A program made the translations under genes and the position numbers. The notes beneath the pieces are model-generated. The model was given only the letters and a program-made list of their open reading frames with translations. It had not been told where the DNA came from and searched no databases. Positions 1 through 64,000 of a stretch of 64,000 bases of DNA are shown one piece after another. The number at the start of each line of letters is the position of its first letter. Position 1 is the stretch's first letter. The stretch is from Bacteriovorax sp. BAL6_X (GTDB taxonomy: Bacteria; Bdellovibrionota; Bacteriovoracia; Bacteriovoracales; Bacteriovoracaceae): positions 248,001 through 312,000 of the forward strand of contig NZ_AUMC01000010.1 of the NCBI RefSeq assembly GCF_000443995.1, given 5' to 3'.

Positions 1-520
1 CAACAATTACTTTTGGTTGATGCTCTTTAGCAGCTCTTCTTACATCATCGTAGTCGATCATTTCTGTTTCTGGATTTAATCCATAAAACTTCACGTCAAA
101 ATACTTTCCTGAGAAGTTAACAGGAGAGCCATGAGTTAAGTGGCCACCTTCAGAAAGATTCATTCCAAGAATTTTATCTCCCGGAGCAATAATTGAAAAA
201 TATGCTGCCATATTCGCACTAGAACCAGAGTGTGGTTGTACGTTGGCAAATTTACAGCCAAAAAGCTCACAAAGGCGATTGATTGCAAGTTGCTCAACTG
301 AGTCAACAACTTCACAACCACCGTAGTAGCGCTTATTTGGCAAACCTTCTGCATACTTATTTGTCAGTACTGAACCTTGTGCTTCCATGACAGCTTTTGA
401 TGTATAGTTCTCTGAAGCGATAAGTTCTAGGCCTTCCTCTTGTCTTGCTAATTCTTTATTTGTTAATGAGAAAATTTCCTCATCCATTTTTTCTAAACTA
501 TTGGCGTTTTTATGAAACAT
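1..520 (-). CDS. glyA: Serine hydroxymethyltransferase, partial (5' end only)
   Basis: Converts serine plus tetrahydrofolate to glycine plus methylene-tetrahydrofolate, a PLP enzyme of the cytosol. The gene reads leftwards and leaves the window, so only about 173 N-terminal residues are visible; the PLP lysine and C-terminal half lie outside. Family signatures seen are [11 protein letters not shown] (residues 31-41), [14 protein letters not shown] (55-68), QPHSGSSAN (95-103) and HLTHGSP (127-133). The ATG at 518-520 has GAGG about 9 bases upstream, inside the last codons of fabF. Only four bases separate it from the fabF stop, so the two are probably cotranscribed and translationally coupled. 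Confidence 0.95.
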
Positions 521-524
521 TCTT

Positions 525-1784
525 TTAGTCCTCAATTTTCTTCAATACAAGTGAAGAGTTAGTTGACCCAAAACCGAATGAGTTATTTAGGGCGTATTTA
601 ATATCTTTCTTAACTGCAGTATTTGCAGTGTAGTTAAGATCACATTTTGGGTCTTGATTGTCTAAGTTAATTGTTGGCGGGATGATTCCGTGGTGAAGAG
701 CAAGAGCTGTAAAAACAGTTTCAACACCACCTGCTGCACCAAGAAGGTGGCCAGTCATTGACTTTGTTGAAGATACGTTAATTTTCTTAGCGTGCTCTTC
801 TCCAAGAACTCTTTTTATAGCACCTGTTTCAGCAACATCCCCAAGTGGAGTAGAAGTTCCATGTGCATTTACGTAATCAATATCTTCTGGCCTTATCCCA
901 GCATCCTCGATTGCTTTCTTCATACAACCATAAGCACCGTCTCCTTCTGGATGTGGAGCAGTAATATGGTGAGCATCAGAAGTAGCTCCATGACCTACGA
1001 TCTCAGCATAGATCTTAGCACCTCTTTTTACAGCGCTGTCATAGTCTTCAAGAATTAGAACACCAGCACCTTCACCCATAACAAAACCATCACGATCTAC
1101 ATCAAATGGACGAGAAGCTTTTGTTGGCTCATCTGTACGTTTTGAGAAAGCTTTCATATTAATGAAGCCACCCATACCGAGGTTACAGATAACAGCTTCA
1201 GTACCACCTGTAATCATAAGGTCGTGACGTCCTGAGCGAATCTCCTCAACTGCATTTGAAATTGCATGACATGAAGATGCGCATGCTGAAGAAACTGTAT
1301 AGTTAACCCCCATAAAGCCGTGTCTAATGCTTAGAACACCAGAGGCCATATTTGGAATAATTGCTGGAATGAAAAAAGGTGAGATACGACGAGGCCCACG
1401 CTCAACGAATGTCTTTGCTGTGTCTTCAGTGATCGGGAAACCACCAATACCAACACCTAGGATTGCACCAACTTTGTACTTGTCAAAATCTTCTAGGTTC
1501 GCACCAGAGTCTTTTAGTGCTTCTTCTGTGGCGTGAAGTGCGAAGTGAATGAAGCGGTCATATTTCTTTGCTTCACGAGCTTCCATGATACCTTCATCAA
1601 GTTGGAAATTCTTAACTTCACCAGCAATCTTAATTGCAAGATCTGGAATAGGGAAGCTTTCAGCTTCTGAGATTCCTGATTTTCCTTCAATTAATCCATT
1701 CCAAACTTCTTGAGTGTTGTGACCTAGTCCACAAATTGTTCCAAGGCCTGTGATAACAACGCGCTTACTACTTTTGCTACTCAT
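525..1784 (-). CDS. fabF: Beta-ketoacyl-ACP synthase II (FabF)
   Basis: Elongating condensing enzyme of type II fatty-acid synthesis, joining malonyl-ACP to acyl-ACP in the cytosol. The thiolase-fold triad is visible as Cys168 (SSACASS), His308 ([11 protein letters not shown]) and His346 ([12 protein letters not shown]). The 419-residue length fits the family. The frame stays open to 1892, but the ATG at 1784 is chosen because AAAGGA lies 6-7 bases upstream and the protein then begins [15 protein letters not shown], as in relatives; the extra 36 residues would be unlike FabF. It is detached from the rest of the fab cluster by two plus-strand genes and has a candidate promoter of its own; glyA follows at once. 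Confidence 0.96.
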
Positions 1785-1830
1785 GTATATTCCTTTATTT
1801 TCTTTAATACTTCTTAGTTTTTTTCCTAGT

Positions 1831-1859
1831 ATTTGATAATTTTGCAGGCATTTTGACAA
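1831..1859 (-). promoter_or_regulatory. Candidate sigma-70 promoter for fabF-glyA
   Basis: On the minus strand TTGTCA (1859-1854) is followed after 17 bases by TCAAAT (1836-1831). The -35 matches consensus at 5 of 6 positions and the -10 at 4 of 6. It lies about 50 bases upstream of the fabF start. It would give fabF its own transcript, which the separation from acpP requires. Found by eye only. Confidence 0.35.
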
Positions 1860-1996
1860 GGCGTAGAGGGTCTTAATTTTTACGCTTTTCAAGGATTACT
1901 GTTTAATACTTAACGCAATTTCAGTAAGTTGAACATATTATTCATTTTAAGCATTAATAACTTAATATTTTTAGAGACTTATACGATAAGACTGCC

Positions 1997-3586
1997 ATGA
2001 AAAAGCTTAACCTATTAATTCTGTCAATTTTATCTGTTTACACTTTCGGTGCTAAGGTTTCGGTAGAGTTTGCCAATGATATGCGCTTTGATAGTTGCAA
2101 TGCCCCAGAAGAAGTTCCAGTTGTTATCTGTGAAGACGGTGACTCTCAAGTTGTTCTTCAACGAAACCAAAGTGGCCACTTATTTGGAATCTACCGAAAT
2201 GGGAGTAGTAAAGAAACAGAACTTTTTCCCGTTAGAACAATTAGTGATGGAAATGAAGTTATTTTTCATAATGCTAATAGTAAGCAATTTGTTTCTCAAA
2301 GAGCGGTTCAGGAGTTTGATACACCGGCCGCACGTATACAATCAATGGATGAGGCAAAAAAATCGATCTTCTCGCTGATTAGAAATATTGATCCTTCTCA
2401 AGAAGAAATTAGAGATAGCTTACAGAATATCTTAGAAGGTGTTGAAAATGATATTGAAAAACAAAATGAAAAAGTAACCCAAGCGTACACAAAAATGTGG
2501 GTCCAAGATAATAATAACAAAAATCATCAGTGTGAGATGGCCACTAAGTGTACTATTAAAAAATGTGGTGATAATCACTACATCATTTTTGATCCGGCCC
2601 GAAATGTTTATATGCCTATCAATTACTCTCGTGACACGAGAGGAAATGCTCAGTTCACTAAGAACGATAGTTATATCAAGTATGCTCGTACTTTTGGTGG
2701 TGCTGTTATTGAAAGAAATGAAGAGTATGAGAAGTCACGACTTACTATTCAAAGAAAGGCACCTGAAGCGATGGGGAACAACTCTACAACTTTCTTTAGC
2801 ATGCAGGATGCTGGGTTTAGTGACTATCTAAAAAAAGTTCTTCCACATTGCCCAAAAGAGATTCAGGGAGATATTATTGGACTTGGTAGGCAATCAGTTC
2901 GCGAAAGAGACAATTTAGATTTCATTCATCTTGTTGATGTCGTAAATGGAAATATTAATAGTCAGTATATCAATCGCCAATTTTTACCGAAGAATAGCTG
3001 TCGCGATGGTGATAGTTACTATGCTTCTGATTCATATGAGAAAGTTCAAGACTATCGTCCACGTGCTAGTGGCGTTATCTCAATTCAAAAAGCAAATGAA
3101 CTTTTTAAGAAGGCCCGTGCAATGAAAGGGATGGCCTGGGATTATGTACAAGACGGATGCTATGCTCGTTCAGAACTTATGGTTAATATGTTTGAAGAAG
3201 AAGGTGTTGTTGCAGATAAGGCCTGGGCATCAGGAAAGCTTAAAATTCCTAACCAACAATATCCTTTCTGGAGTTATCATACGGCACCTGTTGTTTATGT
3301 TGATAATGGAAGAGGCGGAGTTTCCAAGATGATCATTGATCCGGCAATTGCTTCAAAACCGATTCTTGTTAATGAGTGGCTAGAGACGATGGGGGCGGAT
3401 GCTTCTAAAGTCGATCATGTGGGGTTTCCTCCAAGCTTAGATGCTGTGAGTGTAGGGAAGACTGCTTTTGGAATTGCTAGTAGGGAGTCATATCATCCAC
3501 AAACTGCGTCCACTATGATGAGTCGCGAAGCTAGATCTAAGGCAGCAAAGGAATTACTAGCAAATTATGAGAAGAGAACTCTTTAG
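1997..3586 (+). CDS. Exported protein glutaminase-like enzyme
   Basis: Predicted secreted 529-residue protein whose C-terminal part resembles protein glutaminase, which deamidates glutamine side chains in proteins (transglutaminase/papain-like fold). A signal peptide covers about residues 1-18 (basic KK, hydrophobic core, FGA). The catalytic triad can be read as Cys388 (DGCYARSELM), His428 (WSYHTAPVV) and Asp448 (MIIDPAI). The spacings of 40 and 20 residues match those of the Chryseobacterium enzyme as recalled. Residues 20-370 show no recognised domain and could be a propeptide. No Shine-Dalgarno precedes the ATG. A small exported protein follows after 11 bases. The pair sits between acpP and fabF in opposite orientation, suggesting insertion there. 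Prey or environmental protein as substrate is inference. Confidence 0.75.
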   Translation: MKKLNLLILSILSVYTFGAKVSVEFANDMRFDSCNAPEEVPVVICEDGDSQVVLQRNQSGHLFGIYRNGSSKETELFPVRTISDGNEVIFHNANSKQFVSQRAVQEFDTPAARIQSMDEAKKSIFSLIRNIDPSQEEIRDSLQNILEGVENDIEKQNEKVTQAYTKMWVQDNNNKNHQCEMATKCTIKKCGDNHYIIFDPARNVYMPINYSRDTRGNAQFTKNDSYIKYARTFGGAVIERNEEYEKSRLTIQRKAPEAMGNNSTTFFSMQDAGFSDYLKKVLPHCPKEIQGDIIGLGRQSVRERDNLDFIHLVDVVNGNINSQYINRQFLPKNSCRDGDSYYASDSYEKVQDYRPRASGVISIQKANELFKKARAMKGMAWDYVQDGCYARSELMVNMFEEEGVVADKAWASGKLKIPNQQYPFWSYHTAPVVYVDNGRGGVSKMIIDPAIASKPILVNEWLETMGADASKVDHVGFPPSLDAVSVGKTAFGIASRESYHPQTASTMMSREARSKAAKELLANYEKRTL

Positions 3587-3597
3587 GAATAATTGAA

Positions 3598-3855
3598 ATG
3601 AAAAAAATAATTCTTTGTATACTATTAAGCCATGTATCTGTTCATGCGGCCAACCTGGCAACATCGCAATATCATGTTTCAACTTTTAAGCTAGAGAAAG
3701 ATCAAATTACTCTTAGTTTCGTGGAGAGTGCTCCCTTTTATCGAGCGAGCAAAAAAGATGCGAAGTGCTTTCAAATGGCAATAAAATCAAAAGAGAAGGT
3801 TGAAATTAAGTACGATTACAAAACTTTTCAGATTAAAAGTTGTAAAAATTTATAA
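3598..3855 (+). CDS. Small exported protein downstream of the glutaminase
   Basis: An 85-residue protein with a clear signal peptide (MKKIILCILLSHVSVHA) and a mature part of about 68 residues with two cysteines (KCFQM and KSCKNL), which could form one disulfide. No family was recognised. It starts 11 bases after the glutaminase-like gene, with AGGA at the end of that gene as ribosome site, so the two form an operon. Possible roles are inhibitor or chaperone of the neighbouring enzyme, but nothing in the sequence proves this. A strong hairpin terminator follows directly. Confidence 0.7.
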   Translation: MKKIILCILLSHVSVHAANLATSQYHVSTFKLEKDQITLSFVESAPFYRASKKDAKCFQMAIKSKEKVEIKYDYKTFQIKSCKNL

Positions 3856-3860
3856 AAAGA

Positions 3861-3886
3861 AAGCCTGCAATTTGCAGGCTTTTTTA
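3861..3886. terminator. Bidirectional terminator between the glutaminase pair and acpP
   Basis: A perfect 10-bp inverted repeat (AAGCCTGCAA / TTGCAGGCTT) with one formal central base is followed by a T-run on the plus strand and preceded by AAAAAGAAA, giving Ts on the minus strand. It lies between convergent genes ending at 3855 and 3906 and can serve both. Confidence 0.85.
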
Positions 3887-3905
3887 TCTAAGTATTAATT
3901 TTTGA

Positions 3906-4130
3906 TTATTGCTTAGACTCTAGGTACTTAACAACGTCTTGAACAGACTTAAGACCTTCTGCATCTTCTTCTGGGATTTGAATATCAAATTCATCTTCCA
4001 TTTTCATCATAAGCTCAACGATGTCTAGTGAGTCTAGGTTTAGATCGTCTACGAATGAAGTTGTAGCATTGATTTTTGCGATATCGATTTTTGTTTGATC
4101 CGCTACTAGTTGAATTACTTTTTGTTCCAT
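3906..4130 (-). CDS. acpP: Acyl carrier protein
   Basis: Carries growing acyl chains on a 4'-phosphopantetheine arm. The 74-residue acidic sequence contains the attachment motif DSLD with Ser34, and has the length and helix pattern of ACP. AGGAG lies about 7 bases upstream of the ATG. It follows fabG after 86 bases and has a good candidate promoter in that gap, as expected for a protein needed in larger amounts than the enzymes. A terminator follows the stop. Confidence 0.97.
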   Translation of the reverse strand: MEQKVIQLVADQTKIDIAKINATTSFVDDLNLDSLDIVELMMKMEDEFDIQIPEEDAEGLKSVQDVVKYLESKQ

Positions 4131-4180
4131 ATTTGTCTCCTAATAAATATATTAAGTTATAAACTCAATTTCTCTCTCTT

Positions 4181-4209
4181 ATTATAAAAATTTAATTTCA
4201 GTATATTAA
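4181..4209 (-). promoter_or_regulatory. Candidate promoter for acpP
   Basis: On the minus strand TTAATA (4209-4204) and a perfect TATAAT (4186-4181) are separated by 17 bases. The start codon is 51 bases downstream of the -10. It lies in the fabG-acpP gap and overlaps no coding sequence. Confidence 0.45.
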
Positions 4210-4216
4210 TATTTTT

Positions 4217-4981
4217 CTAGATATAAAGTCCACCGTCAATTTTAATAACTTCACCTGTAATATATCCTGACGCTTGGCTAAGTAGAAAGCACACAAGATT
4301 TGATACATCTTCAGTTGACCCAAAGCGTGAAGTTGGAATCGAAGCAATATAGGCTTCCTTGGCCTTTTCTTCAAGAGCATCTGTCATATCTGTTTGGATA
4401 AAGCCTGGACAAATTGCGTTACAACGAATGTTGCGGCTAGCTAATTCTTTAGCAATTGACTTCGTTGCACCAATTAAACCTGCTTTAGAGGCCGCGTAAG
4501 CCGTCTGAGAAACATTTCCCATAAGTCCAACAACCGAGCTCATATTAACAATTGATACGTTTTCAGCTTTTAAGAATCCACGTGAACAGATACTTGTTAG
4601 CATGATAGCGCCTTTTAGGTTCGTATCAATTACTGCGTCAAGATCAGTTTTTCTAGTTCTTAGAAGAAGGGTGTCTTTTGAAACACCTGCATTGTTTACA
4701 AGACCTTCAATTGGACCAAATTCCTTTACGAAGTCATTTACGGCCGTTTTCATTTGTTCTTCATTATTAAGATCAAACATAAGTCCTGTAACATTTGAAG
4801 CACCAAGCCCTTTAAGTTGAGCCTCAACTTCTTTAGCTAGATCTTCTTTTCCTTCACGGTAGTTGAAGATAACGTGAGCACCTTGAGCAGCCAGTGATTT
4901 TGCAATATCTAGCCCAATACCACGGCTTGCACCAGTTACTAATACTCTTTTATTTTTTAAATCATTATAAGTTGCAATCAT
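4217..4981 (-). CDS. fabG: 3-oxoacyl-ACP reductase (FabG)
   Basis: NADPH-dependent reduction of 3-oxoacyl-ACP in fatty-acid elongation. It is a 254-residue short-chain dehydrogenase with the cofactor loop TGASRGIG (residues 16-23), NNAG (96-99), catalytic Ser149 (NMSSVVG), Tyr162 and Lys166 (YAASK). The ribosome site GGAG overlaps the stop codon of fabD, 8 bases upstream of its own ATG, implying tight coupling with fabD. Confidence 0.96.
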   Translation of the reverse strand: MIATYNDLKNKRVLVTGASRGIGLDIAKSLAAQGAHVIFNYREGKEDLAKEVEAQLKGLGASNVTGLMFDLNNEEQMKTAVNDFVKEFGPIEGLVNNAGVSKDTLLLRTRKTDLDAVIDTNLKGAIMLTSICSRGFLKAENVSIVNMSSVVGLMGNVSQTAYAASKAGLIGATKSIAKELASRNIRCNAICPGFIQTDMTDALEEKAKEAYIASIPTSRFGSTEDVSNLVCFLLSQASGYITGEVIKIDGGLYI

Positions 4982-4989
4982 ATTTGCTC

Positions 4990-5943
4990 CTATGAGTTTA
5001 AAGCTTCCCTAAGCTCATCAAAAGCACCTTCTTTATCTAGTGAGATAACTTTGATGTTACGGTTAATCTTTCTTGCTAGTCCCATTAGGACACGTCCTGG
5101 CCCAACTTCGACACAAAGAGTGTCATCATCTAGGCTTGCAAAACTTTGAGTCCAAAGAACTGAACCATCTATTTGTTTGATTAGGTTCTCTTTAACAACT
5201 TCACCGTCTGTACCAATTTGATACTTTTTGGCGTCAATATTGGCAATATAAGGAATTGTCGTTTTATTAAAAGTTACGTCATTAAAAAATGCTGCCATAT
5301 TCTCTCTGGCCGGCTTCATAAGACTAGAGTGGAATGGTGCACTAACTTTTAATTCAACTGTCTTATGTGGGTCTGAGAAGTTTTCTGTGATCCAAGCAAC
5401 GGCCTTATCACAGGCATCTGCATGTCCTGAAATAACGATTTGCCCTGGCTCATTAAAGTTGGCAGGCATAACCTCGTTACCTTCAGTTGAAACTTCCTTG
5501 CATGCCTTTTCAACAATTTCAGCAGGAACTCTCATAACGGCATACATTTTTCCCATTCCCGCAGGAACAGCTTCTTGCATATATTTTCCACGATTATGAA
5601 CAGATCTTAGAGCGTCTTCAAAGCTCAGCGTTCCAGCTGCAACGAGGGCAGGATATTCACCAACAGAGTGTCCAAGTACACATGAAACTTCTACGCCAGC
5701 TTCATCTAGTAATTCTTTAGCCTTTTGGAATAGACCAATTGAATAAGTTAAAATTGCTGGTTGTGTATTTTGAGTAAGCGTAAGCTCTTCTTCCGGGCCT
5801 TCAAGCATGATATTTGAAAGGTTATAGCCGAGAGCACTGTTTGCTTTTTCAAGTAATTCAAATGATGGGTGTCCTTCAAGACTCTTTCCCATTCCTACGT
5901 ATTGTGATCCCTGACCAGGGAAAATTAAAACAACTTTTTTCAT
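4990..5943 (-). CDS. fabD: Malonyl-CoA:ACP transacylase (FabD)
   Basis: Transfers malonyl from CoA to ACP. The 317-residue protein has GQGSQ near the N-terminus (residues 10-14), the nucleophile motif GHSVGEYPAL with Ser93, and the partner histidine at 205 (SAPFHSSLM). It follows fabH after 15 bases and is followed by fabG after 8, within the fabH-fabD-fabG-acpP block. Confidence 0.96.
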   Translation of the reverse strand: MKKVVLIFPGQGSQYVGMGKSLEGHPSFELLEKANSALGYNLSNIMLEGPEEELTLTQNTQPAILTYSIGLFQKAKELLDEAGVEVSCVLGHSVGEYPALVAAGTLSFEDALRSVHNRGKYMQEAVPAGMGKMYAVMRVPAEIVEKACKEVSTEGNEVMPANFNEPGQIVISGHADACDKAVAWITENFSDPHKTVELKVSAPFHSSLMKPARENMAAFFNDVTFNKTTIPYIANIDAKKYQIGTDGEVVKENLIKQIDGSVLWTQSFASLDDDTLCVEVGPGRVLMGLARKINRNIKVISLDKEGAFDELREALNS

Positions 5944-5958
5944 AATATAAAACCTTAA

Positions 5959-6957
5959 TTAATACCTAAGTAGAGTTGCTCCACTCGTTAAGCCCGCACC
6001 AAATGCATCTAGCAATAATAGCTGACCACGTTTGATTCTTCCATCAACAATTGCTTCGTGCATTGCAATTGGAACAGTTGCTGCTGATGTATTTGCATAC
6101 TTATCAATATTAACAATAACTTTCTCAGGATTAATTCCTAGAAGCTTACCAGTAGTTTCGATAATTCTCACGTTTGCTTGGTGAGGAATTAGCCAATCAA
6201 CTTCTTCGAGATCTTTACCTGCTTTTTCTAAAACTTTTTTTGCATTTTCGGCAAGTGTTCTCGTTGCTACACGGAACATTTCTTTACCTTTCATTTGCAT
6301 ATAGTGAGTTCTTTCGTCTAGGTGTTGAGTTGTAATTGGATCAACCGCTCCACCAACTGGTTGGTCAAAGAATTCTTTACCTGCACCATCTGCACCGAGT
6401 TCAAGTGATAAAATATCTGAATCATCATCATCTTCGTTTGCACCAACAATCGCAACACCACAGCCATCCCCAAAAAGAATACAAGTGTTTCGATCTTCCC
6501 AGTTAACTTCTCTTGATAGCATTTCAGAACCAACGACAAGTGCATTCTTAATAGCACCCATGCGAATTAGTCCTGTTACCATATTTAATCCGTAAACGAA
6601 TCCCGAACAAGCTGCTGCGATATCAATGGCCGCACACTTATTTGTGATTCCTAATTTTTGTTGAAGAATACAAGCTGTATTAGGAAGTTTGTAATCTGGA
6701 GTAACCGAAGCGAAGATAATCATATCAATATCATTCGGTTCAAGGTTTGCTGCTTTTAGTGCATCTTGAGTTGCATGGTAGGCCATATCACTTGGCCATT
6801 CGCCACCTTCTGTTGAGCAAATATGACGTTGACGAATTCCCGTCCTTTCATAAATCCATTCATCACTTGTTTCGACCATGCTTTCTAGGTCGACATTTGT
6901 TCTAACTTCTTTTGGAGCGTAGATTCCAGTTCCTTTAATCTTTACTTTAATATCCAT
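5959..6957 (-). CDS. fabH: Beta-ketoacyl-ACP synthase III (FabH)
   Basis: Starts fatty-acid synthesis by condensing an acyl-CoA primer with malonyl-ACP. It has 332 residues with the catalytic triad Cys117 (AAACSGF), His259 (IPHQANVR) and Asn289 (YANTSAAT), plus the family C-terminus GAGLTSGATLLRY. It is the first gene of the fab block here. In many bacteria plsX and rpmF lie immediately upstream; here plsX is absent and a cytochrome peroxidase gene intervenes. Confidence 0.97.
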   Translation of the reverse strand: MDIKVKIKGTGIYAPKEVRTNVDLESMVETSDEWIYERTGIRQRHICSTEGGEWPSDMAYHATQDALKAANLEPNDIDMIIFASVTPDYKLPNTACILQQKLGITNKCAAIDIAAACSGFVYGLNMVTGLIRMGAIKNALVVGSEMLSREVNWEDRNTCILFGDGCGVAIVGANEDDDDSDILSLELGADGAGKEFFDQPVGGAVDPITTQHLDERTHYMQMKGKEMFRVATRTLAENAKKVLEKAGKDLEEVDWLIPHQANVRIIETTGKLLGINPEKVIVNIDKYANTSAATVPIAMHEAIVDGRIKRGQLLLLDAFGAGLTSGATLLRY

Positions 6958-7073
6958 TTAAATTCCTAATCTTGGTAATAAAAAATTGCGCCTATTTTAT
7001 TGAGTATAACAATGATGGGGAAGGGCAGGGGCGTTATTATTTGACACTGTGTGTTTTTAGGTGAAATTTACAT

Positions 7074-7096
7074 AAAAAGGCCACATTTGTGGCCTT
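7074..7096 (-). terminator. Rho-independent terminator after the cytochrome peroxidase gene
   Basis: The perfect palindrome AAGGCCACATTTGTGGCCTT (7077-7096) is followed on the minus strand by five Ts (7078-7074). It starts 4 bases after the peroxidase stop and would insulate fabH from that gene. Confidence 0.8.
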
Positions 7097-7100
7097 GCGT

Positions 7101-8411
7101 TCATTTTAAAAGTTTTGAAGCTTGTTCAAGCCTTTGTAGACGGCGTGAAGCCAATCCTGTCTTTAGGAATTGAACAAGGTCTGCCTTTTCATCCTCTGTT
7201 AGTTGCAGAGGACGTCTAATATCGTCATCGCTTATTAACTGATATCGCAATTTATTGTTAATAAAATTTTCATCTTTAACGATTTTTTCTTCGTAGTGAC
7301 CTTGAGTTACTTCGTTAACAATATAGTTTTTTATGGCCACACGAGTGTGATTATAGTGCTCAACAACCTCTTCTAGGGTCTCATAGGCACCATTGTGCAT
7401 ATAAGGAGCAGATAAGTGTATATTTCTAAGTGGTGGTGTCCTGAAATTATATTGATCTGCTTTTTTACCTGTTACTTCAAAACGTCCTTTGTCATTCAAA
7501 GTTGCCGTAGCGCTAATTGGTCCAATTTGCGGTAACCCAATTGACTTGTAATCCCAGTCTGTTAAATGTTGGCCACTGTGGCAATTGATGCATGCGCCTT
7601 TATCTAAGAAAGTCTTAAGTCCTCTTTTTTCAGACTCATTTAATGCACTTAGATCACCGTTTAAGTACTCGTCATATGGTGTATCAACAAGATTGAAGTT
7701 TCTTGTAATGAAGGCAGCAAGTGAGTTAGCAACGTGTGAGATATCGATCTTTCCGGCTTCAAAGTCTCTAGGGTATGCCCTCTTGAAGAGGTTTTGGTAC
7801 ATGGCACTTTTAGATCCATTTAGTAGGCGATGAACATATGCATCCCATTTTGCTAGATCTCCTTTTTGAGAAGCGATTTCATTATCCTTTCCTAGCATCT
7901 CTTCAACCGAAAGAAGAGGAAAGATAACTTGCGCCGCAAGTGCATTGCGAATCTTCTTATTTAATTCTGTCTTAGCGTTTAACTCAGCACTAGGTGTTTT
8001 AAATTCTCCCTTGGTCCTGTCTACATGAACTCTTCCGTCCCAAAACATATCAGTGATTTCATCATAACCAAGGTTGATTAGTGCTGGAGCATGGCGCTTG
8101 ATGATGGGCCCTTTGCCATCTTGAACACGACTTTTTCCAAGTCCGGCACCGCCTGTTCCAATCGAGAATGGAATATTGTCACCTGTTCCCAACATTGGGT
8201 GATGACAGTGCATACAGGTGATATCTTTATTTCCACTAAGACGAACCTCTGCAAATAATCTTGAGCCTAGGATGACTTCATTCTGGTTTTGTAATTGTGA
8301 TTCAGGTAGGGAAGTTAAGTTGTGTTTTTTGATGAGCTTAGAAAGCGCTTCATCTAAAGGTGATAATGCAAATGTGTTAAATACGAATGCTATTGTTAAA
8401 AGTAATCTCAT
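7101..8411 (-). CDS. Exported di-haem cytochrome c peroxidase / MauG family protein
   Basis: Periplasmic c-type cytochrome of the di-haem peroxidase (CCP/MauG) family, which reduces peroxide or does related oxidations. A signal peptide occupies residues 1-16. Two haem attachment sites are visible: CMHCH (66-70) and CINCH (274-278). The family motif YMHNGAYETLEEVVEHYN follows in the C-terminal half. Its 436 residues exceed bacterial CCP (about 330-350), with an extended C-terminus, so the substrate may not be peroxide. It is a single gene between rpmF and fabH, with terminators on both sides. Confidence 0.88.
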   Translation of the reverse strand: MRLLLTIAFVFNTFALSPLDEALSKLIKKHNLTSLPESQLQNQNEVILGSRLFAEVRLSGNKDITCMHCHHPMLGTGDNIPFSIGTGGAGLGKSRVQDGKGPIIKRHAPALINLGYDEITDMFWDGRVHVDRTKGEFKTPSAELNAKTELNKKIRNALAAQVIFPLLSVEEMLGKDNEIASQKGDLAKWDAYVHRLLNGSKSAMYQNLFKRAYPRDFEAGKIDISHVANSLAAFITRNFNLVDTPYDEYLNGDLSALNESEKRGLKTFLDKGACINCHSGQHLTDWDYKSIGLPQIGPISATATLNDKGRFEVTGKKADQYNFRTPPLRNIHLSAPYMHNGAYETLEEVVEHYNHTRVAIKNYIVNEVTQGHYEEKIVKDENFINNKLRYQLISDDDIRRPLQLTEDEKADLVQFLKTGLASRRLQRLEQASKLLK

Positions 8412-8508
8412 GCGTCTCTCTCTGTTTGTGTATCTAACTTATACTAAAAGAGAGTTTGATGGGTCAAACTGATTTTCGTTATGTTTTTGTTTAAATCAAT
8501 TAAAACGC

Positions 8509-8539
8509 AAAAAGCCCACTCGAAAGAGTGGGCTTTTTT
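8509..8539. terminator. Strong terminator after rpmF
   Basis: An 11-bp perfect stem (AAAGCCCACTC / GAGTGGGCTTT) closed by a GAAA tetraloop has T-runs on both strands. It lies between the rpmF stop and the peroxidase start, so it ends the yceD-rpmF transcript. Confidence 0.88.
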
Positions 8540-8561
8540 ATATGAAAAATAATGAATTATC

Positions 8562-8768
8562 TTATTCTTCTACTTCTTCTGCGTCTGCTTTTGTAGCGAA
8601 GATTTTCTTACCTTTCCAGTAACCAGATGGAGAGATACATCCCTTCTTAGTTAGTTCACCAGTTGTTGAATCAGCTACAACTACATTGTTCGCGTAAAGC
8701 TTGTGTGTTTGTCCAGCTCTTCTTAGGCCTTTTCTTGAAACACTTGTCTTCTTCTTAGGTACTGCCAT
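8562..8768 (-). CDS. rpmF: Ribosomal protein bL32
   Basis: Large-subunit ribosomal protein. The N-terminus MAVPKKKTSVSRKGLRRA is the family signature and the 68-residue length fits. Only one cysteine remains (KKGCISPSGYW), so the zinc site of four-cysteine bL32 forms is lost; this is a zinc-independent version. It follows yceD after 101 bases, the usual yceD-rpmF order, and ends at a strong terminator. Confidence 0.93.
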   Translation of the reverse strand: MAVPKKKTSVSRKGLRRAGQTHKLYANNVVVADSTTGELTKKGCISPSGYWKGKKIFATKADAEEVEE

Positions 8769-8869
8769 TTTCTACTCCGTTATATTCAACTTCAATATTT
8801 AACTACAATTGTGAGCTTACTTTATTACCTTACTCACTTCATTATTACAAGCCTAAAAGTTAGGCCTAA

Positions 8870-9442
8870 TTAATTGCTATGTCCGCAACTGTCTGTATTT
8901 AGGTCGACTCCACAAGTTTGGCAAAGACCTTTGCAATCCGCGTCATGAACTGGGTAGTGATTTATGGCCAAAAAGCAATTTTCAGCTACTGCTTCTCTTA
9001 GATCTGCCTTACCTCTTTCATGAAAAAACATATCGGCCGTTTCATCTGAAATATAAATTTCGTCGACTTCCTCATACACTGGATCATCTTCATATCTCTT
9101 ATTGATGAAAGCACATGTAAATTCAGTTTCAAACTCTTGGGGAGTGTCTAGTAAGCAGCGAACACAAGTTGCTGTATAGGCTCCAGAAGCTTTTCCTTTT
9201 ACAATAAGGTGCTCGCCAAAAGTATAGTCACGAGCATTCTTTAGTTGAAGCTCAACATTTAAGTGCTCAAGGCCTTCTGGCTTAACTTCCGGATCGAAGT
9301 CTTTTGTGATGCCATCAAGAATTGATTTTACCCATGCATTATCCTTATCAGTTAGTTGGTAAGTTTCAAATTCGTCACCAACACGAGAGATAAGGATGGT
9401 TGAGTCTTTCAAGAATGTATTATCTTTATTTACGATTTGCAT
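8870..9442 (-). CDS. yceD: YceD/DUF177 family protein
   Basis: Conserved partner of rpmF, linked in other bacteria to 23S rRNA accumulation. The C-terminal cysteine cluster CKGLCQTCG...CGH is the family hallmark, preceded by TATCVRCL. The frame is open up to 9577, but the ATG at 9442 is chosen because AGAGG lies 5 bases upstream, giving 190 residues close to the family length and avoiding overlap with the divergent gene starting at 9540. The ATG at 9457 is a weaker alternative. Confidence 0.82.
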   Translation of the reverse strand: MQIVNKDNTFLKDSTILISRVGDEFETYQLTDKDNAWVKSILDGITKDFDPEVKPEGLEHLNVELQLKNARDYTFGEHLIVKGKASGAYTATCVRCLLDTPQEFETEFTCAFINKRYEDDPVYEEVDEIYISDETADMFFHERGKADLREAVAENCFLAINHYPVHDADCKGLCQTCGVDLNTDSCGHSN

Positions 9443-9539
9443 TTTATCCTCTGTCATTTGAACTCTCTGTTTATATTGCGAAGGGCCAAAAGGCAAGAAA
9501 ATTGGGACATTATGAACGTAATCGTGTACTTTTTTACTT

Positions 9540-10046
9540 ATGAGAATCTTTCTAACGGGCTTTTCTGGAGCCGGCAAAACAACATTTGGTGAGAAGTTAT
9601 CTAAGAACGATCAATTTCAAGTATTTGACTTAGATGAAGAAATCTTTAATCGCATGGGTACTGGTTATGACACGTTAGCTGGGTATATCGAAGACATTGG
9701 AATCGATGAGTATCGCAAAGACGAAATTGATATGATTAAGCTCCTTCATCAAAATATGAAAGATGACTACCTCATTTCACTAGGGGCCGGAGCACTCGAT
9801 GAGCAAGATGTTGTTGATTTCATCTCTGAAGTTGGTGGAAAACTAGTTTATATTCAAAGTACTTTTGAAGAGTGTTGGGAGAGACTTAAAAAAGAAGGTA
9901 ATCGCCCACTAGCAAAGAATGGAATGGATTTCATGAAGGATCTTTATGAAAAACGTGTTCCACGCTATGAAAAAAGTGATCTATTTCTAACTCAGTCCCA
10001 AATTCAAGAAATAAATACAGTAGAAGAGCTCTTAAAATTGCTATAG
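9540..10046 (+). CDS. aroK: Shikimate kinase-like P-loop kinase
   Basis: Probably phosphorylates shikimate in aromatic amino-acid synthesis. Its 168 residues contain the P-loop GFSGAGKTT (7-15), a DLDEEI motif near residue 32 like the shikimate-binding DxD, YRKDE matching FRxxE, and NRPL in the lid. The usual GGG substrate motif is changed to GAG (SLGAGALD), so a related small-molecule kinase cannot be excluded. No Shine-Dalgarno is present and a stop (9519-9521) rules out a longer start. Confidence 0.7.
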   Translation: MRIFLTGFSGAGKTTFGEKLSKNDQFQVFDLDEEIFNRMGTGYDTLAGYIEDIGIDEYRKDEIDMIKLLHQNMKDDYLISLGAGALDEQDVVDFISEVGGKLVYIQSTFEECWERLKKEGNRPLAKNGMDFMKDLYEKRVPRYEKSDLFLTQSQIQEINTVEELLKLL

Positions 10047-10105
10047 CCCTTGTATTTTGATACGATTTTAGACGATGTTATGTCCTTAGAAGGAGTTTTT
10101 GCGCC

Positions 10106-11458
10106 ATGACAATGATTAGTCCAAAAGTAGCCGTTCTTTCTTCAATGATTGAAGATTGTAAGGGATTTTCTAAAATCTTTAAAAATATCAATATTCTTAT
10201 CGATTCATTTGATGATGCTAACACATTTCTAATATCTCATATTCAAAGACAATATGACTTAGTTTTAGTGCGCGCTCAAGATGTGGACTACGAAGGCCAA
10301 TCTCTATTTGATCGCCCAGAGCTAAAGAAAGTTGAAAGAGTGTTCATTGTTAACTCAAATTCTGATCTTAAGTCTGTTGCAAAAATTGAAAGCCTTGGCT
10401 CAATTTTCACGGGACTCGATTTACTTGTTCAAGTTCGTGGTGTTCTCGATCAATACAATCGCAAAACAGCATTAATGAGACAGGTGAGTCAGTTTGAAGC
10501 TTTCCACGATAAGTATCGTCATAAGCAAGAAGCACTAGTTGCTAGTCTAGAGAGTGAAAGAACAAAGACTTTGTATGGAAAGGACTTCTTTGAAGTTTGT
10601 GATTCGATAAACTTTAATAAGGATAATAGTGATTTTAAATCATTAGTTGCAAATGTATTTGAGCCACAAGAATTCGTCGCAAGTATTACGGTCTTTGAAC
10701 TTAATCGAAAAACAAATAAATTATGTGCTGTTAAGTACGATGGGATGAAAAATATCAATGTCCCTGATATTTGGCTAGGCCATATTAGACTAAATGGTGT
10801 CAATGAGAACGGAATGAATATGGTTAAAAATATTGTTTCTAACCTTGTTCATAATCCTGTTGTCACTCTTGCAATGTCGGCTAACGCAGAAGATATTACA
10901 GCTGTTGTCGCACTTGAAGTAGACCGCGATTATTTATTTAATTTTAACTGGCAAGTTGTAGAGTCTCTGCTTAGTGGAGTTTATTCACAACTCGTCAATG
11001 CAAATACTCACTCTGCAGCAGTTGCAAGTGTTCAAGGCCCGTTTGAGCTCCTTGGAGAAATCTCTCAAACTACTCACGGAAGAAATTTAATTGCAGTAGA
11101 TACGTCTGAAATTACAGACCTATTAGAGTTAAGATCTGACTTTGATTTTGATTGGGAAACTTTTTGGCGTGATATGAAGATCAACTTATCGCAGGTAACT
11201 AATTTATCAAATATATATAATATCTCTTTTGAATCAATTATTTTAAATGTTGAAAATGACTTCTTTGATGAGAGTTTTGAGGCAACGAAAGATCTTTGTA
11301 AGAATATTCGTTTAGCAAAGTATTTCTCAGGGAAGGATAAGAGCTTAATTCTATCAATGTCTTTAAACGTATTTGAAGTTCCGTATTCTCAATACTCAAT
11401 GGTAACAACTGCAAGAAAATTGAAATCTAAGAGATCGTTTCAAGAAAGAACATTATGA
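10106..11458 (+). CDS. Unknown cytosolic protein with receiver-like N-terminus
   Basis: 450 residues, no signal peptide and no membrane segment. Residues 1-115 look like a degenerate response-regulator receiver fold (alternating strands such as YDLVLVRA and VERVFIV), followed by a helical linker (about 125-160) and an alpha/beta region that could be GAF-like. No catalytic motif was recognised. AAGGAG lies 10 bases before the ATG. Its end overlaps the alr start by four bases (ATGA), so both are cotranscribed. A signalling or regulatory role is inference. Confidence 0.72.
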   Translation: MTMISPKVAVLSSMIEDCKGFSKIFKNINILIDSFDDANTFLISHIQRQYDLVLVRAQDVDYEGQSLFDRPELKKVERVFIVNSNSDLKSVAKIESLGSIFTGLDLLVQVRGVLDQYNRKTALMRQVSQFEAFHDKYRHKQEALVASLESERTKTLYGKDFFEVCDSINFNKDNSDFKSLVANVFEPQEFVASITVFELNRKTNKLCAVKYDGMKNINVPDIWLGHIRLNGVNENGMNMVKNIVSNLVHNPVVTLAMSANAEDITAVVALEVDRDYLFNFNWQVVESLLSGVYSQLVNANTHSAAVASVQGPFELLGEISQTTHGRNLIAVDTSEITDLLELRSDFDFDWETFWRDMKINLSQVTNLSNIYNISFESIILNVENDFFDESFEATKDLCKNIRLAKYFSGKDKSLILSMSLNVFEVPYSQYSMVTTARKLKSKRSFQERTL

Positions 11459-12582
11459 GAATAAAAAGTTGCATGGAGATTAACGTCTCAAATCTTGCAA
11501 GTAACTATCAACTACTAAAAGAAATTTGTCCAAATAATGAGGCCCTTTTTATGGTTAAGGCAAATGCCTATGGCCATGGAATGGTTCCTATCGTTAAGTT
11601 TGCGTATTTTGAATTGGGAATAAAGGAATTTGGCTGTGCTAGTATTGGTGAAGCATTAAGGCTTCGTGAAGAAATACCAAATGGAGAGTTTGAAGTTTAC
11701 GTTTTCTCTGATGTAAATCTCGATCTTCAAGAAGCAGCCGACATCTATCTAAATAACCGTATAATTCCTGTTTTATCAAATGAATCAAATTTGAAGTATT
11801 TTTTAGAGCAGGAAGACTTTAGATTTTTCCCACTGTGTTTAAAATTTAACACGGGTATGAATCGCTTAGGCTTAAGACTTGATCGAGTTGATGAAGTCGT
11901 TAAACTAATCAAGGCATCTGGTAGGAACAGTATTTATCATCTGATGTCTCATTTCTCGAGTTCAAGTTTATCAATGATTAAGAATAAGAGAAATCTTGCG
12001 CAGAAGGAAAATTGGCGAGAATTAAAGTCTCAATTAACTGCCGCAGGAATTGAAATTGATAAGTCTTCTCTAGCAAATTCTGGAGCTATTGAGCAAAAAG
12101 TAGGACTAGAAGAAACACATATCAGACCGGGGCTTATGATGTATGGGCCAACATCACTGCTTCCTCAATATAGTCATTTGAGCTGTTGGCAAGGAAAATT
12201 AATTTCAAGACTCGAAACAACTTTTATTAATAGTTTTAAAGTTGATCGAGGTACGCCAATTGGATACGGAGCAACTCCATGTCCAACGGATGGGGTCGTC
12301 GGAATATTTGCTCTGGGTTATGGTGATGGGTTTTCAACTCGCTACCAAAATGTTCACTTGAGACATGGCAGTGAAGTCGGCCAAATTGTAGGACGAGTGA
12401 ATATGGATATGGGACAAATTTTATTTAATAATCAAAGTCTTGAAATAAAAAATGGGGAGAGATTCGTGGTTTGGGATCAGGAAGGTGAAAACTTTTCAAA
12501 TATTTGCCTTGAGTCTAAGACAATTCCTTATGAAGTGTTTATTCACTTAACAGAAAGAATTCCCAAAATTTATCGCCAGTAA
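11455..12582 (+). CDS. alr: Alanine racemase
   Basis: PLP enzyme making D-alanine for peptidoglycan. It shows the PLP lysine Lys35 in MVKANAYGHG and the second catalytic tyrosine Tyr271 in IGYGATPCP, with 375 residues as expected. The first ATG overlaps the upstream stop (ATGA); a second possible start is MEINVS at residue 7. It precedes the mla lipid-transport genes, all linked to the cell envelope. Confidence 0.94.
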   Translation: MRIKSCMEINVSNLASNYQLLKEICPNNEALFMVKANAYGHGMVPIVKFAYFELGIKEFGCASIGEALRLREEIPNGEFEVYVFSDVNLDLQEAADIYLNNRIIPVLSNESNLKYFLEQEDFRFFPLCLKFNTGMNRLGLRLDRVDEVVKLIKASGRNSIYHLMSHFSSSSLSMIKNKRNLAQKENWRELKSQLTAAGIEIDKSSLANSGAIEQKVGLEETHIRPGLMMYGPTSLLPQYSHLSCWQGKLISRLETTFINSFKVDRGTPIGYGATPCPTDGVVGIFALGYGDGFSTRYQNVHLRHGSEVGQIVGRVNMDMGQILFNNQSLEIKNGERFVVWDQEGENFSNICLESKTIPYEVFIHLTERIPKIYRQ

Positions 12583-12619
12583 GTAGCAGTTTCACTCTTT
12601 TTCATTTAAAATTTCAGTA

Positions 12620-13420
12620 ATGAATTATTTACTTAAAAGTTTTGTAATCTTTAATGAAAACTTAGGCCGTATCTTTATTAAAAATATTGCGGGCCTTGGT
12701 ACGATAATGAATTTTATCGTTAGCTTTTTCTATTGGGCAACTAGAAGGCCTTATCGCTTTAAATTATTTTTTGAGCAGATGGATTTTATTGGCAATAAAA
12801 GTTTATTCATTATTTTTTTGGCCGGATCATTTACAGGAATGGTTATGGCCTATCAGACCTATTTTGGCTTTAAGTTAATAAATGTTGATTCATTAGTTGG
12901 GCCAGTTGTTGCTATTACTTTAGCAAAAGAGCTTGCACCTGTTTTAACAGGACTTATTGTTGCTGGACGTGCAGGAGCAGCAATGGCCGCACAGATAGGA
13001 ACAATGAAGGTGACGGAGCAAATTGATGCTCTAGAAGTTATGGGCATTAGTAGTGTTCAATTTCTTGCCGTTCCAAGAATCGTTGCAGGAACACTTTCAC
13101 TTCCACTACTGTCTATTTTCTTTTTACTTGTTGGAAATATTGGTTCTTATATTGTTGGTACGATTGCATTAAAAATTGATGATGCAATCTATCTCTCAAA
13201 GCTTGGTCAGTTCATGTACGTCTCAGACATCTTTCAAGGGATTATTAAAGCAACAGTATTTGGTTTTGTTATTTCTGTTATTGGTACATACTTTGGCTTT
13301 TCTGTTACAAAAGGGGCCCAAGGTGTAGGTAAGGGAACTAATTTAGCTGTTGTTTGGGGAATGATCTCCGTACTCGTTCTTGACTATTTCTTAACGAGCT
13401 TTTTAGTGCAGGTGATGTAG
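12620..13420 (+). CDS. mlaE: MlaE-type lipid ABC transporter permease
   Basis: Inner-membrane permease of the MCE/Mla phospholipid transport system. The 266-residue protein has five to six hydrophobic segments and the family core GPVVAITLAKELAPVLTGLI followed by GRAGAAMAAQIGTMKVTEQI. It starts the mlaE-mlaF-mlaD set; the ATPase gene begins one base after its stop. There is no clear ribosome site before the ATG. Confidence 0.94.
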   Translation: MNYLLKSFVIFNENLGRIFIKNIAGLGTIMNFIVSFFYWATRRPYRFKLFFEQMDFIGNKSLFIIFLAGSFTGMVMAYQTYFGFKLINVDSLVGPVVAITLAKELAPVLTGLIVAGRAGAAMAAQIGTMKVTEQIDALEVMGISSVQFLAVPRIVAGTLSLPLLSIFFLLVGNIGSYIVGTIALKIDDAIYLSKLGQFMYVSDIFQGIIKATVFGFVISVIGTYFGFSVTKGAQGVGKGTNLAVVWGMISVLVLDYFLTSFLVQVM

Positions 13421-13421
13421 A

Positions 13422-14174
13422 ATGTTACACTTTAAAGATTCGTCAGTAAAAATATCTAATTTAACTAAGACTTTTGGTAAGCATACAGTTTTAAATGATC
13501 TAAGTTTTGATATTGAAAGAGGAAGTATTACTACAATTCTAGGATTCTCAGGAGCAGGTAAGTCAACTCTTTTAAAACATATCTTAGGACTCCATCATCC
13601 AACTTCTGGGAAGATTGAAGTTTTAGGTAAAGATCTTTCCCTCTTAGAAGAGGATGAGCTTAGAAGATTTCGTCAAAATTACGGAATGCTTTTTCAATAT
13701 GCAGCGCTTTTTGATTCTAAAACTACTTATGAAAATGTAGCCTTTCCATTAGAAGAATTTACAAAAATGAGTCCTGAGGAAGTTGAAGAGAAAGTGTTCG
13801 GTTTACTTAAGTCAGTTGGACTTCAAGAAATTTCTTTTGATAAGCTACCAAGCGAACTTTCTGGTGGGATGAGAAAAAGGGTTGGTCTTGCAAGAGCACT
13901 TGCCTTGAGTCCACAAGTAATGCTCTATGATGAACCAACTACTGGTCTGGATCCAATTACGACAAAAATGGTCAACGACTTAATTGTCGATACAGGCCAT
14001 AAACATAAAAATATAGGATTAACGTCAATTATTATTTCTCACGATGTAAAAGCAACGCTGGAAATTTCCGACTACGTTGCCTTCCTGAATCGTGGTAATA
14101 TTGTTGAGTACTTACCTGCAAAAGAGTTTAAAAATTCAAAGCACCCGCTCGTGCAAGAGTTTATAAATCTGTAA
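13422..14174 (+). CDS. mlaF: MlaF-type lipid ABC transporter ATPase
   Basis: Energises the MlaE permease on the cytoplasmic face. Its 250 residues hold Walker A GFSGAGKST (41-49), Q-loop YGMLFQYAALFD, signature LSGGMRKRVGLARA and Walker B VMLYDEPTTGLDP. The gene is separated from mlaE by a single base and lies 28 bases before mlaD. Confidence 0.95.
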   Translation: MLHFKDSSVKISNLTKTFGKHTVLNDLSFDIERGSITTILGFSGAGKSTLLKHILGLHHPTSGKIEVLGKDLSLLEEDELRRFRQNYGMLFQYAALFDSKTTYENVAFPLEEFTKMSPEEVEEKVFGLLKSVGLQEISFDKLPSELSGGMRKRVGLARALALSPQVMLYDEPTTGLDPITTKMVNDLIVDTGHKHKNIGLTSIIISHDVKATLEISDYVAFLNRGNIVEYLPAKEFKNSKHPLVQEFINL

Positions 14175-14202
14175 GTACTAAGCCTAGGGAAGAGGGTTAA
14201 AA

Positions 14203-15573
14203 ATGAATGAATTTAAAGTAGGGTTGATGGCCCTTACTGCCATGATAGCTGTCGTTGTCATGTCACTTGTTGTAACTTCGAATCAATCAGGGTTTGGAAC
14301 TTATAATGAGTATTACACTACGGTTAGCGATGCTTCTGGTATTTTTCCAAAAACGCCAATTAAGGTTGCCGGTATTAATGCCGGTAGAATTAAGGATATT
14401 CGTCTTATTGGGAATAAAGCAGAAATTACTTTTGAAGTTCTTTCAAGAGTAGGGATTACAAAGGGATCTAAGCTTAAGATTCGTTCAGTTGGTTTCCTAG
14501 GGGATAAGTATTTAGAGATTTATATTGAAAACTCAAAAGAAGTACTTCCTGATGGCTCTGAGATTATTGCGGAGGAAAAAGCAGGAATTGAAACTCTCTT
14601 AAAAGATGCAACTGAAGTTATGCAAGATGTGAAAACTCTAGTTGGTAGTATCAAAGAGTCATTTGTTCCTGAAGGTGGTGAACCGGCCATGAAGAAGATT
14701 ATTCGCGATGTTCAGCTTACACTCGAAAATACTCGTGAGATGACGTCGAAGCTAAACGATATGGTTGGGCGAAATAATGAGAAGATTCAAAATATTGTTA
14801 ATAATTTAGAAGCTTTCTCTGATCAGATTGCATATCAGACGGATGCTAATGAGCCAGAAAGTGCTGTCGCGGACGTTAAGGAAATCTTAAAGAAAACAGA
14901 TCGCATGATGGCAGACCTCCAAGACCTTGTAAGAGATATAAAAGATGGGAAGGGAACTGTAGGTAAACTTTTAGTTGAAGAAGAGATAGCTGATGAAGTT
15001 AAAACGACTCTAGCAAGTGTACAAAAAGTTATTGGACGTGTTGATAGTATCCGTACACAGTTTTCTGTTTATACAGGTGCTAATACTGGAACAGGGCAAA
15101 CGGACACAACTGCTGAGCTTAGAATATTTCCTTCACCAGGTCGCTTCTATTTACTTGGTGTAACAACGACTGAGTTTGGACCAGAAAGAAGAAAAATTAC
15201 GGAAACAACAGTTGGTGGAACGACAACTACCGTTGATGAAAAGAAGAGAAAGTATAATGATGTGCTTCTTAATCTTCAGCTTGGGCGACGAATTGATAAT
15301 TGGACGTTTCGTGGTGGTCTAATTGAATCATATGGTGGATTTGCTGTGGATTATAATTTTGATGATTATGGTCTGGTATCGACACTAGAAGTTTTTGATT
15401 ATCGTGAAGATGTAGGGCCAAATATTCGTGTTGGTCTAGATTTACAACTTTGGAATGTACTTTATGGTAAAATCGAAGGTGAGGATTTAATTAATGACCC
15501 ACATGCGGTCTACAGTCTTGGTCTAAAGTTTAATGATGAGGACTTAAAAGGATTTATAGGAATCTTTCTATAG
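14203..15573 (+). CDS. mlaD: MlaD-type MCE protein with extended C-terminus
   Basis: Substrate-binding MCE subunit anchored in the inner membrane. An N-terminal helix (about residues 6-26) is followed by the MCE domain (about 35-115, YTTVSDASGIFPKTPIKVAG), then a helical region (about 120-285). The last 160 residues are rich in alternating aromatic and polar strands (RFYLLGVTTTEFG, LLNLQLGRRIDN, FRGGLIESYGGFAVDY), resembling an outer-membrane barrel-like fold. Its 456 residues far exceed E. coli MlaD (183). The extension could contact the outer membrane; this is inference. GAGGG precedes the ATG. Confidence 0.88.
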   Translation: MNEFKVGLMALTAMIAVVVMSLVVTSNQSGFGTYNEYYTTVSDASGIFPKTPIKVAGINAGRIKDIRLIGNKAEITFEVLSRVGITKGSKLKIRSVGFLGDKYLEIYIENSKEVLPDGSEIIAEEKAGIETLLKDATEVMQDVKTLVGSIKESFVPEGGEPAMKKIIRDVQLTLENTREMTSKLNDMVGRNNEKIQNIVNNLEAFSDQIAYQTDANEPESAVADVKEILKKTDRMMADLQDLVRDIKDGKGTVGKLLVEEEIADEVKTTLASVQKVIGRVDSIRTQFSVYTGANTGTGQTDTTAELRIFPSPGRFYLLGVTTTEFGPERRKITETTVGGTTTTVDEKKRKYNDVLLNLQLGRRIDNWTFRGGLIESYGGFAVDYNFDDYGLVSTLEVFDYREDVGPNIRVGLDLQLWNVLYGKIEGEDLINDPHAVYSLGLKFNDEDLKGFIGIFL

Positions 15574-15587
15574 GATGTAGTAAATAG

Positions 15588-16688
15588 ATGATGGACAATA
15601 GAAATTGGCTAATTCGCACAAAATCAAATAAGATTCTTGGCCCACTTTCGAAACAAAAAGTTATCGAATTTGTTCAAGATGGAACTCTTACGGATGAAGA
15701 TGAAATCTGTAGTGGTAATGGTTATTGGTTTTGGATTAAAGAAGACGACTTATTGAATCGTTACTTATTTGGCGAAGAAGAGCAGAATTTTAATCCGGTT
15801 TCTGAAGCAAAAACGAAGGTGGCCTCTAGTGTAACAAAACTAGTAAAGACTACTGGTATCGTTGATAAGATAAAGGATTTTAAAGAGGATGTTCCATCGA
15901 CACCTCCAACTCCTCAAGTTGAGGCTTCATCGAGTGGAGCGATTTCGATTAGTACAAATGAAGATGATGAAGAGATCGTGTTACCAGAAGATGGTGACCT
16001 CGACTTTCCTGAGCCCATAGATTATAGCAATAACACTCTTCCACAGCACGATGCTCCTGTAAACGCAAGTCCTCTAAAGGATCTGGACTCTGGTGTAAGT
16101 ATGTCAGAAGTTGCTTTGGCCATGAATATTGAAGAGGAAGAAGAGATAATTCTACCATGTAATGATGATTTAGATTTTCCTGATGTTGGTAGTACTCAAA
16201 ATACAATTTCTCTTGAAAAGGAAGAAGAGAGTTCAGCAGGTAGCCAAATTGACCTGCTAGTTGCAGAAGCGGAAGCAGAAGTTAACGTACAAAAAGAGGA
16301 ATCTGAGGCTAAACCTGACCTCGATAATATTGCTGAAGATGCTAGGCTTATACTTGAGAGCGAAAAATTGGCCGATCTACCAAAGTCGGCTCCAGTTTTA
16401 AATGAAGATGAGGATAGTGTTCAGCCTATGAAGGTAGTTGAAATGCCTCGACCTAGAAAAAAGAAAGTTAAGAAGAAATCAGGAAAATCCAAAAAGAAGA
16501 AAAGAAAGAGTGATTATAGCTTCGTTTATTTGGCAATTGGTGTACTCATTATTTTACTTTTCTTTATCTCGAAATTTTATTCGAAATTAGTTGGGAAAGA
16601 TCTTTTCTCTAAGATGCAATTCAAGATGCCGACAACAACTGTTCTTGCTCAAGAATTCCAAGTTGATAAAAAAAAAAGATATTTTTAA
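15588..16688 (+). CDS. GYF_2-domain membrane protein, first part of a frame-broken gene
   Basis: Residues 6-55 fit a GYF_2 domain (NWLIRTKSNKILGPLSKQKV, then YWFWIKEDD). An acidic low-complexity region follows with two copies of a motif of the form EEI(V/I)LP-x3-DLDFP near residues 127 and 187. A lysine-rich stretch (KKKVKKKSGKSKKKKRK) then precedes one transmembrane helix (about 308-330), predicting a cytoplasmic N-terminus. The frame ends just after a run of ten A (16668-16677). Reading one base back there continues without a stop into the next frame, so this is probably the first half of a 730-residue protein. It lies 14 bases after mlaD. Confidence 0.8.
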   Translation: MMDNRNWLIRTKSNKILGPLSKQKVIEFVQDGTLTDEDEICSGNGYWFWIKEDDLLNRYLFGEEEQNFNPVSEAKTKVASSVTKLVKTTGIVDKIKDFKEDVPSTPPTPQVEASSSGAISISTNEDDEEIVLPEDGDLDFPEPIDYSNNTLPQHDAPVNASPLKDLDSGVSMSEVALAMNIEEEEEIILPCNDDLDFPDVGSTQNTISLEKEEESSAGSQIDLLVAEAEAEVNVQKEESEAKPDLDNIAEDARLILESEKLADLPKSAPVLNEDEDSVQPMKVVEMPRPRKKKVKKKSGKSKKKKRKSDYSFVYLAIGVLIILLFFISKFYSKLVGKDLFSKMQFKMPTTTVLAQEFQVDKKKRYF

Positions 16689-16717
16689 ACTTTGTTAATA
16701 TATCTTATAACTTATCT

Positions 16718-17779
16718 TTGAGTGGTGTTGAATATAAGCCGGAGTTTGTAAAATCACCACCTACTAATTGCTCTGATATTTCTAAATTTGAATTTAATTT
16801 AATTTATGCTTTCACAACATCTGGTCAATCTTCAAATCAATGGATTGAATTCCAGACTAAGTGTCAGGAACTTTTTTACTCTGATATAGTTTTAAAGAAT
16901 AAAAGTGAAGTCCGCTCAATGAAGCAGGTTGAAGAGCTGGAAAGTGCTCTCAAGATAAAATTCGATAGTAAGAAAATAGCTCATCAAAAGTTATTAAAAA
17001 AATTAGAAAGAAGCAACTTTCATCAGCTTGTGTTAGAGATTGTTATAGCATCTTCTCTTAATAAGGGAGAATGGCTCACTGGCATTATCATTGACCTTCT
17101 AAAGAGGAATATTGAGCTTTATCCTGTTTGGATAAATAATAATATTCCAAAACAAGCCAGAGCTCGATATGAAGCCGCTCTAATTAGAGTATTTAATATT
17201 ATAAATGACTCAAGTATAGACGAAGTTTATAAATTAATGCTTTTTAAAAAATTTACTCATATCTCTACAGGAGATAGTCGATTAAAGTTAACACAGCTTC
17301 TAAATCAGACATTTGGATCTGCTCTAGAGTTTGATCTATCAAGTTATAAGTTTGGAGTTAAGCTCGCACCGTTTTGGGTCCAAGAGCTTGATGATTTTAA
17401 GATGAAGCAGAAGCTAGTTGAGCGCTATTTTAATACACCTGCTATTCAAGGATTCGATGCTTATGGGAATATTCTATTTGAGTATAATATTCCTAATATT
17501 GGAAAGAAGAGAGATGATTTAATTAATAAAGTAGCGACTTCATATAAGTCTTATAATTTTGAGAAGATGATGGCCTTAATTGTTGGGCTAAGAAATCCTG
17601 TCTTTAAGAGAGAGCTTATTAAGAAAGACTTATTTTTTGAAAGGCCAATCTTTAGTATTGAAAGAACATACTTGGCGAATAAGTTAAGTGAAAAAAATAG
17701 TAGCTGGATTGCGTTTCATTTACTATATCTAGGTCAAAGGGACGAAAATATAATTAAGAATATAATGGTCGATCTATGA
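16718..17779 (+). CDS. C-terminal part of the frame-broken GYF protein
   Basis: 353 residues in the -1 frame relative to the preceding GYF-domain gene. The nominal start is a TTG without any ribosome site, and the frame is open back through the A10 run at 16668-16677, so independent initiation is unlikely. Joined, the sequence runs KKKKIFLNFVNISYNLSLSG across the junction, a plausible strand just outside the membrane helix. The rest is mainly helical and has no recognised family; it would lie in the periplasm. Its stop overlaps the next start by four bases (ATGA). Explanations are a sequencing indel, a mutation, or slippage on the A-run. Confidence 0.7.
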   Translation: MSGVEYKPEFVKSPPTNCSDISKFEFNLIYAFTTSGQSSNQWIEFQTKCQELFYSDIVLKNKSEVRSMKQVEELESALKIKFDSKKIAHQKLLKKLERSNFHQLVLEIVIASSLNKGEWLTGIIIDLLKRNIELYPVWINNNIPKQARARYEAALIRVFNIINDSSIDEVYKLMLFKKFTHISTGDSRLKLTQLLNQTFGSALEFDLSSYKFGVKLAPFWVQELDDFKMKQKLVERYFNTPAIQGFDAYGNILFEYNIPNIGKKRDDLINKVATSYKSYNFEKMMALIVGLRNPVFKRELIKKDLFFERPIFSIERTYLANKLSEKNSSWIAFHLLYLGQRDENIIKNIMVDL

Positions 17780-18363
17780 AAAATATCTTTATCTATCCAA
17801 CTGATACCGTATGGGGAATTGGTGGAAATCCATTTGAAATTGAAACATATGAGTTAATTGCTAAAATTAAGGGGACTTCTATAAATAAGCCCTTAAGTAT
17901 CTTAACAAATGATATACAGAATATAGTCCAAAACTTTCGTGGATCTGAAAGTTTAGATGAATTATTTGATGAGCTTTTTAAGTATCAAATTACAGTTGGT
18001 ATTCCTAAGGCCAGCTTGAAGATTAGCTTTCCATCAGGGCCATTTGATGAAACAAATTATATCTGTTTTCGCGTAATTCAAAATGAGATTATCGATGAAT
18101 GCATAAAGGATTTTCCTGGCTTTATAACTTCTACTAGTTTAAATCTAACTGGTGAAGATCCGATTAGTGACTCTGATGAGGCGAACCTCTTTTGGCAAAA
18201 GCATTGTCCAAAAACAAATTTTATTAGTTCTGAGTACTTAGTTCCAAGTGGTAAATCTTCGACAATTGTATTTATCTCTGGTCTTAGTGCAAAGATTATT
18301 CGTGAAGGTGAGGATATTCAAAATATTCTCAAAACTTTAGATAGGCATGGAATTAATTACTAA
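17776..18363 (+). CDS. Sua5/YciO/YrdC-domain protein
   Basis: Family members make threonylcarbamoyl-AMP for the t6A modification of tRNA, or are paralogues of unknown role. The N-terminal motif YPTDTVWGIG and KGTSINKPLSIL match the nucleotide-binding core, and TSTSLNLTGEDP-like residues near 125 (ITSTSLNLTG) match the S-x-N motif. At 195 residues it is the short, TsaC-like form. It overlaps the upstream frame by four bases and the downstream methyltransferase by 17, so these are cotranscribed. Confidence 0.83.
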   Translation: MKNIFIYPTDTVWGIGGNPFEIETYELIAKIKGTSINKPLSILTNDIQNIVQNFRGSESLDELFDELFKYQITVGIPKASLKISFPSGPFDETNYICFRVIQNEIIDECIKDFPGFITSTSLNLTGEDPISDSDEANLFWQKHCPKTNFISSEYLVPSGKSSTIVFISGLSAKIIREGEDIQNILKTLDRHGINY

Positions 18364-18970
18364 TTATTCTCAACCTGAGTTTTATCGTTTTTCACGTGAT
18401 TCAATTGAACTAGCAAATCTCGTCGTTAACTATCTTATTGAAAACTTTATTAGTCCTGGAAGAGTTGCAGACCTATGCTGTGGCAGTGGTGTTATCTCTC
18501 TTGAGATTCTTCAAAAAATAATGGATGACCCTTCTCTTAAGGTGAGCTCTATTGATTTCTATGAACGACAAGAGGATTACAGAAAGCACCTTGAAAATAA
18601 TATTGGCCAAGTAAGTGAATACTTTCCTAATACAGATTTCAATATCAATATTTGTAATATTCTAAAAGATTTAGAACAGTCTCAAGATCGATATGATCTA
18701 ATTGTAATGAATCCTCCTTACTTTCATCACGCCAGTGGCCGTTCACCAAAAGATGAAAGAACAAGAATTTGTCGAGAGTATAAGGATGGACAACTAAATG
18801 GCCTTTTGAGTAGAGGTGTTGAGCTTTTATCTGCTAATGGAAGACTCTTCTTTGTTTGCCGTGAGGATAAAGACAGCATCAGAGTTATTAAAGAGCTTTC
18901 ACTTAAGTATCGAGTTGAGAAGGTAAGTGAGGCCAGTGCCTTTTCAATCTACTTACTTCTTCGTTCGTAA
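18347..18970 (+). CDS. TrmN6-like N6-adenine methyltransferase
   Basis: SAM-dependent methyltransferase of 207 residues. The SAM-binding motif is VADLCCGSGVISLEIL (about 39-54) and the catalytic NPPY motif is in LIVMNPPYFH, as in enzymes methylating N6 of adenine in tRNA1(Val). Family membership is clear; the exact substrate is inferred. It overlaps the Sua5-like gene by 17 bases and its end overlaps the convergent dciA gene by 18. Confidence 0.8.
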   Translation: MELITNYSQPEFYRFSRDSIELANLVVNYLIENFISPGRVADLCCGSGVISLEILQKIMDDPSLKVSSIDFYERQEDYRKHLENNIGQVSEYFPNTDFNINICNILKDLEQSQDRYDLIVMNPPYFHHASGRSPKDERTRICREYKDGQLNGLLSRGVELLSANGRLFFVCREDKDSIRVIKELSLKYRVEKVSEASAFSIYLLLRS

Positions 18971-19495
18971 TTGAAAGTATAAAGACTTTAGTGATTCTTT
19001 AAGGTCCTTATCACCAATATCTCTAAACTCATTCTCTGCTGCCTGCATAATGGCCTTGTATTCGGGCGATTGAGGGTGAAGTCTATTTTCAACTTCTTTC
19101 TTTACTTGCTCTTTCTTAACAACGGCAGACTTCTTCTTTGTGAAATATTGATTATCAACTTGGAAGAATACTTTTGTGATATGGCCTTTTGTTTGTGGCA
19201 GAACATTACCAATCGATTTGATAATTTCTGTTTCCATATATTTTAGTTGTTGAGCATAGACAGGGTGAGAAGTTAAAATTGTCAGAGACTTGTGCTTAAG
19301 CTTTAGTGGAATTGTAAATTGTGAAAGTCTTGGACCAACAATTTTATCCCATGAATTTGACAGATCGAGGAAGTCAAAAAGATCCACACTTCCAAGTCCT
19401 TTTTTCTTTGGAGCATAGTTCTTGTAACGTGCTAATTGCCCGTCAGTATCAATATCTTTGAGGATGTCTTTGAGGTTTTTCACAGCATGCATCAT
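18953..19495 (-). CDS. dciA: DciA-like (DUF721) protein
   Basis: DciA loads or assists the replicative helicase DnaB at the origin. The 180-residue protein has the DUF721 core (about 48-110: SWDKIVGPRLSQFTIPLKL, then LTILTSHPVYAQQLKYME) plus a charged C-terminal tail. The start may be the first or second of two adjacent ATGs. It overlaps the convergent methyltransferase end. Assignment rests on the pattern; DUF721 members are divergent. Confidence 0.72.
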   Translation of the reverse strand: MMHAVKNLKDILKDIDTDGQLARYKNYAPKKKGLGSVDLFDFLDLSNSWDKIVGPRLSQFTIPLKLKHKSLTILTSHPVYAQQLKYMETEIIKSIGNVLPQTKGHITKVFFQVDNQYFTKKKSAVVKKEQVKKEVENRLHPQSPEYKAIMQAAENEFRDIGDKDLKESLKSLYFQLRTKK

Positions 19496-19560
19496 ATATT
19501 AAATAGGCTCTTACAGTCAAAGTAATAGACGATTCCATTAATCCTAGGCATATTAGTAAT

Positions 19561-20220
19561 ATGAAGTTTCTTATACTTATCAGCGTCCTTTTATTGAGCT
19601 CTTGTGCGGGGTATCGTTTTAGTGACTCAAGTAATCCGTTTGAAGCACAAGGTGTTCACAGTGTAACAGTTTTTGTTGTTAAGAATCACACGGGAATTAC
19701 TGGCCTTTCACAAATTTATACTGATCAAATTGTTGAAACCTTATCTTCATTTAGTAACTTAAGAGTTCGTACTGGAAAGAACTATCGCAGTGACGCTATT
19801 TTACTTGCTGAAATTACGAGTAAGAAAATGGCCGGTAAGGAAGTCAGAGAACAAGGTGATACCCTGATGAGTGATGATCAAAAGAATCAGCTTAGTGGGA
19901 ATAGGAATGCCTTCTATCTTTCAACTGAAGGTGCCTATGATTTTGAAGTTGAAGTTAGTGTCTTTAAAAAACCAAATTTTGAAGAAATTAAATTTTATGA
20001 ATCATTTTATAAATTAGATCATTCGCAATTTCCACGTAGTATCTTCTCAAAGAAGTTCTCAATCAATAGTTCATATATCATTGAAAATACTGTTGGAGGA
20101 ATCGATAGTTCTGCGCCTTTAAGAAGTGTTAAGAATAGAGGAACATTTAAAAAGTCTCTAGCAGATGATGCGAAGGATTTTGGAGAAGATTTTAGAGAGG
20201 TGCTTCTTTATGCCTTCTAA
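19561..20220 (+). CDS. lptE: LptE-like outer-membrane lipoprotein
   Basis: LptE plugs the LptD pore that inserts lipopolysaccharide in the outer membrane. A lipoprotein signal ends in LLSSC (Cys15) followed by AGYRF, the characteristic LptE N-terminus. SVTVFVVKNHTG and the following region fit the family, and 219 residues is a normal size. Its gene order lptE-holA-rpsT is conserved in many bacteria, which supports the call. No Shine-Dalgarno precedes the ATG. Confidence 0.78.
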   Translation: MKFLILISVLLLSSCAGYRFSDSSNPFEAQGVHSVTVFVVKNHTGITGLSQIYTDQIVETLSSFSNLRVRTGKNYRSDAILLAEITSKKMAGKEVREQGDTLMSDDQKNQLSGNRNAFYLSTEGAYDFEVEVSVFKKPNFEEIKFYESFYKLDHSQFPRSIFSKKFSINSSYIIENTVGGIDSSAPLRSVKNRGTFKKSLADDAKDFGEDFREVLLYAF

Positions 20221-21136
20221 AAAGCAAAGCTTTGAACTTAGCGGAATTGATAAGATTGTTTCTATTTTGGAAGCTTTTGAAGGTGTCTACCACTTAAGTG
20301 TCCCAGATGAATTTACCTCAAAAATTATTTGCGACAGTTTGGCCAAGAAAGCAAAAAAACTTTGGCCGCATGAGTTTAGTCTCGACTTTATTGAGCAAGA
20401 GCTTTTAGCTGGAGGTGGTTTATTTGGCCCTTCTGGCCCATTCATCATTATTGATGCTCAAGATATTAAGGCAAATGCATTCGAAACTTTTAATAATAAT
20501 CGTCATTTAATTAATGAATCGATTATTTTTATAACGAAGGGAAGGCTTCCAAAAGGTTTTCCAAAAGATGACTTAACATCACTTTCTTTAAGTGCTCCAA
20601 AGCCGTGGCACTTCGGCCAATACCTCGATGTATTCGCAAATTACTTTGGTTTTCAAATCTCACCACAAATTAAAAACTTTATCGAGAAGTCGGTTCCAGA
20701 TAATGCCAGTGACTATTTCAATTGTTGTCATATTCTTTCTCACCATGTTGATGAAAGGGGAGCAATCTCTCTTGAAAAGGCGAAATCATTAATTAAGGTT
20801 AAGAAGTTGGACTTCTTTGATCAGGCCGATCTATTCAATCAATCAAATCTTAAAAGGTTTTATTTAAACCTACTTCTAATTGAAGATGATTTTGGACTCT
20901 ATCTCGATTTTTTCCGTTCTTTTCAGGGGCATGTGAATAAGGTTATAGATCCTTCGTACTTGGCCGCTAAAAAGTCACCAAGTAAGTATGATAGGGGAAT
21001 TCAACTCGCTTCTCGTAAGTGGGGCTTTGATGAATTAATAGCTTTTCAGCAAAAGATGATTAATTTTGAGATTATGGCGAAATCTAAGGATTTTTGGTTA
21101 AGGGACTGTTTAAGAAGAGAATACTTAAGTATTTAG
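20210..21136 (+). CDS. holA: DNA polymerase III delta subunit-like protein
   Basis: HolA opens the sliding clamp within the clamp loader. The 308-residue protein is divergent but has the opening strand pattern (YHLSVPDE), a region equivalent to the delta N-terminal RecA-like fold (GPFIIIDAQDI, SIIFITKGRLPKGF) and a helical C-terminus. Position between lptE and rpsT is the typical one. The ATG at 20210 is chosen because AGAGG is 8-9 bases upstream and it overlaps the lptE stop by 11 bases; an earlier ATG at 20165 would lie deep inside lptE. Confidence 0.66.
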   Translation: MPSKKQSFELSGIDKIVSILEAFEGVYHLSVPDEFTSKIICDSLAKKAKKLWPHEFSLDFIEQELLAGGGLFGPSGPFIIIDAQDIKANAFETFNNNRHLINESIIFITKGRLPKGFPKDDLTSLSLSAPKPWHFGQYLDVFANYFGFQISPQIKNFIEKSVPDNASDYFNCCHILSHHVDERGAISLEKAKSLIKVKKLDFFDQADLFNQSNLKRFYLNLLLIEDDFGLYLDFFRSFQGHVNKVIDPSYLAAKKSPSKYDRGIQLASRKWGFDELIAFQQKMINFEIMAKSKDFWLRDCLRREYLSI

Positions 21137-21174
21137 AAGTATATTAAGAAATATTAAGAAGTAAGTACAAACAC

Positions 21175-21200
21175 AAAAAGCGGAGAAAAATCTCCGCTTT
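21175..21200 (-). terminator. Terminator after rpsT
   Basis: A 10-bp stem (AAAGCGGAGA / TCTCCGCTTT) with an AAAA loop gives CTTTTTG on the minus strand, 27 bases after the rpsT stop. It may also end holA transcripts from the other side. Confidence 0.82.
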
Positions 21201-21226
21201 CTATATATTCAAACTTTCGTAAAAGA

Positions 21227-21487
21227 TTAAAGTTTGTTGATTTGGCTAGCTAGTCTAGACGTTTTTCTACCAGCAGCGTTACCTTTGATAACACCATGCT
21301 TAGAAAGACGAGAAAGAAGCTTTTGTGCAGTTACTAGAAGAGATGATGCTTCTTCTTTTTTTCCTGCTTCAATAGCGTTTCTTACGTTCTTAACAGCTGA
21401 TTTAACAGCAGTTTTTCTTGCAGTATTTCTTTCGTTTCTAACAATTGATTGTCTAGATCTTTTCTTTGCAGATTTGTGGTTTGCCAC
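21227..21487 (-). CDS. rpsT: Ribosomal protein bS20
   Basis: Small-subunit primary rRNA-binding protein of 86 residues. MANHKSAKKRSRQ at the start and the lysine/alanine-rich helical body are diagnostic. The start codon is GTG, with AGGAG 7-8 bases upstream; a non-ATG start is also used in E. coli rpsT, where it helps autoregulation. A good sigma-70 promoter lies 50 bases upstream and a terminator follows. Confidence 0.96.
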   Translation of the reverse strand: MANHKSAKKRSRQSIVRNERNTARKTAVKSAVKNVRNAIEAGKKEEASSLLVTAQKLLSRLSKHGVIKGNAAGRKTSRLASQINKL

Positions 21488-21536
21488 AATCGACTCCTAC
21501 GTTTAACTTGTTCAACATCTAATTAATAAGCCCCTT

Positions 21537-21565
21537 TTTATAATCTGACTAGGGCCCTTTTGCAA
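21537..21565 (-). promoter_or_regulatory. Sigma-70 promoter for rpsT
   Basis: On the minus strand TTGCAA (21565-21560), a 17-base spacer and TATAAA (21542-21537) are followed by a G-rich discriminator (AAGGGG), about 50 bases before the rpsT start. Hexamer match and spacing are both good. Confidence 0.6.
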
Positions 21566-21714
21566 GGGAAAAGTTAAAATTACACGACAAGTCACTATTA
21601 TTTATTGAATGTACTAGGTTGGCCATAGGACCAAATAAGGCCCTATTTACCAGTAATTTAATGGACGATCCCTTTTAAATTAGGTACTTTCAATGCCAAT
21701 ACAAAGGAGACACA

Positions 21715-22560
21715 ATGATTAAACAAATTGCCGTTATTGGAGCAGGGCAAATGGGCCGTGGAATTGCTCAGGTTGCCGCCATGAATGACTATAAAGTTTT
21801 TATGTATGATATCTCGGCCGATGGCCTTGAGTTCGGCTACAACTTTATAAAAAAGCAATTAGACAAAGGTGTTACTAAAGGAAAGTGGGAGCAGTCATAT
21901 GTTGAGACAACTCTAGCAAACCTTACAGCAACTTCCGATATGGCCGATCTTAAGGATTGCGACTTATTCATTGAAGCTGCAACTGAAAACAAAGAAATTA
22001 AATTTAAAATCTTTAAGCAATTAGATGACATAGCAAAACCTGAAGCAATCCTTGCTTCAAACACTTCTTCAATTTCTATTACAGAAATTGCAGCTGCGAC
22101 TTCTCGTCCTGAAAAAGTTGCTGGAATGCACTTCATGAATCCAGTTCCTGTTATGAAGCTTGTTGAAACAATCACTGGTCTTGAGACAAGTGCAGAAACA
22201 ATCGATGCTGTTGAAGAAGCTGCTACTAAAATGGGAAAAACTGTTGTTCGTGCAGATGATGTAGCAGGCTTTGCTGTTAATAGAATTCTTATGCCGATGA
22301 TTAACGAAGCATTCTACACACTTTATGAAGGTGTTGCGCAAGCGAAGGGAATTGATGATGCCATGAAGCTTGGTTGTAACCAACCAATGGGACCACTTGA
22401 ACTTGCGGACTTTATTGGTCTTGATACTTGTCTTGCAATCATGGAAGTTCTTCACGATGGACTAGGTGATACAAAGTATCGTCCATGTCCACTTCTTAAG
22501 AAATATGTAACAGCTGGGCGTTTTGGACGTAAAGTTGGGAAGGGTGTTTATGAGTACTAA
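21715..22560 (+). CDS. 3-hydroxybutyryl-CoA dehydrogenase
   Basis: Oxidises L-3-hydroxyacyl-CoA (short chain) to the 3-oxo form with NAD. The Rossmann motif GAGQMGRG (9-16), the catalytic histidine region [15 protein letters not shown] and [12 protein letters not shown] are all present in 281 residues. AAAGGAG lies 6 bases before the ATG. It heads an operon with an enoyl-CoA hydratase and an acyl-CoA dehydrogenase, three consecutive steps of short-chain beta-oxidation or its reverse; a thiolase is not in this window. Confidence 0.95.
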
Positions 22561-23341
22561 TTTTGAAACAATTGCATTTGAAAAAATGGGTGACTTTGGT
22601 GTTTTAAAAGTTAACCGTGAAAAGAAATATAATGCTCTTAACTCCCAAGTTCTTCATGAGCTAAAAGATTTTCTATCTTCGCTAAGTGAAGGTCATGATC
22701 TAAAGGGGATGATTTTCACTGGTGCTGGAGAGAAGGCTTTTATCGCCGGTGCAGATATTGCAGAAATGAGTGATATGAGTGTTGATGAAGGACATGACTT
22801 TTCAACTCTTGGCCAAGATGTAACGCTTCTACTAGAAGGTCTAAACATTCCAGTTATTGCTTGTGTAAATGGTTTTGCGCTTGGTGGCGGTTGTGAAATG
22901 GCCATGGCATGTGACTTTATCTACGCAACTAAGACTGCTGTATTTGGTCAACCAGAAGTTAAGTTAGGTCTCGTACCTGGTTTTGGTGGAACTCAAAGAC
23001 TTGCTAAGCTGATTGGTCGCAATCGTGCTAAAGAAATTATCTACACTGGACGTAATGTAGATATAAATGAAGCAAAAGAAATTGGTCTTGTTGTTCGCTC
23101 ATTTGAGACGCAACAAGAAATGCTTGATGAGGCAATGAATACTTTAGAAAGTATTGCTAAGAACTCACCAAATGCTATTGCAATTTCTAAACAAATTATG
23201 AATGAAGGTAATGACCTTACAATTGAACAAGGTCTAGATATTGAAGCACGCCACTTTGGTGATATTTTTTCTTCTTACGATATGAAAGAAGGGACTGCGG
23301 CTTTTGTTGAAAAAAGAAAACCTGTATTTAAAGGGGAATAA
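22550..23341 (+). CDS. Enoyl-CoA hydratase (crotonase family)
   Basis: Hydrates crotonyl-CoA-type enoyl esters. It shows the oxyanion-hole segments AGADIAEM and ALGGGCEMA, and the catalytic glutamates in GGCEMA and [18 protein letters not shown]. The ATG at 22550 overlaps the stop of the dehydrogenase by 11 bases and gives 263 residues, the family size; a start 27 bases upstream has poorer support. Cotranscribed with both neighbours. Confidence 0.94.
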
Positions 23342-23344
23342 TAA

Positions 23345-24484
23345 ATGATGTTAAGTGACTACCAAGAACTTAGAGACCTAGTTTCTAAATTTGCAGACAG
23401 TGAGGTTGCACCACTTGCTGCTTCTATTGATAAGAATGAAAAGATTCCAACTGAGCTTGTTGGTAAGCTTGGTGAAAATGGTTTTCTAGGTTCATATGTT
23501 CCTGAAGAATACGGTGGAGCGGGTATGGACTATGTTTCATACTCAATTATTGTTGAAGAGATTTCTCGTGCCTGTGCTTCAACTGGTGTTTTAATTTCGG
23601 CCCACACGTCTCTATGCGTTTACCCAATTTTAAGCTTTGGTAATGAAGAGCAAAAGAAAAAATATCTTCCAAAGCTTGCTTCAGGTGAGCATATTGGTTG
23701 TTTTTGCCTATCTGAACCAAACGCTGGAACAGATGCTGGTTCATTAACTACTTATGCAGAGGACAAGGGCGATTACTACGAGATTAGTGGGACAAAGAAC
23801 TTTATTACAAATGGTAAAGAAGCCAATATTGCAGTTGTTTTCGCAAAGACTTCAAAAACAGATAACTATAAAGGAATCTCTGCATTCATCGTTGAATGTG
23901 ATTCAGAAGGTTTCGAAGTTATGAAATGTGAAGAAAAGCTTGGGATCAAAGGATCTTCGACAGCTCAAATTGCATTCGATAAAGTAAGAGTTCCAAAAGA
24001 GAACTTACTTGGTGAATACGAAAAAGGTTTTAAGATTGCTATGAATACTCTTGATGGTGGCCGTATTGGTATTGCTGCTCAAGCACTAGGTATTGGTGAA
24101 GCAGCTTTCCGTTATGCTAAGCATTATTCAAATGAAAGAGTTCAGTTTGGAAAGCCATTACATGCTCTTCAAGCAATTCAGTTTAAACTTGCTGATATGA
24201 GTACTAAGCTTGCTGCGTCACGTCTTCTTATTTGGGAAGCATCTCGCAGAAAAGATAACGGTGAAGAATATTCACTACAATCAGCTCAAGCGAAGCTTTT
24301 TGCTGCTGAATCTGCAATGTGGATTACGACGCAAGCGATTCAGGTTTGTGGTGGTAATGGTTATACAAAAGAGTATCCGGTTGAGAGGTTCTTCCGTGAT
24401 GCTAAAATTACAGAAATTTATGAAGGGACTTCAGAGATTCAAAGAGTAGTTATTGCTGCTAATGAGCTTAAGAGCTTAAAGTAG
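23345..24484 (+). CDS. Short-chain acyl-CoA dehydrogenase
   Basis: FAD enzyme introducing the 2,3 double bond into short acyl-CoAs. Its 379 residues show FCLSEPNAGTDAGS (FAD/substrate binding), the C-terminal catalytic base Glu360 in EIYEGTSEIQR, and the QVCGGNGYTKEYPVER signature. The glutamate at this position is typical of the butyryl-CoA class. It starts 3 bases after the hydratase stop; two adjacent ATGs are possible starts. Electron transfer flavoprotein genes are not in the window. Confidence 0.95.
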   Translation: MMLSDYQELRDLVSKFADSEVAPLAASIDKNEKIPTELVGKLGENGFLGSYVPEEYGGAGMDYVSYSIIVEEISRACASTGVLISAHTSLCVYPILSFGNEEQKKKYLPKLASGEHIGCFCLSEPNAGTDAGSLTTYAEDKGDYYEISGTKNFITNGKEANIAVVFAKTSKTDNYKGISAFIVECDSEGFEVMKCEEKLGIKGSSTAQIAFDKVRVPKENLLGEYEKGFKIAMNTLDGGRIGIAAQALGIGEAAFRYAKHYSNERVQFGKPLHALQAIQFKLADMSTKLAASRLLIWEASRRKDNGEEYSLQSAQAKLFAAESAMWITTQAIQVCGGNGYTKEYPVERFFRDAKITEIYEGTSEIQRVVIAANELKSLK

Positions 24485-24558
24485 ATAGTTGTTCAATTGA
24501 AAGAGAAGTGATACGGTTTTAACTTGTTATGTTAAAGAAAATCTTGGAGAAAGTAGGC

Positions 24559-25593
24559 ATGGCCAAAAAAACTACTAAGAAGAAAACAGCTAAGAAAGCT
24601 GCGAAGAAAACTGCAAAAAAAGTTGCGAAGAAGACAGCTAAGAAAACTACAAAAAAAGCAGCTCCAAAGACAGCTAAAAAGACTGCTAAAAAAGTAGCTA
24701 AGAAAACAGCAAAGAAAGTTACAAAAAAGACTGCTAAAAAAGCGGCAAAAAAAGTAACTAAGAAAGCGGCCAAAAAAGTAGCCAAAAAGACAACTAAGAA
24801 AGCTGCCCCAAAAACAGCAAAAAAAGTAGCCAAGAAAGTTACAAAAAAGGCAGCTAAAAAAGTGACTAAAAAAGTAGCCAAGAAAACAACAAAAGCTTCA
24901 GCAAAGAAAGCAGCAAAGAAAGTGACTAAAGCACCTGCTAAGAAAGTTGCAAAGAAAACAACTAAAAAAGCTGCGGCAAAAACAACTGCTAAAAAAGCAA
25001 CGACGAAACCAACTAAAGCAAAAGCTAAGAAGGAAGAAGTTGTTGAAGAAGTAGTTGAGGTAGAGGAGGAAGCTGTTGAGCTTCAGCCAGAACTTTTTGA
25101 AGAAGAAGTAGAAGAGATTGAGGAAGCAATTATTCCTGAAGAGGAAGAGGTTGTTATTAAAAAGACTCCACTTCCATCGTCAGAAGAAGAGAAAGTAGAA
25201 GAAGTATTTAGGCTTGCAGAAACTTTAGACTACTTCCTTGGAGACACAGATGAGTGTTTAGCAAAGGGATGTGATAATCCTGCAACAACTGCTGGCTTCT
25301 GTCGTCTTCACTATATTGGATATTGGAAAGAGATCAAAAATAAAATCTCTATTCTTGAAGAAGGAATGCTTCAAAAATATGTAAAAGAGATTATTGGTAA
25401 ATATCCTGTAAAAGTAATCGATGAGGTCTTAAAGGATCTTAGTGACGATAAATCATTCGTTGATGTTCTTCGTGAGATGGATATCGAAGCGGATGAGAGC
25501 TTTGACGAAGTTGATGACATTGATGCAGAAGACGATCAAGATATCGCTTTCGAAACTAAGTCATCTGTTAAAGCTATTATGGACGAAGAATAG
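24559..25593 (+). CDS. Histone H1-like lysine/alanine-rich protein with Cys3His module
   Basis: Probably binds DNA through its first 155 residues, which consist of AKKxxKK-type repeats like the tails of histone H1 and AlgP. An acidic segment follows (about 160-215), then a compact C-terminal part with Cys233, Cys238, Cys248 and His251 (spacing C-x4-C-x9-C-x2-H), a possible zinc site, followed by helices. The start MAKKTT is preferred over an ATG 30 bases upstream since GGAG lies before it and the paralogue at 40073 begins likewise. It may compact the chromosome; this is inferred from composition only. Confidence 0.85.
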   Translation: MAKKTTKKKTAKKAAKKTAKKVAKKTAKKTTKKAAPKTAKKTAKKVAKKTAKKVTKKTAKKAAKKVTKKAAKKVAKKTTKKAAPKTAKKVAKKVTKKAAKKVTKKVAKKTTKASAKKAAKKVTKAPAKKVAKKTTKKAAAKTTAKKATTKPTKAKAKKEEVVEEVVEVEEEAVELQPELFEEEVEEIEEAIIPEEEEVVIKKTPLPSSEEEKVEEVFRLAETLDYFLGDTDECLAKGCDNPATTAGFCRLHYIGYWKEIKNKISILEEGMLQKYVKEIIGKYPVKVIDEVLKDLSDDKSFVDVLREMDIEADESFDEVDDIDAEDDQDIAFETKSSVKAIMDEE

Positions 25594-25630
25594 CGTCATT
25601 GTTTGCCCACAGGCAAACTATTGGACGCTA
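25591..25630 (+). other. Two-tier stem-loop at the end of the histone-like gene
   Basis: The inner hairpin GTTTGCC / GGCAAAC (25601-25607, 25612-25618) with a CACA loop is enclosed by TAGCGTC (25591-25597) pairing with GACGCTA (25624-25630). The structure begins on the stop codon. No T-run follows, so it may act as an mRNA 3'-end stabiliser or as part of a larger RNA. Confidence 0.5.
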
Positions 25631-25665
25631 TGCTAGCTCCCCAATCTTTAGCTAAAAAATTATTT

Positions 25666-25696
25666 CAACAAGCCGGGTTCAAGCCCGGCTTTGTTG
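25666..25696. other. GC-rich hairpin downstream of the histone-like gene
   Basis: AAGCCGGG and CCCGGCTT pair around a TTCAAG loop, and the stem extends through CAACA and TGTTG with one bulge. No uridine run follows on either strand, so it is at best a weak or factor-dependent terminator. Confidence 0.45.
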
Positions 25697-25724
25697 CCTC
25701 AGGAGCAAAAAAACTTTGCACTTA

Positions 25725-25911
25725 GCGACACTTTAGCGAAGCTAAAGTTAGCAAAAACTATCTCATATAACCAAGAGCGACACTTTAGCGAAGCTAAAGT
25801 TAGCAAAAACTATCTCATATAACCAAGAGCGACACTTTAGCGAAGCTGAAGTTAGCAAAAACTATCTCATATAACCAAGAGCGACTCTTTAGCGAAGTGA
25901 AAGTTAGCAAG
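25725..25911 (+). repeat. 52-bp tandem repeat with internal hairpin, about 3.6 copies
   Basis: Units begin at 25725, 25777, 25829 and 25881; the first two are identical, the third differs by one base and the fourth is partial and divergent. Each starts GCGACACTTTAGCGAAGCTA and holds an 8-bp inverted repeat ACTTTAGC-GAA-GCTAAAGT. The change in unit 3 (GCTGAAGT) keeps pairing as G-T/U. No gene is found in this 400-base stretch (25594-25994). The unit has no spacer-repeat alternation, so it is not CRISPR. Confidence 0.9.
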
Positions 25912-25967
25912 AAACCCCAGTTGTATTGGAAGTAGGATATAGTGCAGTGCTTACGTAAAAGTCTGCT

Positions 25968-25993
25968 GGAACCTAAAGAAGGAACCTAAAGAA
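25968..25993 (+). repeat. 13-bp direct tandem duplication
   Basis: GGAACCTAAAGAA occurs twice back to back, directly before the stop of the convergent exported protein gene. It looks like a recent slippage event and carries no obvious function. Confidence 0.8.
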
Positions 25994-25994
25994 A

Positions 25995-27827
25995 CTACTC
26001 ACCCTTAAACAAGCTTAAAAGGTAAGTGTTAATGTCACCAACATCAAGTGTGGCATCATCATTTGAAGATTCAGAATAGTCCATACCTGTTGATGCAAAT
26101 TTCTCATTTAGCTCATCAGCAGAGTAGCCGATTGATCCTAGGTCAACTCCCATCTCTTGATACTTTTCACGATTTTCTTCTGATAGGATTGAATTTTTCA
26201 TTTCCATAGCAAGTGCACGAGTATTTCGTTGCGTGTCTTCATTTTCATCACCACTACGGATTTCAAGGTATGAAGAAACAATATTGTTGAAGTGAACGAG
26301 CTTTGAGAAGTTCTCCGCTCTCTTTTGAGTTTTTTCAGCAAGTGCCGCTATTGTATCTAGGTCTTCGATTTCGCTAAATTCATCACCCTTAGTTGTATGC
26401 TTCTTTATTTCATCACTTAGTGATTGAAGGATAGCATCTTTTTTAGCTTCGTAGCGTTTGGCGATTTGGTCTTTTACACCTTGGACTGTAGCAAGGTTCT
26501 TTGCTTCATCCTCTGTGTATCCTTCTTCTATTAATAGCTTTGCAACTTCTTCCGGGTTGTCTTCGATATCCTTTAGTTTTTGTAGTGTAACTTCTTCTTG
26601 AACTTTGAGTTCTCCAAGCAAGGAGTATTGTTCTTCTCTATTTGATGATAAGAACTTCTGACAAGCTTCGCTATCAACAATTTTACCATCTTTGTAACAC
26701 TCTTCCATTGCTGCGATTTCTTCCTTTTGACCTTTGGCCATCGCTTCCATTGCATCCCCAGAAGAGATTGTTGTGAGAGCATCAATACTCTCGTCAGGAT
26801 TTTCTCTAGAGTCGTACATTTTTATATTTGATAAGCTATCGGCTCCTTGAAATTTTTCAAACTTTTTCGCAATTCCATCAGTTGTCGTAATGCTCTGTCT
26901 TGCTAACTCAATATATTGAATAACATTACACGCTCTAGGGTAGGAGTAGCGAACGAGGGCATCACATCGATCAACCTTTTCATCACTATCTTTACCTGCA
27001 ACATGTTTGGCACATTCGTTAACGATATCTGCGCGTACGACTTTACGGCCACCTTGAGCATTATTTGGGTCGGGACTAAAGACTTTGAATTCTCCGCCGG
27101 CCGCACCTGCGTAGCAGACGGCATTTATATTACCAATACAAGCTTCCCAATTACTGGCCGATTTAAGAACTTGTTTTTGCTCACCTGTATTAGGGTCAGT
27201 TTTAACAACAGTTTGATTAAGGCCTACTAGGTTTTCATTTTTAATCTTTTCTCTTTCTGTCTCATCTTCAGAGATAAGAGGGTAGCCGTAGTTCTTCGAT
27301 TCAATACAGTAGCTTGTTGCTGCTGAGATAATATTCTTACCTAATTGTGTTTTGTATAATTCAAAGAAAGTTTTTTGGCCGGCAATCTTATCAAACTTAC
27401 CTTTTGTACTATCAAATTCTCCGTAGAGGGCCTTTTCAAGTTTTTCGATAAGAAATTGTTTTAATGTTTCAAGGCCCTTAGATGTTCCTTTCGTTGTATC
27501 CATTGTTGTACGATAACGTCCTGATCCATCTTTACCACTTTGCTTTTCAACTAATTTATTAATCTGTTTAAGGGTTCCTTCATCTGCTTGAATTTTACTC
27601 CATAGGCAGTTTCCAACTTCAATTCCGTTGAATGAACTTCTTTGTGCTTCTTGTTTGTAGCATTCAGAGTACATGTCTTGTACGCCTGGTACGCTCATAG
27701 CACTTTCAAACATTGGGTTTTGACTTGTTAGAATTTGTAGGTAGCGTGCCTCTGCGTTGTCGTTGCTATTTTTGGCAACGGCACTAAGGCTTAAGCTAGT
27801 AAGAATAAATAGGGTTTTTAACCTCAT
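25995..27827 (-). CDS. Large exported protein of unknown function
   Basis: About 610 residues with a signal peptide (MRLKTLFILTSLSLSAVAKN) and a mostly helical mature part. It has several cysteines in the first half and long charged helices (about 385-480) that may form coiled coils. No family was recognised. Two ATGs (27833, 27827) are possible; the second is preferred because a perfect TATAAT on the minus strand ends 6 bases before it, which would give a leaderless message, and no ribosome site is seen. Periplasmic or secreted location is predicted. Confidence 0.72.
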   Translation of the reverse strand: MRLKTLFILTSLSLSAVAKNSNDNAEARYLQILTSQNPMFESAMSVPGVQDMYSECYKQEAQRSSFNGIEVGNCLWSKIQADEGTLKQINKLVEKQSGKDGSGRYRTTMDTTKGTSKGLETLKQFLIEKLEKALYGEFDSTKGKFDKIAGQKTFFELYKTQLGKNIISAATSYCIESKNYGYPLISEDETEREKIKNENLVGLNQTVVKTDPNTGEQKQVLKSASNWEACIGNINAVCYAGAAGGEFKVFSPDPNNAQGGRKVVRADIVNECAKHVAGKDSDEKVDRCDALVRYSYPRACNVIQYIELARQSITTTDGIAKKFEKFQGADSLSNIKMYDSRENPDESIDALTTISSGDAMEAMAKGQKEEIAAMEECYKDGKIVDSEACQKFLSSNREEQYSLLGELKVQEEVTLQKLKDIEDNPEEVAKLLIEEGYTEDEAKNLATVQGVKDQIAKRYEAKKDAILQSLSDEIKKHTTKGDEFSEIEDLDTIAALAEKTQKRAENFSKLVHFNNIVSSYLEIRSGDENEDTQRNTRALAMEMKNSILSEENREKYQEMGVDLGSIGYSADELNEKFASTGMDYSESSNDDATLDVGDINTYLLSLFKGE

Positions 27828-27949
27828 AACCATATTATACTAGTCGGTTATTTAGGCAGAAAACTTTAATTCAATTTGATTTAATTTAATGTGATTTTAG
27901 TAATTTAGGACGGATTGAAAAAGGAGAGCGTTGCAAAGAAATTGAGGAC

Positions 27950-28180
27950 TTATCCGTCCTCTCCAATTGCTTCAACTGGGCATGCCTCAAGAGCTGACAT
28001 ACATTCTTCAAGTTCTGCGTCGTTTGAAGGTTGAAGTTTTACGAAGGCGTGTCCTTCATCATCATTCATTTCAAAGAAGCGAGGGGCCTCCATCACGCAA
28101 GCATCACAGGCGATGCATTGGTCATCAACATAGAATTTTCCATCTACATTTTGATCAAATTTTGCGCTTTTGTCGGCCAT
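27950..28180 (-). CDS. [4Fe-4S] ferredoxin
   Basis: Small 76-residue acidic electron carrier. Cys22, Cys25 and Cys28 (CIACDAC) with Cys67 in ACPVEAI provide ligands for one cluster. The second half lacks the second CxxCxxC of 2[4Fe-4S] types, as in the Fer4_13/15-type ferredoxins. It is a short gene downstream of the PpiD-like gene, separated by 24 bases, and could share its transcript. Redox partner unknown. Confidence 0.88.
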   Translation of the reverse strand: MADKSAKFDQNVDGKFYVDDQCIACDACVMEAPRFFEMNDDEGHAFVKLQPSNDAELEECMSALEACPVEAIGEDG

Positions 28181-28204
28181 CTCACTTCTCCAAATTATTT
28201 ATAA

Positions 28205-29668
28205 TTACTGTGGTAATTGTGCGTATTTATTTTGCTTGAAAGTATATTCTTTACCTAACTTATCTAGCAGAGTTTTTAGAGTTTGTTGAGCACTAATATT
28301 AGTAAGTGCGTTTACGTCATAACCCTTTGAATCTGTTGACTTAGCCGGAGTCGTTGCAACAATTGTTGTTTGTGTAGCATCCTCAAAAGTAAATAGACCT
28401 GAGTCTTTTGTGAATACTTCAGCAACTTGTTTTTCATCAAGTTCACCTGTTGGCCCAGCACCTTCAAGTTTATTGATATTGATCTCTTTGATACCAAGTC
28501 CGTATTTTTTTTCAAGTGACTTAAGTGCCTTAGAGTTTGAAGCAGCTTTTTGTACTTCTGTGATTGCTTTCTTCATTAGAGGAGTAACATCTTTTTCTTT
28601 TTGTAGAATTTCTTTTGCGATATCTCTTTGGTGATCTGCAAGTTTTGCTGTAACAGCTTCTTTGCGATCTTCAGCGTAGATAATGTGATAGCCGTAAGAA
28701 GTCTTAACTGGCTGTGAAATTTCACCTTTTTTAAGTGTGAAAGCTGCTTTTTCAAATTCTGGAACCATTTGACCACGCTTTACCCAATTAAGGTCTCCAC
28801 CGTTTGTCTTTCCTTGTGGCTCTTGCGTGTATTTCTTTGCAAGTGCTACGAAGTTCTTCTTGTTAACTTCTTTTCTAATTTTATTTGCTTCTTTAAGAGC
28901 ATCAGCTTCGTTACCATTTTCAAAAGTAAGTAGGATATGTCTTGTTTTTACTTCTTCTTGTTGGCTTAGTAGGGGAAGTTTGTCTTTAAAAAGAGATTCA
29001 ACTTTTGCCTTATTAGCTTCTTCTTTTAAGAACTCAGTGATGTCAGAAGATGAAATTGTTACAAGTTTTCTAACGTTTGCATTCTTGATTGTGATAATCT
29101 TTGCATTTCTTTTTTCATTATATAATTTGTTCAGTTCTTCAGTTAGTGCCTTTGAAACAGGTACATGTTGAACAATATTTTGAAGTTTTTGTTGTGCAAT
29201 TCTTTCTTTTGTTTCTTCTTCATAATTTTCTGGAGTGAACTTATTGTATGAAAGAAGAGTCTTATACTTATTGATGTCGAATTGCTTATTTGTTTGAAAG
29301 TATGAAGTATTTTTAATGTCGTTAACTACTTCATCCTTTGAAACAAGAATACCAAGGTCTTCAGCAAGGACGACTCTTAGTTTTTGGAATACTAAATTTC
29401 TGATCGCGTTGTCATAAACTTTATACTGGCTCATTTGTTGAGAAGTAAGAGGTTGTCCTCCACCGATAAACTTAGAGTAAAAATCCGACTGTCTTTGAAC
29501 TTCCATGTTGAAGTCACGAACTTTGATATCATGACCAGCAACACTACCAATTGAGTCTGGTGTACCAGTGTTAAAGAAAGGGCCTGAAACCATAAATGAA
29601 ACAACGATAATTCCGATAAAAAGAGTCAGGAATATCTGCGATGATTTTTTCTGAAAATTAGATGACAT
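28205..29668 (-). CDS. PpiD/SurA-like peptidyl-prolyl isomerase, membrane-anchored
   Basis: Periplasmic folding factor. One N-terminal membrane helix (about residues 10-32), a SurA-type N-domain, a parvulin domain (about 250-345, KTRHILLTF ... GGDLNWVKRGQMVPEFEKA ... SYGYHII) and a C-terminal helical part make 487 residues, the PpiD layout. The ATG at 29668 is chosen with GGAG 8 bases upstream; the frame is open to 29707 without ribosome site. Divergent from mreC. Confidence 0.87.
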   Translation of the reverse strand: MSSNFQKKSSQIFLTLFIGIIVVSFMVSGPFFNTGTPDSIGSVAGHDIKVRDFNMEVQRQSDFYSKFIGGGQPLTSQQMSQYKVYDNAIRNLVFQKLRVVLAEDLGILVSKDEVVNDIKNTSYFQTNKQFDINKYKTLLSYNKFTPENYEEETKERIAQQKLQNIVQHVPVSKALTEELNKLYNEKRNAKIITIKNANVRKLVTISSSDITEFLKEEANKAKVESLFKDKLPLLSQQEEVKTRHILLTFENGNEADALKEANKIRKEVNKKNFVALAKKYTQEPQGKTNGGDLNWVKRGQMVPEFEKAAFTLKKGEISQPVKTSYGYHIIYAEDRKEAVTAKLADHQRDIAKEILQKEKDVTPLMKKAITEVQKAASNSKALKSLEKKYGLGIKEININKLEGAGPTGELDEKQVAEVFTKDSGLFTFEDATQTTIVATTPAKSTDSKGYDVNALTNISAQQTLKTLLDKLGKEYTFKQNKYAQLPQ

Positions 29669-29797
29669 TTTACCACTCCATGTAATTTTAATTTTCGTTA
29701 TTATCACTTAAATATGCTACTCCGTAAAGAATATTGGCAGTTTAAATAATCCTGTGTACTCTTTTAATATAAAATAAAAAAGCAACTTAGGATTAGA

Positions 29798-30688
29798 ATG
29801 AAGCTAATTGCATCGGAAGGATCTCGAACCAAATTAATCATTAACCTAGTTGTCCTATCACTTGCATTTTACGGCGTGTCAAAACGTAAGGCCCCTTATA
29901 AAGAAGCCTCTATTTTTGAAAATGTTATGATGGACACCTTGGCCCCTCTACAAAGAGGTATTTCAAATGCATACAAGAATGTAGCGTCATTCTTTGAAGA
30001 CTATATGCTTAATGTTAATGCGTCGAAAGAAAATGTATCTCTTAAAGAACAAATTGGTTCTCTAAAGCAAGAAGTCTTTGCGTTAAAGCAGTTAGAGCAA
30101 GAAAACCAACGTCTGCGTCAAATCTTAAATTTTGGTAAAAAAATTAAACATGAAATGATTTCTGCCCAAGTTGTTGCGTGGGACTCTTCAAGTGACTTCA
30201 GAGTCATTCGTATCGATAAAGGTTTTAAAGATGGGATCAAGCTACAATCAACAGTTGTTACTTCTGATGGGATTGTTGGTTACGTTTATCGTCTGACAGA
30301 TCATTTTGCGGATATTTTAACTATTCTTGATCCAAGTAATCGTGTTGATGTAATTGTTAATCGTACTCGCTCGTACGGGATCCTAGAAGGTTACTCTGGT
30401 TGGCGTACTGTGATGAAATATGTTGTTCGTACAGACCCTGTTCGTCTAAATGATTTAATTATTACTTCGGGTCTTGGAAATATTTATCCTCGCGGAATTC
30501 CGGTAGGAATTATTACAAAGATTGAAAGAGAGAGTTATGGAATTACTCAACACCTTGAAGTAACTCCAACAGTCGACTTTTCAAAACTAGAAGAAGTTGC
30601 TGTTCTTGTTCCTTCTGAGGATCAAGATAAGAAGCGAGTGGAGTGGGAAGCTCTAGAGAATAATGCCCAACAAGGAGATGGGAGATGA
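29798..30688 (+). CDS. mreC: Rod-shape protein MreC
   Basis: Periplasmic scaffold of the elongasome. It has one N-terminal membrane helix, a coiled coil (about 70-112, LKEQIGSLKQEVFALKQLEQ) and the beta-barrel-like domain with VVTSDGIVGYV and GLGNIYPRGIPVGII. The 296-residue size is normal. AGGA precedes the ATG. It heads mreC-mreD-mrdA-rodA; mreB is not in this window and must lie elsewhere. Confidence 0.95.
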   Translation: MKLIASEGSRTKLIINLVVLSLAFYGVSKRKAPYKEASIFENVMMDTLAPLQRGISNAYKNVASFFEDYMLNVNASKENVSLKEQIGSLKQEVFALKQLEQENQRLRQILNFGKKIKHEMISAQVVAWDSSSDFRVIRIDKGFKDGIKLQSTVVTSDGIVGYVYRLTDHFADILTILDPSNRVDVIVNRTRSYGILEGYSGWRTVMKYVVRTDPVRLNDLIITSGLGNIYPRGIPVGIITKIERESYGITQHLEVTPTVDFSKLEEVAVLVPSEDQDKKRVEWEALENNAQQGDGR

Positions 30689-31215
30689 TTAAGTCTTCAG
30701 ATATCCCAATTCGATTACTAATTACTGTATTAATCCTAATTGTTTTAGAAGTACTGGCCAGTGCGTTCTTACCACTGTTTGGACTTAATAAATATATGAT
30801 TCCATTTAATGTGCTTCTAGTTTTGTATATTGGATTTAAATTAGAAACTCCATACCTTGCAATTATTATCTTAATTCTTCAGTTAACACACTCCTTATTC
30901 TCTATTGAAGGTTGGGAGTATGGGACAATTTCAGGAATTCTAATTTGTATTGTTATAGGCTATCTAAGAGACCTTTTACATTTTACAAGTAGCTTTATTA
31001 CAATGCTTACAGTTTTCCTCTTCCAGGTACTTTGGTTTTTAATTAGCTCATCATTACTTTATTTAAAGTTTGATAGTTTTGATTATATTGTACAGAAATT
31101 TTGGCGCTTTATTCCTGAGAGTATTATTTTATCTTTACTAGCTCCAATTTTCTTCTCATTACTTGATAAGGTTTGGAGAACGAAGAGCGAAGGCCTTATG
31201 GGGAATAACGTCTAA
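30685..31215 (+). CDS. mreD: Rod-shape protein MreD
   Basis: Integral membrane protein of 176 residues with about five helices, overlapping the mreC end by four bases and the mrdA start by one. Sequence is poorly conserved in this family; the call rests on size, hydrophobic pattern and position between mreC and mrdA. Confidence 0.85.
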   Translation: MIKSSDIPIRLLITVLILIVLEVLASAFLPLFGLNKYMIPFNVLLVLYIGFKLETPYLAIIILILQLTHSLFSIEGWEYGTISGILICIVIGYLRDLLHFTSSFITMLTVFLFQVLWFLISSSLLYLKFDSFDYIVQKFWRFIPESIILSLLAPIFFSLLDKVWRTKSEGLMGNNV

Positions 31216-33230
31216 TGTTTGCTGAAGAAGAAGTAGTTCGGTCCCATAAAACTAGGGCCGACATTCTATTTACATTAATAACACTTGCATTCGCGGTTAT
31301 TTTAATACGTTTATGGTACTTGCAGATATACCAAGGTGATCTTCTTTATCAATATTCAATTCAAAATCGACTAAGGAAAGAAACAGTTAAGGCCCCGAGG
31401 GGAATGATCTTTTCTCGAAATAACCAACTTATGGTTGATAACGTTCCTCGCTTCGACTTAGTTATTATTCCACAATATCTCGATAATAGAAAAGAGACGA
31501 TTAAAAAGCTTTCTAGGATTCTTGATATGAATGAGAAAGAGATTTACTCGACATTAAAAAAATATCGTGGACAAGCACGCTATCGCCCTGTTCGTATTAA
31601 GAAAAATATTTCTAATAAAGAAGTTGCAATTATTGAGACTGAGAACGAAAAGCTTCCAGGTGTTCAGGTTGAAACATTTATTTCACGTGAGTATCGAGAT
31701 AAGGAAGTTGGCTCTCACTTGCTAGGGTATATTGGTGAGATTTCTCAAAATCAACTTCCGCGTTATCGCAAAAGAGACAATATCGATTATAAGCTTGGAG
31801 ACTTTATCGGACAAGCTGGTATTGAGGAAAGGTTTGATCGTGATCTTCGTGGAGAAGATGGTTATCAAATTATGGAAGTTGATGCCAGAGGACGTATGCG
31901 TCGCTCGATTGGAACGAGTAATATTCTTGCCGGAATCGAAAATAAAAAGGCGACACCTGGAAATAACCTAAGGCTAACTATTGATCGAGATATGCAAAAG
32001 ACAGCCTATAAGTCATTAGAGGGGAAAGTAGGTGGAGTTGTTGCCGTAGACGTTAGAAATGGTGAAGTTCTTACGATGGTCTCTCGTCCTTCTTTTGATC
32101 CTGGCCAATTCTCGAAAGGACTAACTTCGGAGTATTGGAATTCTCTAATTAACAACCCTGATCGTCCTCTTCGAGATCGTACTATTCAAGATCACTATGC
32201 ACCAGGTTCTACATTCAAAGTTTTTACGGCCATTGCTGCTATTGAAGAAGGCATTATTAAAGCTAAAGATGAAGTTATGTGTGGTCCTCGCTTTCGTCTT
32301 GGCCGTCGAACATATAATGACTGGAAAAGATCAGGCCACGGAATTACTGACTTATATAAATCATTAAGAAGATCAGTAGACGTTTATTATTACAAGATTG
32401 CAGTTGAGCTTGATATTGATATTCTTGCAAAATATTCGAGAATGTTTGGCCTTGGTGAAAAAACTGGAATTGCACTGCCACGAGAAACAACGGGGCTAAT
32501 TCCAACTCGTGAATGGAAAGAAAAACGCTTCGGAGAGAAGTGGCAAGATGGTGAAACGGTAAGTTGTGTTATCGGGCAGTCATATATGCTAACGACACCT
32601 CTTCAATTAGCTGTTTCATATGCGGCCATTGCTAACGGTGGAAAAGTTTATAAACCGCAAATTGTTAGAGAAGTTTTTAATAATAAAGGTGATATTATTA
32701 AAAGCTTTAAAGAAGACCTAGTTCAAACGGCCAAAGTAAGTGAACAAACTTTAATTGATGTAAGGCAAGGCCTTTATGAAGTTGCAAACCATCCTAGAGG
32801 TACAGGTTGGTGGGTAAGAGGTACTGGTGTTAAGATGGCCGGTAAGTCAGGAACCTCACAAGTTATTTCAATGAGTACAACTGAGCTTTTCTCTCGTTGT
32901 GCTGATAAGCCATATAACCAAAGACACCACGGTTTATTTGTAGCTTTCGCTCCTTATGAGAATCCACGTGTTGCAGTTGCCGCTGTCGTAGAGCATGGCT
33001 GTTCTGGTTCTGGCGCGGCGGGCCCAATTGTTCGAGATGTTCTTACAACATATATGAAAAAGTATATGCCTGATCTTCATAAGATTTACGCTAAGGAAGA
33101 TCGAAAGATAATGTCTGATTTCTTTGCTGAAAGAAGAAAGAAAAGACAGGAAGCTGAAAGGCTAAAAGCTGAGAAAGAAAAAAAGAAGGAAGAGTCTGAC
33201 GGAGATGATGAAGGTCAAACGGAAGATTAA
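31215..33230 (+). CDS. mrdA: Penicillin-binding protein 2 (elongation transpeptidase)
   Basis: Crosslinks peptidoglycan during side-wall growth. After one membrane helix (about 17-37) and the dimerisation domain, the transpeptidase domain shows catalytic Ser332 in PGSTFK, SVD as the SxD/N motif, and Lys544 in GKSGTS. The 671 residues end in a long charged tail rich in Lys/Glu/Arg (last 50 residues), longer than in E. coli PBP2. Start overlaps the mreD stop (TAATG). Confidence 0.95.
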   Translation: MFAEEEVVRSHKTRADILFTLITLAFAVILIRLWYLQIYQGDLLYQYSIQNRLRKETVKAPRGMIFSRNNQLMVDNVPRFDLVIIPQYLDNRKETIKKLSRILDMNEKEIYSTLKKYRGQARYRPVRIKKNISNKEVAIIETENEKLPGVQVETFISREYRDKEVGSHLLGYIGEISQNQLPRYRKRDNIDYKLGDFIGQAGIEERFDRDLRGEDGYQIMEVDARGRMRRSIGTSNILAGIENKKATPGNNLRLTIDRDMQKTAYKSLEGKVGGVVAVDVRNGEVLTMVSRPSFDPGQFSKGLTSEYWNSLINNPDRPLRDRTIQDHYAPGSTFKVFTAIAAIEEGIIKAKDEVMCGPRFRLGRRTYNDWKRSGHGITDLYKSLRRSVDVYYYKIAVELDIDILAKYSRMFGLGEKTGIALPRETTGLIPTREWKEKRFGEKWQDGETVSCVIGQSYMLTTPLQLAVSYAAIANGGKVYKPQIVREVFNNKGDIIKSFKEDLVQTAKVSEQTLIDVRQGLYEVANHPRGTGWWVRGTGVKMAGKSGTSQVISMSTTELFSRCADKPYNQRHHGLFVAFAPYENPRVAVAAVVEHGCSGSGAAGPIVRDVLTTYMKKYMPDLHKIYAKEDRKIMSDFFAERRKKRQEAERLKAEKEKKKEESDGDDEGQTED

Positions 33231-33244
33231 AAAGCGAGAACTTA

Positions 33245-34357
33245 ATGGATTTATCTAATATTAAAGAATTTTTTAAAAGGTATGATTTCTCGTTCTTTCT
33301 TTTAAGTACGGTGATTTTTTTCTTCGGAATTCTAAATCTCTATTCGGCAACTCATGCATCAGCTTCGACTGCGCATGCTAATTTATTTAAGGTGCAGATC
33401 GGTTGGTATGCTCTTTCAATTGTTATCGCTTTTGTTATAAGCTTTATTAACCCTCAAAATCTCTATCGCTTTGCTTGGCCTATTTATTTGTTCAATATTA
33501 TTCTACTTATCTTAGTAATTGTTCTTGGTCACAAAGGTATGGGTGCAAGACGTTGGTTAATGATTGGGCCTATTAGGTTTCAACCTTCAGAACTAATGAA
33601 GATATCTGTAATCTTCGTCTTAGCAAGGTACTTTAGAAATTATGCTCCTGATAACGAATTAGGTCTGAAGGATTTAATTAAGCCTGCCATTCTCGCATTC
33701 ATCCCAACAATCTTAATTATTGTACAACCAGACTTAGGGACAGGACTTCTTATTCTTTTGATTTTCTTTACAATGGTATTTTTTAGAAAACTAAAGTGGA
33801 AGACACTTCTTATTCTCGCTCTTGCTGGCCTTGTTAGTGGGGGAGTGATGTATCAGTTTGGTCTAAAGGAATATCAACGAAATCGTATTAGAACATTTAT
33901 TAATCCGACTGCTGATGCAAAGGGGACGGGGTACAATGCCATCCAATCAAAAATTGCGATAGGTTCAGGAAAGATATTTGGTAAAGGTTTAAGAAAGTCG
34001 TCTCAGGCTTCTCTTAATTATCTTCCAGAGAATCACACAGACTTTGTTTTCTCAATTTACAATGAAGAACATGGATTCTTTGGAGCAATCCTTCTCATTG
34101 GACTCTATCTCTTTTTATTCTTTCGATTTGTCTGGCTATCCGTGAACGTCAGCCGAATATTTGAGTCCGTCACGATTATTGGAGTTATGAGTATCTTCTT
34201 CTGGCATACCTTTATCAACATGGGGATGGTTATGGGTCTACTTCCGGTAGTAGGGTTACCTCTTCCTTTAATGTCATATGGAGGTTCCTCTCTTTTAACC
34301 TTTGGGGTTTGTATAGGGGTCGCGACTTCAATTTCAAATACGAGACGCTTCTTTTAA
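33245..34357 (+). CDS. rodA: RodA peptidoglycan polymerase (SEDS family)
   Basis: Polymerises glycan strands together with PBP2. The 370-residue protein has about ten helices with SEDS motifs GARRWLMIGPIRFQPSELMK, QPDLGTGLL, LPENHTDFVFSI and GLPLPLMSYGGSS. It follows mrdA after 14 bases, completing the rod-shape operon. Confidence 0.96.
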   Translation: MDLSNIKEFFKRYDFSFFLLSTVIFFFGILNLYSATHASASTAHANLFKVQIGWYALSIVIAFVISFINPQNLYRFAWPIYLFNIILLILVIVLGHKGMGARRWLMIGPIRFQPSELMKISVIFVLARYFRNYAPDNELGLKDLIKPAILAFIPTILIIVQPDLGTGLLILLIFFTMVFFRKLKWKTLLILALAGLVSGGVMYQFGLKEYQRNRIRTFINPTADAKGTGYNAIQSKIAIGSGKIFGKGLRKSSQASLNYLPENHTDFVFSIYNEEHGFFGAILLIGLYLFLFFRFVWLSVNVSRIFESVTIIGVMSIFFWHTFINMGMVMGLLPVVGLPLPLMSYGGSSLLTFGVCIGVATSISNTRRFF

Positions 34358-34421
34358 ATAAGGTGATTTTTGGCATCGATAATGCATCTCTATAGGTAAT
34401 ACACCTTAATATGGAGCATAT

Positions 34422-34682
34422 ATGCCAAGAAAGATGATTAAACTTTTAACACTTGTCCTATTACTATCCGCACCGCAGGCTTTTGGGAGTGAATTCGAGC
34501 TATTCGATCGTCTTAAGGAAGATATGTGGAATCTTGGGCTAGATTTTGAATATGTGCACACTGCTGACTTAAAATTACCTAATACTGACGCCATTCACGA
34601 AGGTGGAGAGATGGAACAGGGACAGTTACTCGTAAAATCAGTGCCTTATGAATTGATTCATCGTTTTGAGCGCTCATTTTAG
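34422..34682 (+). CDS. Small exported protein of unknown function
   Basis: 86 residues, with a signal peptide ending about residue 23 (LLLSAPQAFGS) and a short mature part without cysteines. GGAG lies 7 bases before the ATG, supporting a real gene. No family recognised. It is a single gene between rodA and the MarR-like regulator. Confidence 0.65.
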   Translation: MPRKMIKLLTLVLLLSAPQAFGSEFELFDRLKEDMWNLGLDFEYVHTADLKLPNTDAIHEGGEMEQGQLLVKSVPYELIHRFERSF

Positions 34683-34759
34683 AATTTGATTTAAATAGTA
34701 CTAATATTTGACTATGTCTTTTTACTCTCGCTACAATATTCGTGTTAGTGAGGTATGCA

Positions 34760-35245
34760 ATGAAGAACGTATCTGCAATTGGAAGTTTACTGAAGAAGAT
34801 CTATCGTATCTACAGTAATCATATTCTTAGTTATCTACAAGAGAAAGGCTTTACAGACTTAAGGCCGAGCTTTCTTGAAATTCTTATTTATATTTGTGAA
34901 AACGAAGGCCCAACAATCAAGGAGATTGGTTCTGCTTGTGGCCTAAAGAAGCAAACAATGACGAGTCACTTAAATGAATTACAAAAACGTGGCTATATCA
35001 TTCGTAAATCTTCTGAAGTAGATAAGCGTGAACAACGCGTTTATTTAACAGAATATGGTGAGAAGTTTAAGTTTTCTCTCTTTGATGTTCTTGAGTTAAT
35101 TGAAGGAAATTATTCGAGAAGAATTGGAGAGGTTGAGCTTGAAAGAATTCAATCAACTCTAGAAAATATGCATAACAAATTAAGTAATGTTGAAAGGCAT
35201 ACATTAGAGTCGAGGATTCAACTCAACCTATCACTCGACTTTTAA
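34760..35245 (+). CDS. MarR-family transcriptional regulator
   Basis: Winged-helix DNA-binding protein of about 161 residues. The recognition region IKEIGSACGLKKQTMTSHLN and the wing GYIIRKSSEVDKREQRVYLT (DxR motif) match MarR. The ATG at 34760 is preferred over a GTG at 34742, because GAGG lies 7 bases before it. Targets are unknown; nothing in its upstream region shows an evident palindrome operator. Confidence 0.88.
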   Translation: MKNVSAIGSLLKKIYRIYSNHILSYLQEKGFTDLRPSFLEILIYICENEGPTIKEIGSACGLKKQTMTSHLNELQKRGYIIRKSSEVDKREQRVYLTEYGEKFKFSLFDVLELIEGNYSRRIGEVELERIQSTLENMHNKLSNVERHTLESRIQLNLSLDF

Positions 35246-35253
35246 CAAATAGC

Positions 35254-35760
35254 TTAAGCTACTTTTACGACAACCGAACCTTGTGTTGCAGGCCAAAATT
35301 TGTAGCCACCTGATACGTTATTCACGTTAAAGAAACCTTTCTTTACCAGCTTTTCACACGCTTGAATTGACTTTAGCCCATCTTCGCTGATAACTAAGAT
35401 TGGTGTTGTCTTATTTGTGATCTCAACATAGCGATGGTCGAGATCTTCATAAGGAATATGGATTGCACCCTCTAGTTTAACAGGCCTCTCATAATCTTTT
35501 GGAGTGATATCTAAAATAATATAATCCATATCCTTATCTTCGTAGACATCAAATGCCTTGCGTGGGGATAGATCATTATATGGAAGACCCATTAGAATCA
35601 TATTATCATCAATGAATTCACCATTCTTTACGCGAATTAAATGATTTCTTTGAAGTGAAACGGAGAAGTCGACTTTTTCGTCAATTTTTGAAAGGTTGCG
35701 CTCAATATTAGTTAGTCTAGTATTGATAAAATCAAGCATTTGAAAATATTTTAAATCCAC
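35254..35760 (-). CDS. Rhodanese-like protein without the catalytic cysteine
   Basis: Rhodanese domain at about residues 60-165 (DYIILDITPKDYE, GAIHIPYEDL, GFFNVNNVSGGYKFWP). The active-site position, normally Cys in YCxxGxR, is Ser125 (VISEDGLKS), so sulfur transfer is unlikely and a binding or sensing role is more probable. About 50 N-terminal residues form a helical lead. GAGGA lies 6-7 bases before the ATG. Convergent with the MarR gene, 8 bases apart. Confidence 0.82.
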   Translation of the reverse strand: MDLKYFQMLDFINTRLTNIERNLSKIDEKVDFSVSLQRNHLIRVKNGEFIDDNMILMGLPYNDLSPRKAFDVYEDKDMDYIILDITPKDYERPVKLEGAIHIPYEDLDHRYVEITNKTTPILVISEDGLKSIQACEKLVKKGFFNVNNVSGGYKFWPATQGSVVVKVA

Positions 35761-35827
35761 GAAATTCCTCCTCGTTCAAACTCCATATCGGCAAAACAAT
35801 AGGATGAATGAGGAGTGGTGCTTCCAA

Positions 35828-36733
35828 TTAGAAGAGCGGGTAAAAATTTCCGTAATAGATATTCCCAGTGATAACGGTAGTTAAGAAGCATGAAGTGAAA
35901 AGAATAGCACCTTCATAAATTCCATATCCGAGCTCTACACTTAGGTTTGCATCGTCAGTATCATCCTTCTTAATTTGGAGATCATCTTGGATTGAGAAGA
36001 CCAGAATAAGCCCCTTTCTAATAATAGGGATGATGATAATGGAAAGTAGGATTTTTAGAATTACTTGAATTGTATACCACTTTATATCCTGAAGAGAGTG
36101 ATCAAGAGAAGAGGAGATAATTGTACAAAGACCTAAGATAAATCCCATATATGAGATTGCAATTGCAAGACTCTTTTGAACAAGAAGCCTATTAAAAGAT
36201 AGTTTAGAAATAATTTGAAAAGTCTTGGAACAGAATCCTATGAGAACAACGGCAAAAAGCCATAGGAATAAAGTCATAACTAGAGAGCTATTTGATACCT
36301 TGATAACTGTTTTTAAAATATAGGCCAATGAAATAGAGTGAGAAAAACATATGATAGCGTAGGCATAATTTTTTCGTCGCAAGATTTCATCAGCATATTC
36401 AAAGTTGTAAAGAACAATACTTTCTAAGATATATAATGAAGCAAGGTAGAGAGCGATAACCATTATCGATTCTAAGAAAAGTTGTCCTAGTGCAAAGTAC
36501 ATCCCATCTGAAACATTGATGACTATATTTGAATATATAATTCCAATACCAATGATCCGACCAAAGAGGTGAATTGTGTCAGTTGAGTTTTTCGATGGAG
36601 AGAATTTTTTTAAAATTTGGTGCTTAATTGATGGAAAGAGAATTAAATGAGCTTGCTTATAAATATAAATAATAAAGCAAATAATTAGTGCAAAAATAAT
36701 TCGAATAATTAATTTATCGTATAACTCATTCAT
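35828..36733 (-). CDS. Multi-helix membrane protein, DUF350-like duplication
   Basis: 301 residues with about eight membrane helices. Two halves each resemble the DUF350 pattern, a helical pair followed by an N-x-A/S-x-x-x-x-x-G type helix (RKNYAYAIICFSHSISL; ANLSVELGYGIYEGAIL). The match is by eye and tentative. Its start overlaps the upstream gene by eight bases, so translation is coupled. Function unknown; DUF350 proteins occur with stress and surface genes. Confidence 0.6.
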   Translation of the reverse strand: MNELYDKLIIRIIFALIICFIIYIYKQAHLILFPSIKHQILKKFSPSKNSTDTIHLFGRIIGIGIIYSNIVINVSDGMYFALGQLFLESIMVIALYLASLYILESIVLYNFEYADEILRRKNYAYAIICFSHSISLAYILKTVIKVSNSSLVMTLFLWLFAVVLIGFCSKTFQIISKLSFNRLLVQKSLAIAISYMGFILGLCTIISSSLDHSLQDIKWYTIQVILKILLSIIIIPIIRKGLILVFSIQDDLQIKKDDTDDANLSVELGYGIYEGAILFTSCFLTTVITGNIYYGNFYPLF

Positions 36734-37400
36734 TCTTTTGTTCCCACTTAGGTAAACTAGTATATTTTTTTAATATGTCATTTATTGTTGTTTTGTTTTC
36801 ACTTTTCTTCTTAAATACGTAATGTGTAGAGGTTACAGAACCCTTTGTTCCAAACTCATTATTTAGGCCATAAAAAGGAGAGTTTGCCTTTTCTAGAACA
36901 ATCATCCTGCGATAGAACTCATAGGTTGGAGTGAAGTCTCCCCAGTGGAAAAGTTGAGGGAAGTTTTTGTATGTTCTGTGAAAGCGCCATACTTTTTGTC
37001 CTGAATCAGATGTTCTCCAAGTTCCATAAGCAGGTGAGCCAATATAAATTGAGCCAGGAGGCATAGGAACAGTTGAGCTTACATCATTTTCATATCTTCT
37101 AAAAAGTGACATTCCAATATTTGCTTGATTCTCAAGAAAGAACTCACGAGAGATTCTGACATTAATTCTTTGTGGTGCTTTAAAGGCATGAATGATTTGA
37201 TAGCGATGGTGATAAGTTTTAATGAGGGCACCAGTTGAAAAATCTCTTTCAAGAATAACTGAAATAGGGGAGCCCTTAAAAATATTTGCGTATGCATTTG
37301 CGTTTGGAACAAAGATTGTTTTTTTCTCAGATGGAGAAAAGCTCTTCGAAATACCGAGATAAAGCAAAATTAATAGCACATAAAGTGAAAACTTATTCAT
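36726..37400 (-). CDS. Exported protein of unknown function
   Basis: 224 residues with a signal peptide (residues 1-20, FSLYVLLILLYLGISKSFS). The mature part is aromatic- and Arg-rich (YGTWRTSDSGQKVWRFHRTY) and lacks cysteine. The region PPGSIYIGSPAYGTW resembles an extended, beta-rich fold, but no family was recognised. It overlaps the DUF350-like gene by eight bases, implying a functional pair at the envelope. Confidence 0.65.
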   Translation of the reverse strand: MNKFSLYVLLILLYLGISKSFSPSEKKTIFVPNANAYANIFKGSPISVILERDFSTGALIKTYHHRYQIIHAFKAPQRINVRISREFFLENQANIGMSLFRRYENDVSSTVPMPPGSIYIGSPAYGTWRTSDSGQKVWRFHRTYKNFPQLFHWGDFTPTYEFYRRMIVLEKANSPFYGLNNEFGTKGSVTSTHYVFKKKSENKTTINDILKKYTSLPKWEQKNE

Positions 37401-37450
37401 ATCTATTTATTATAGACGACCTTGACGAGCCTAGTCCAAAGAATCAAAGA

Positions 37451-38764
37451 TTAATTTGAAGAAATAATTTTATTAATTTCTGCTAAATTCTCTTTGCTCA
37501 GTTTTTCCATATCACAATGAAGTCTATTAATAGCATGGGACTTCGAAAATTTGTGGAATAGATCAGTTGCTTCGTTAATATCGAAGTACTCTGTTTTTCC
37601 ACCCATTTTTGAATTCCTTACAACTTTCATCGTGTATTGCCCCTTGTTCTTTGGCCTATCTGCTGCGTAGTACTTAGATAGTCGTCCAGTCGAAGACGAG
37701 CGAATCACTTCTAGATTTATAGACTCTAGGTAGGCTTGAACCTTCTCAAGAGTTGCCAATTGTGAAGAGTTAAATGATTCAAAAATCTTTTCAGGCGTTT
37801 GATTATTAACAATCGCCTTTGCATATGGATTATTAGAGTGTCTTAAGATCTTCATAAGGTGATAATCATCGTGCTCAATATACTTTTCAATATCGGCCGG
37901 AATTAAGTACTCATATGGAGATGTTTTAAAATAACGTTGTAAAAGTTTTTCAAGGCAAACTGCACGGTAATGGAAGTAAACCATGATGAACATGTGATAA
38001 CGGCTTAGTAGGAAGTCATCGAAAGTGATTACTGCTCTTTCAGAGATTCCTAACGTAGCTTTCCCGTCAATAATAGCAGCTTCAAGATTATCAAGTAGCC
38101 AATCAAGATCGTAAGAACCGTAACTAACACCACAAAAGTAACTATCTCTTAAAAGATAGTCCATACGGTCACAGTCAAGCTCACTTGAAACAAGCTGATG
38201 AAGAAGAGGGAAGTAGCTAATACCATCAATCTTAAAATAGTCATGATCGTTAGTTTCACCACGAATTAGGTCTGCGATATACTTTCTTTCAACACCAAAA
38301 GTTTTTTCAACTTCTTTCAAGCTGTGTGCAAGAGAGCTATCAGCGATGGCCTTAATTGTATAATCTTCATGTGTTGCTTGTCGATCACTTGTTAGGTCAC
38401 GGCCAAGAAGATATTCTGGAGGAATTTTTAGATCTTTAAGCTTTGGCATTACAACTTCAGTCGAGTGACTTAGTGGAGCGTGGCCAATATCATGAAGAAG
38501 ACATGCTAGCTTGAAAGTTTCTTTGATTCTTAAATGCTCTTTTGTGATGATTTGGTTTTTAAAGAGGCGATCAAATGCCATCTCTCCAACTTTCATCACA
38601 CCAATAGAGTGGATGAGACGAGTATGGGTCGCACCAGGAAAAATATATTCAGAAAAACCTAGTTGCTTAATATTACGCAGACGTTGAAAAAAGTCTGCAC
38701 GAATAATTGGTTCTTCTTCTTTTAAGATGTGAATTGATCCGTGGACCGGGTCTCTTACTTCCAT
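37451..38764 (-). CDS. HD-domain phosphohydrolase (SAMHD1/dGTPase-like)
   Basis: Metal-dependent phosphohydrolase. The HD metal motif is complete: His52 (RLIHSIG), His91-Asp92 (LLHDIGHAPLSH) and the downstream ELDCDRMDYLLRD signature typical of SAMHD1-like nucleotide triphosphohydrolases. Its 437 residues fit this family. AGGA lies about 9 bases before the ATG. dNTP hydrolysis is likely but not proven from sequence. Confidence 0.85.
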   Translation of the reverse strand: MEVRDPVHGSIHILKEEEPIIRADFFQRLRNIKQLGFSEYIFPGATHTRLIHSIGVMKVGEMAFDRLFKNQIITKEHLRIKETFKLACLLHDIGHAPLSHSTEVVMPKLKDLKIPPEYLLGRDLTSDRQATHEDYTIKAIADSSLAHSLKEVEKTFGVERKYIADLIRGETNDHDYFKIDGISYFPLLHQLVSSELDCDRMDYLLRDSYFCGVSYGSYDLDWLLDNLEAAIIDGKATLGISERAVITFDDFLLSRYHMFIMVYFHYRAVCLEKLLQRYFKTSPYEYLIPADIEKYIEHDDYHLMKILRHSNNPYAKAIVNNQTPEKIFESFNSSQLATLEKVQAYLESINLEVIRSSSTGRLSKYYAADRPKNKGQYTMKVVRNSKMGGKTEYFDINEATDLFHKFSKSHAINRLHCDMEKLSKENLAEINKIISSN

Positions 38765-38784
38765 TGAATAACTTCCTCAAAAAA

Positions 38785-39027
38785 TTACTTAAGCTTGTCC
38801 TTATTTTGAATGAGCCAATTTATGATATCTTGTGATTCAAACATTGGCCTACCGTCAATATAGAGACAAGGTACTGTACGTCTTCCTGTTGCATTAATAT
38901 GCCTCTCTAGGGCCGATGTGTCATTCATTATATCGCAATAAGTTAAATTAATTCCTAATTGATCAATAACGTCCATAACGCGATGGCAAAATGGACAACC
39001 TGTATAGTAAAAAAATTCTAATTTCAT
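38785..39027 (-). CDS. Glutaredoxin
   Basis: Small thiol-disulfide oxidoreductase of 80 residues with dithiol motif Cys11-Pro-Phe-Cys14, the TVP cis-proline segment (RRTVPCLYID) and the GRPMFESQDI glutathione-binding region. It lies 20 bases upstream of the HD gene in the same direction, probably cotranscribed. Confidence 0.9.
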   Translation of the reverse strand: MKLEFFYYTGCPFCHRVMDVIDQLGINLTYCDIMNDTSALERHINATGRRTVPCLYIDGRPMFESQDIINWLIQNKDKLK

Positions 39028-39044
39028 AATATCGTTCCAAATAG

Positions 39045-39068
39045 AAAAAGCGGCAAAAGCCGCTTTTT
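39045..39068 (-). terminator. Terminator after the second histone-like gene
   Basis: AAAAAGCGGC pairs with GCCGCTTTTT around an AAAA loop, giving a T-run on the minus strand 28 bases after the histone-like gene stop. It separates that gene from glutaredoxin. Confidence 0.8.
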
Positions 39069-39095
39069 GTTATTTATATTTTATCTCAATAGATT

Positions 39096-40073
39096 TTAGT
39101 ATAAATCTTCCTCATCTTCATTTTCATCAGATGTATCAAGGCCTAGGGCATATCTTTCATCTTCATCAAGATCATCTGTTGATACTTCTTCTTCTGGAGA
39201 GTCAAATGCGTCATTGTATCCCCATCCAAAACTCATATCATCTTTTTCATCTTGTTCATCATCAGGATTATATTCTTCTTGAAGATTTGGTCCTGGTTCA
39301 CTGTAGTTTTCTGCAGCTTCAAGTCCAACACTATCTTCGCTTTCTTCAATTGTTTCAAGTTTAGTTTCTTCGGCCACTGCAAGCTTGTCTTCAACTTCAT
39401 ATTCTTTTAGTGAGTCTGCTAGTTGAGAATCAAGAGTATCCTTGTGTTTCTCTTTATACATTGCAATTGCTTCTTCTCGTGAAAGACCTTTAGTTGAATC
39501 ATTTTTAGCTTCAGCTTTCTTTGTCGTTTTCTTAGCCGCTTTTTTAGCTACTTTCTTCGTTGCCTTTTTTGCCGCTTTTTTGGCTACTTTCTTTGTTGCT
39601 TTCTTTGCCGCTTTTTTAGCTACTTTCTTTGTTGCTTTCTTTGCCGCTTTTTTAGCTACTTTCTTTGTTGCTTTCTTTGCCGCTTTTTTAGCTACTTTCT
39701 TTGTTGCTTTCTTTGCCGCTTTTTTAGCTACTTTCTTTGTTGCTTTCTTTGCCGCTTTTTTAGCTACTTTCTTTGTTGCTTTCTTTGCCGCTTTTTTAGC
39801 TACTTTCTTTGTTGCTTTCTTTGCCGCTTTTTTAGCTACTTTCTTTGTTGCCTTCTTTGCTGCTTTTTTAGCTACTTTCTTCGTTGCTTTCTTCGCTGCT
39901 TTTTTAGCTACTTTCTTTGTTGCCTTCTTTGCTGTTTTTTTGGCAGCTTTCTTTGCAACTTTCTTAGTTGTTTTTTTCTTAGTTACTTTCTTTGCCGCTT
40001 TTTTTGCAACTTTCTTAGTTGCTTTCTTTGCTGTTTTTTTGGCAGTCTTCTTGGCTACTTTTTTCTTTGCCAT
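39096..40073 (-). CDS. Histone H1-like lysine/alanine-rich protein with acidic tail
   Basis: 325 residues. The first 200 are almost only Lys, Ala, Thr and Val in a 12-residue repeat KKATKKVAKKAA, as expected for a DNA-condensing tail. From about residue 205 a short helical part (SREEAIAMYKEKHKDTLDSQ) leads into a strongly acidic C-terminus. GAGG lies 5-6 bases before the ATG. It is the paralogue of the gene at 24559 but lacks the Cys/His module. Chromosome compaction in non-growing cells is a reasonable inference, not shown here. Confidence 0.85.
   Translation of the reverse strand: MAKKKVAKKTAKKTAKKATKKVAKKAAKKVTKKKTTKKVAKKAAKKTAKKATKKVAKKAAKKATKKVAKKAAKKATKKVAKKAAKKATKKVAKKAAKKATKKVAKKAAKKATKKVAKKAAKKATKKVAKKAAKKATKKVAKKAAKKATKKVAKKAAKKATKKVAKKAAKKATKKVAKKAAKKTTKKAEAKNDSTKGLSREEAIAMYKEKHKDTLDSQLADSLKEYEVEDKLAVAEETKLETIEESEDSVGLEAAENYSEPGPNLQEEYNPDDEQDEKDDMSFGWGYNDAFDSPEEEVSTDDLDEDERYALGLDTSDENEDEEDLY
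39559..39930 (-). repeat. 36-bp tandem repeats coding for the basic tail
   Basis: About ten 36-bp units begin at 39559 and every 36 bases to 39883. The seven units from 39595 to 39846 are identical at DNA level, while edge units carry silent and conservative changes. Identity including third codon positions indicates recent expansion or homogenisation. Confidence 0.9.
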
Positions 40074-40207
40074 ATATACCTCGCGAAAAAGTTATAAATA
40101 CGACCCTAGTATATAAAAGATAGTTAAAATTTCGCAAGTTCTTTTTTATTTATAATGGCCCATTACAGGCCATTTTAAAGGGGAATCGGTAAACTTAAGT
40201 AAATTGA

Positions 40208-42958
40208 TTAGAAGTATAAATCAGAACCAAATTCTGAGAGCTCTGTTTTTGGTAGAGGGTTTGATATAACGTCTCCAGTGGCCTTAACATCTTCCGGGCT
40301 TCGAGGTGTTTCTCCTTCTGGTGAAAAACCTGCCTGAAACTCCATGTAATTTGATTCATTCTTTGCATAACCAGATGCAGTATCTGTTATTGATACGAGG
40401 CTAATAAGCTTTGTTGAATAGGCGTTTCGACGATGATTCTTAGCTTTATTAGTAAATGGGTTCACCGAACGGCCATTATTTTCACCACCATAATCCTTAC
40501 CTGGAGCATAACCTGTCCTAAGTGAATTATTATTCAACGAAGGAGAAGGCGGATTAGCCTCATTATTTTGACGATATGTCGTAATATAATAGAGGTTAGA
40601 CTGATCTCTTTGGGCCTTATCATTAATAAAGGTTTTTACGGCCCCAAGAAGTGGGATCGTTTCACAATTATCTGGTTTTGCTTCTTCATCTTTACCGAGA
40701 ATGAAGTATGTGAAGCGTGAGGCGATACTTTGTTTTTGGCACTGCGGAATTGGTAGAGCGACTGTTGTTGTCGTTGGGTCCCCATCAATATCTGGATCAA
40801 ATATGGCCTTTGATGCATCAATATAAGCGGTAGGGTCTTGAGCACTCGTATTCCTAACTTTTGTAGCATAAAAGCTTAGGGCCTTACGAAAAACAATAAC
40901 AGCATCACTTAAAGTGTCGATATAGTCAGTTAGAACTCCAGTTAGTGCCTCACGATCTTTGTAGAGAAGAGTCCCGTGAAAGAGTGGAGCAAAGTAGCCA
41001 ATTGTCTTGGCCGACGTATCAATATAACGAACAGAAGGAAAGTGATCAGATGATGTATCTGTCTCTAAACTATCAACTGTAGGAACCATGTAGTTAAGGG
41101 CATCATAATTGGTAGGAGCACGAACATTTTGAAAGGCCTCCTGAAGATTCTGGGCCGTTACACCAGCTTGATTAACTGTATAGTTTGGAATATTTGCTCT
41201 CAGGTCAACAAATTGCTTCGTTGTAAATAACCCGGCATTTTCACCTGTAATATTACTTGGATTTGGATTGTAAGCAAGGGTTGGGAGATCTGATTCAGAA
41301 GTCGTTTGCGAGTTTAAATTGTAGATCATATTTGGAATTGTAAACTTAACATCGACATTTGAAGGAATACCACCAATTGCTGCTGTCGTATCTGCTGCAT
41401 CAAGGAAGAAATCTGACGTTGCCGGAAGAGGAAGCCCTTGAACCTTTACACCATCAGTAGGATCACTAGTTGTCCTCGGGTCACCTGTTGTCGTAAATCC
41501 CATAATAAAATTGGCACTTCTAGAACCAGAAGCATTAGCGATACGAGCAGAGTTTGAGCTTGATTCAGCGTAGTCTTTTCCTACTGTTGGAGAAACAAGT
41601 GCTGGCCCAATACGACCACCAAATGGCTTTGCCGCTGCGTATGCCGCCATATCGATAACTTGGCCAAATGGATTTAAAAGTCCTGTGTATTTAACTTTTG
41701 CTTTAACCGCATAGTAAGTCACAACCTTTGGATTCTTATAGAAACCAAGAATATAACCAGGTACTGGAAGGGCCGTTTTAGTCGAGGCACATGAGGCTTC
41801 AGCAGCTGTTCCACTTGAGTCTGGAACGGCAATTGTTGAGATACCTTCAGTGGTTGGTGCAAAAGTTGTAAAGAATGTCGTGAAGTTCATGATCATTGGA
41901 ACAAGATCAAGGTAGCGTTTTGAAGAAGCAACAAGCTCTCCACCGTTGTAACTGGCATCCTGTGGAATAAGAAAGCTTGAAAGAGACTGTGGTGAAGGAG
42001 TAAAAGTTTTTGGTGCTAGTTCATAAAGCACTAAAGAGTTCTGTAGTGAAGAACCAAAGCTTTCATTAAAAATTCCACCGCCTACAGACTTAGATGCTGC
42101 AAAATAGGCTTTAAGTGGTCGGTCATTAATCGGAATACCTGTTGACTGATTTTCCATATTTAATTGTTGTGGATTAATACAACCTGAAGCTGCTCCTCCA
42201 CCGCAAATTCCTTGAGTGATAGGTGGGCGGTTAACAATCATCTCTAGATTTCTAATTCGAAGAGCAAGCTCCATCGATTCAATCCAAGCACCTGTGCGGT
42301 CTGCCGCCGCAATTGGTACGTCATTTTGTGAAACTCCAGCGGCAAAGGCATAGTTCTTTGCGGCCGAAAAATTATAAGTCGAACGAACCATACAGTTCTT
42401 GGCCTTTAAGTTAACAAAGGCGTCCATAGTCTTTTCAAACTCTTCACTTACATCTGGAATACCCGCAACGTGAAAACGCGGAAGGCCTGGAATTTGATAA
42501 ATTGTACAAAGGTTTTCATTATTACCTGTTCCAAAGTGAAGGCATATAGAAGGAACGTTATAATGGTCGCCTTTAACACCGCTACTAAAGTCAGACCCTG
42601 TTTCATCAAATCTTTTTAAAGCAAAATTCATTGTCGCTGTTGTATTAGCGTGAGTATTTTCATTAGCAAGCTGGCCTAGAACGTAGTACTTAAACATCCA
42701 CTCTTTATAAGTATTTCGCATTTCCCAGTTTAGGTGAGCGATATTTGTTAGCTGTCTGGCCTGAGAAGCTGCTCCTGACCAAGCGGCCGAATCAACTGCA
42801 TTCTGCAGATTAATTTTGGCCTTTACAAAGAGTCCCACATTCACCACGAATGCTATAAATGAGAAAATGGCCACGAGGGTAACTCCAAAAAAGATACTGA
42901 TTTGGCCTTTTTTATTTTTTACTAGTTTATTTGAATGTGAATGTTGTTCTTGTGTCAT
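40208..42958 (-). CDS. TadG-like putative Flp pilus-assembly protein
   Basis: 916 residues. A cytosolic lead ends in NKKGQISIFFG, followed by one membrane helix (about 22-44) and KINLQNAVDSAAWSGAA, the Tad/TadG N-terminal signature. The very large remainder is predicted extracytoplasmic, with cysteines (for example CGGGAASGC) and no recognised domain. AAGG lies 4-5 bases before the ATG. No other tad or pilus gene is nearby, so it is an orphan or works with genes elsewhere. Confidence 0.78.
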   Translation of the reverse strand: MTQEQHSHSNKLVKNKKGQISIFFGVTLVAIFSFIAFVVNVGLFVKAKINLQNAVDSAAWSGAASQARQLTNIAHLNWEMRNTYKEWMFKYYVLGQLANENTHANTTATMNFALKRFDETGSDFSSGVKGDHYNVPSICLHFGTGNNENLCTIYQIPGLPRFHVAGIPDVSEEFEKTMDAFVNLKAKNCMVRSTYNFSAAKNYAFAAGVSQNDVPIAAADRTGAWIESMELALRIRNLEMIVNRPPITQGICGGGAASGCINPQQLNMENQSTGIPINDRPLKAYFAASKSVGGGIFNESFGSSLQNSLVLYELAPKTFTPSPQSLSSFLIPQDASYNGGELVASSKRYLDLVPMIMNFTTFFTTFAPTTEGISTIAVPDSSGTAAEASCASTKTALPVPGYILGFYKNPKVVTYYAVKAKVKYTGLLNPFGQVIDMAAYAAAKPFGGRIGPALVSPTVGKDYAESSSNSARIANASGSRSANFIMGFTTTGDPRTTSDPTDGVKVQGLPLPATSDFFLDAADTTAAIGGIPSNVDVKFTIPNMIYNLNSQTTSESDLPTLAYNPNPSNITGENAGLFTTKQFVDLRANIPNYTVNQAGVTAQNLQEAFQNVRAPTNYDALNYMVPTVDSLETDTSSDHFPSVRYIDTSAKTIGYFAPLFHGTLLYKDREALTGVLTDYIDTLSDAVIVFRKALSFYATKVRNTSAQDPTAYIDASKAIFDPDIDGDPTTTTVALPIPQCQKQSIASRFTYFILGKDEEAKPDNCETIPLLGAVKTFINDKAQRDQSNLYYITTYRQNNEANPPSPSLNNNSLRTGYAPGKDYGGENNGRSVNPFTNKAKNHRRNAYSTKLISLVSITDTASGYAKNESNYMEFQAGFSPEGETPRSPEDVKATGDVISNPLPKTELSEFGSDLYF

Positions 42959-43048
42959 AGTGCCTTACTTTTCCGGTAACTTAATGCTACCGAAAGTGGC
43001 ATTTATGCGTCAATTCATATGAACACTTTCTGTTTTCAGTTAGTTGCA

Positions 43049-43077
43049 CTGAGTTATTTTGGCATTGAACTTGTAAT
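43049..43077 (+). promoter_or_regulatory. Candidate promoter for the structured RNA
   Basis: TGTAAT (43072-43077, 5 of 6 to consensus) with CTGAGT 17 bases upstream (3 of 6). Seven bases after the -10 is A43084, the first base of the predicted closing stem of the RNA. The -35 is weak; confidence comes mainly from the fit to the RNA end. Confidence 0.35.
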
Positions 43078-43083
43078 AGTAAT

Positions 43084-43264
43084 AGGTACCAAGGATATGG
43101 TGCCTGATCCCTGGAGTAGAACGTTTGTGCAGGCAAGGCTAACCACCTTAACCATGGCCATATCGGTCATCTTTAAGTGCCTGATTATTGGGTGCTTATC
43201 TCTACCAGGCTTATGGTCTTGTTCGACTCATGGATGAATAAGAACAGGGCCTGGTACCTTTTTT
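43084..43264 (+). ncRNA. Candidate structured RNA, 6S RNA-like
   Basis: A 181-base element in a 389-base intergenic stretch (42959-43347) that folds by eye into one long rod. The closing stem pairs AGGTACCA-GG (43084-43094) with CCTGGTACCT (43250-43259) and is followed by Ts. Further in, CCTG/CAGG plus GTAGA/TCTAC (43110-43120 with 43201-43209), CAGGCA/TGCCTG (43130-43135 with 43178-43183) and CTTAA-CC-ATGGCC closing an ATATC loop (43147-43177). The 3' side between the stems can form CTTGTTC/GAACAGG. Length, closing stem, asymmetric central bubble with a 3' hairpin and terminal stem match 6S RNA; primary-sequence identity to 6S was not established. Confidence 0.45.
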
Positions 43265-43347
43265 ACCTGCTTATAACAAGGGAGTTAAATTGGTAAAATT
43301 AAGGAGTCGAAGTTTGTTAACTTTGTCGATGCTTAGGAGGGCGATAA

Positions 43348-43770
43348 TTGAAGACATTGAATTCATTTAATCCATTAGAGAAGCGCACTTACAAATTTAA
43401 GAAAGCGCATATTGAATTCTTCTGTCCTCTTTGTCGCACTCAAAGGGCAGTTATCACAAACCCTCACATGAATGCTAAGAATTATCTTCAGGTGTTTATG
43501 CTAACTGTTGCCACAACGGGAATACTTTATCCATTTGTGAGTTTTGCAGGAGTCTTCTCATTCTTTTTATATTGGGCCGGTTTTGAAGCAGCACTAAGAT
43601 TGAATTTCAAAAAAGAAATTCCATGTCCTCACTGTGGCTTTGATGCAGCTTGGTATAAAAAAGATGTTCGTATGGCCAAGTCGAAAGTAAAAGAGTTTTG
43701 GCAGACCAGAGGTGGCCATGCTCAAATTGCTCCAGAGAATGTTGAGCAAGCTTTTGCAGACATGAATTAA
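43348..43770 (+). CDS. Zinc-ribbon membrane protein of unknown function
   Basis: 140 residues. Two CxxC pairs (CPLC near residue 26, CPHC near 93) could build one zinc ribbon, and the segment between them carries one or two membrane helices (about 48-80). The start is TTG with a perfect AGGAGG 7 bases upstream, which decides it. No family recognised. It follows the RNA candidate and is closed by a terminator. Confidence 0.72.
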   Translation: MKTLNSFNPLEKRTYKFKKAHIEFFCPLCRTQRAVITNPHMNAKNYLQVFMLTVATTGILYPFVSFAGVFSFFLYWAGFEAALRLNFKKEIPCPHCGFDAAWYKKDVRMAKSKVKEFWQTRGGHAQIAPENVEQAFADMN

Positions 43771-43808
43771 AAAAATTTACAATCTCAATTTTCGCACTTT
43801 TATCATTT

Positions 43809-43839
43809 CAAGCTCTTGACGCAGCTTGCTCTTTTTTTT
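43809..43839 (+). terminator. Terminator after the zinc-ribbon gene
   Basis: CAAGCT (43809-43814) pairs with AGCTTG (43823-43828) over an eight-base loop, followed by CTC and eight Ts. It lies 39 bases after the stop codon. Confidence 0.7.
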
Positions 43840-43982
43840 GTATTTGCAAGGCTATTTATGACTTCTCGATAAGGGAAAGTCGTATTATTGTAGTAAAGTA
43901 TTAAGGTAATACTCAACCTTGCGGTTATAGCTGAATTCTAAAGTATTGTTTCAGTTGTACGCGATGAAGATTGGAGGAACAA

Positions 43983-44453
43983 ATGAGTGTAAACAAGGTT
44001 ATTTTAGTAGGACGTTTAGGACAAGATCCAGAACTTAAGTACACACCATCTGGGATGGCAGTATGTAACTTCTCACTTGCAACAGGTGAGTCTTGGACAG
44101 ATAAGAACGGACAAAAACAAGAAAGAACTGAATGGCACAGAGTTGTTGTTTGGGGAAAACTTGCTGAATTATGTGGTCAATACCTAGCAAAAGGTCGTCA
44201 AGCTTATCTAGAAGGTCAACTTCAAACAAGATCTTGGGAAGACAAAGACGGTAACAAGAGATACACAACAGAAATCAATGCAAGAACTGTACAATTCCTT
44301 GGTGGAGCAGCTCCATCTGCAGGTCAAGGTGCTTCAATGGGTCAGTCAAATAATAACTCATTCAACCAAGAGCCACCTCAGCAAGATGATATGAACCAAG
44401 GTTACGATATTTCATCGAACGCTTCATTCACAGCTGATGATATCCCATTCTAG
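43983..44453 (+). CDS. ssb: Single-stranded DNA-binding protein
   Basis: Binds ssDNA in replication and repair. The OB fold (residues 1-108, [20 protein letters not shown] ... [12 protein letters not shown]) is followed by a Gln/Asn-rich linker and the acidic tip DDIPF that recruits partners. The ATG at 43983 has GGAGG 5 bases upstream; a TTG 12 bases earlier is inside that site and is rejected. Length 156 residues, normal. Confidence 0.96.
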
Positions 44454-44484
44454 AGATTAATTTTCTAAATAAATTTGAGTACTT

Positions 44485-44515
44485 AAGGCCACTCTTATGA
44501 GTGGCCTTACTATTT
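44485..44515 (+). terminator. Hairpin terminator after ssb
   Basis: A perfect 10-bp stem AAGGCCACTC / GAGTGGCCTT with a TTAT loop lies 31 bases after ssb. The following T-run is broken (TTACTATTT), so termination may be moderate. Confidence 0.6.
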
Positions 44516-44553
44516 GTTAAAGAAATCTTAACTTCTTGGCGATAAGTGAGTTG

Positions 44554-45255
44554 ATGAGTCAGTTAAGATTTTTAACATTAATTGTTGTTCTAGCTTCATG
44601 TGGTTCCTTTGAGAAACACGGGGGACTTCTTCCATTGAGTAAAGTTGAAAGTAATGAAATGCTTTTAACAGAAAGTGAAGAGGCAGAGTATCGTTACCTT
44701 GCTGACCTTTATGGGATCTCGGAAGAGAAACTCGATCTTAAAGGTGATGCTCCCAAAAGGGTTGTCCAAACTGAAAAGGATTGGCAACTTGAGGATGTAA
44801 ATCTGAATGAAATTGAAAATAGCTCATTTGTTATTAGTGACTATGAAGTAAGTTTTGTTGAAGATAAGTTTAAAAATGAGGCCCAACTAGTTGCTGAAGC
44901 CAAGGCCGCTGAAGCGGCCAAGAAGAGAAAGTCTCGTGGTATTGCTTCTGTTCCAGAAGTAAGCCTAGTCCATAAGAAAAGAAGACCTGCCTCGCTTTTT
45001 GCTATGGCAAAGAAATCAACTCCGGAATCAATTCGTTACTATATTGCTAAAAAAGGTGCTGATGTAAACGAGAAGAATAAGAGAGGGGATACTCCTCTTC
45101 ATATTGCGATCAAGAATAAGCGCTTTGACAATGTTCGTGCACTATTAGGCATGAAGGCCGATCCAAATATCCCTGATGCCAGTGGCAAGACAGTTGCCCA
45201 ATATGCACAAGAGATGGGGATACAATCAATTATAAAATTAATGAAGAAGAAATAA
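44554..45255 (+). CDS. Ankyrin-repeat lipoprotein
   Basis: 233 residues. The lipoprotein signal MSQLRFLTLIVVLASC puts the lipid on Cys16. The middle is charged and unordered, with an alanine/lysine stretch. The C-terminal 85 residues form about two ankyrin repeats (KRGDTPLHIAIKNKRFDNVR, then NIPDASGKTVAQYAQEMG). A TTG start 18 bases upstream is possible, but ATG gives a canonical signal. Partner protein unknown. Ends at a bidirectional terminator shared with secG. Confidence 0.8.
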   Translation: MSQLRFLTLIVVLASCGSFEKHGGLLPLSKVESNEMLLTESEEAEYRYLADLYGISEEKLDLKGDAPKRVVQTEKDWQLEDVNLNEIENSSFVISDYEVSFVEDKFKNEAQLVAEAKAAEAAKKRKSRGIASVPEVSLVHKKRRPASLFAMAKKSTPESIRYYIAKKGADVNEKNKRGDTPLHIAIKNKRFDNVRALLGMKADPNIPDASGKTVAQYAQEMGIQSIIKLMKKK

Positions 45256-45281
45256 AAAAAGCTCCCGATGGGAGCTTTTTT
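45255..45281. terminator. Bidirectional terminator between the ankyrin gene and secG
   Basis: AAAAAAGCTCCC-GAT-GGGAGCTTTTTT, a 12-bp perfect stem with T-runs on both strands, between convergent stop codons at 45255 and 45304. Confidence 0.9.
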
Positions 45282-45303
45282 ACTATGTAATTTCTTTGTT
45301 TGA

Positions 45304-45645
45304 TTACTTTGCTGCTGGAGCAGTTTCTTCAGTCGCTGGAGCTGTTTGAGCTGGAGCGGCCGTATCAGAGTTAAGTGGAGCTGCAATTGGTGCTGCACTA
45401 TCAAGAAGTGACTTAGACTCTTTACCTGATTGAATCTTTGCTAGAAGAATACAGTTACCTAAGAAAAGAACAGTAAGAACAACTGTGATTTTGCTAAGGA
45501 TATTACCTTGTTGGCTACCTGTGAATACGGCTTCTGAAGCACCACCTAGAAGACCTGCTTCCGCACCTTTACCAAATTGTAGAAGAACTACGATGATTAG
45601 AAGTACTGAAACAACACCGTGAAAAATCATTAAACCAGTAACCAT
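45304..45645 (-). CDS. secG: Preprotein translocase subunit SecG
   Basis: Two-helix component of the SecYEG channel. The helices lie at about 6-22 and 53-70, joined by GKGAEAGLLGGASEAVFTGS, the family loop. An Ala/Pro/Thr-rich tail brings it to 113 residues. In many bacteria it directly follows tpiA; here tpiA is 3.8 kb away behind exported-enzyme genes. Confidence 0.92.
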   Translation of the reverse strand: MVTGLMIFHGVVSVLLIIVVLLQFGKGAEAGLLGGASEAVFTGSQQGNILSKITVVLTVLFLGNCILLAKIQSGKESKSLLDSAAPIAAPLNSDTAAPAQTAPATEETAPAAK

Positions 45646-45766
45646 AATTTATTTCCTTTCAATATAAATAGATAAATTAACAACAATTTATATCAACACA
45701 TCGAGGCCATGACAAGTACTTACTGTCTATGACCTGATGAGTTATATATTGAAATTGAGCGTTTAT

Positions 45767-47203
45767 TTAGTTTGGACAACCTGTGAAGATCTGTTTTTCA
45801 AGATTGAAAAGATAGCAGTCACGCTTCTTATAAGCATTTCTAAAGAATTGAGGAGCTGCTTTTGCAACGGCCTTTCTAACCTTGTAGATCTCTGGCCAAG
45901 TAAGAGAAACGGGCATCTTTGTGTGAAGATAGATATTTCCATTATAAGGTTTTGCAACTCGATCCCAAGCTTCTTGAGTCGGTCTGTCATCCTCGTCTCT
46001 GTTTAAGAACCAAAGGTTATCAAATTCACCTTTAAAGTCTTTAAAGAGTTGAGCGAAAGTTTCGCCTTTATAAGTGAACATATTATCAAACTGTGTGAGC
46101 TCAGCTGTTTCCGAAATATTATATGAACCACTCATTAATTTTGTTTGTGAGAAATCTTTCTCATCATAATCAAAGAGCATATACTTGTGGTGATTCAGGG
46201 CCCAGTGGCGTGGAGATGGTGCGTGAGAATAGTACTTTATTCTTACTGGTGCGACCTTATTCTTATTTCCAGGAAGTTTCTTCCAATTGTAAACAAAGTA
46301 AGGAGTCATCTCTTTTGATTTCGTACTTGTTTTGTATTCTTGATTATCGGCAACAATCTTTACATCAACACCTCTTTTAACTGCATCTAAAAGTGCATCA
46401 GCAACTTCTTTGATAACAAGGTGATTAACATTAACTAAAATATTCTTTTGCGATTCATTGATTAGCTTAATCATGGCATCGCGAACTAACCATGTCTTTT
46501 GTCCATTTAATTTACGAGCAGTCATCTTAATATAGCGTCCCGAAAGGTAGCTCTTAGAAGATGGTTTTAGCTTTGTGTATTTAAAGTTCATTGAACTTGA
46601 AACAAAGAAAGGATTTTCTTCTTCGTTTGGATCATTCTTTAAACTTTCAAGATCAAGAGATGCTAGGTTTTCTTCTTTAGTTTCAGAAGTGTAGATATCT
46701 TTCCCTGAGTTCCATAGAAACTTGAACTCACGATTAAGGGTATTAATTGTTAGGCGGCCCTCTTGTGAAGAGTCATTGTTGAAAATAAAATTCTCAGAGT
46801 AACGAGACTTTGCCCCACCTGATAGATTGGCACTTGAGTTGAAGGCCCACTTGTCATCGACAATAGAAAATTTCTCATGCATTTTCTTATAAGCAAACTT
46901 TACACCACAACCAGCATCTTCGATTGCTGTTGCGTAATCATTAACTCGAGAGTTCTTCCTAAGGTTAGGGTGAAGGACTACTTTTACATCAACTCCTGAT
47001 AGACATGCGACTTCTAGACTTTTTGCAACTTTTGAATCTGACCAGCTATAGACGGTTAGCCAAACCTTTTCTTTTGAACCATCGATTGCAGAGTATATCT
47101 GATTAAATGCTTCCTCTCCTTGATGTGGTGAGAAGAGCGCCCAAAAGCTTGCGCCAGCGAAGATATTACTTGCAATTAGTGTCGTAAATAGCAGTTTTTT
47201 CAT
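45767..47203 (-). CDS. Exported phospholipase D-like protein with two HKD motifs
   Basis: PLD-superfamily phosphodiesterase. A signal peptide (about 1-18) precedes two HKD motifs: His109-Lys111-Asp116 (HEKFSIVD, then NSSANLS) and His338-Lys340-Asp345 (HHKYMLFD, then SGSYN). Both halves of the bilobed active site are therefore complete in 478 residues. Such proteins cleave phospholipids or nucleic acids; which one cannot be told. AGGGAG precedes the ATG. Divergent from an exported nuclease-like gene 160 bases away. Confidence 0.87.
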   Translation of the reverse strand: MKKLLFTTLIASNIFAGASFWALFSPHQGEEAFNQIYSAIDGSKEKVWLTVYSWSDSKVAKSLEVACLSGVDVKVVLHPNLRKNSRVNDYATAIEDAGCGVKFAYKKMHEKFSIVDDKWAFNSSANLSGGAKSRYSENFIFNNDSSQEGRLTINTLNREFKFLWNSGKDIYTSETKEENLASLDLESLKNDPNEEENPFFVSSSMNFKYTKLKPSSKSYLSGRYIKMTARKLNGQKTWLVRDAMIKLINESQKNILVNVNHLVIKEVADALLDAVKRGVDVKIVADNQEYKTSTKSKEMTPYFVYNWKKLPGNKNKVAPVRIKYYSHAPSPRHWALNHHKYMLFDYDEKDFSQTKLMSGSYNISETAELTQFDNMFTYKGETFAQLFKDFKGEFDNLWFLNRDEDDRPTQEAWDRVAKPYNGNIYLHTKMPVSLTWPEIYKVRKAVAKAAPQFFRNAYKKRDCYLFNLEKQIFTGCPN

Positions 47204-47363
47204 TCAGTCTCCCTTCAGATTTGAGCATTATGTATCTCGCGCAATGCAAAATGAGAAGGATGTAAGAAATTATTTCAATAAAAAAAATACTCAGAAAGTA
47301 ATATCAGTAACTTAAATGGATTATTTCTTTGACCTTCGGCAATCGCTTCTTTACCATTTTTAT

Positions 47364-48263
47364 ATGGGAAGACTTAAGAGACTTTGGCCATGGCTGGCCT
47401 GTACTGCAGCAGTATTTTCAATTTCCGGAAGTAGCTTTGCAAGTAGTTTAAAAATTACAACATTTAATTTACGTTGGTATGGACTGGGGGGAGAAATCTC
47501 AGGACAAAGAACTGATGAGTACCGTGATCCATTTATTACAGAGTTTCTAAGTACGAAGTATATCAATACTGATATTTTTCTCTTCCAAGAGGTCATCGAC
47601 ACAGAAAGACTAGGGCAACTAATGGGTGGCCTTGGTCATCATTGTGTTTCCTACCGTCATGAACAATTTAATCACCAGCACTTAATGATTTGCTTGAAAA
47701 AGTCACTTGATATCATTCCTGAAAAAGGTGATGACGACTATACTTATTCACTTATGGAGAACCGTCCTTACTTAAGGCCGGCCCTTTATGGACAAGTTAT
47801 CGATCGCTATTCAAAGAGGCCATTAATTCACTTAGTCGGTCTTCATTTAAAGGCCGGGCCAAGTTCCATCGATGCACGCCTTGAGCAGGTTAATAATTTA
47901 AATAAGAGGGTTCTCGAATATCGTCAGGATAATCTTCCTGTCGTTATTGCGGGGGATTTTAATACTTACCGAAATTCTCGATATGAAGACAAAAAGTCAG
48001 ACCTAGTTGTTTTAGGAGATGCCTTTAATTCGATAAATGTGACAAGAAGAACTAGTGACTACGATTATACTTATCGCAATGGTAGCTCTGGAAATGTTTT
48101 TGATCACTTCTACGTTTCTGATAATACTGAAACGAAGTATGTTGAAATTTGGCGTGCCTGTAGTGGAAGTAGCCGCAATACAAAGAGAATGGAAAATCTC
48201 TCTTGGTACCAACGCTTTATTTCTGACCACTGTCCAGTATCCCTTAGAGTCGATATCAAATAG
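47364..48263 (+). CDS. Exported endonuclease/exonuclease/phosphatase-family protein
   Basis: EEP-fold metal-dependent hydrolase, similar in layout to secreted nucleases. The motifs FNLRWYG, FQEV, HLVGLHLKAG, IAGDFNTYR and ISDHCPV are all present, supplying the Glu, His, Asp/Asn and final Asp-His of the active site. A signal peptide follows the ATG at 47364 (RLKRLWPWLACTAAVFSISG). The frame opens at 47316, but the shorter start gives a proper signal peptide. Size 299 residues. Nuclease versus sphingomyelinase activity is undecided. Confidence 0.82.
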   Translation: MGRLKRLWPWLACTAAVFSISGSSFASSLKITTFNLRWYGLGGEISGQRTDEYRDPFITEFLSTKYINTDIFLFQEVIDTERLGQLMGGLGHHCVSYRHEQFNHQHLMICLKKSLDIIPEKGDDDYTYSLMENRPYLRPALYGQVIDRYSKRPLIHLVGLHLKAGPSSIDARLEQVNNLNKRVLEYRQDNLPVVIAGDFNTYRNSRYEDKKSDLVVLGDAFNSINVTRRTSDYDYTYRNGSSGNVFDHFYVSDNTETKYVEIWRACSGSSRNTKRMENLSWYQRFISDHCPVSLRVDIK

Positions 48264-48349
48264 TAATCTTAATTGTTGGTAAATTTTAACATTTGAATTT
48301 AACTTTAATTAGGCCTTAGTGTTCATTTTATTATGCTAATTTTTCAGGC

Positions 48350-49435
48350 ATGAAAGCTTTAATTATTTTGTCACTCTCAGTCCTGACGTTTGTTTCTGCG
48401 CATTTTTCTTATGCACAAGATGCAAAACCAAATGTCGTATTACTAACATCTCTTGAAACACCTCGTATTTGGTACAAGCCTAAAGGGTGGAAGATTGATC
48501 CAAAACTTGAAAAAATCTTCAAGAAGCACTTTGATAAGTCTGGCTACAATATTGTTGTCAAACATAGTGTTGACTTTCATGAGCTACGTCGTCAGCTTCA
48601 CAACCCAAATAATATTGCTGTGTTCTGGGCATCTCATGCGGCCGGAACAAGTCAGAATACAACGGGCTCAAATAACACGGGCGCAGTTCTAAGTATTAAC
48701 GGAAAGGACGTTAAGGATCTTTTTAAGTCTGTGCATCCAAATATTCGCTACCTTGGACTTGTTGGATGTGATGCTGAAGGAATTCTTAATGAGATCTCAC
48801 GCGAAGGGCATTATCGTTATAACCCAAACTTAATGACTCATTCATTCACAAAGAAAATTGATGCACGAAAGGGACTGAAGAAGTCTCTAAAAGCTTCAGT
48901 AGGCCAACTTGGATATACAAAGAAGAGATTATTCTTCTTGAAGAAAAAATCACTTATCTTTCGTCATGATTTCTATGGAAGAGAAGATCTCTTAAAAGTT
49001 AATAACTATTTTCATTGTGCGAAAGAAAATGGCTATCTTGTAAAAGGTGTTCGTACTCTTTCTCAGGACTCAATGGAAGTTGCAATTACTAACTCACAAG
49101 GTATTCTAAAAATTCTTCCAGCTGCTAAAGCTGGTGATCGCCAAGAGTTTCAATTCTACTTACCATATCATCCGGAGTTTGCTCGTCGTGATATGAAGAT
49201 CAGTGTTGATAGTCTTATTTATTTTGGTGAAGAAAGAAAATACTTAGGTGAGTTTGATTTTGAAACAGATTGGGGAACAGACTGGCGTGTCTTTGCTAAG
49301 TCCGACGGAACGGTCTTAGGAGTTACTAAGAATCTATACTTACCAAGGGGAAGTTTGCCATCAATTGATGATGTTCAGACTTACAAGGAATTAAGTTGTA
49401 ACGATACTGAAGAAATGAAAGTTCACGTTTATTAA
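48350..49435 (+). CDS. Exported protein with caspase/CHAT-like His-Cys pair
   Basis: 361 residues with signal peptide ending near residue 22 (VSAHFSYAQ). NIAVFWASHAAG places His96 and RYLGLVGCDAEG places Cys140, each after a hydrophobic strand and 44 residues apart, as in clan CD cysteine peptidases (caspase, CHAT). Between them is the usual ILSING-like strand and helix (VLSINGKDVKDLF). The C-terminal 150 residues look beta-rich without recognised family. Stop codon directly abuts that of convergent tpiA. Protease function is inference; the fold assignment by eye is plausible. Confidence 0.6.
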   Translation: MKALIILSLSVLTFVSAHFSYAQDAKPNVVLLTSLETPRIWYKPKGWKIDPKLEKIFKKHFDKSGYNIVVKHSVDFHELRRQLHNPNNIAVFWASHAAGTSQNTTGSNNTGAVLSINGKDVKDLFKSVHPNIRYLGLVGCDAEGILNEISREGHYRYNPNLMTHSFTKKIDARKGLKKSLKASVGQLGYTKKRLFFLKKKSLIFRHDFYGREDLLKVNNYFHCAKENGYLVKGVRTLSQDSMEVAITNSQGILKILPAAKAGDRQEFQFYLPYHPEFARRDMKISVDSLIYFGEERKYLGEFDFETDWGTDWRVFAKSDGTVLGVTKNLYLPRGSLPSIDDVQTYKELSCNDTEEMKVHVY

Positions 49436-50161
49436 TTAAGCGTGAAGACCCATGTAGCTGTCCGCTTGTAGGGCAGCACCACCAACAAGGCCTCCGTCAA
49501 TGTCTCGGCATGATAGGAGGTCTTCTACATTTGAAGGCTTAACAGATCCACCATAGAGAATCGAAGTTTTTTCGCCATCGATTTCTAAGCTTTCATTGAT
49601 GAACTTTCTAATGAAGGCATGAGTTTCTTGTGCTTGCTCGGGAGTGGCCGTTACACCTGTTCCAATGGCCCATACTGGTTCATAGGCAATGATTACTTTA
49701 TTACTATTGATACCGGCAAGCCCAAGACGAAGTTGCTCTGAAAGAACTTCTTCGACCTTCCCTGCTTCTCTTTGTTCAAGAGTTTCACCGATGCAGAAGA
49801 TAACTGTTAGCTCATTTGAAAGGGCAGTTTTTGTTTTTGTATTTAGAGTTGCATCGTCTTCATTGTAGATTGAGCGACGCTCAGAGTGACCGATAATCAC
49901 AAAGTGGGCACCAATGTCTTTTAGTGAAGCTGGAGAGATTTCTCCTGTAAAAGCTCCGCTATTTTCAGTTGCACAGTTTTGGGCACCGATTTTAAAGTCG
50001 TCAGTATTTTGAAGACAAATAGGGATGTGGATTGCTTGTGGAGCAATCCATGCTTCGTGACGAAGTTTAGAGCTGTCGATGGCATCAAAGAAGGCGATAA
50101 CGTCTTCTGTGTTCTGATTCATCTTCCAGTTTCCTACGATATACTTCGTTCTCTCAGTCAT
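49436..50161 (-). CDS. tpiA: Triose-phosphate isomerase
   Basis: Interconverts dihydroxyacetone phosphate and glyceraldehyde 3-phosphate. Catalytic residues are Lys13 (GNWKMN), His92 (IGHSERR) and Glu161 (AYEPVWAIGTG). The C-terminal phosphate loop LYGGSVKPSN and GGLVGGAAL are present; 241 residues is slightly short but complete. AAGGGA precedes the ATG. Last gene of gap-pgk-tpiA, 28 bases after pgk. Confidence 0.96.
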   Translation of the reverse strand: MTERTKYIVGNWKMNQNTEDVIAFFDAIDSSKLRHEAWIAPQAIHIPICLQNTDDFKIGAQNCATENSGAFTGEISPASLKDIGAHFVIIGHSERRSIYNEDDATLNTKTKTALSNELTVIFCIGETLEQREAGKVEEVLSEQLRLGLAGINSNKVIIAYEPVWAIGTGVTATPEQAQETHAFIRKFINESLEIDGEKTSILYGGSVKPSNVEDLLSCRDIDGGLVGGAALQADSYMGLHA

Positions 50162-50189
50162 ATTTACATCCCTTTTAATTATTTAAGTT

Positions 50190-51386
50190 TTATTCAACAC
50201 CAAATTTTAGAGCACTAATTCCTGGAAGACTACCTTTCTCGATAAACTCAAGAGAAGCACCACCACCAGTTGAAACGTGACTCATTTTGCTTGCAAGTCC
50301 TGATTTGTTTACAGCACTTACCGAGTCTCCACCACCAACAAGAGTGTAGGCATCTGACTCACTTAAAGCTTCAGCGATTGCAAAAGTACCCTTGGCATAA
50401 TCTTCATTTTCAAAGATTCCCATTGGCCCATTCCAAAGAATTGTCTTTGCTTCACGAAGAAGAGAGCTGTACTTTGCAATTGTTTGTTCTCCAATATCTA
50501 GGCCCATTTTTCCATCCGGAATACCTACTTTATCAACTGCTTCTGGCTTACCACCAAACTCACTTGAAATGATGTGGTCAATTGGAAGAACAATTTTGTG
50601 TGCAGTACTTTGTGAAAAGATCTTCTTTGCTAGGCTTACGTCTTCATCAGAACAAAGAGAAGATCCTACTTCATTTCCTTTTGCTTTAAGAAATGGGTAG
50701 GCCATCGCACCGCCGATTAAAAGACTTGATACGCTTGAAAGTAATCTTTCAATTATCTTAATTTTATCACTTACTTTTGCACCACCAACTACTGCCACGA
50801 ATGGAGTCTCTGGTTTTTGAATAATTTTTGAAAGGGCCTCAATTTCTTTCTTCATAAGAAGTCCAGCGTAAGCACGGTTCTTAAAGAATGCGTTGATTTC
50901 AAAAGTGGAAGCATGTTTTCTGTGAGCAGCACCAAATGCATCGTTAACATAGATGTCTGCGTATTCAGAAAGCTTACGAGCAAACTCGCGATCATTTTGC
51001 GTTTCTTCTTTGTGAAAACGAAGGTTTTCAAGAAGGATGATTTTATTTGAGTTAAGTGTAAGTAGTGTTTTAATACCACGATCAAGACATGACTCAGTTA
51101 GAGTAACTTCTTCTCCTAGTTTATCTGCTAGGTAAGTTGCAACTGGCTCAAGAGAGAAGTCTGGATTTATTTGTCCCTTTGGACGACCAAGGTGAGACAT
51201 CATAATAAGTTTAGATGCTCCTTTGTCTAGGATTAGCTTGATTGTTTCAAGAGCATTATCAATTCTTGTTGTATCAGTAATCTCTTTAGTTTCTTTATCT
51301 AGAGGTACATTGAAGTCAAAACGAACAAGAACTTTCTTGTCTTTGATTTGCGACTCTTCAATGCTGTCTATAAATTGTAACGCCAT
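50190..51386 (-). CDS. pgk: Phosphoglycerate kinase
   Basis: Makes ATP from 1,3-bisphosphoglycerate. VRFDFNVPL near the start, MSHLGRPKG, VGGAKVSDKIKII and the nucleotide loop GGGDSVSAVNKSG match the two-domain kinase; 398 residues is normal. AGGA lies 8 bases before the ATG and the gene starts 27 bases after gap. Confidence 0.97.
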   Translation of the reverse strand: MALQFIDSIEESQIKDKKVLVRFDFNVPLDKETKEITDTTRIDNALETIKLILDKGASKLIMMSHLGRPKGQINPDFSLEPVATYLADKLGEEVTLTESCLDRGIKTLLTLNSNKIILLENLRFHKEETQNDREFARKLSEYADIYVNDAFGAAHRKHASTFEINAFFKNRAYAGLLMKKEIEALSKIIQKPETPFVAVVGGAKVSDKIKIIERLLSSVSSLLIGGAMAYPFLKAKGNEVGSSLCSDEDVSLAKKIFSQSTAHKIVLPIDHIISSEFGGKPEAVDKVGIPDGKMGLDIGEQTIAKYSSLLREAKTILWNGPMGIFENEDYAKGTFAIAEALSESDAYTLVGGGDSVSAVNKSGLASKMSHVSTGGGASLEFIEKGSLPGISALKFGVE

Positions 51387-51413
51387 AGTTTTTCCTAATA
51401 TACTTTTTCAGTA

Positions 51414-52433
51414 TTAAAGTTGGCTTCCGATAAAGGTTGCAAGATCAATAACACGGTTAGAGAAGCCTGCTTCGTTGTCATACCAAGTTACAACCTTAAC
51501 GCTCTTTCCATCGATTACTTTTGTTAGAGAAGAATCAACACATGAAGACTCTCTCATACCCATATAATCAACTGATACTAGTGGCTCATTTTCAAATCCA
51601 AGAATACCTTTCATTGAAGTTTCACTTGCTTCTTTTAGGGCCGCGTTTACTTCTTCTTCTGTTACTTCTGTCTCTAGATTAACAGTAAGATCAACTAGTG
51701 AAACATTTGGAGTAGGAACGCGAATTGCGAAGCCATCAAGTTTTCCTTTAAGTTCTGGAATAACAAGGCCAACGGCCTTCGCTGCACCAGTCGTTGTAGG
51801 GATCATTGAAACTGCTGCTGCACGTGCACGACGAAGGTCTGAGTGTGAAGCATCTAGGATATTTTGATCACCTGTATAAGAGTGAACAGTTGTCATGTGA
51901 CCATTTATAACTCCAAACTTATCGTGGAGTACTTTAGCAACTGGTGAGAGACAGTTTGTTGTACATGATGCGTTTGAAACTACTGTGTGCTTTTGAGCAT
52001 CGTAAGTGTTCTCATTGATACCCATGACGATTGTGTTATCAACGTCTTTACCTGGGCAACAAAGAATAACTTTTTTAACTGTTCCTGTTACATGCTTCAT
52101 TAGAGATTTTTGATCTTTAAAAACACCTGTAGCATCAATTACAATATCAACTTTATCTTGTGTCCAAGGGATTTCACTTGGGTCTCTATACTTGTGAAAA
52201 GAAATCTCTTTTCCGTTAACGTGCATTTTGTGTGATTCATCTACACTTACATCACCGTTAAAACGACCAAATACTGAATCGTATTTGATTAGGTGAACGT
52301 AGTCATTGATATCTCCTGGTGAGTTAACTGCAACAACTTCTAAGTTTTCAATATTGCGGTTAAAAATTTCTCTAAGAACTGTACGACCAATTCGGCCCAT
52401 ACCATTAATACCAACGCGGATCTTTCCAGACAT
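51414..52433 (-). CDS. gap: Glyceraldehyde-3-phosphate dehydrogenase, type I
   Basis: NAD-dependent oxidative phosphorylation of glyceraldehyde 3-phosphate. NAD site GINGMGRIGR (8-17), nucleophile Cys157 in SNASCTTNCL and His184 in TTVHSYTGDQ. Position 2-type residue NSPGD follows the second strand, the NAD-preferring region. Size 339 residues. AGGAG precedes the ATG. First gene of the glycolytic operon. Confidence 0.97.
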   Translation of the reverse strand: MSGKIRVGINGMGRIGRTVLREIFNRNIENLEVVAVNSPGDINDYVHLIKYDSVFGRFNGDVSVDESHKMHVNGKEISFHKYRDPSEIPWTQDKVDIVIDATGVFKDQKSLMKHVTGTVKKVILCCPGKDVDNTIVMGINENTYDAQKHTVVSNASCTTNCLSPVAKVLHDKFGVINGHMTTVHSYTGDQNILDASHSDLRRARAAAVSMIPTTTGAAKAVGLVIPELKGKLDGFAIRVPTPNVSLVDLTVNLETEVTEEEVNAALKEASETSMKGILGFENEPLVSVDYMGMRESSCVDSSLTKVIDGKSVKVVTWYDNEAGFSNRVIDLATFIGSQL

Positions 52434-52584
52434 ACCTGACTCCTGTGCTTAATTATTAAAAAAAAATTCCCCTGTAATATGCCACAATCGAGAGAGATTG
52501 CCTACCTAAAGCACATATTTCTAAGAGGATGCGACGTTTTTTCTCACTGCCCAAAAAATAGCTGAACAAGCTATAATTTTACTA

Positions 52585-53478
52585 ATGCAGACAAGTTCGA
52601 AAATGCCATCAAATATCATTCACTATAAATCCAAAGCGGATTATGAAAGTGGAATTAAGAGTGAGATCTCTGTGCCTGAAAAGCTTGCTAAGGATGTAAC
52701 TAAAGTTGTGGAGAAGACAGCTAAGGTTACTGAAGCTGCTGCTAAGGCATCAATATCAACTGATGCGCTTGCGATTGCTCAGGCCGGAAAGAAATTGGCC
52801 GTGGATGCTGTGACAACAATTGCTAAGTCAGCGGTTAATGCCCCAGAAGAGAGTAGTGAAGCTGAGAAGGTTGCGCCGGTAAAGGAATTATTACCTATTA
52901 ATAGGCCTGCGATATTCTTTTTAGAAGGACTTCATCTTTCAACTCTTAGCTCAAAAGGTGGACTTGAAGATATCGCTAAGTCTTTTAGTGATGGAGAATT
53001 TGTCAGTTGGAATGATGAAGATAAGGTTTTCGAGGATGTTCTTAGGCGACCTAAGGATCAACCAATAATATTAGTTGGCCACTCTCTTGGAGGTGATGCG
53101 GTCGTGAACTTGGCCAATCGACTCAATAGTGCCCAGGCCGGTTTTCGAGAGGTAAATCTTCTTGTGACCCTTGATTCAGTAGGTTTTGATAATGATATCA
53201 TTCCAAAAAATGTAAAAAAGAATCTCAATTTTATGCTGGATCGCTCCTTTATTTTCAATGATGGACCTAATGTTGCTCGTGATTTTAAGACGACAGATGT
53301 AATTAATATTTTAAGGCCAGAAGGCCACACTAAAATAGATGAAGCAGCCGATGTGCATCGCGAAATTTTTCAAGAAATTACCCAAGTTTTGGATCAGAAT
53401 TACTTGGCCAAGAGAAAGCAACAACTTGCGGGTCTCTATCGCGCCTTCTATGAGATGAACCAGCAAAATAACTCTTAA
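52585..53478 (+). CDS. Alpha/beta-hydrolase with amphipathic N-terminal helix
   Basis: Predicted serine hydrolase of 297 residues. The nucleophile elbow is VGHSLGGDA (Ser167), with Asp196 (VTLDSVG) and His248 (PEGHTKID) as likely triad partners. There is no signal peptide; residues 30-88 form a long Lys/Ala/Val/Thr-rich amphipathic region (EKLAKDVTKVVEKTAKVTEA) resembling a phasin-type surface helix. A TATAAT ends 7 bases before the ATG and no ribosome site is seen, suggesting a leaderless message; ATG at 52603 is an alternative. Substrate unknown. Confidence 0.72.
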   Translation: MQTSSKMPSNIIHYKSKADYESGIKSEISVPEKLAKDVTKVVEKTAKVTEAAAKASISTDALAIAQAGKKLAVDAVTTIAKSAVNAPEESSEAEKVAPVKELLPINRPAIFFLEGLHLSTLSSKGGLEDIAKSFSDGEFVSWNDEDKVFEDVLRRPKDQPIILVGHSLGGDAVVNLANRLNSAQAGFREVNLLVTLDSVGFDNDIIPKNVKKNLNFMLDRSFIFNDGPNVARDFKTTDVINILRPEGHTKIDEAADVHREIFQEITQVLDQNYLAKRKQQLAGLYRAFYEMNQQNNS

Positions 53479-53519
53479 TCCTTTCTAGTCTTTACCCACT
53501 GATTATGCTATGAAGTGTC

Positions 53520-54443
53520 ATGCTAAAATATGTTATGATCCTTTGCGTTGTTTTATCTAGCTCTTGCTTTGCAATTGTTGGGGGAGAAGCTGTGAGCAAA
53601 GGTGAATATCAGAGTGTGGTGGCACTCGTAAGACTTGGGCGTCCATTTTGTACAGGGGTTGCCCTAACTCCAATGCATATTCTTACGGCAGCTCATTGTC
53701 TTGAAAATAAAAACTTCAAATCGATTCGCGTCTACCTAGGTGAAGGTAAGTCTATGACGGCCTCAGCTAGAGAAAGTCTTGATGCCCAATATAGCGTCAT
53801 AGGAGTAGAGCTACATCCGAGCTTAAAATTTAAATACCCAAATGGGCCGCTGGCCGACCTGGCAAGTTTAAAAACAGTTGATCTTGCTGTTTTAACTGTT
53901 GATGTACCCTTAAGAATTAAAAAGTTTTACTCTCTCCTTACTGACCCAAGAGAAGTACTGGCCAAGATTATTCCCGGTGGAATGACGACAGCTGTTGGGT
54001 TCGGATACACAGGTGAAATTGGTTTCATGCCAATGGACTCTGCTCACTCTAATATTATTTATGGGCAAAAGAGGGTGGCCGATATCCCAATCTTTGAAGC
54101 TTTCTTCAATGAAATCGATATGAGAAATAAGCAAACTGATACTTGCTATATCGATAGTGGCGGCCCGGTTTTTGTTGATGTTAATGGAGTCAAGAAGATA
54201 GCGGCCATTGTCTCAGCTTCATTCGGATTTTGTGCTGAAGGAAAGTATGCCACTTTATATTCTCTTGCTTATCATTCTGCATGTTGGATTAAAATGGCGA
54301 CAGGAGTCTCTGATGAATTTAGTGACTTCCACTGTGGGCGAAATATTAAAATTGCTCAAGAGTGCTTTGGTATCAAAAACGAAAAAGATCTTTTAAGTTG
54401 TGCAGATAAGTACTCAGACGAAATTCTTCGCAGCTACCCTTAA
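53520..54443 (+). CDS. Exported trypsin-like serine protease
   Basis: S1-family protease. A signal peptide (1-17) is followed at once by IVGGE (19-23), the mature N-terminus of active trypsins, leaving almost no propeptide. The triad is His59 (LTAAHC), Asp121 (TVDLAVL) and Ser213 (CYIDSGGPVF). The usual Gly before Asp-Ser is Ile here. 307 residues, with a cysteine-rich C-terminal extension of about 60 residues beyond the catalytic domain. Secreted role in protein digestion is inference. Confidence 0.87.
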   Translation: MLKYVMILCVVLSSSCFAIVGGEAVSKGEYQSVVALVRLGRPFCTGVALTPMHILTAAHCLENKNFKSIRVYLGEGKSMTASARESLDAQYSVIGVELHPSLKFKYPNGPLADLASLKTVDLAVLTVDVPLRIKKFYSLLTDPREVLAKIIPGGMTTAVGFGYTGEIGFMPMDSAHSNIIYGQKRVADIPIFEAFFNEIDMRNKQTDTCYIDSGGPVFVDVNGVKKIAAIVSASFGFCAEGKYATLYSLAYHSACWIKMATGVSDEFSDFHCGRNIKIAQECFGIKNEKDLLSCADKYSDEILRSYP

Positions 54444-54542
54444 TCATTTTATTAATCATAACTGCAATTGAAATATTAGAAAATATCGATGGTAGTATTG
54501 ATTTTCTATAGAACAGGTGAGCGTTACCTATCAGCTGAAAGA

Positions 54543-55352
54543 TTATCTTAACTTAAAGAATAGATTTTCGGCGTTACTATTAGCAATGTCGATTAACTTT
54601 TGGGCATCTATTTCTTTGTGAGTAGCAATGAAGTCAGCAATACATGGAAGGTAGAATGGCGCATTTTCACGTCCTCTAAATGGAACTGGAGTAAGATATG
54701 GAGAGTCTGTTTCAAGAAGCATTTGCTCAACAGGTACAATGTCTAAAACATTGCGAACATTTCCTGCATTCTTAAAAGTTACAATACCATTAAATCCAAT
54801 ATGAAACCCTTCGCTTAAACAAAATTCAGCAAGTTCGATACCTGAGGTAAATGAGTGGATAACACCTTTTCTTTTAAGCGTAGTTGAAAAATTCTTCAAG
54901 ATTGCCTTTGTGTCTGCATCTGCTTCACGTGTATGAATTACAACTGGAAGATCATTATCACATGCAATTTGTAATTGTTTTTCAAAGGCCTCTTTTTGAA
55001 TATTAGGATCTGAGAACTCATAGTAGTAATCAAGTCCGATTTCGCCAACAGCAACAATTTTAGGATTAGTTAAACTTTCTTCAATTTCTTGATAAGTTCC
55101 TTGTGTAATATGCTTGGCCTCATGAGGGTGTATCCCTTGAGTACCGTAGACGATTTCATTGGCCGTGAGATCTCTCACTTTTTTAAGATTGTCAGGGGAG
55201 ACTGCAATTGTCACAACTTTGTTTACGCCATATTCCTGGCATTTTTCTAGTGTATCAATTAACTCTTGGCCTTTGAGATAGTCGAGATGACAGTGGGTCT
55301 CGATCGGACCCACTGCATATTTAGGAATAATTCTTTCTTTTTTTTTGCTCAT
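54543..55352 (-). CDS. tatD: TatD-family metal-dependent deoxyribonuclease
   Basis: TIM-barrel hydrolase with DNase activity in E. coli. Metal ligands: His20 and His22 (ETHCHLDY), Glu in AVGEIGLDYY, His in VVIHTREAD, and LLETDSPYLTPVPFRG with the final aspartate. 269 residues is the family length. Its start overlaps the stop of the VKOR-DsbA gene (TAATG). Last gene of a minus-strand run from 59698. Confidence 0.92.
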   Translation of the reverse strand: MSKKKERIIPKYAVGPIETHCHLDYLKGQELIDTLEKCQEYGVNKVVTIAVSPDNLKKVRDLTANEIVYGTQGIHPHEAKHITQGTYQEIEESLTNPKIVAVGEIGLDYYYEFSDPNIQKEAFEKQLQIACDNDLPVVIHTREADADTKAILKNFSTTLKRKGVIHSFTSGIELAEFCLSEGFHIGFNGIVTFKNAGNVRNVLDIVPVEQMLLETDSPYLTPVPFRGRENAPFYLPCIADFIATHKEIDAQKLIDIANSNAENLFFKLR

Positions 55353-56503
55353 TAGTTTTTAGCTTTATTTTCTTTTAAAAGGTGATCCATAATGGCCGTA
55401 TAGTCACTTAATGGCCTTACGCCTTCAATCTTTACACCATTGATTAACTGAGTTGGCGTCGATTGTACATTAAATGAATTGGCCTGAGTGATCATATCCA
55501 CAACGGCCTGCTTTGTTTCAGGCTTTGCCATACACTCAGTTACACCAAGTTCTTTTCCTTTATTACTAATCCACTCGGCAGTTAGATTTGATTGATTTTC
55601 AAAAATTGCATCATGAACAGATTTAAATTTTTGAGGTCCAACACAACTTGCAAGGTAAGCTGCTTCACAGGCCAACTGGTGTAGAGGTCCAGTCATTCCA
55701 GCATTACAATTGTGATCTAGTGGATAGAAAAAGTATTGAATATTAATTTTACCTTCGTATTTTTTTTCAATCGTTGGAAGAACTAGGTTCAGTGCATTAC
55801 ACGCTGGACATTGAAAGTCAGAAAAGACTGACATTTGAATAGGTGCATCCTTAAAATCTTCAGTTGAAGAAGCTAGACGGTAAGGAGAAGCTTTGGCCGG
55901 AGTTCCTAAGTTATTTAGGTTCTTAAACATAGCAACAATTTGCGCGCTTCTTGCAGTCGAATTTTCAATTTTTGAATTTGTAAAACCATAAGCGACAGAT
56001 CCACTAATAACCATAGAGATAGTAGCTGTTACAAAGAATTTTGCATCAAAATCACGATCTGCTTTGTTTTGAAACATCATGCCCAGTCCAGTCCAAGATG
56101 CGAGATAGTAAAGTGTACAGAATGGACATAGAGTTCCAAGAATTACTAAAGAGTAGATAAATAGGATAAGACACCCAATACCGTTTAGTAGAAGTAGAAG
56201 AAATAAACTACCTTCAGCTCTTTTATTATCAATCATATAAAAAAGCATCACCATAGCACCCATTACAATTCCAAAGATAGAGATAGGAACTCCAGCAATA
56301 TTTGATAGAGGTGAAAGAGTCGCAGCATCACATGTTAAGAATGAATTAATATTACATGCAGAAGCCGAACCAAAACCTACTGGGAACTTAACTTGGTAGT
56401 AGTGATTTGTTAGGTAAATAGAGAGGATAAACATTGCAAGACCTGCAACGAAGAATAAAATTTTCTTGTTAAAACTTAGGCGATTTAAAAAACTATCAGT
56501 CAT
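55352..56503 (-). CDS. Vitamin K epoxide reductase-DsbA fusion
   Basis: Disulfide-forming system in one protein. The N-terminal VKOR domain has four to five membrane helices with Cys50/Cys58 and the active CPFC (126-129), and the C-terminal DsbA-like thioredoxin domain has CPAC (232-235) and the cis-proline segment STPTQLING. At 383 residues both parts are full length. It takes the place of DsbB plus DsbA and would oxidise cysteines of exported proteins, several of which are encoded nearby. AAAGGA precedes the ATG. Confidence 0.9.
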   Translation of the reverse strand: MTDSFLNRLSFNKKILFFVAGLAMFILSIYLTNHYYQVKFPVGFGSASACNINSFLTCDAATLSPLSNIAGVPISIFGIVMGAMVMLFYMIDNKRAEGSLFLLLLLNGIGCLILFIYSLVILGTLCPFCTLYYLASWTGLGMMFQNKADRDFDAKFFVTATISMVISGSVAYGFTNSKIENSTARSAQIVAMFKNLNNLGTPAKASPYRLASSTEDFKDAPIQMSVFSDFQCPACNALNLVLPTIEKKYEGKINIQYFFYPLDHNCNAGMTGPLHQLACEAAYLASCVGPQKFKSVHDAIFENQSNLTAEWISNKGKELGVTECMAKPETKQAVVDMITQANSFNVQSTPTQLINGVKIEGVRPLSDYTAIMDHLLKENKAKN

Positions 56504-56506
56504 ATT

Positions 56507-57091
56507 TTAATTCCTTTTTAAAATATTATAATTTCTCTTAGTTGTTTGATTTCTTCTAAAGCTATTATAGTTGAGATTTGCAAATGTGCATATATTGGTA
56601 GATATGACATGTGCATTTGAAAAATTAGCCGCAATTTTTGCCCTTAATTCCTTCTCTAAGCTAAACGTTGTCTTGCCTTCTATCACGGCAAAAGCTTGGG
56701 AGTTAGGAAAATTTTGTTTAAATTCTTCGCTAACCTCATAATTTACAGCACTTATGTGTGGGCCAATCAGAATAATTTCAGGCTCAATCCTTTTAATTTC
56801 ACTGTCTAGAATAATTTGTTCGGCCAAGCCACGCCAGCCAGCATGGATATTAGCGACTCCTGACTTGCCAATAATTACTATGGGAAGACAGTCTGCGGTC
56901 TTTATCGCTAGTGGACGTTCGAGCTCGAGGCCAGATATTATTGCATCAGCTTCATTATTATTTGAAGCAGGTGCATTGACCACGGTAGAGGAATGGATCT
57001 GGTTTACTTCATCAAAATCAAAATCCGGTCGATCATCATAAACTTCAAAGAGGTAATTTGAAATTTTCTTTTGATAAAGTAGCTTTGCCAA
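56507..57091 (-). CDS. pgeF: PgeF/YfiH-type multicopper polyphenol oxidase-like protein
   Basis: Family enzyme removes mis-incorporated L-serine from peptidoglycan precursor (PgeF) or acts on purine nucleosides. Metal-site residues His33 (QIHSSTV), Cys68 (KTADCLPI) and His83 (NIHAGWRG) are present. With 194 residues it is shorter than the usual 240, missing part of the N-terminus. It starts 2 bases after rluD, the conserved rluD-pgeF order. Confidence 0.86.
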   Translation of the reverse strand: MAKLLYQKKISNYLFEVYDDRPDFDFDEVNQIHSSTVVNAPASNNNEADAIISGLELERPLAIKTADCLPIVIIGKSGVANIHAGWRGLAEQIILDSEIKRIEPEIILIGPHISAVNYEVSEEFKQNFPNSQAFAVIEGKTTFSLEKELRAKIAANFSNAHVISTNICTFANLNYNSFRRNQTTKRNYNILKRN

Positions 57092-57093
57092 AT

Positions 57094-58065
57094 CTACTCC
57101 GATTCCGACTCAAGAAAATCGAGGACTTCTTGAAAGATTGGCGGAGCTGGCTCTTCAAAGAATAATTTCTCTTTAGTAATCGGGTGTGTGAAACCAAGAA
57201 TTTTTGCATGTAAAAAAGGATGTTCGTAATCTTTGATAATGGCCTTAAGTCGATTATCAACTCGTAAGAGGTCGTTCTTAGGCACACCATAAAGTGGGTC
57301 CATAAGAATAGGCGCATTGAGAAGCTGACTCAGATGAACACGAATTTGATGTGTACGTCCTGTTTCAAGCTTAAGCTCAACATGGCTTAGATTTTGGTAA
57401 TACTTTAGTACTTTATAATTAGTGATAGAGTTCTTACCTGTGCGTACATTCACCGCCATCTTTAAACGATTATTTGGATGACGTCCGATAGTAGACTCTA
57501 GTCTACCTTCTGGAGCAAGCTTTGTGCTTACACTAATACACTCATAGTAGCGATCAATATCATGGGCCTGAAAGAGTTTTACAAGTTCTTCGTGGCACTT
57601 TTGATTTTTTGCCACAACCATAACACCACTTGTTCCTTTATCAAGACGGTGAACAATCCCCGGGCGTTTTTCATCACCAACACCTTGAATATCTTTACAG
57701 TGATGAAGGATTGCGTTGACAAGCGTTCCTGTGTAATTTCCTGGTGCTGGGTGAGTCACCATTCCAACAGGCTTTACGACAATAGCAAGGTGTTCATCTT
57801 CAAATAAAATCTTAAGCGGAATATCTTCTGCTTTTGCTGTGGACTCTCTTGGAGGAGGTATATCAACTAGAACTTCTGTACCTACTGCAGGCATTTTCTT
57901 TAGTTCTATTTTTACATTAGAAGTAATGGAGCCCTTTTTAAAAAGCTCCTTTAAAAAACTTCTAGATTGCTCAAGCTTACTGGCAAGGACTTGATCGAGT
58001 CGAGTAAACTCATCATGGTCTTCTTGGGTGATCTTAATAATAAACTTAGAATTTTGATCACTCAT
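57094..58065 (-). CDS. rluD: RluD-type 23S rRNA pseudouridine synthase
   Basis: Isomerises uridines in helix 69 of 23S rRNA (by homology). An S4-like RNA-binding region (about 20-68) precedes the synthase domain with catalytic Asp142 in VHRLDKGTSGVMV and the RTHQIRVHL motif. 323 residues is normal. It begins 6 bases after the J-like gene, and pgeF follows after 2. Confidence 0.94.
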   Translation of the reverse strand: MSDQNSKFIIKITQEDHDEFTRLDQVLASKLEQSRSFLKELFKKGSITSNVKIELKKMPAVGTEVLVDIPPPRESTAKAEDIPLKILFEDEHLAIVVKPVGMVTHPAPGNYTGTLVNAILHHCKDIQGVGDEKRPGIVHRLDKGTSGVMVVAKNQKCHEELVKLFQAHDIDRYYECISVSTKLAPEGRLESTIGRHPNNRLKMAVNVRTGKNSITNYKVLKYYQNLSHVELKLETGRTHQIRVHLSQLLNAPILMDPLYGVPKNDLLRVDNRLKAIIKDYEHPFLHAKILGFTHPITKEKLFFEEPAPPIFQEVLDFLESESE

Positions 58066-58071
58066 GACAAC

Positions 58072-58713
58072 TTAATTGCCTTCTTTTAAAGCTTTTACTC
58101 TTTGAAGGTATGAGTTAGCAACTAGATCAGGGTTTAGCTTTAAGACTTTTGCATATTGGTAGACGAATCCTCTAACGTAAACGATTGCAGGCATCTTATC
58201 GACTTCTTCATTTTCAATATATTGTAAAAATGTTTTAGAAATTTTTGTCATATCAGACATACGACTAACATCAACTTTTTTGTACTCACGAACTCTCTTT
58301 AGGAATTCACCAGTGTATTCACTACATTGTTCAATTTCTTTTTCAAACTCTGCATTCTGCTCGTATTCTAGGCCGTAGCGTTTCTTTGCAACAAGACGAT
58401 TCATCTGATTTGTCACTTTAATCGTATTTTCATCTTCAGGCTTTGTTGTTGGTATGTAGTTTGTATCATCTTCGATAACAATTCCACGTGCTTGATTATA
58501 CTTTTTTCTCTTCGTTGGATTACTTAAAATATTATAAGCTTCCTCAATAAGCTCAAGTACTTTGTGAGCCTCTTCTTCTGATAGGAGAGAGTAAATGGCA
58601 AGACTGTCTCCACTGTATGCAGTTTTTGCCGCTGTATATGCCTTTTGAATCTCATCGGCCGAAGCATTTGGTGCAACTTCTAAAACCTCATAATAGTTCT
58701 TCTCTTTACTCAT
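58072..58713 (-). CDS. J-like domain fused to RodZ-type helix-turn-helix
   Basis: 213 residues. Residues 5-72 resemble a J domain (NYYEVLEVAPNASADEIQKA ... AYNILSNPTKRKKYN), but the HPD tripeptide needed to stimulate DnaK is replaced (AYSGDSL). Residues 130-205 match the RodZ/HTH_25 cytoplasmic domain (GEFLKRVREYKKVDVSRMSD ... PAIVYVRGFVYQYAKVL). No membrane helix follows, unlike RodZ. GAGG lies 6 bases before the ATG. It sits between a ParA/FlhG-like ATPase and rluD, suggesting a role in positioning or cell structure. Confidence 0.8.
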   Translation of the reverse strand: MSKEKNYYEVLEVAPNASADEIQKAYTAAKTAYSGDSLAIYSLLSEEEAHKVLELIEEAYNILSNPTKRKKYNQARGIVIEDDTNYIPTTKPEDENTIKVTNQMNRLVAKKRYGLEYEQNAEFEKEIEQCSEYTGEFLKRVREYKKVDVSRMSDMTKISKTFLQYIENEEVDKMPAIVYVRGFVYQYAKVLKLNPDLVANSYLQRVKALKEGN

Positions 58714-58732
58714 TTATTCCTCATTAAATTTA

Positions 58733-59698
58733 TTAAACAATTTTCTTCGTTAGATTTAAAATACGATTGATGACGTGCTCAAAATTCTTTACAAGTGCTG
58801 AGTTTGGGAACTCTAGAATCAGAGGTCTCTTTTTCTTTACACTTTGCCAAACTGTTGCATCATATTCAAGAAATCCAACATAATCTAAATTGATACCAAA
58901 GTACTTCTTAGAAATGATTCTCATAGCAAAACCAATATCAATATCGGCCTGCGTTCTTGCCTGATTGATAACTAGTTTTGGAGTAATTGCTTCGATTTCT
59001 CTCTTTAATTTTAAACCTTGAGCCTCGTTGATTTGCATGGCCTTTTCAATAATCTCAGATGGAGTACGGTTTTCACCGACTTTTCCATTTAGAACTTTAT
59101 CTATTAGTGGCCCTAGCTCTAAAAAATCATCAACTGATTGAAGTTTACGGTGATAGATTGACTTGATAAAACGGTAAGTATTCTCAATCGAGGTTGGCTC
59201 TGGAAGAGTAACTAAAATACCTTGGTCTGCTCCTAAGAAGAAATCTAAAGTATTATTAGTTGTTCCCGCTCCCAGGTCGAGAAGAATATAATCGGCGTCT
59301 AATTCACGAAGGTCATTTAAAACTTTTGATTTATGAGCGGCCTTAAGATTGGCCATTCCTAAATTATCCTGTGCTCCACTGATTAAACTTAAATTCTTAA
59401 GTGGAGTAGGAGTTATTAGATCTGAAAGTTTTGTATTTGGTTTAGTGAAGTAGTCACTTAAAGTTTTAGACGGAACACTTACCCCTAGACATGTGTGAAG
59501 GTTAGCTCCTCCAAGGTCCATATCAATGGCAATAACCTTCATCCCCATAAGGGCGAGACAAATTGATAAATTTGACGTAACAAGACTTTTTCCTACGCCA
59601 CCTTTTCCGCCGCCAATGGCCCAGATTTTTTTGCCATTATTTGATGCACCTAGATATTGGCCAGCATCTGCTAAATGTGAATTTGTACTATTATTCAA
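58733..59698 (-). CDS. FlhG/MinD-like ParA-family ATPase
   Basis: Deviant Walker ATPase that typically positions flagella, septa or other polar machines. The P-loop GGGKGGVGKS (29-38) carries the signature lysine; MDLGGANLHTCLG and LLDLGAGTTNNTLDF follow. Its 321 residues end in VVINQ-type helices and a basic tail. Start is TTG with AAGGA 7 bases upstream; no ATG is available nearby. Flagellar genes are absent here, so the cargo is unknown. It is first in the run to tatD. Confidence 0.85.
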   Translation of the reverse strand: MNNSTNSHLADAGQYLGASNNGKKIWAIGGGKGGVGKSLVTSNLSICLALMGMKVIAIDMDLGGANLHTCLGVSVPSKTLSDYFTKPNTKLSDLITPTPLKNLSLISGAQDNLGMANLKAAHKSKVLNDLRELDADYILLDLGAGTTNNTLDFFLGADQGILVTLPEPTSIENTYRFIKSIYHRKLQSVDDFLELGPLIDKVLNGKVGENRTPSEIIEKAMQINEAQGLKLKREIEAITPKLVINQARTQADIDIGFAMRIISKKYFGINLDYVGFLEYDATVWQSVKKKRPLILEFPNSALVKNFEHVINRILNLTKKIV

Positions 59699-59802
59699 AA
59701 TACGTCCTTGTATTGCTTGCTTAACTTTCCATCATTATAGCCAAAATTAAAAAGCCTCGAAAAGGTCTTTATTTTATTTTTCTAAAATTATATATTGTTG
59801 TA

Positions 59803-60444
59803 ATGGAAAGTATTTATAGATTCCCAAGTAAGTTTGAACCACACTTATTGAGAAAGTTAGTTCATATTTTTGCAGGATTGGGGATTGCCTCAATTTATCT
59901 TCTGACTAATCTTGATTCTTATAAGTTTTCAATTGTTGTTCTTGGAGCGAGTGCTTTATTTACACTCGTTGAAATTCTTCGTTTGAAGTTTGATGGAATT
60001 AATCAGGTATTTATTAACTCTTGTCGTGGGATTCTTAGGGATACTGAGATTAATGGTTTTACGGGGACGCCATTCTTTCTTCTAGGTATTGGTCTGTCCT
60101 TTTTCTTTTTTGATGAGCAAATTGCACTCTTAGCAACAATGATTCTTTCGTTAGCGGATCCAGCTTCTTCATTTGTGGGCATTCGTTATGGTAAAAGAAA
60201 AGTAATGCATGATCGAACTTTTGAGGGGTCGTATGCTTGCTTTCTTATGACATTTTTAATTGTGGCAATTTATGGGCTTATGTATTTCCCACTAAGCTTG
60301 AAAATTATTATCTTTGCTTTCTTTACAGCAATTGCGACGGCATTGATTGAATTATTATCGACAAGAATTGATGATAATTTCACTCTTTCGTTCTTTAGTG
60401 CTTGTGCCATGGCCCTAATAAATATTTTAGTGGCCCTTGTTTAA
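59803..60444 (+). CDS. Dolichol kinase/CTP-transferase-like membrane protein
   Basis: 213 residues with six to seven membrane helices and the CTP-dependent kinase signature LADPASSFVGIRYGKRKV ... RTFEGSYACF. RKLVHI at residues 17-22 is the conserved N-terminal motif. Such proteins phosphorylate polyprenols, phytol or related lipids with CTP; the substrate is not known. A TATATT ends 6 bases before the ATG and there is no ribosome site. Its end overlaps the convergent LON-domain gene by four bases. Confidence 0.8.
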   Translation: MESIYRFPSKFEPHLLRKLVHIFAGLGIASIYLLTNLDSYKFSIVVLGASALFTLVEILRLKFDGINQVFINSCRGILRDTEINGFTGTPFFLLGIGLSFFFFDEQIALLATMILSLADPASSFVGIRYGKRKVMHDRTFEGSYACFLMTFLIVAIYGLMYFPLSLKIIIFAFFTAIATALIELLSTRIDDNFTLSFFSACAMALINILVALV

Positions 60445-61127
60445 TTGGCCTGTTTAAGCTGAAGTTTTTCACTAACAAATTCTTCAAAAGCCTGTGCCAC
60501 GATAGGATCTTCATGAAAGATGTGTTCATCTGTAATTAGAGAACTTAAAATTTTAATTTTATCATTGATATTGTCTTGCTCTAAGAGGAGCTGTCTAATT
60601 TGACGACTCTTGATAATAAAAGTGGCAACATAATTGATGATTTGATCTGGCTTATTTAGAGTTTCAATAAAGTAGTCACGATCTTGATCATTTGGAATAT
60701 TGATATCGAGCCAATTATAGAGAATGCTTTCAAGGCGATAGAATTCATCAATATTACTCATGACACATTCATCATCTTTTAAAATTGTAACGTTATACAT
60801 TGGGTAGGGATTAGATTGGGTAGGGTAATTTACTTGGCATTTTCCAATACAACGTACCAAGACCTTGAGTGTATTTCCATCCACTCTTTCAATCATAAGA
60901 GGTTGGCCAATACCAAAGACTTCACATGGGTATGCGAAGTAGGTTTCAAAATCTTTTTCCATGGCCAGAGATATCCCAATGGGGTTTCCTGCGCAAGTGG
61001 CCTCTTCGAAAATGTCTTGAAAAATATCATCCACAACATAAAGAGGAAGGGATGTTCCCGGAAAAAAAACGATATTGGGAAGTGTGATTACTGGAATTTC
61101 GATACGTTCTGGGAAGTTTAAAGTCAT
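60441..61127 (-). CDS. LON substrate-binding-domain protein
   Basis: Stand-alone relative of the N-terminal domain of Lon protease, without ATPase or protease parts. IPVITLPNIVFFPGTSLPL followed by GNPIGISLA and GIGQPLMIERVDGNTL matches the domain, with a helical C-terminus (228 residues). Stand-alone members have unclear roles. No ribosome site was found before the ATG; TATAAA lies about 14 bases upstream. Convergent with the CTP-transferase-like gene. Confidence 0.85.
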   Translation of the reverse strand: MTLNFPERIEIPVITLPNIVFFPGTSLPLYVVDDIFQDIFEEATCAGNPIGISLAMEKDFETYFAYPCEVFGIGQPLMIERVDGNTLKVLVRCIGKCQVNYPTQSNPYPMYNVTILKDDECVMSNIDEFYRLESILYNWLDINIPNDQDRDYFIETLNKPDQIINYVATFIIKSRQIRQLLLEQDNINDKIKILSSLITDEHIFHEDPIVAQAFEEFVSEKLQLKQAN

Positions 61128-61226
61128 GCTTTATCTTAGCTTTTATAGGCATTTGAAGCATATTAAACCTTATTAAAATAAGTAAATCTTCTTTGCTCAT
61201 GCTGGAAAGTACGATAGCATAGCACT

Positions 61227-62126
61227 ATGATTTTAAAGCAAATTCCACATTTAGTTTCCACTGTTTGGGGTGGTGAAAAGTTAAAGAAATATAAAGATCC
61301 TGAGGGTTCATTTGATGGCCCATTAGGTGAAACATGGGAAGTTTCAACTTTAGAAAATGGCCTTTCTCTTTGTGAGAATAAACAAAGCCTCGAAGAGGCC
61401 CTAGAAGGTAAAATCCTTACTTATTTAATTAAATTTATCGACACGAATAAGAACTTATCAATACAAGTTCACCCAGATAATGAATACGCTCATATCCATG
61501 AAGATGCTCTTGGAAAAGATGAGTGTTGGTATATTCTAGATGCTGAAAATAATGCAGGAATTTATCTCGGCCTAAAAGATGAAGTCACTAAAGAAAGATT
61601 ACAAGAGGCCATCGAAAGTGGTGAGAATGTAAATGAGCTTCTAAATTTCATTAATGTTCAAAAGGGCGATTTTTTCAATATTCCGGCCGGTTCAATTCAT
61701 GCTATCGGTGAGGGAGTTACACTTGTAGAGGTTCAGCAAAGCTCTGGTGTGACATATCGTGTTTGGGATTGGAATCGCATGGGTCTAGATGGAAAGCCTC
61801 GTGAGCTTCATGTAAAGAAGGCCATGGATGTTATTAATTTTAAACCAAGCGCTAACAAGTTAGAATATTTTCAATATAAGAACCTAGATAGCAGCGGCTT
61901 ACTAACAAGTAATAACTATTTCAATGCAAGAATAAAAGTACTCAAAGCAGGAGACGAAAGTGTTTTGTCTTTAAATGGAATAAGCTCGATTGTTATGTTG
62001 GAAGGAACTTGTGAAATTGATGATACTGAGATTAATGAGTATGAGTCGGCAGTGGTTAAGGATATTGAGTCCGCTATCTTGAAGGCAATAACGGACTCGA
62101 AGGTTTTAGTTGTTAAACAAATTTAG
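61227..62126 (+). CDS. manA: Mannose-6-phosphate isomerase, class I
   Basis: Interconverts mannose 6-phosphate and fructose 6-phosphate. The cupin metal site is Gln80 and His82 (SIQVHPDNEY), Glu99 (KDECWYI) and His158 (AGSIHAIG); GETWEVS (35-41) is also typical. At 299 residues it is the short Bacillus-type form. There is no clear ribosome site; TAGCAT ends 6 bases before the ATG. Probably supplies mannose for surface polysaccharide or uses it for glycolysis. Its end overlaps the convergent small gene by four bases. Confidence 0.93.
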   Translation: MILKQIPHLVSTVWGGEKLKKYKDPEGSFDGPLGETWEVSTLENGLSLCENKQSLEEALEGKILTYLIKFIDTNKNLSIQVHPDNEYAHIHEDALGKDECWYILDAENNAGIYLGLKDEVTKERLQEAIESGENVNELLNFINVQKGDFFNIPAGSIHAIGEGVTLVEVQQSSGVTYRVWDWNRMGLDGKPRELHVKKAMDVINFKPSANKLEYFQYKNLDSSGLLTSNNYFNARIKVLKAGDESVLSLNGISSIVMLEGTCEIDDTEINEYESAVVKDIESAILKAITDSKVLVVKQI

Positions 62127-62455
62127 ATAATATTACAACTTAGTGGGTATGTTACTTCGTGCCCATTCTTAGTTCGAATAGAGATATAAGTATTCATCTC
62201 ATTTGAATTCGTCACATCATCAAAGTGAATTTGATATTTTTGGCCGGCAAGTTGGTAGTGCTTTGTTACTGAGTTCCCAACTTTGTGTGTGCGTCCTATT
62301 AGGGCATGGGCCGGTGTACGACCTTCTACTTGAATCTGATTTCCTTTTAAATTGAACTCAATATTCTTGCGCATTGTAGAGCATTTAAAATTAACAGAAG
62401 CCTGAGCTGATACTGTAAATAATAGTGAAAATGCAATTAAGCTAAGTAGTTTCAT
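62123..62455 (-). CDS. Small exported protein of unknown function
   Basis: 110 residues with a signal peptide ending SAQAS and a beta-rich mature part having two cysteines (FKCSTM near the start, YPLSCNII at the end) that could form a disulfide. GGAGG lies 5 bases before the ATG at 62455, so the upstream ATG at 62503 is rejected. No family recognised. Confidence 0.72.
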   Translation of the reverse strand: MKLLSLIAFSLLFTVSAQASVNFKCSTMRKNIEFNLKGNQIQVEGRTPAHALIGRTHKVGNSVTKHYQLAGQKYQIHFDDVTNSNEMNTYISIRTKNGHEVTYPLSCNII

Positions 62456-62572
62456 ATTCCCTCCAAGATTTAGACACTGTCTTAGTTGCAGGAATAATGC
62501 CAATTATTTAGATGTGATATCGGATGGTTAGGAAGGGGGAGAAGGTGTAATTATTTTGCAATTGTCTAAATT

Positions 62573-62824
62573 TTATTCGAAATCCTTGAGGTAGTATTCC
62601 GCAAGGTCTTCATCTGAAACCTCTTCTTTTAAATCCTTCTTTCTAAGCTCAAGAGGAATACTACTAGAATCATCATCAACTTTCTCATTGAATCCAAATG
62701 GGCAATGAAGACAGCCACTTTCACAGCAGTAACCACGACGTAAATGGAACTCTTTAGTAAAAACAGTATTACCGTCTTCATTAATGTAGAAATCTTTTTT
62801 GGAATCGTCGTAAGAATTGGTCAT
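62573..62824 (-). CDS. DUF5522-like small cysteine-rich protein
   Basis: 83 residues with the compact motif RRGYCCESGCLHCPFGF (about 29-45), where CC-x3-C-x2-C could bind metal; this resembles DUF5522. The rest is acidic. No function is known for the family. Divergent from the fadD-like gene, 225 bases away. Confidence 0.8.
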   Translation of the reverse strand: MTNSYDDSKKDFYINEDGNTVFTKEFHLRRGYCCESGCLHCPFGFNEKVDDDSSSIPLELRKKDLKEEVSDEDLAEYYLKDFE

Positions 62825-62840
62825 AGGCTTTAAATAAGTA

Positions 62841-62862
62841 AGGCCCCTAATTCAGGGGGCCT
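62841..62862. other. GC-rich hairpin between DUF5522-like and fadD-like genes
   Basis: AGGCCCC (62841-62847) pairs with GGGGCCT (62856-62862). It lies just upstream of a gene start and has no T-run, so it would be in the 5' leader of the minus-strand gene rather than a terminator. The rest of this gap (62825-63049) shows no gene. Confidence 0.4.
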
Positions 62863-63049
62863 AAAGTGTGTGTGGTGTTTTGCAAAACGGTCATTCTTAT
62901 ATCGAATAAAATTTATTACATCAAGGGAATTTTCAAGTAGATCTACAATGATGCAACACGTATACAGATTGCATATTGTAAGTAGCTAAAAATTAAAATA
63001 CAATAAAATCTAGACTAAATTTATTAATGGTAACAAATGGAGCTGTCCT

Positions 63050-64000
63050 GTGACTAAACCTTGGCTTAAGCACTACCAGAATGGTGTTTCTGAAGAAATT
63101 AATCCTGAATTATATACTTCAATTCCAGCATTATTAGATGAAAGCTTTGCAAAATTTGCTGATAGGCCATCTTTTCACTGTATGGGAAAGACTCTAACGT
63201 ATAAAGAAATCGATCATCTTTCTAAGAAGTTTGCTTCTTATTTACAGAACGATCTTGGGCTTAAAAAAGGTGACCGTGTCGCAATAATGATGCCTAATAT
63301 TCTTCAGTATCCGGTTGCGCTTTTCGGAATTCTTCGTGCAGGTATGGTTTGTGTTAACGTGAACCCTCTTTATACTGCGAGGGAGCTTGAGCACCAGTTA
63401 ACAGATTCACAATCAAAAGTTATTATCATTTTTGAAAACTCAGCTTCTGTTCTTGCAGAGGTTGTAAAGAACACACCGATTGAGCATGTTTTAGTAACTC
63501 AAATAGGTGATATGCTAAAGTTTCCAAAGTCATTACTTGTAAATTTTGTTATTAAGCACGTTAAGAAGATGGTACCAAATTGGGATCTTCCTGGAGCAAA
63601 GTCATTCCTTGAGGCCCTTGATAAAGGGGATGAGACTAAGTTTAAGAAACCAGAAATAAATAGCTCAGATCTAGCGTTTCTTCAGTACACAGGTGGAACA
63701 ACTGGTGTCTCTAAAGGCGCAGAGCTTATTCACAGAAATATTGTTGCCAACTTGCTTCAAGCTGGAGAGTGGATTTCTCCGGTTGTTAAAGAAGGTGAAG
63801 AGATTATTATCACGCCATTGCCACTTTACCATATCTTCTCTTTAACAGCGAACTGCTTCACGTTTTCTAAAATTGGAGCATTAAATGTTCTGATTACTAA
63901 TCCAAGAGATATTCCTGGATTTATTAAAGAACTTAAGAAATGGGAGTTTACCGCCCTTACAGGTGTTAATACTCTCTTTAATGGACTTTTAAATAATGAA
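63050..64000 (+). CDS. fadD: Long-chain acyl-CoA ligase (FadD-like), partial
   Basis: ATP-dependent activation of fatty acids to acyl-CoA. The first 317 residues are seen; the gene leaves the window to the right. Family features are KKGDRVAIMMPNILQYPVAL, VNVNPLYTARELEHQL and the AMP-binding loop YTGGTTGVSKGAELIHRN. The start is GTG with GGAG 7 bases upstream. Together with the acyl-CoA operon at 21.7-24.5 kb it points to fatty-acid use. Confidence 0.93.
   Translation, partial: MTKPWLKHYQNGVSEEINPELYTSIPALLDESFAKFADRPSFHCMGKTLTYKEIDHLSKKFASYLQNDLGLKKGDRVAIMMPNILQYPVALFGILRAGMVCVNVNPLYTARELEHQLTDSQSKVIIIFENSASVLAEVVKNTPIEHVLVTQIGDMLKFPKSLLVNFVIKHVKKMVPNWDLPGAKSFLEALDKGDETKFKKPEINSSDLAFLQYTGGTTGVSKGAELIHRNIVANLLQAGEWISPVVKEGEEIIITPLPLYHIFSLTANCFTFSKIGALNVLITNPRDIPGFIKELKKWEFTALTGVNTLFNGLLNNE

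Follow-up and report, generated by a model that had tools for sequence, protein, structure and literature searches.

The window analysed here, the whole stretch of 64,000 nucleotides from Bacteriovorax sp. BAL6_X, carries a split gene on its forward strand, directly downstream of mlaE, mlaF, and mlaD (12620–15573, +; Pfam MlaE, ABC_tran, and MlaD). This is where a sequence-only reading of the same DNA had placed it. The gene order is alr, mlaE, mlaF, mlaD, the split gene, a Sua5/YrdC-domain gene, a methyltransferase gene, and lptE, with the names alr, methyltransferase, and lptE being presumptive and taken from the sequence and general knowledge. Elsewhere in the window, positions 24529–25593, 3' of an acyl-CoA dehydrogenase gene, encode a Lys/Ala/Thr-rich repeat protein with a histone H1-like N-terminal tail and an acidic part.

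The zero frame of the split gene (15588–16688, +) encodes a short product of 366 residues. It comprises a GYF domain (residues 4–76; 15597–15815, +), which is better conserved across the class than any other part of the gene, followed by acidic repeats, a Lys-rich cluster, and a single membrane helix just behind this cluster, YSFVYLAIGVLIILLFFISKF (16515–16577, +), with a hydropathy of 2.54 over 19 residues. The sequence VLA/Q (16641–16652, +), an instance of a conserved (A/V)xAQ motif, lies just 5' of a run of ten A (16668–16677, +) that is read GAT AAA AAA AAA A in the zero frame. Eight bases separate this run from the TAA stop (16686–16688, +) that terminates the short product. The −1 frame, by contrast, continues for 367 residues (16676–17779, +) up to a TGA at 17777–17779, and joined reading across the run gives a protein of 363 + 367 = 730 residues. 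The continuation, with predicted beta strands followed by about 20 helices, would form the periplasmic domain of a long product, and the segment between its two invariant cysteines (16769–16864, +; TGC 16769–16771, TGT 16862–16864) probably spans a disulphide. The run, the early stop, the open −1 frame, the membrane helix, and the size of the joined protein all stand as the sequence-only reading had given them. The Sua5/YrdC-domain gene (17776–18363, +) begins within the stop of the −1 ORF, its ATG overlapping the TGA (ATGA), so that its translation may be coupled to that of the long product, and hence to slippage.

The GYF domain had also been proposed from the sequence, and here the fold stands but the family assignment by profile does not. 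Pfam GYF_2 scores 12.5 bits, below its gathering cut-off of 25.8, but the predicted model of the domain (pLDDT 89) has GYF domains as its best ten matches in the PDB (TM about 0.54–0.63, E 0.01–0.15, probability 0.89–1.00), and it matches the GYF domains of GIGYF1/2, SMY2, and Myxococcus GltJ. An alignment of 50 sequences contains 18 invariant columns. Of 129 genomes of the class, 121 carry the domain, as do 72 of the 73 good ones. On its predicted fold, the N-terminal domain is thus a divergent GYF-like domain.

The locus was fetched from about 120 genomes and 80 named records. As the latter belong to Bacteriovoracaceae, Halobacteriovoraceae, and related bins, the class is taken to be Bacteriovoracia. 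A search of relatives with the C-terminal part returned orthologues in the same genus and family, and in genomes G001, G003, G010, and G015 the zero frame stops at or just after a KKK encoded by a run of 9–10 A, with a homologous C domain following in the −1 frame. Sixty-four distinct split junctions behind the membrane helix were collected by demanding a run of 8 or more A, a count that leaves out L056. A −1 shift is needed at 63 of them, and +1 at the remaining one (L124). Their uninterrupted runs count 9 A in 9 genomes, 10 in 45, 11 in 6, 12 in 3, and 14 in one. Split genomes differ in the codon phase at the run, yet nearly always need the same shift. More than 60 related genomes, among them few-contig assemblies and records from named isolates, keep the split at the homologous position, and its surroundings are kept with it (mlaD upstream in 59 of 64 loci and lptE downstream in 61, several of the exceptions being contig ends). 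In a tree of MlaE and MlaF from 89 loci, both deep branches retain the −1 split, and parsimony places it at the root of the class with 21 changes, against 22 or 23 for the other root states.

Two criteria for transcriptional slippage can be compared with these data. The overlapping-ORF organisation and the run are both kept in non-identical homologues, which is the hallmark used in an earlier survey (PMC1088944), and the ORF junction carries a run of at least 9 A, namely A10 in the window gene and A9–A14 in all 64 junctions. Within the same 3.23-Mb genome, 73 other runs of at least 9 A were examined, a few near contig ends being left out, and none splits a gene as the A10 run does. The split also recurs in more than 60 further genomes, so that chance does not account for it. 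Comparison across the class shows that selection maintains the split, its position and direction, and its uninterrupted run, and that reading of the −1 frame sets in at the run.

The region past the run behaves as part of a protein in its substitution pattern: in its first 40 codons, 14 pairs of related genomes differ by 126, 84, and 300 substitutions at codon positions 1, 2, and 3, respectively. By this measure, the −1 frame evolves as a coding sequence, and does so from the earliest codons of the domain. The first ATG in that frame typically lies 60–70 codons past the run, and in the window gene a TTG at 16718 is the earliest start codon of any kind. For the C domain, neither a conserved start nor a conserved ribosome site was found, an SD-like motif accompanying the first start codon in 5 of 64 cases, which bears out the earlier remark that the −1 frame has neither a good start nor a ribosome site. 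An internal start was rejected on this ground as a conserved mechanism for making the C domain. The AlphaFold2 model of the domain (mean pLDDT 87.5; 62 sequences) has beta strands at residues 2–4, 8–15, and 18–25, directly after the junction. The predicted fold thus sets in at the junction itself, and translation from a later start would truncate it. A confident PDB relative was found neither with Foldseek, nor in a second look at the Foldseek candidates (VIA), nor with a sequence profile, although such an absence proves nothing. The domain matched no family in Pfam or NCBIfam, and a scan of the genome contigs with the window's C domain alone gave no match.

Across 62 C domains, no residues other than two cysteines, C33 and C64, are invariant, a pattern that fits a disulphide and an oxidising compartment. 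In the (A/V)xAQ motif preceding the run, alanine occupies position −1 in all 62 cases found, position −3 is alanine or valine in 58 of 62, and position +1 is glutamine in 58. This motif resembles a signal peptidase I site, which suggests cleavage. Because it lies far from the membrane helix (a median of 23 residues past it), release of the C domain by signal peptidase is offered as a suggestion only.

At the codon level, the run is synonymously protected. Lysine codons inside the runs are AAA in 190 cases and AAG in 3, whereas 64% of those elsewhere in the same genes are AAA. Synonymous-codon shuffles predict 24.7 ± 3.6 runs of at least 9 A between the helix and the junction, against 64 seen, run statistics of this kind being partly conditioned on the run by the way the junctions were collected. 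Such runs are avoided in other places: the C domain contains 5 where synonymous shuffles predict 15.7, and the neighbour genes contain 9 where 18.2 are predicted, as would be anticipated if slippage on them were real and usually harmful. At split junctions, the zero-frame stop follows a median of 3 codons beyond the run, where stop-codon density would predict a mean of 12.8. A second programmed site 5' of the helix was also considered and rejected: a run of at least 9 A occurs there in 28 cases among the 64 genomes, against 26.6 by synonymous shuffles, which is no commoner than lysine content predicts and gives no sign of selection.

Several lineages of the class depart from the −1 arrangement. 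At least 11 genomes are in frame at the junction while keeping A9–A10 there (L051, L054, L077, L092, L133, L143, L156, L158, L160, L161, and L287), L092 being a member of the window's own genus; slipping in these genomes would yield the short form. Canonical junctions that keep at least 9 A thus divide into 63 in the −1 state, 11 in frame, and 1 at +1. At least 6 more lack a run of 9 and are likewise in frame (L046, L056, L057, L084, L093, and L099). In genus g14 (L104–L116), for which 13 genomes were sampled and the gene was typed in 11, only the short form is encoded: the frame ends with ILNKPLPV and a stop immediately behind the membrane helix, and the locus lacks the periplasmic domain. 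Relatives with two separate genes, each with its own start, would have spoken against a single split gene according to the sequence-only reading. They turned up in only four genomes (L068, L080, L090, and L120), where the start of the separate C-domain gene reads like a signal peptide ending in A-Q, and they look derived, since parsimony places the −1 split at the root. Taken with the in-frame genomes that have no run of 9, these four indicate that slippage is not indispensable.

Frame breaks are also found at other places in the gene. The break lies before the helix in a few genomes, with −1 needed in L056, L057, L100, and L163 and +1 in L101; the upstream sites of L138 and L052 likewise need +1. 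L138, L052, and L103 have two frame breaks per gene at A9–A12 runs, one on each side of the helix. In L118, L190, and L296–L298 (genus g61), a −1 break at A9–A10 sits inside the C domain. The gene of L053 (G004) shows several frame changes and stops in the C domain, and is either decayed or badly assembled.

These observations can be brought together in a simple scheme. Standard decoding would give an inner-membrane-anchored GYF protein that stops a few codons past the run. As RNA polymerase slips on runs of at least 9 A, a share of the transcripts would gain one extra A, and these would put the ribosome in the −1 frame and lead to the long form, in which a helical, disulphide-bearing periplasmic domain is added. 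We consider it probable, from the comparison of sequences, that programmed slippage at the A run, with RNA polymerase as the likeliest agent, lets one gene make two proteins. We infer that it is the polymerase and not the ribosome that slips, that both products build up, and that the ratio between them is important.

Error, mutation, and programmed slippage had been the three options named at the outset, and it is slippage that the comparison of homologues supports. Homopolymers are the usual place for sequencing errors, and a true A11 in the window's isolate, or else a recent frameshift mutation, would account for the split in a single genome. The same split is nevertheless present in dozens of independently sequenced genomes, with runs of 9–14 A and nearly always the same shift, so that error and recent mutation are rejected as general explanations and retain a practically negligible probability. 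A second possibility is phase variation, in which replication slippage at the run would toggle the periplasmic domain between cells. Homopolymer tracts of 9–14 A are typical contingency loci, and the frame can differ between close relatives, such as L092 and L095 or L160 and L150. Drift between states, however, predicts that both off-states are equally common, and the distribution of 63 : 11 : 1 is far from parity; the −1 state is moreover ancestral and retained class-wide. Phase variation was rejected on this frame distribution, which makes it very improbable.

The closest competitor to polymerase slippage is programmed −1 ribosomal frameshifting, which would make the same two proteins from the same run. 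The slippery heptamer A_AAA_AAA is contained in every run, SD-like motifs upstream of the run are slightly in excess (12 of 64, 6.7 expected), and the direction is nearly fixed at −1, a fixed direction being regarded as a sign of ribosomal frameshifting, and shifts both ways among homologues as one of transcriptional slippage (PMC3711429). All three count against the polymerase. A ribosome would need only 7 bases, yet no split junction in the set has fewer than 9 A. The 70 nt past the run contain no stable hairpin, hairpins being the only structures considered (mean z −0.37, with 5 of 64 below −2), and the canonical junction of L124 and the upstream sites of L101, L138, and L052 need +1. Slippage at the A11 of tssM1 mainly adds A (RNA with 10–15 A; PMC4256274) and would favour −1 by itself. 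With the avoidance of runs of at least 9 A elsewhere also on the side of the polymerase, we favour RNA polymerase over the ribosome as the source of slippage and consider ribosomal frameshifting unlikely.

The mechanism itself is already known, whereas the gene, the depth of its conservation, and the set of natural variants appear to be new. Frameshifting on experimentally tested poly-A cassettes was 63% with 11 A, 40% with 9 A, and 10% with 7 A (PMC3711429). The tssM1 gene of the type VI secretion system of Citrobacter rodentium undergoes programmed transcriptional slippage at A11, with RNA of 10–15 A and two protein lengths that are both needed (PMC4256274). As proposed for the split gene, the C-terminal domain of this inner-membrane protein is translated only once slippage has occurred at a poly-A run beside a zero-frame stop, with two length variants per gene and no stimulatory RNA signals found. 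The two proteins are unrelated, however, and the conservation described here is class-wide, over dozens of genera. Both products of tssM1 and the need for both were measured, whereas comparison is what points to two products of the split gene. Poly-A slippage also underlies the tau and gamma products of dnaX in Thermus and others (summarised in PMC3711429), where a run of about 9–10 A likewise leads to a long and a short product of a non-mobile gene. In Thermus dnaX, slippage gives the truncated product (PMC1088944), whereas here it would give the long product in most genomes, with the opposite polarity in the 11 in-frame ones. Transposases of IS elements, finally, use transcriptional slippage on at least 9 A (PMC1088944). 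The split gene shares with them a conserved pair of overlapping ORFs and a conserved run of at least 9 A in the overlap, and differs from them in being a chromosomal gene with fixed synteny and an almost fixed direction. In a survey of 108 genomes, conserved cases of poly-A slippage were found almost only in IS elements (PMC1088944). In the literature covered, a search on programmed frameshifting in Bacteriovorax or transcriptional slippage in Bdellovibrio returned nothing relevant, and the searched text of two surveys does not mention these organisms, an absence that is no proof of novelty.

Outside the class, related forms of the gene are found without the split. Genomes of the Bdellovibrio type (L329–L331) carry, next to the mla genes, an unbroken GYF-TM gene whose C region is TPR-like and whose product has about 590 residues in L329 and L330. 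These two share with the split gene the GYF domain, the membrane helix, a helical-repeat C region, and adjacency to mlaEFD, and differ in consisting of a single unbroken ORF without an A run. Their C region gave no match to the profile of the Bacteriovoracia C domain, so homology is not detectable by this comparison. Bd0075 of Bdellovibrio, studied as a predation-essential protein (PMC12034629), has a similar GYF-TM-TPR plan, the comparison being one of domain plan. The remaining families of the phylum have just a GYF-TM protein, of 164–264 residues. Long-only and short-only versions therefore both exist outside the class, while most of the Bacteriovoracia appear able to make both forms from one gene.

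A possible extension of polymerase slippage, which we put forward tentatively, is that it acts as a switch, ancestral and class-wide in a non-mobile envelope gene, that sets the ratio of a GYF anchor to its periplasmic partner. Selection would then keep the ratio and not merely the long protein, and the partner may be freed by signal peptidase at (A/V)xA/Q. Such a switch would explain why in-frame lineages keep A9–A10, and why relatives show the short form, the fusion, and the two-gene form. Since gene callers tend to report either two proteins or a pseudogene, annotations of the domain past the run are probably wrong in these genomes. Dependence on poly-A slippage is known for few chromosomal genes, and the gene described here is kept across a whole class that includes predatory genera, at a fixed place beside the Mla lipid-transport genes. 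With in-frame, short-only, and two-gene relatives as natural controls, it is a clean system in which to ask whether the ratios of proteins in the cell envelope are set by slippage.
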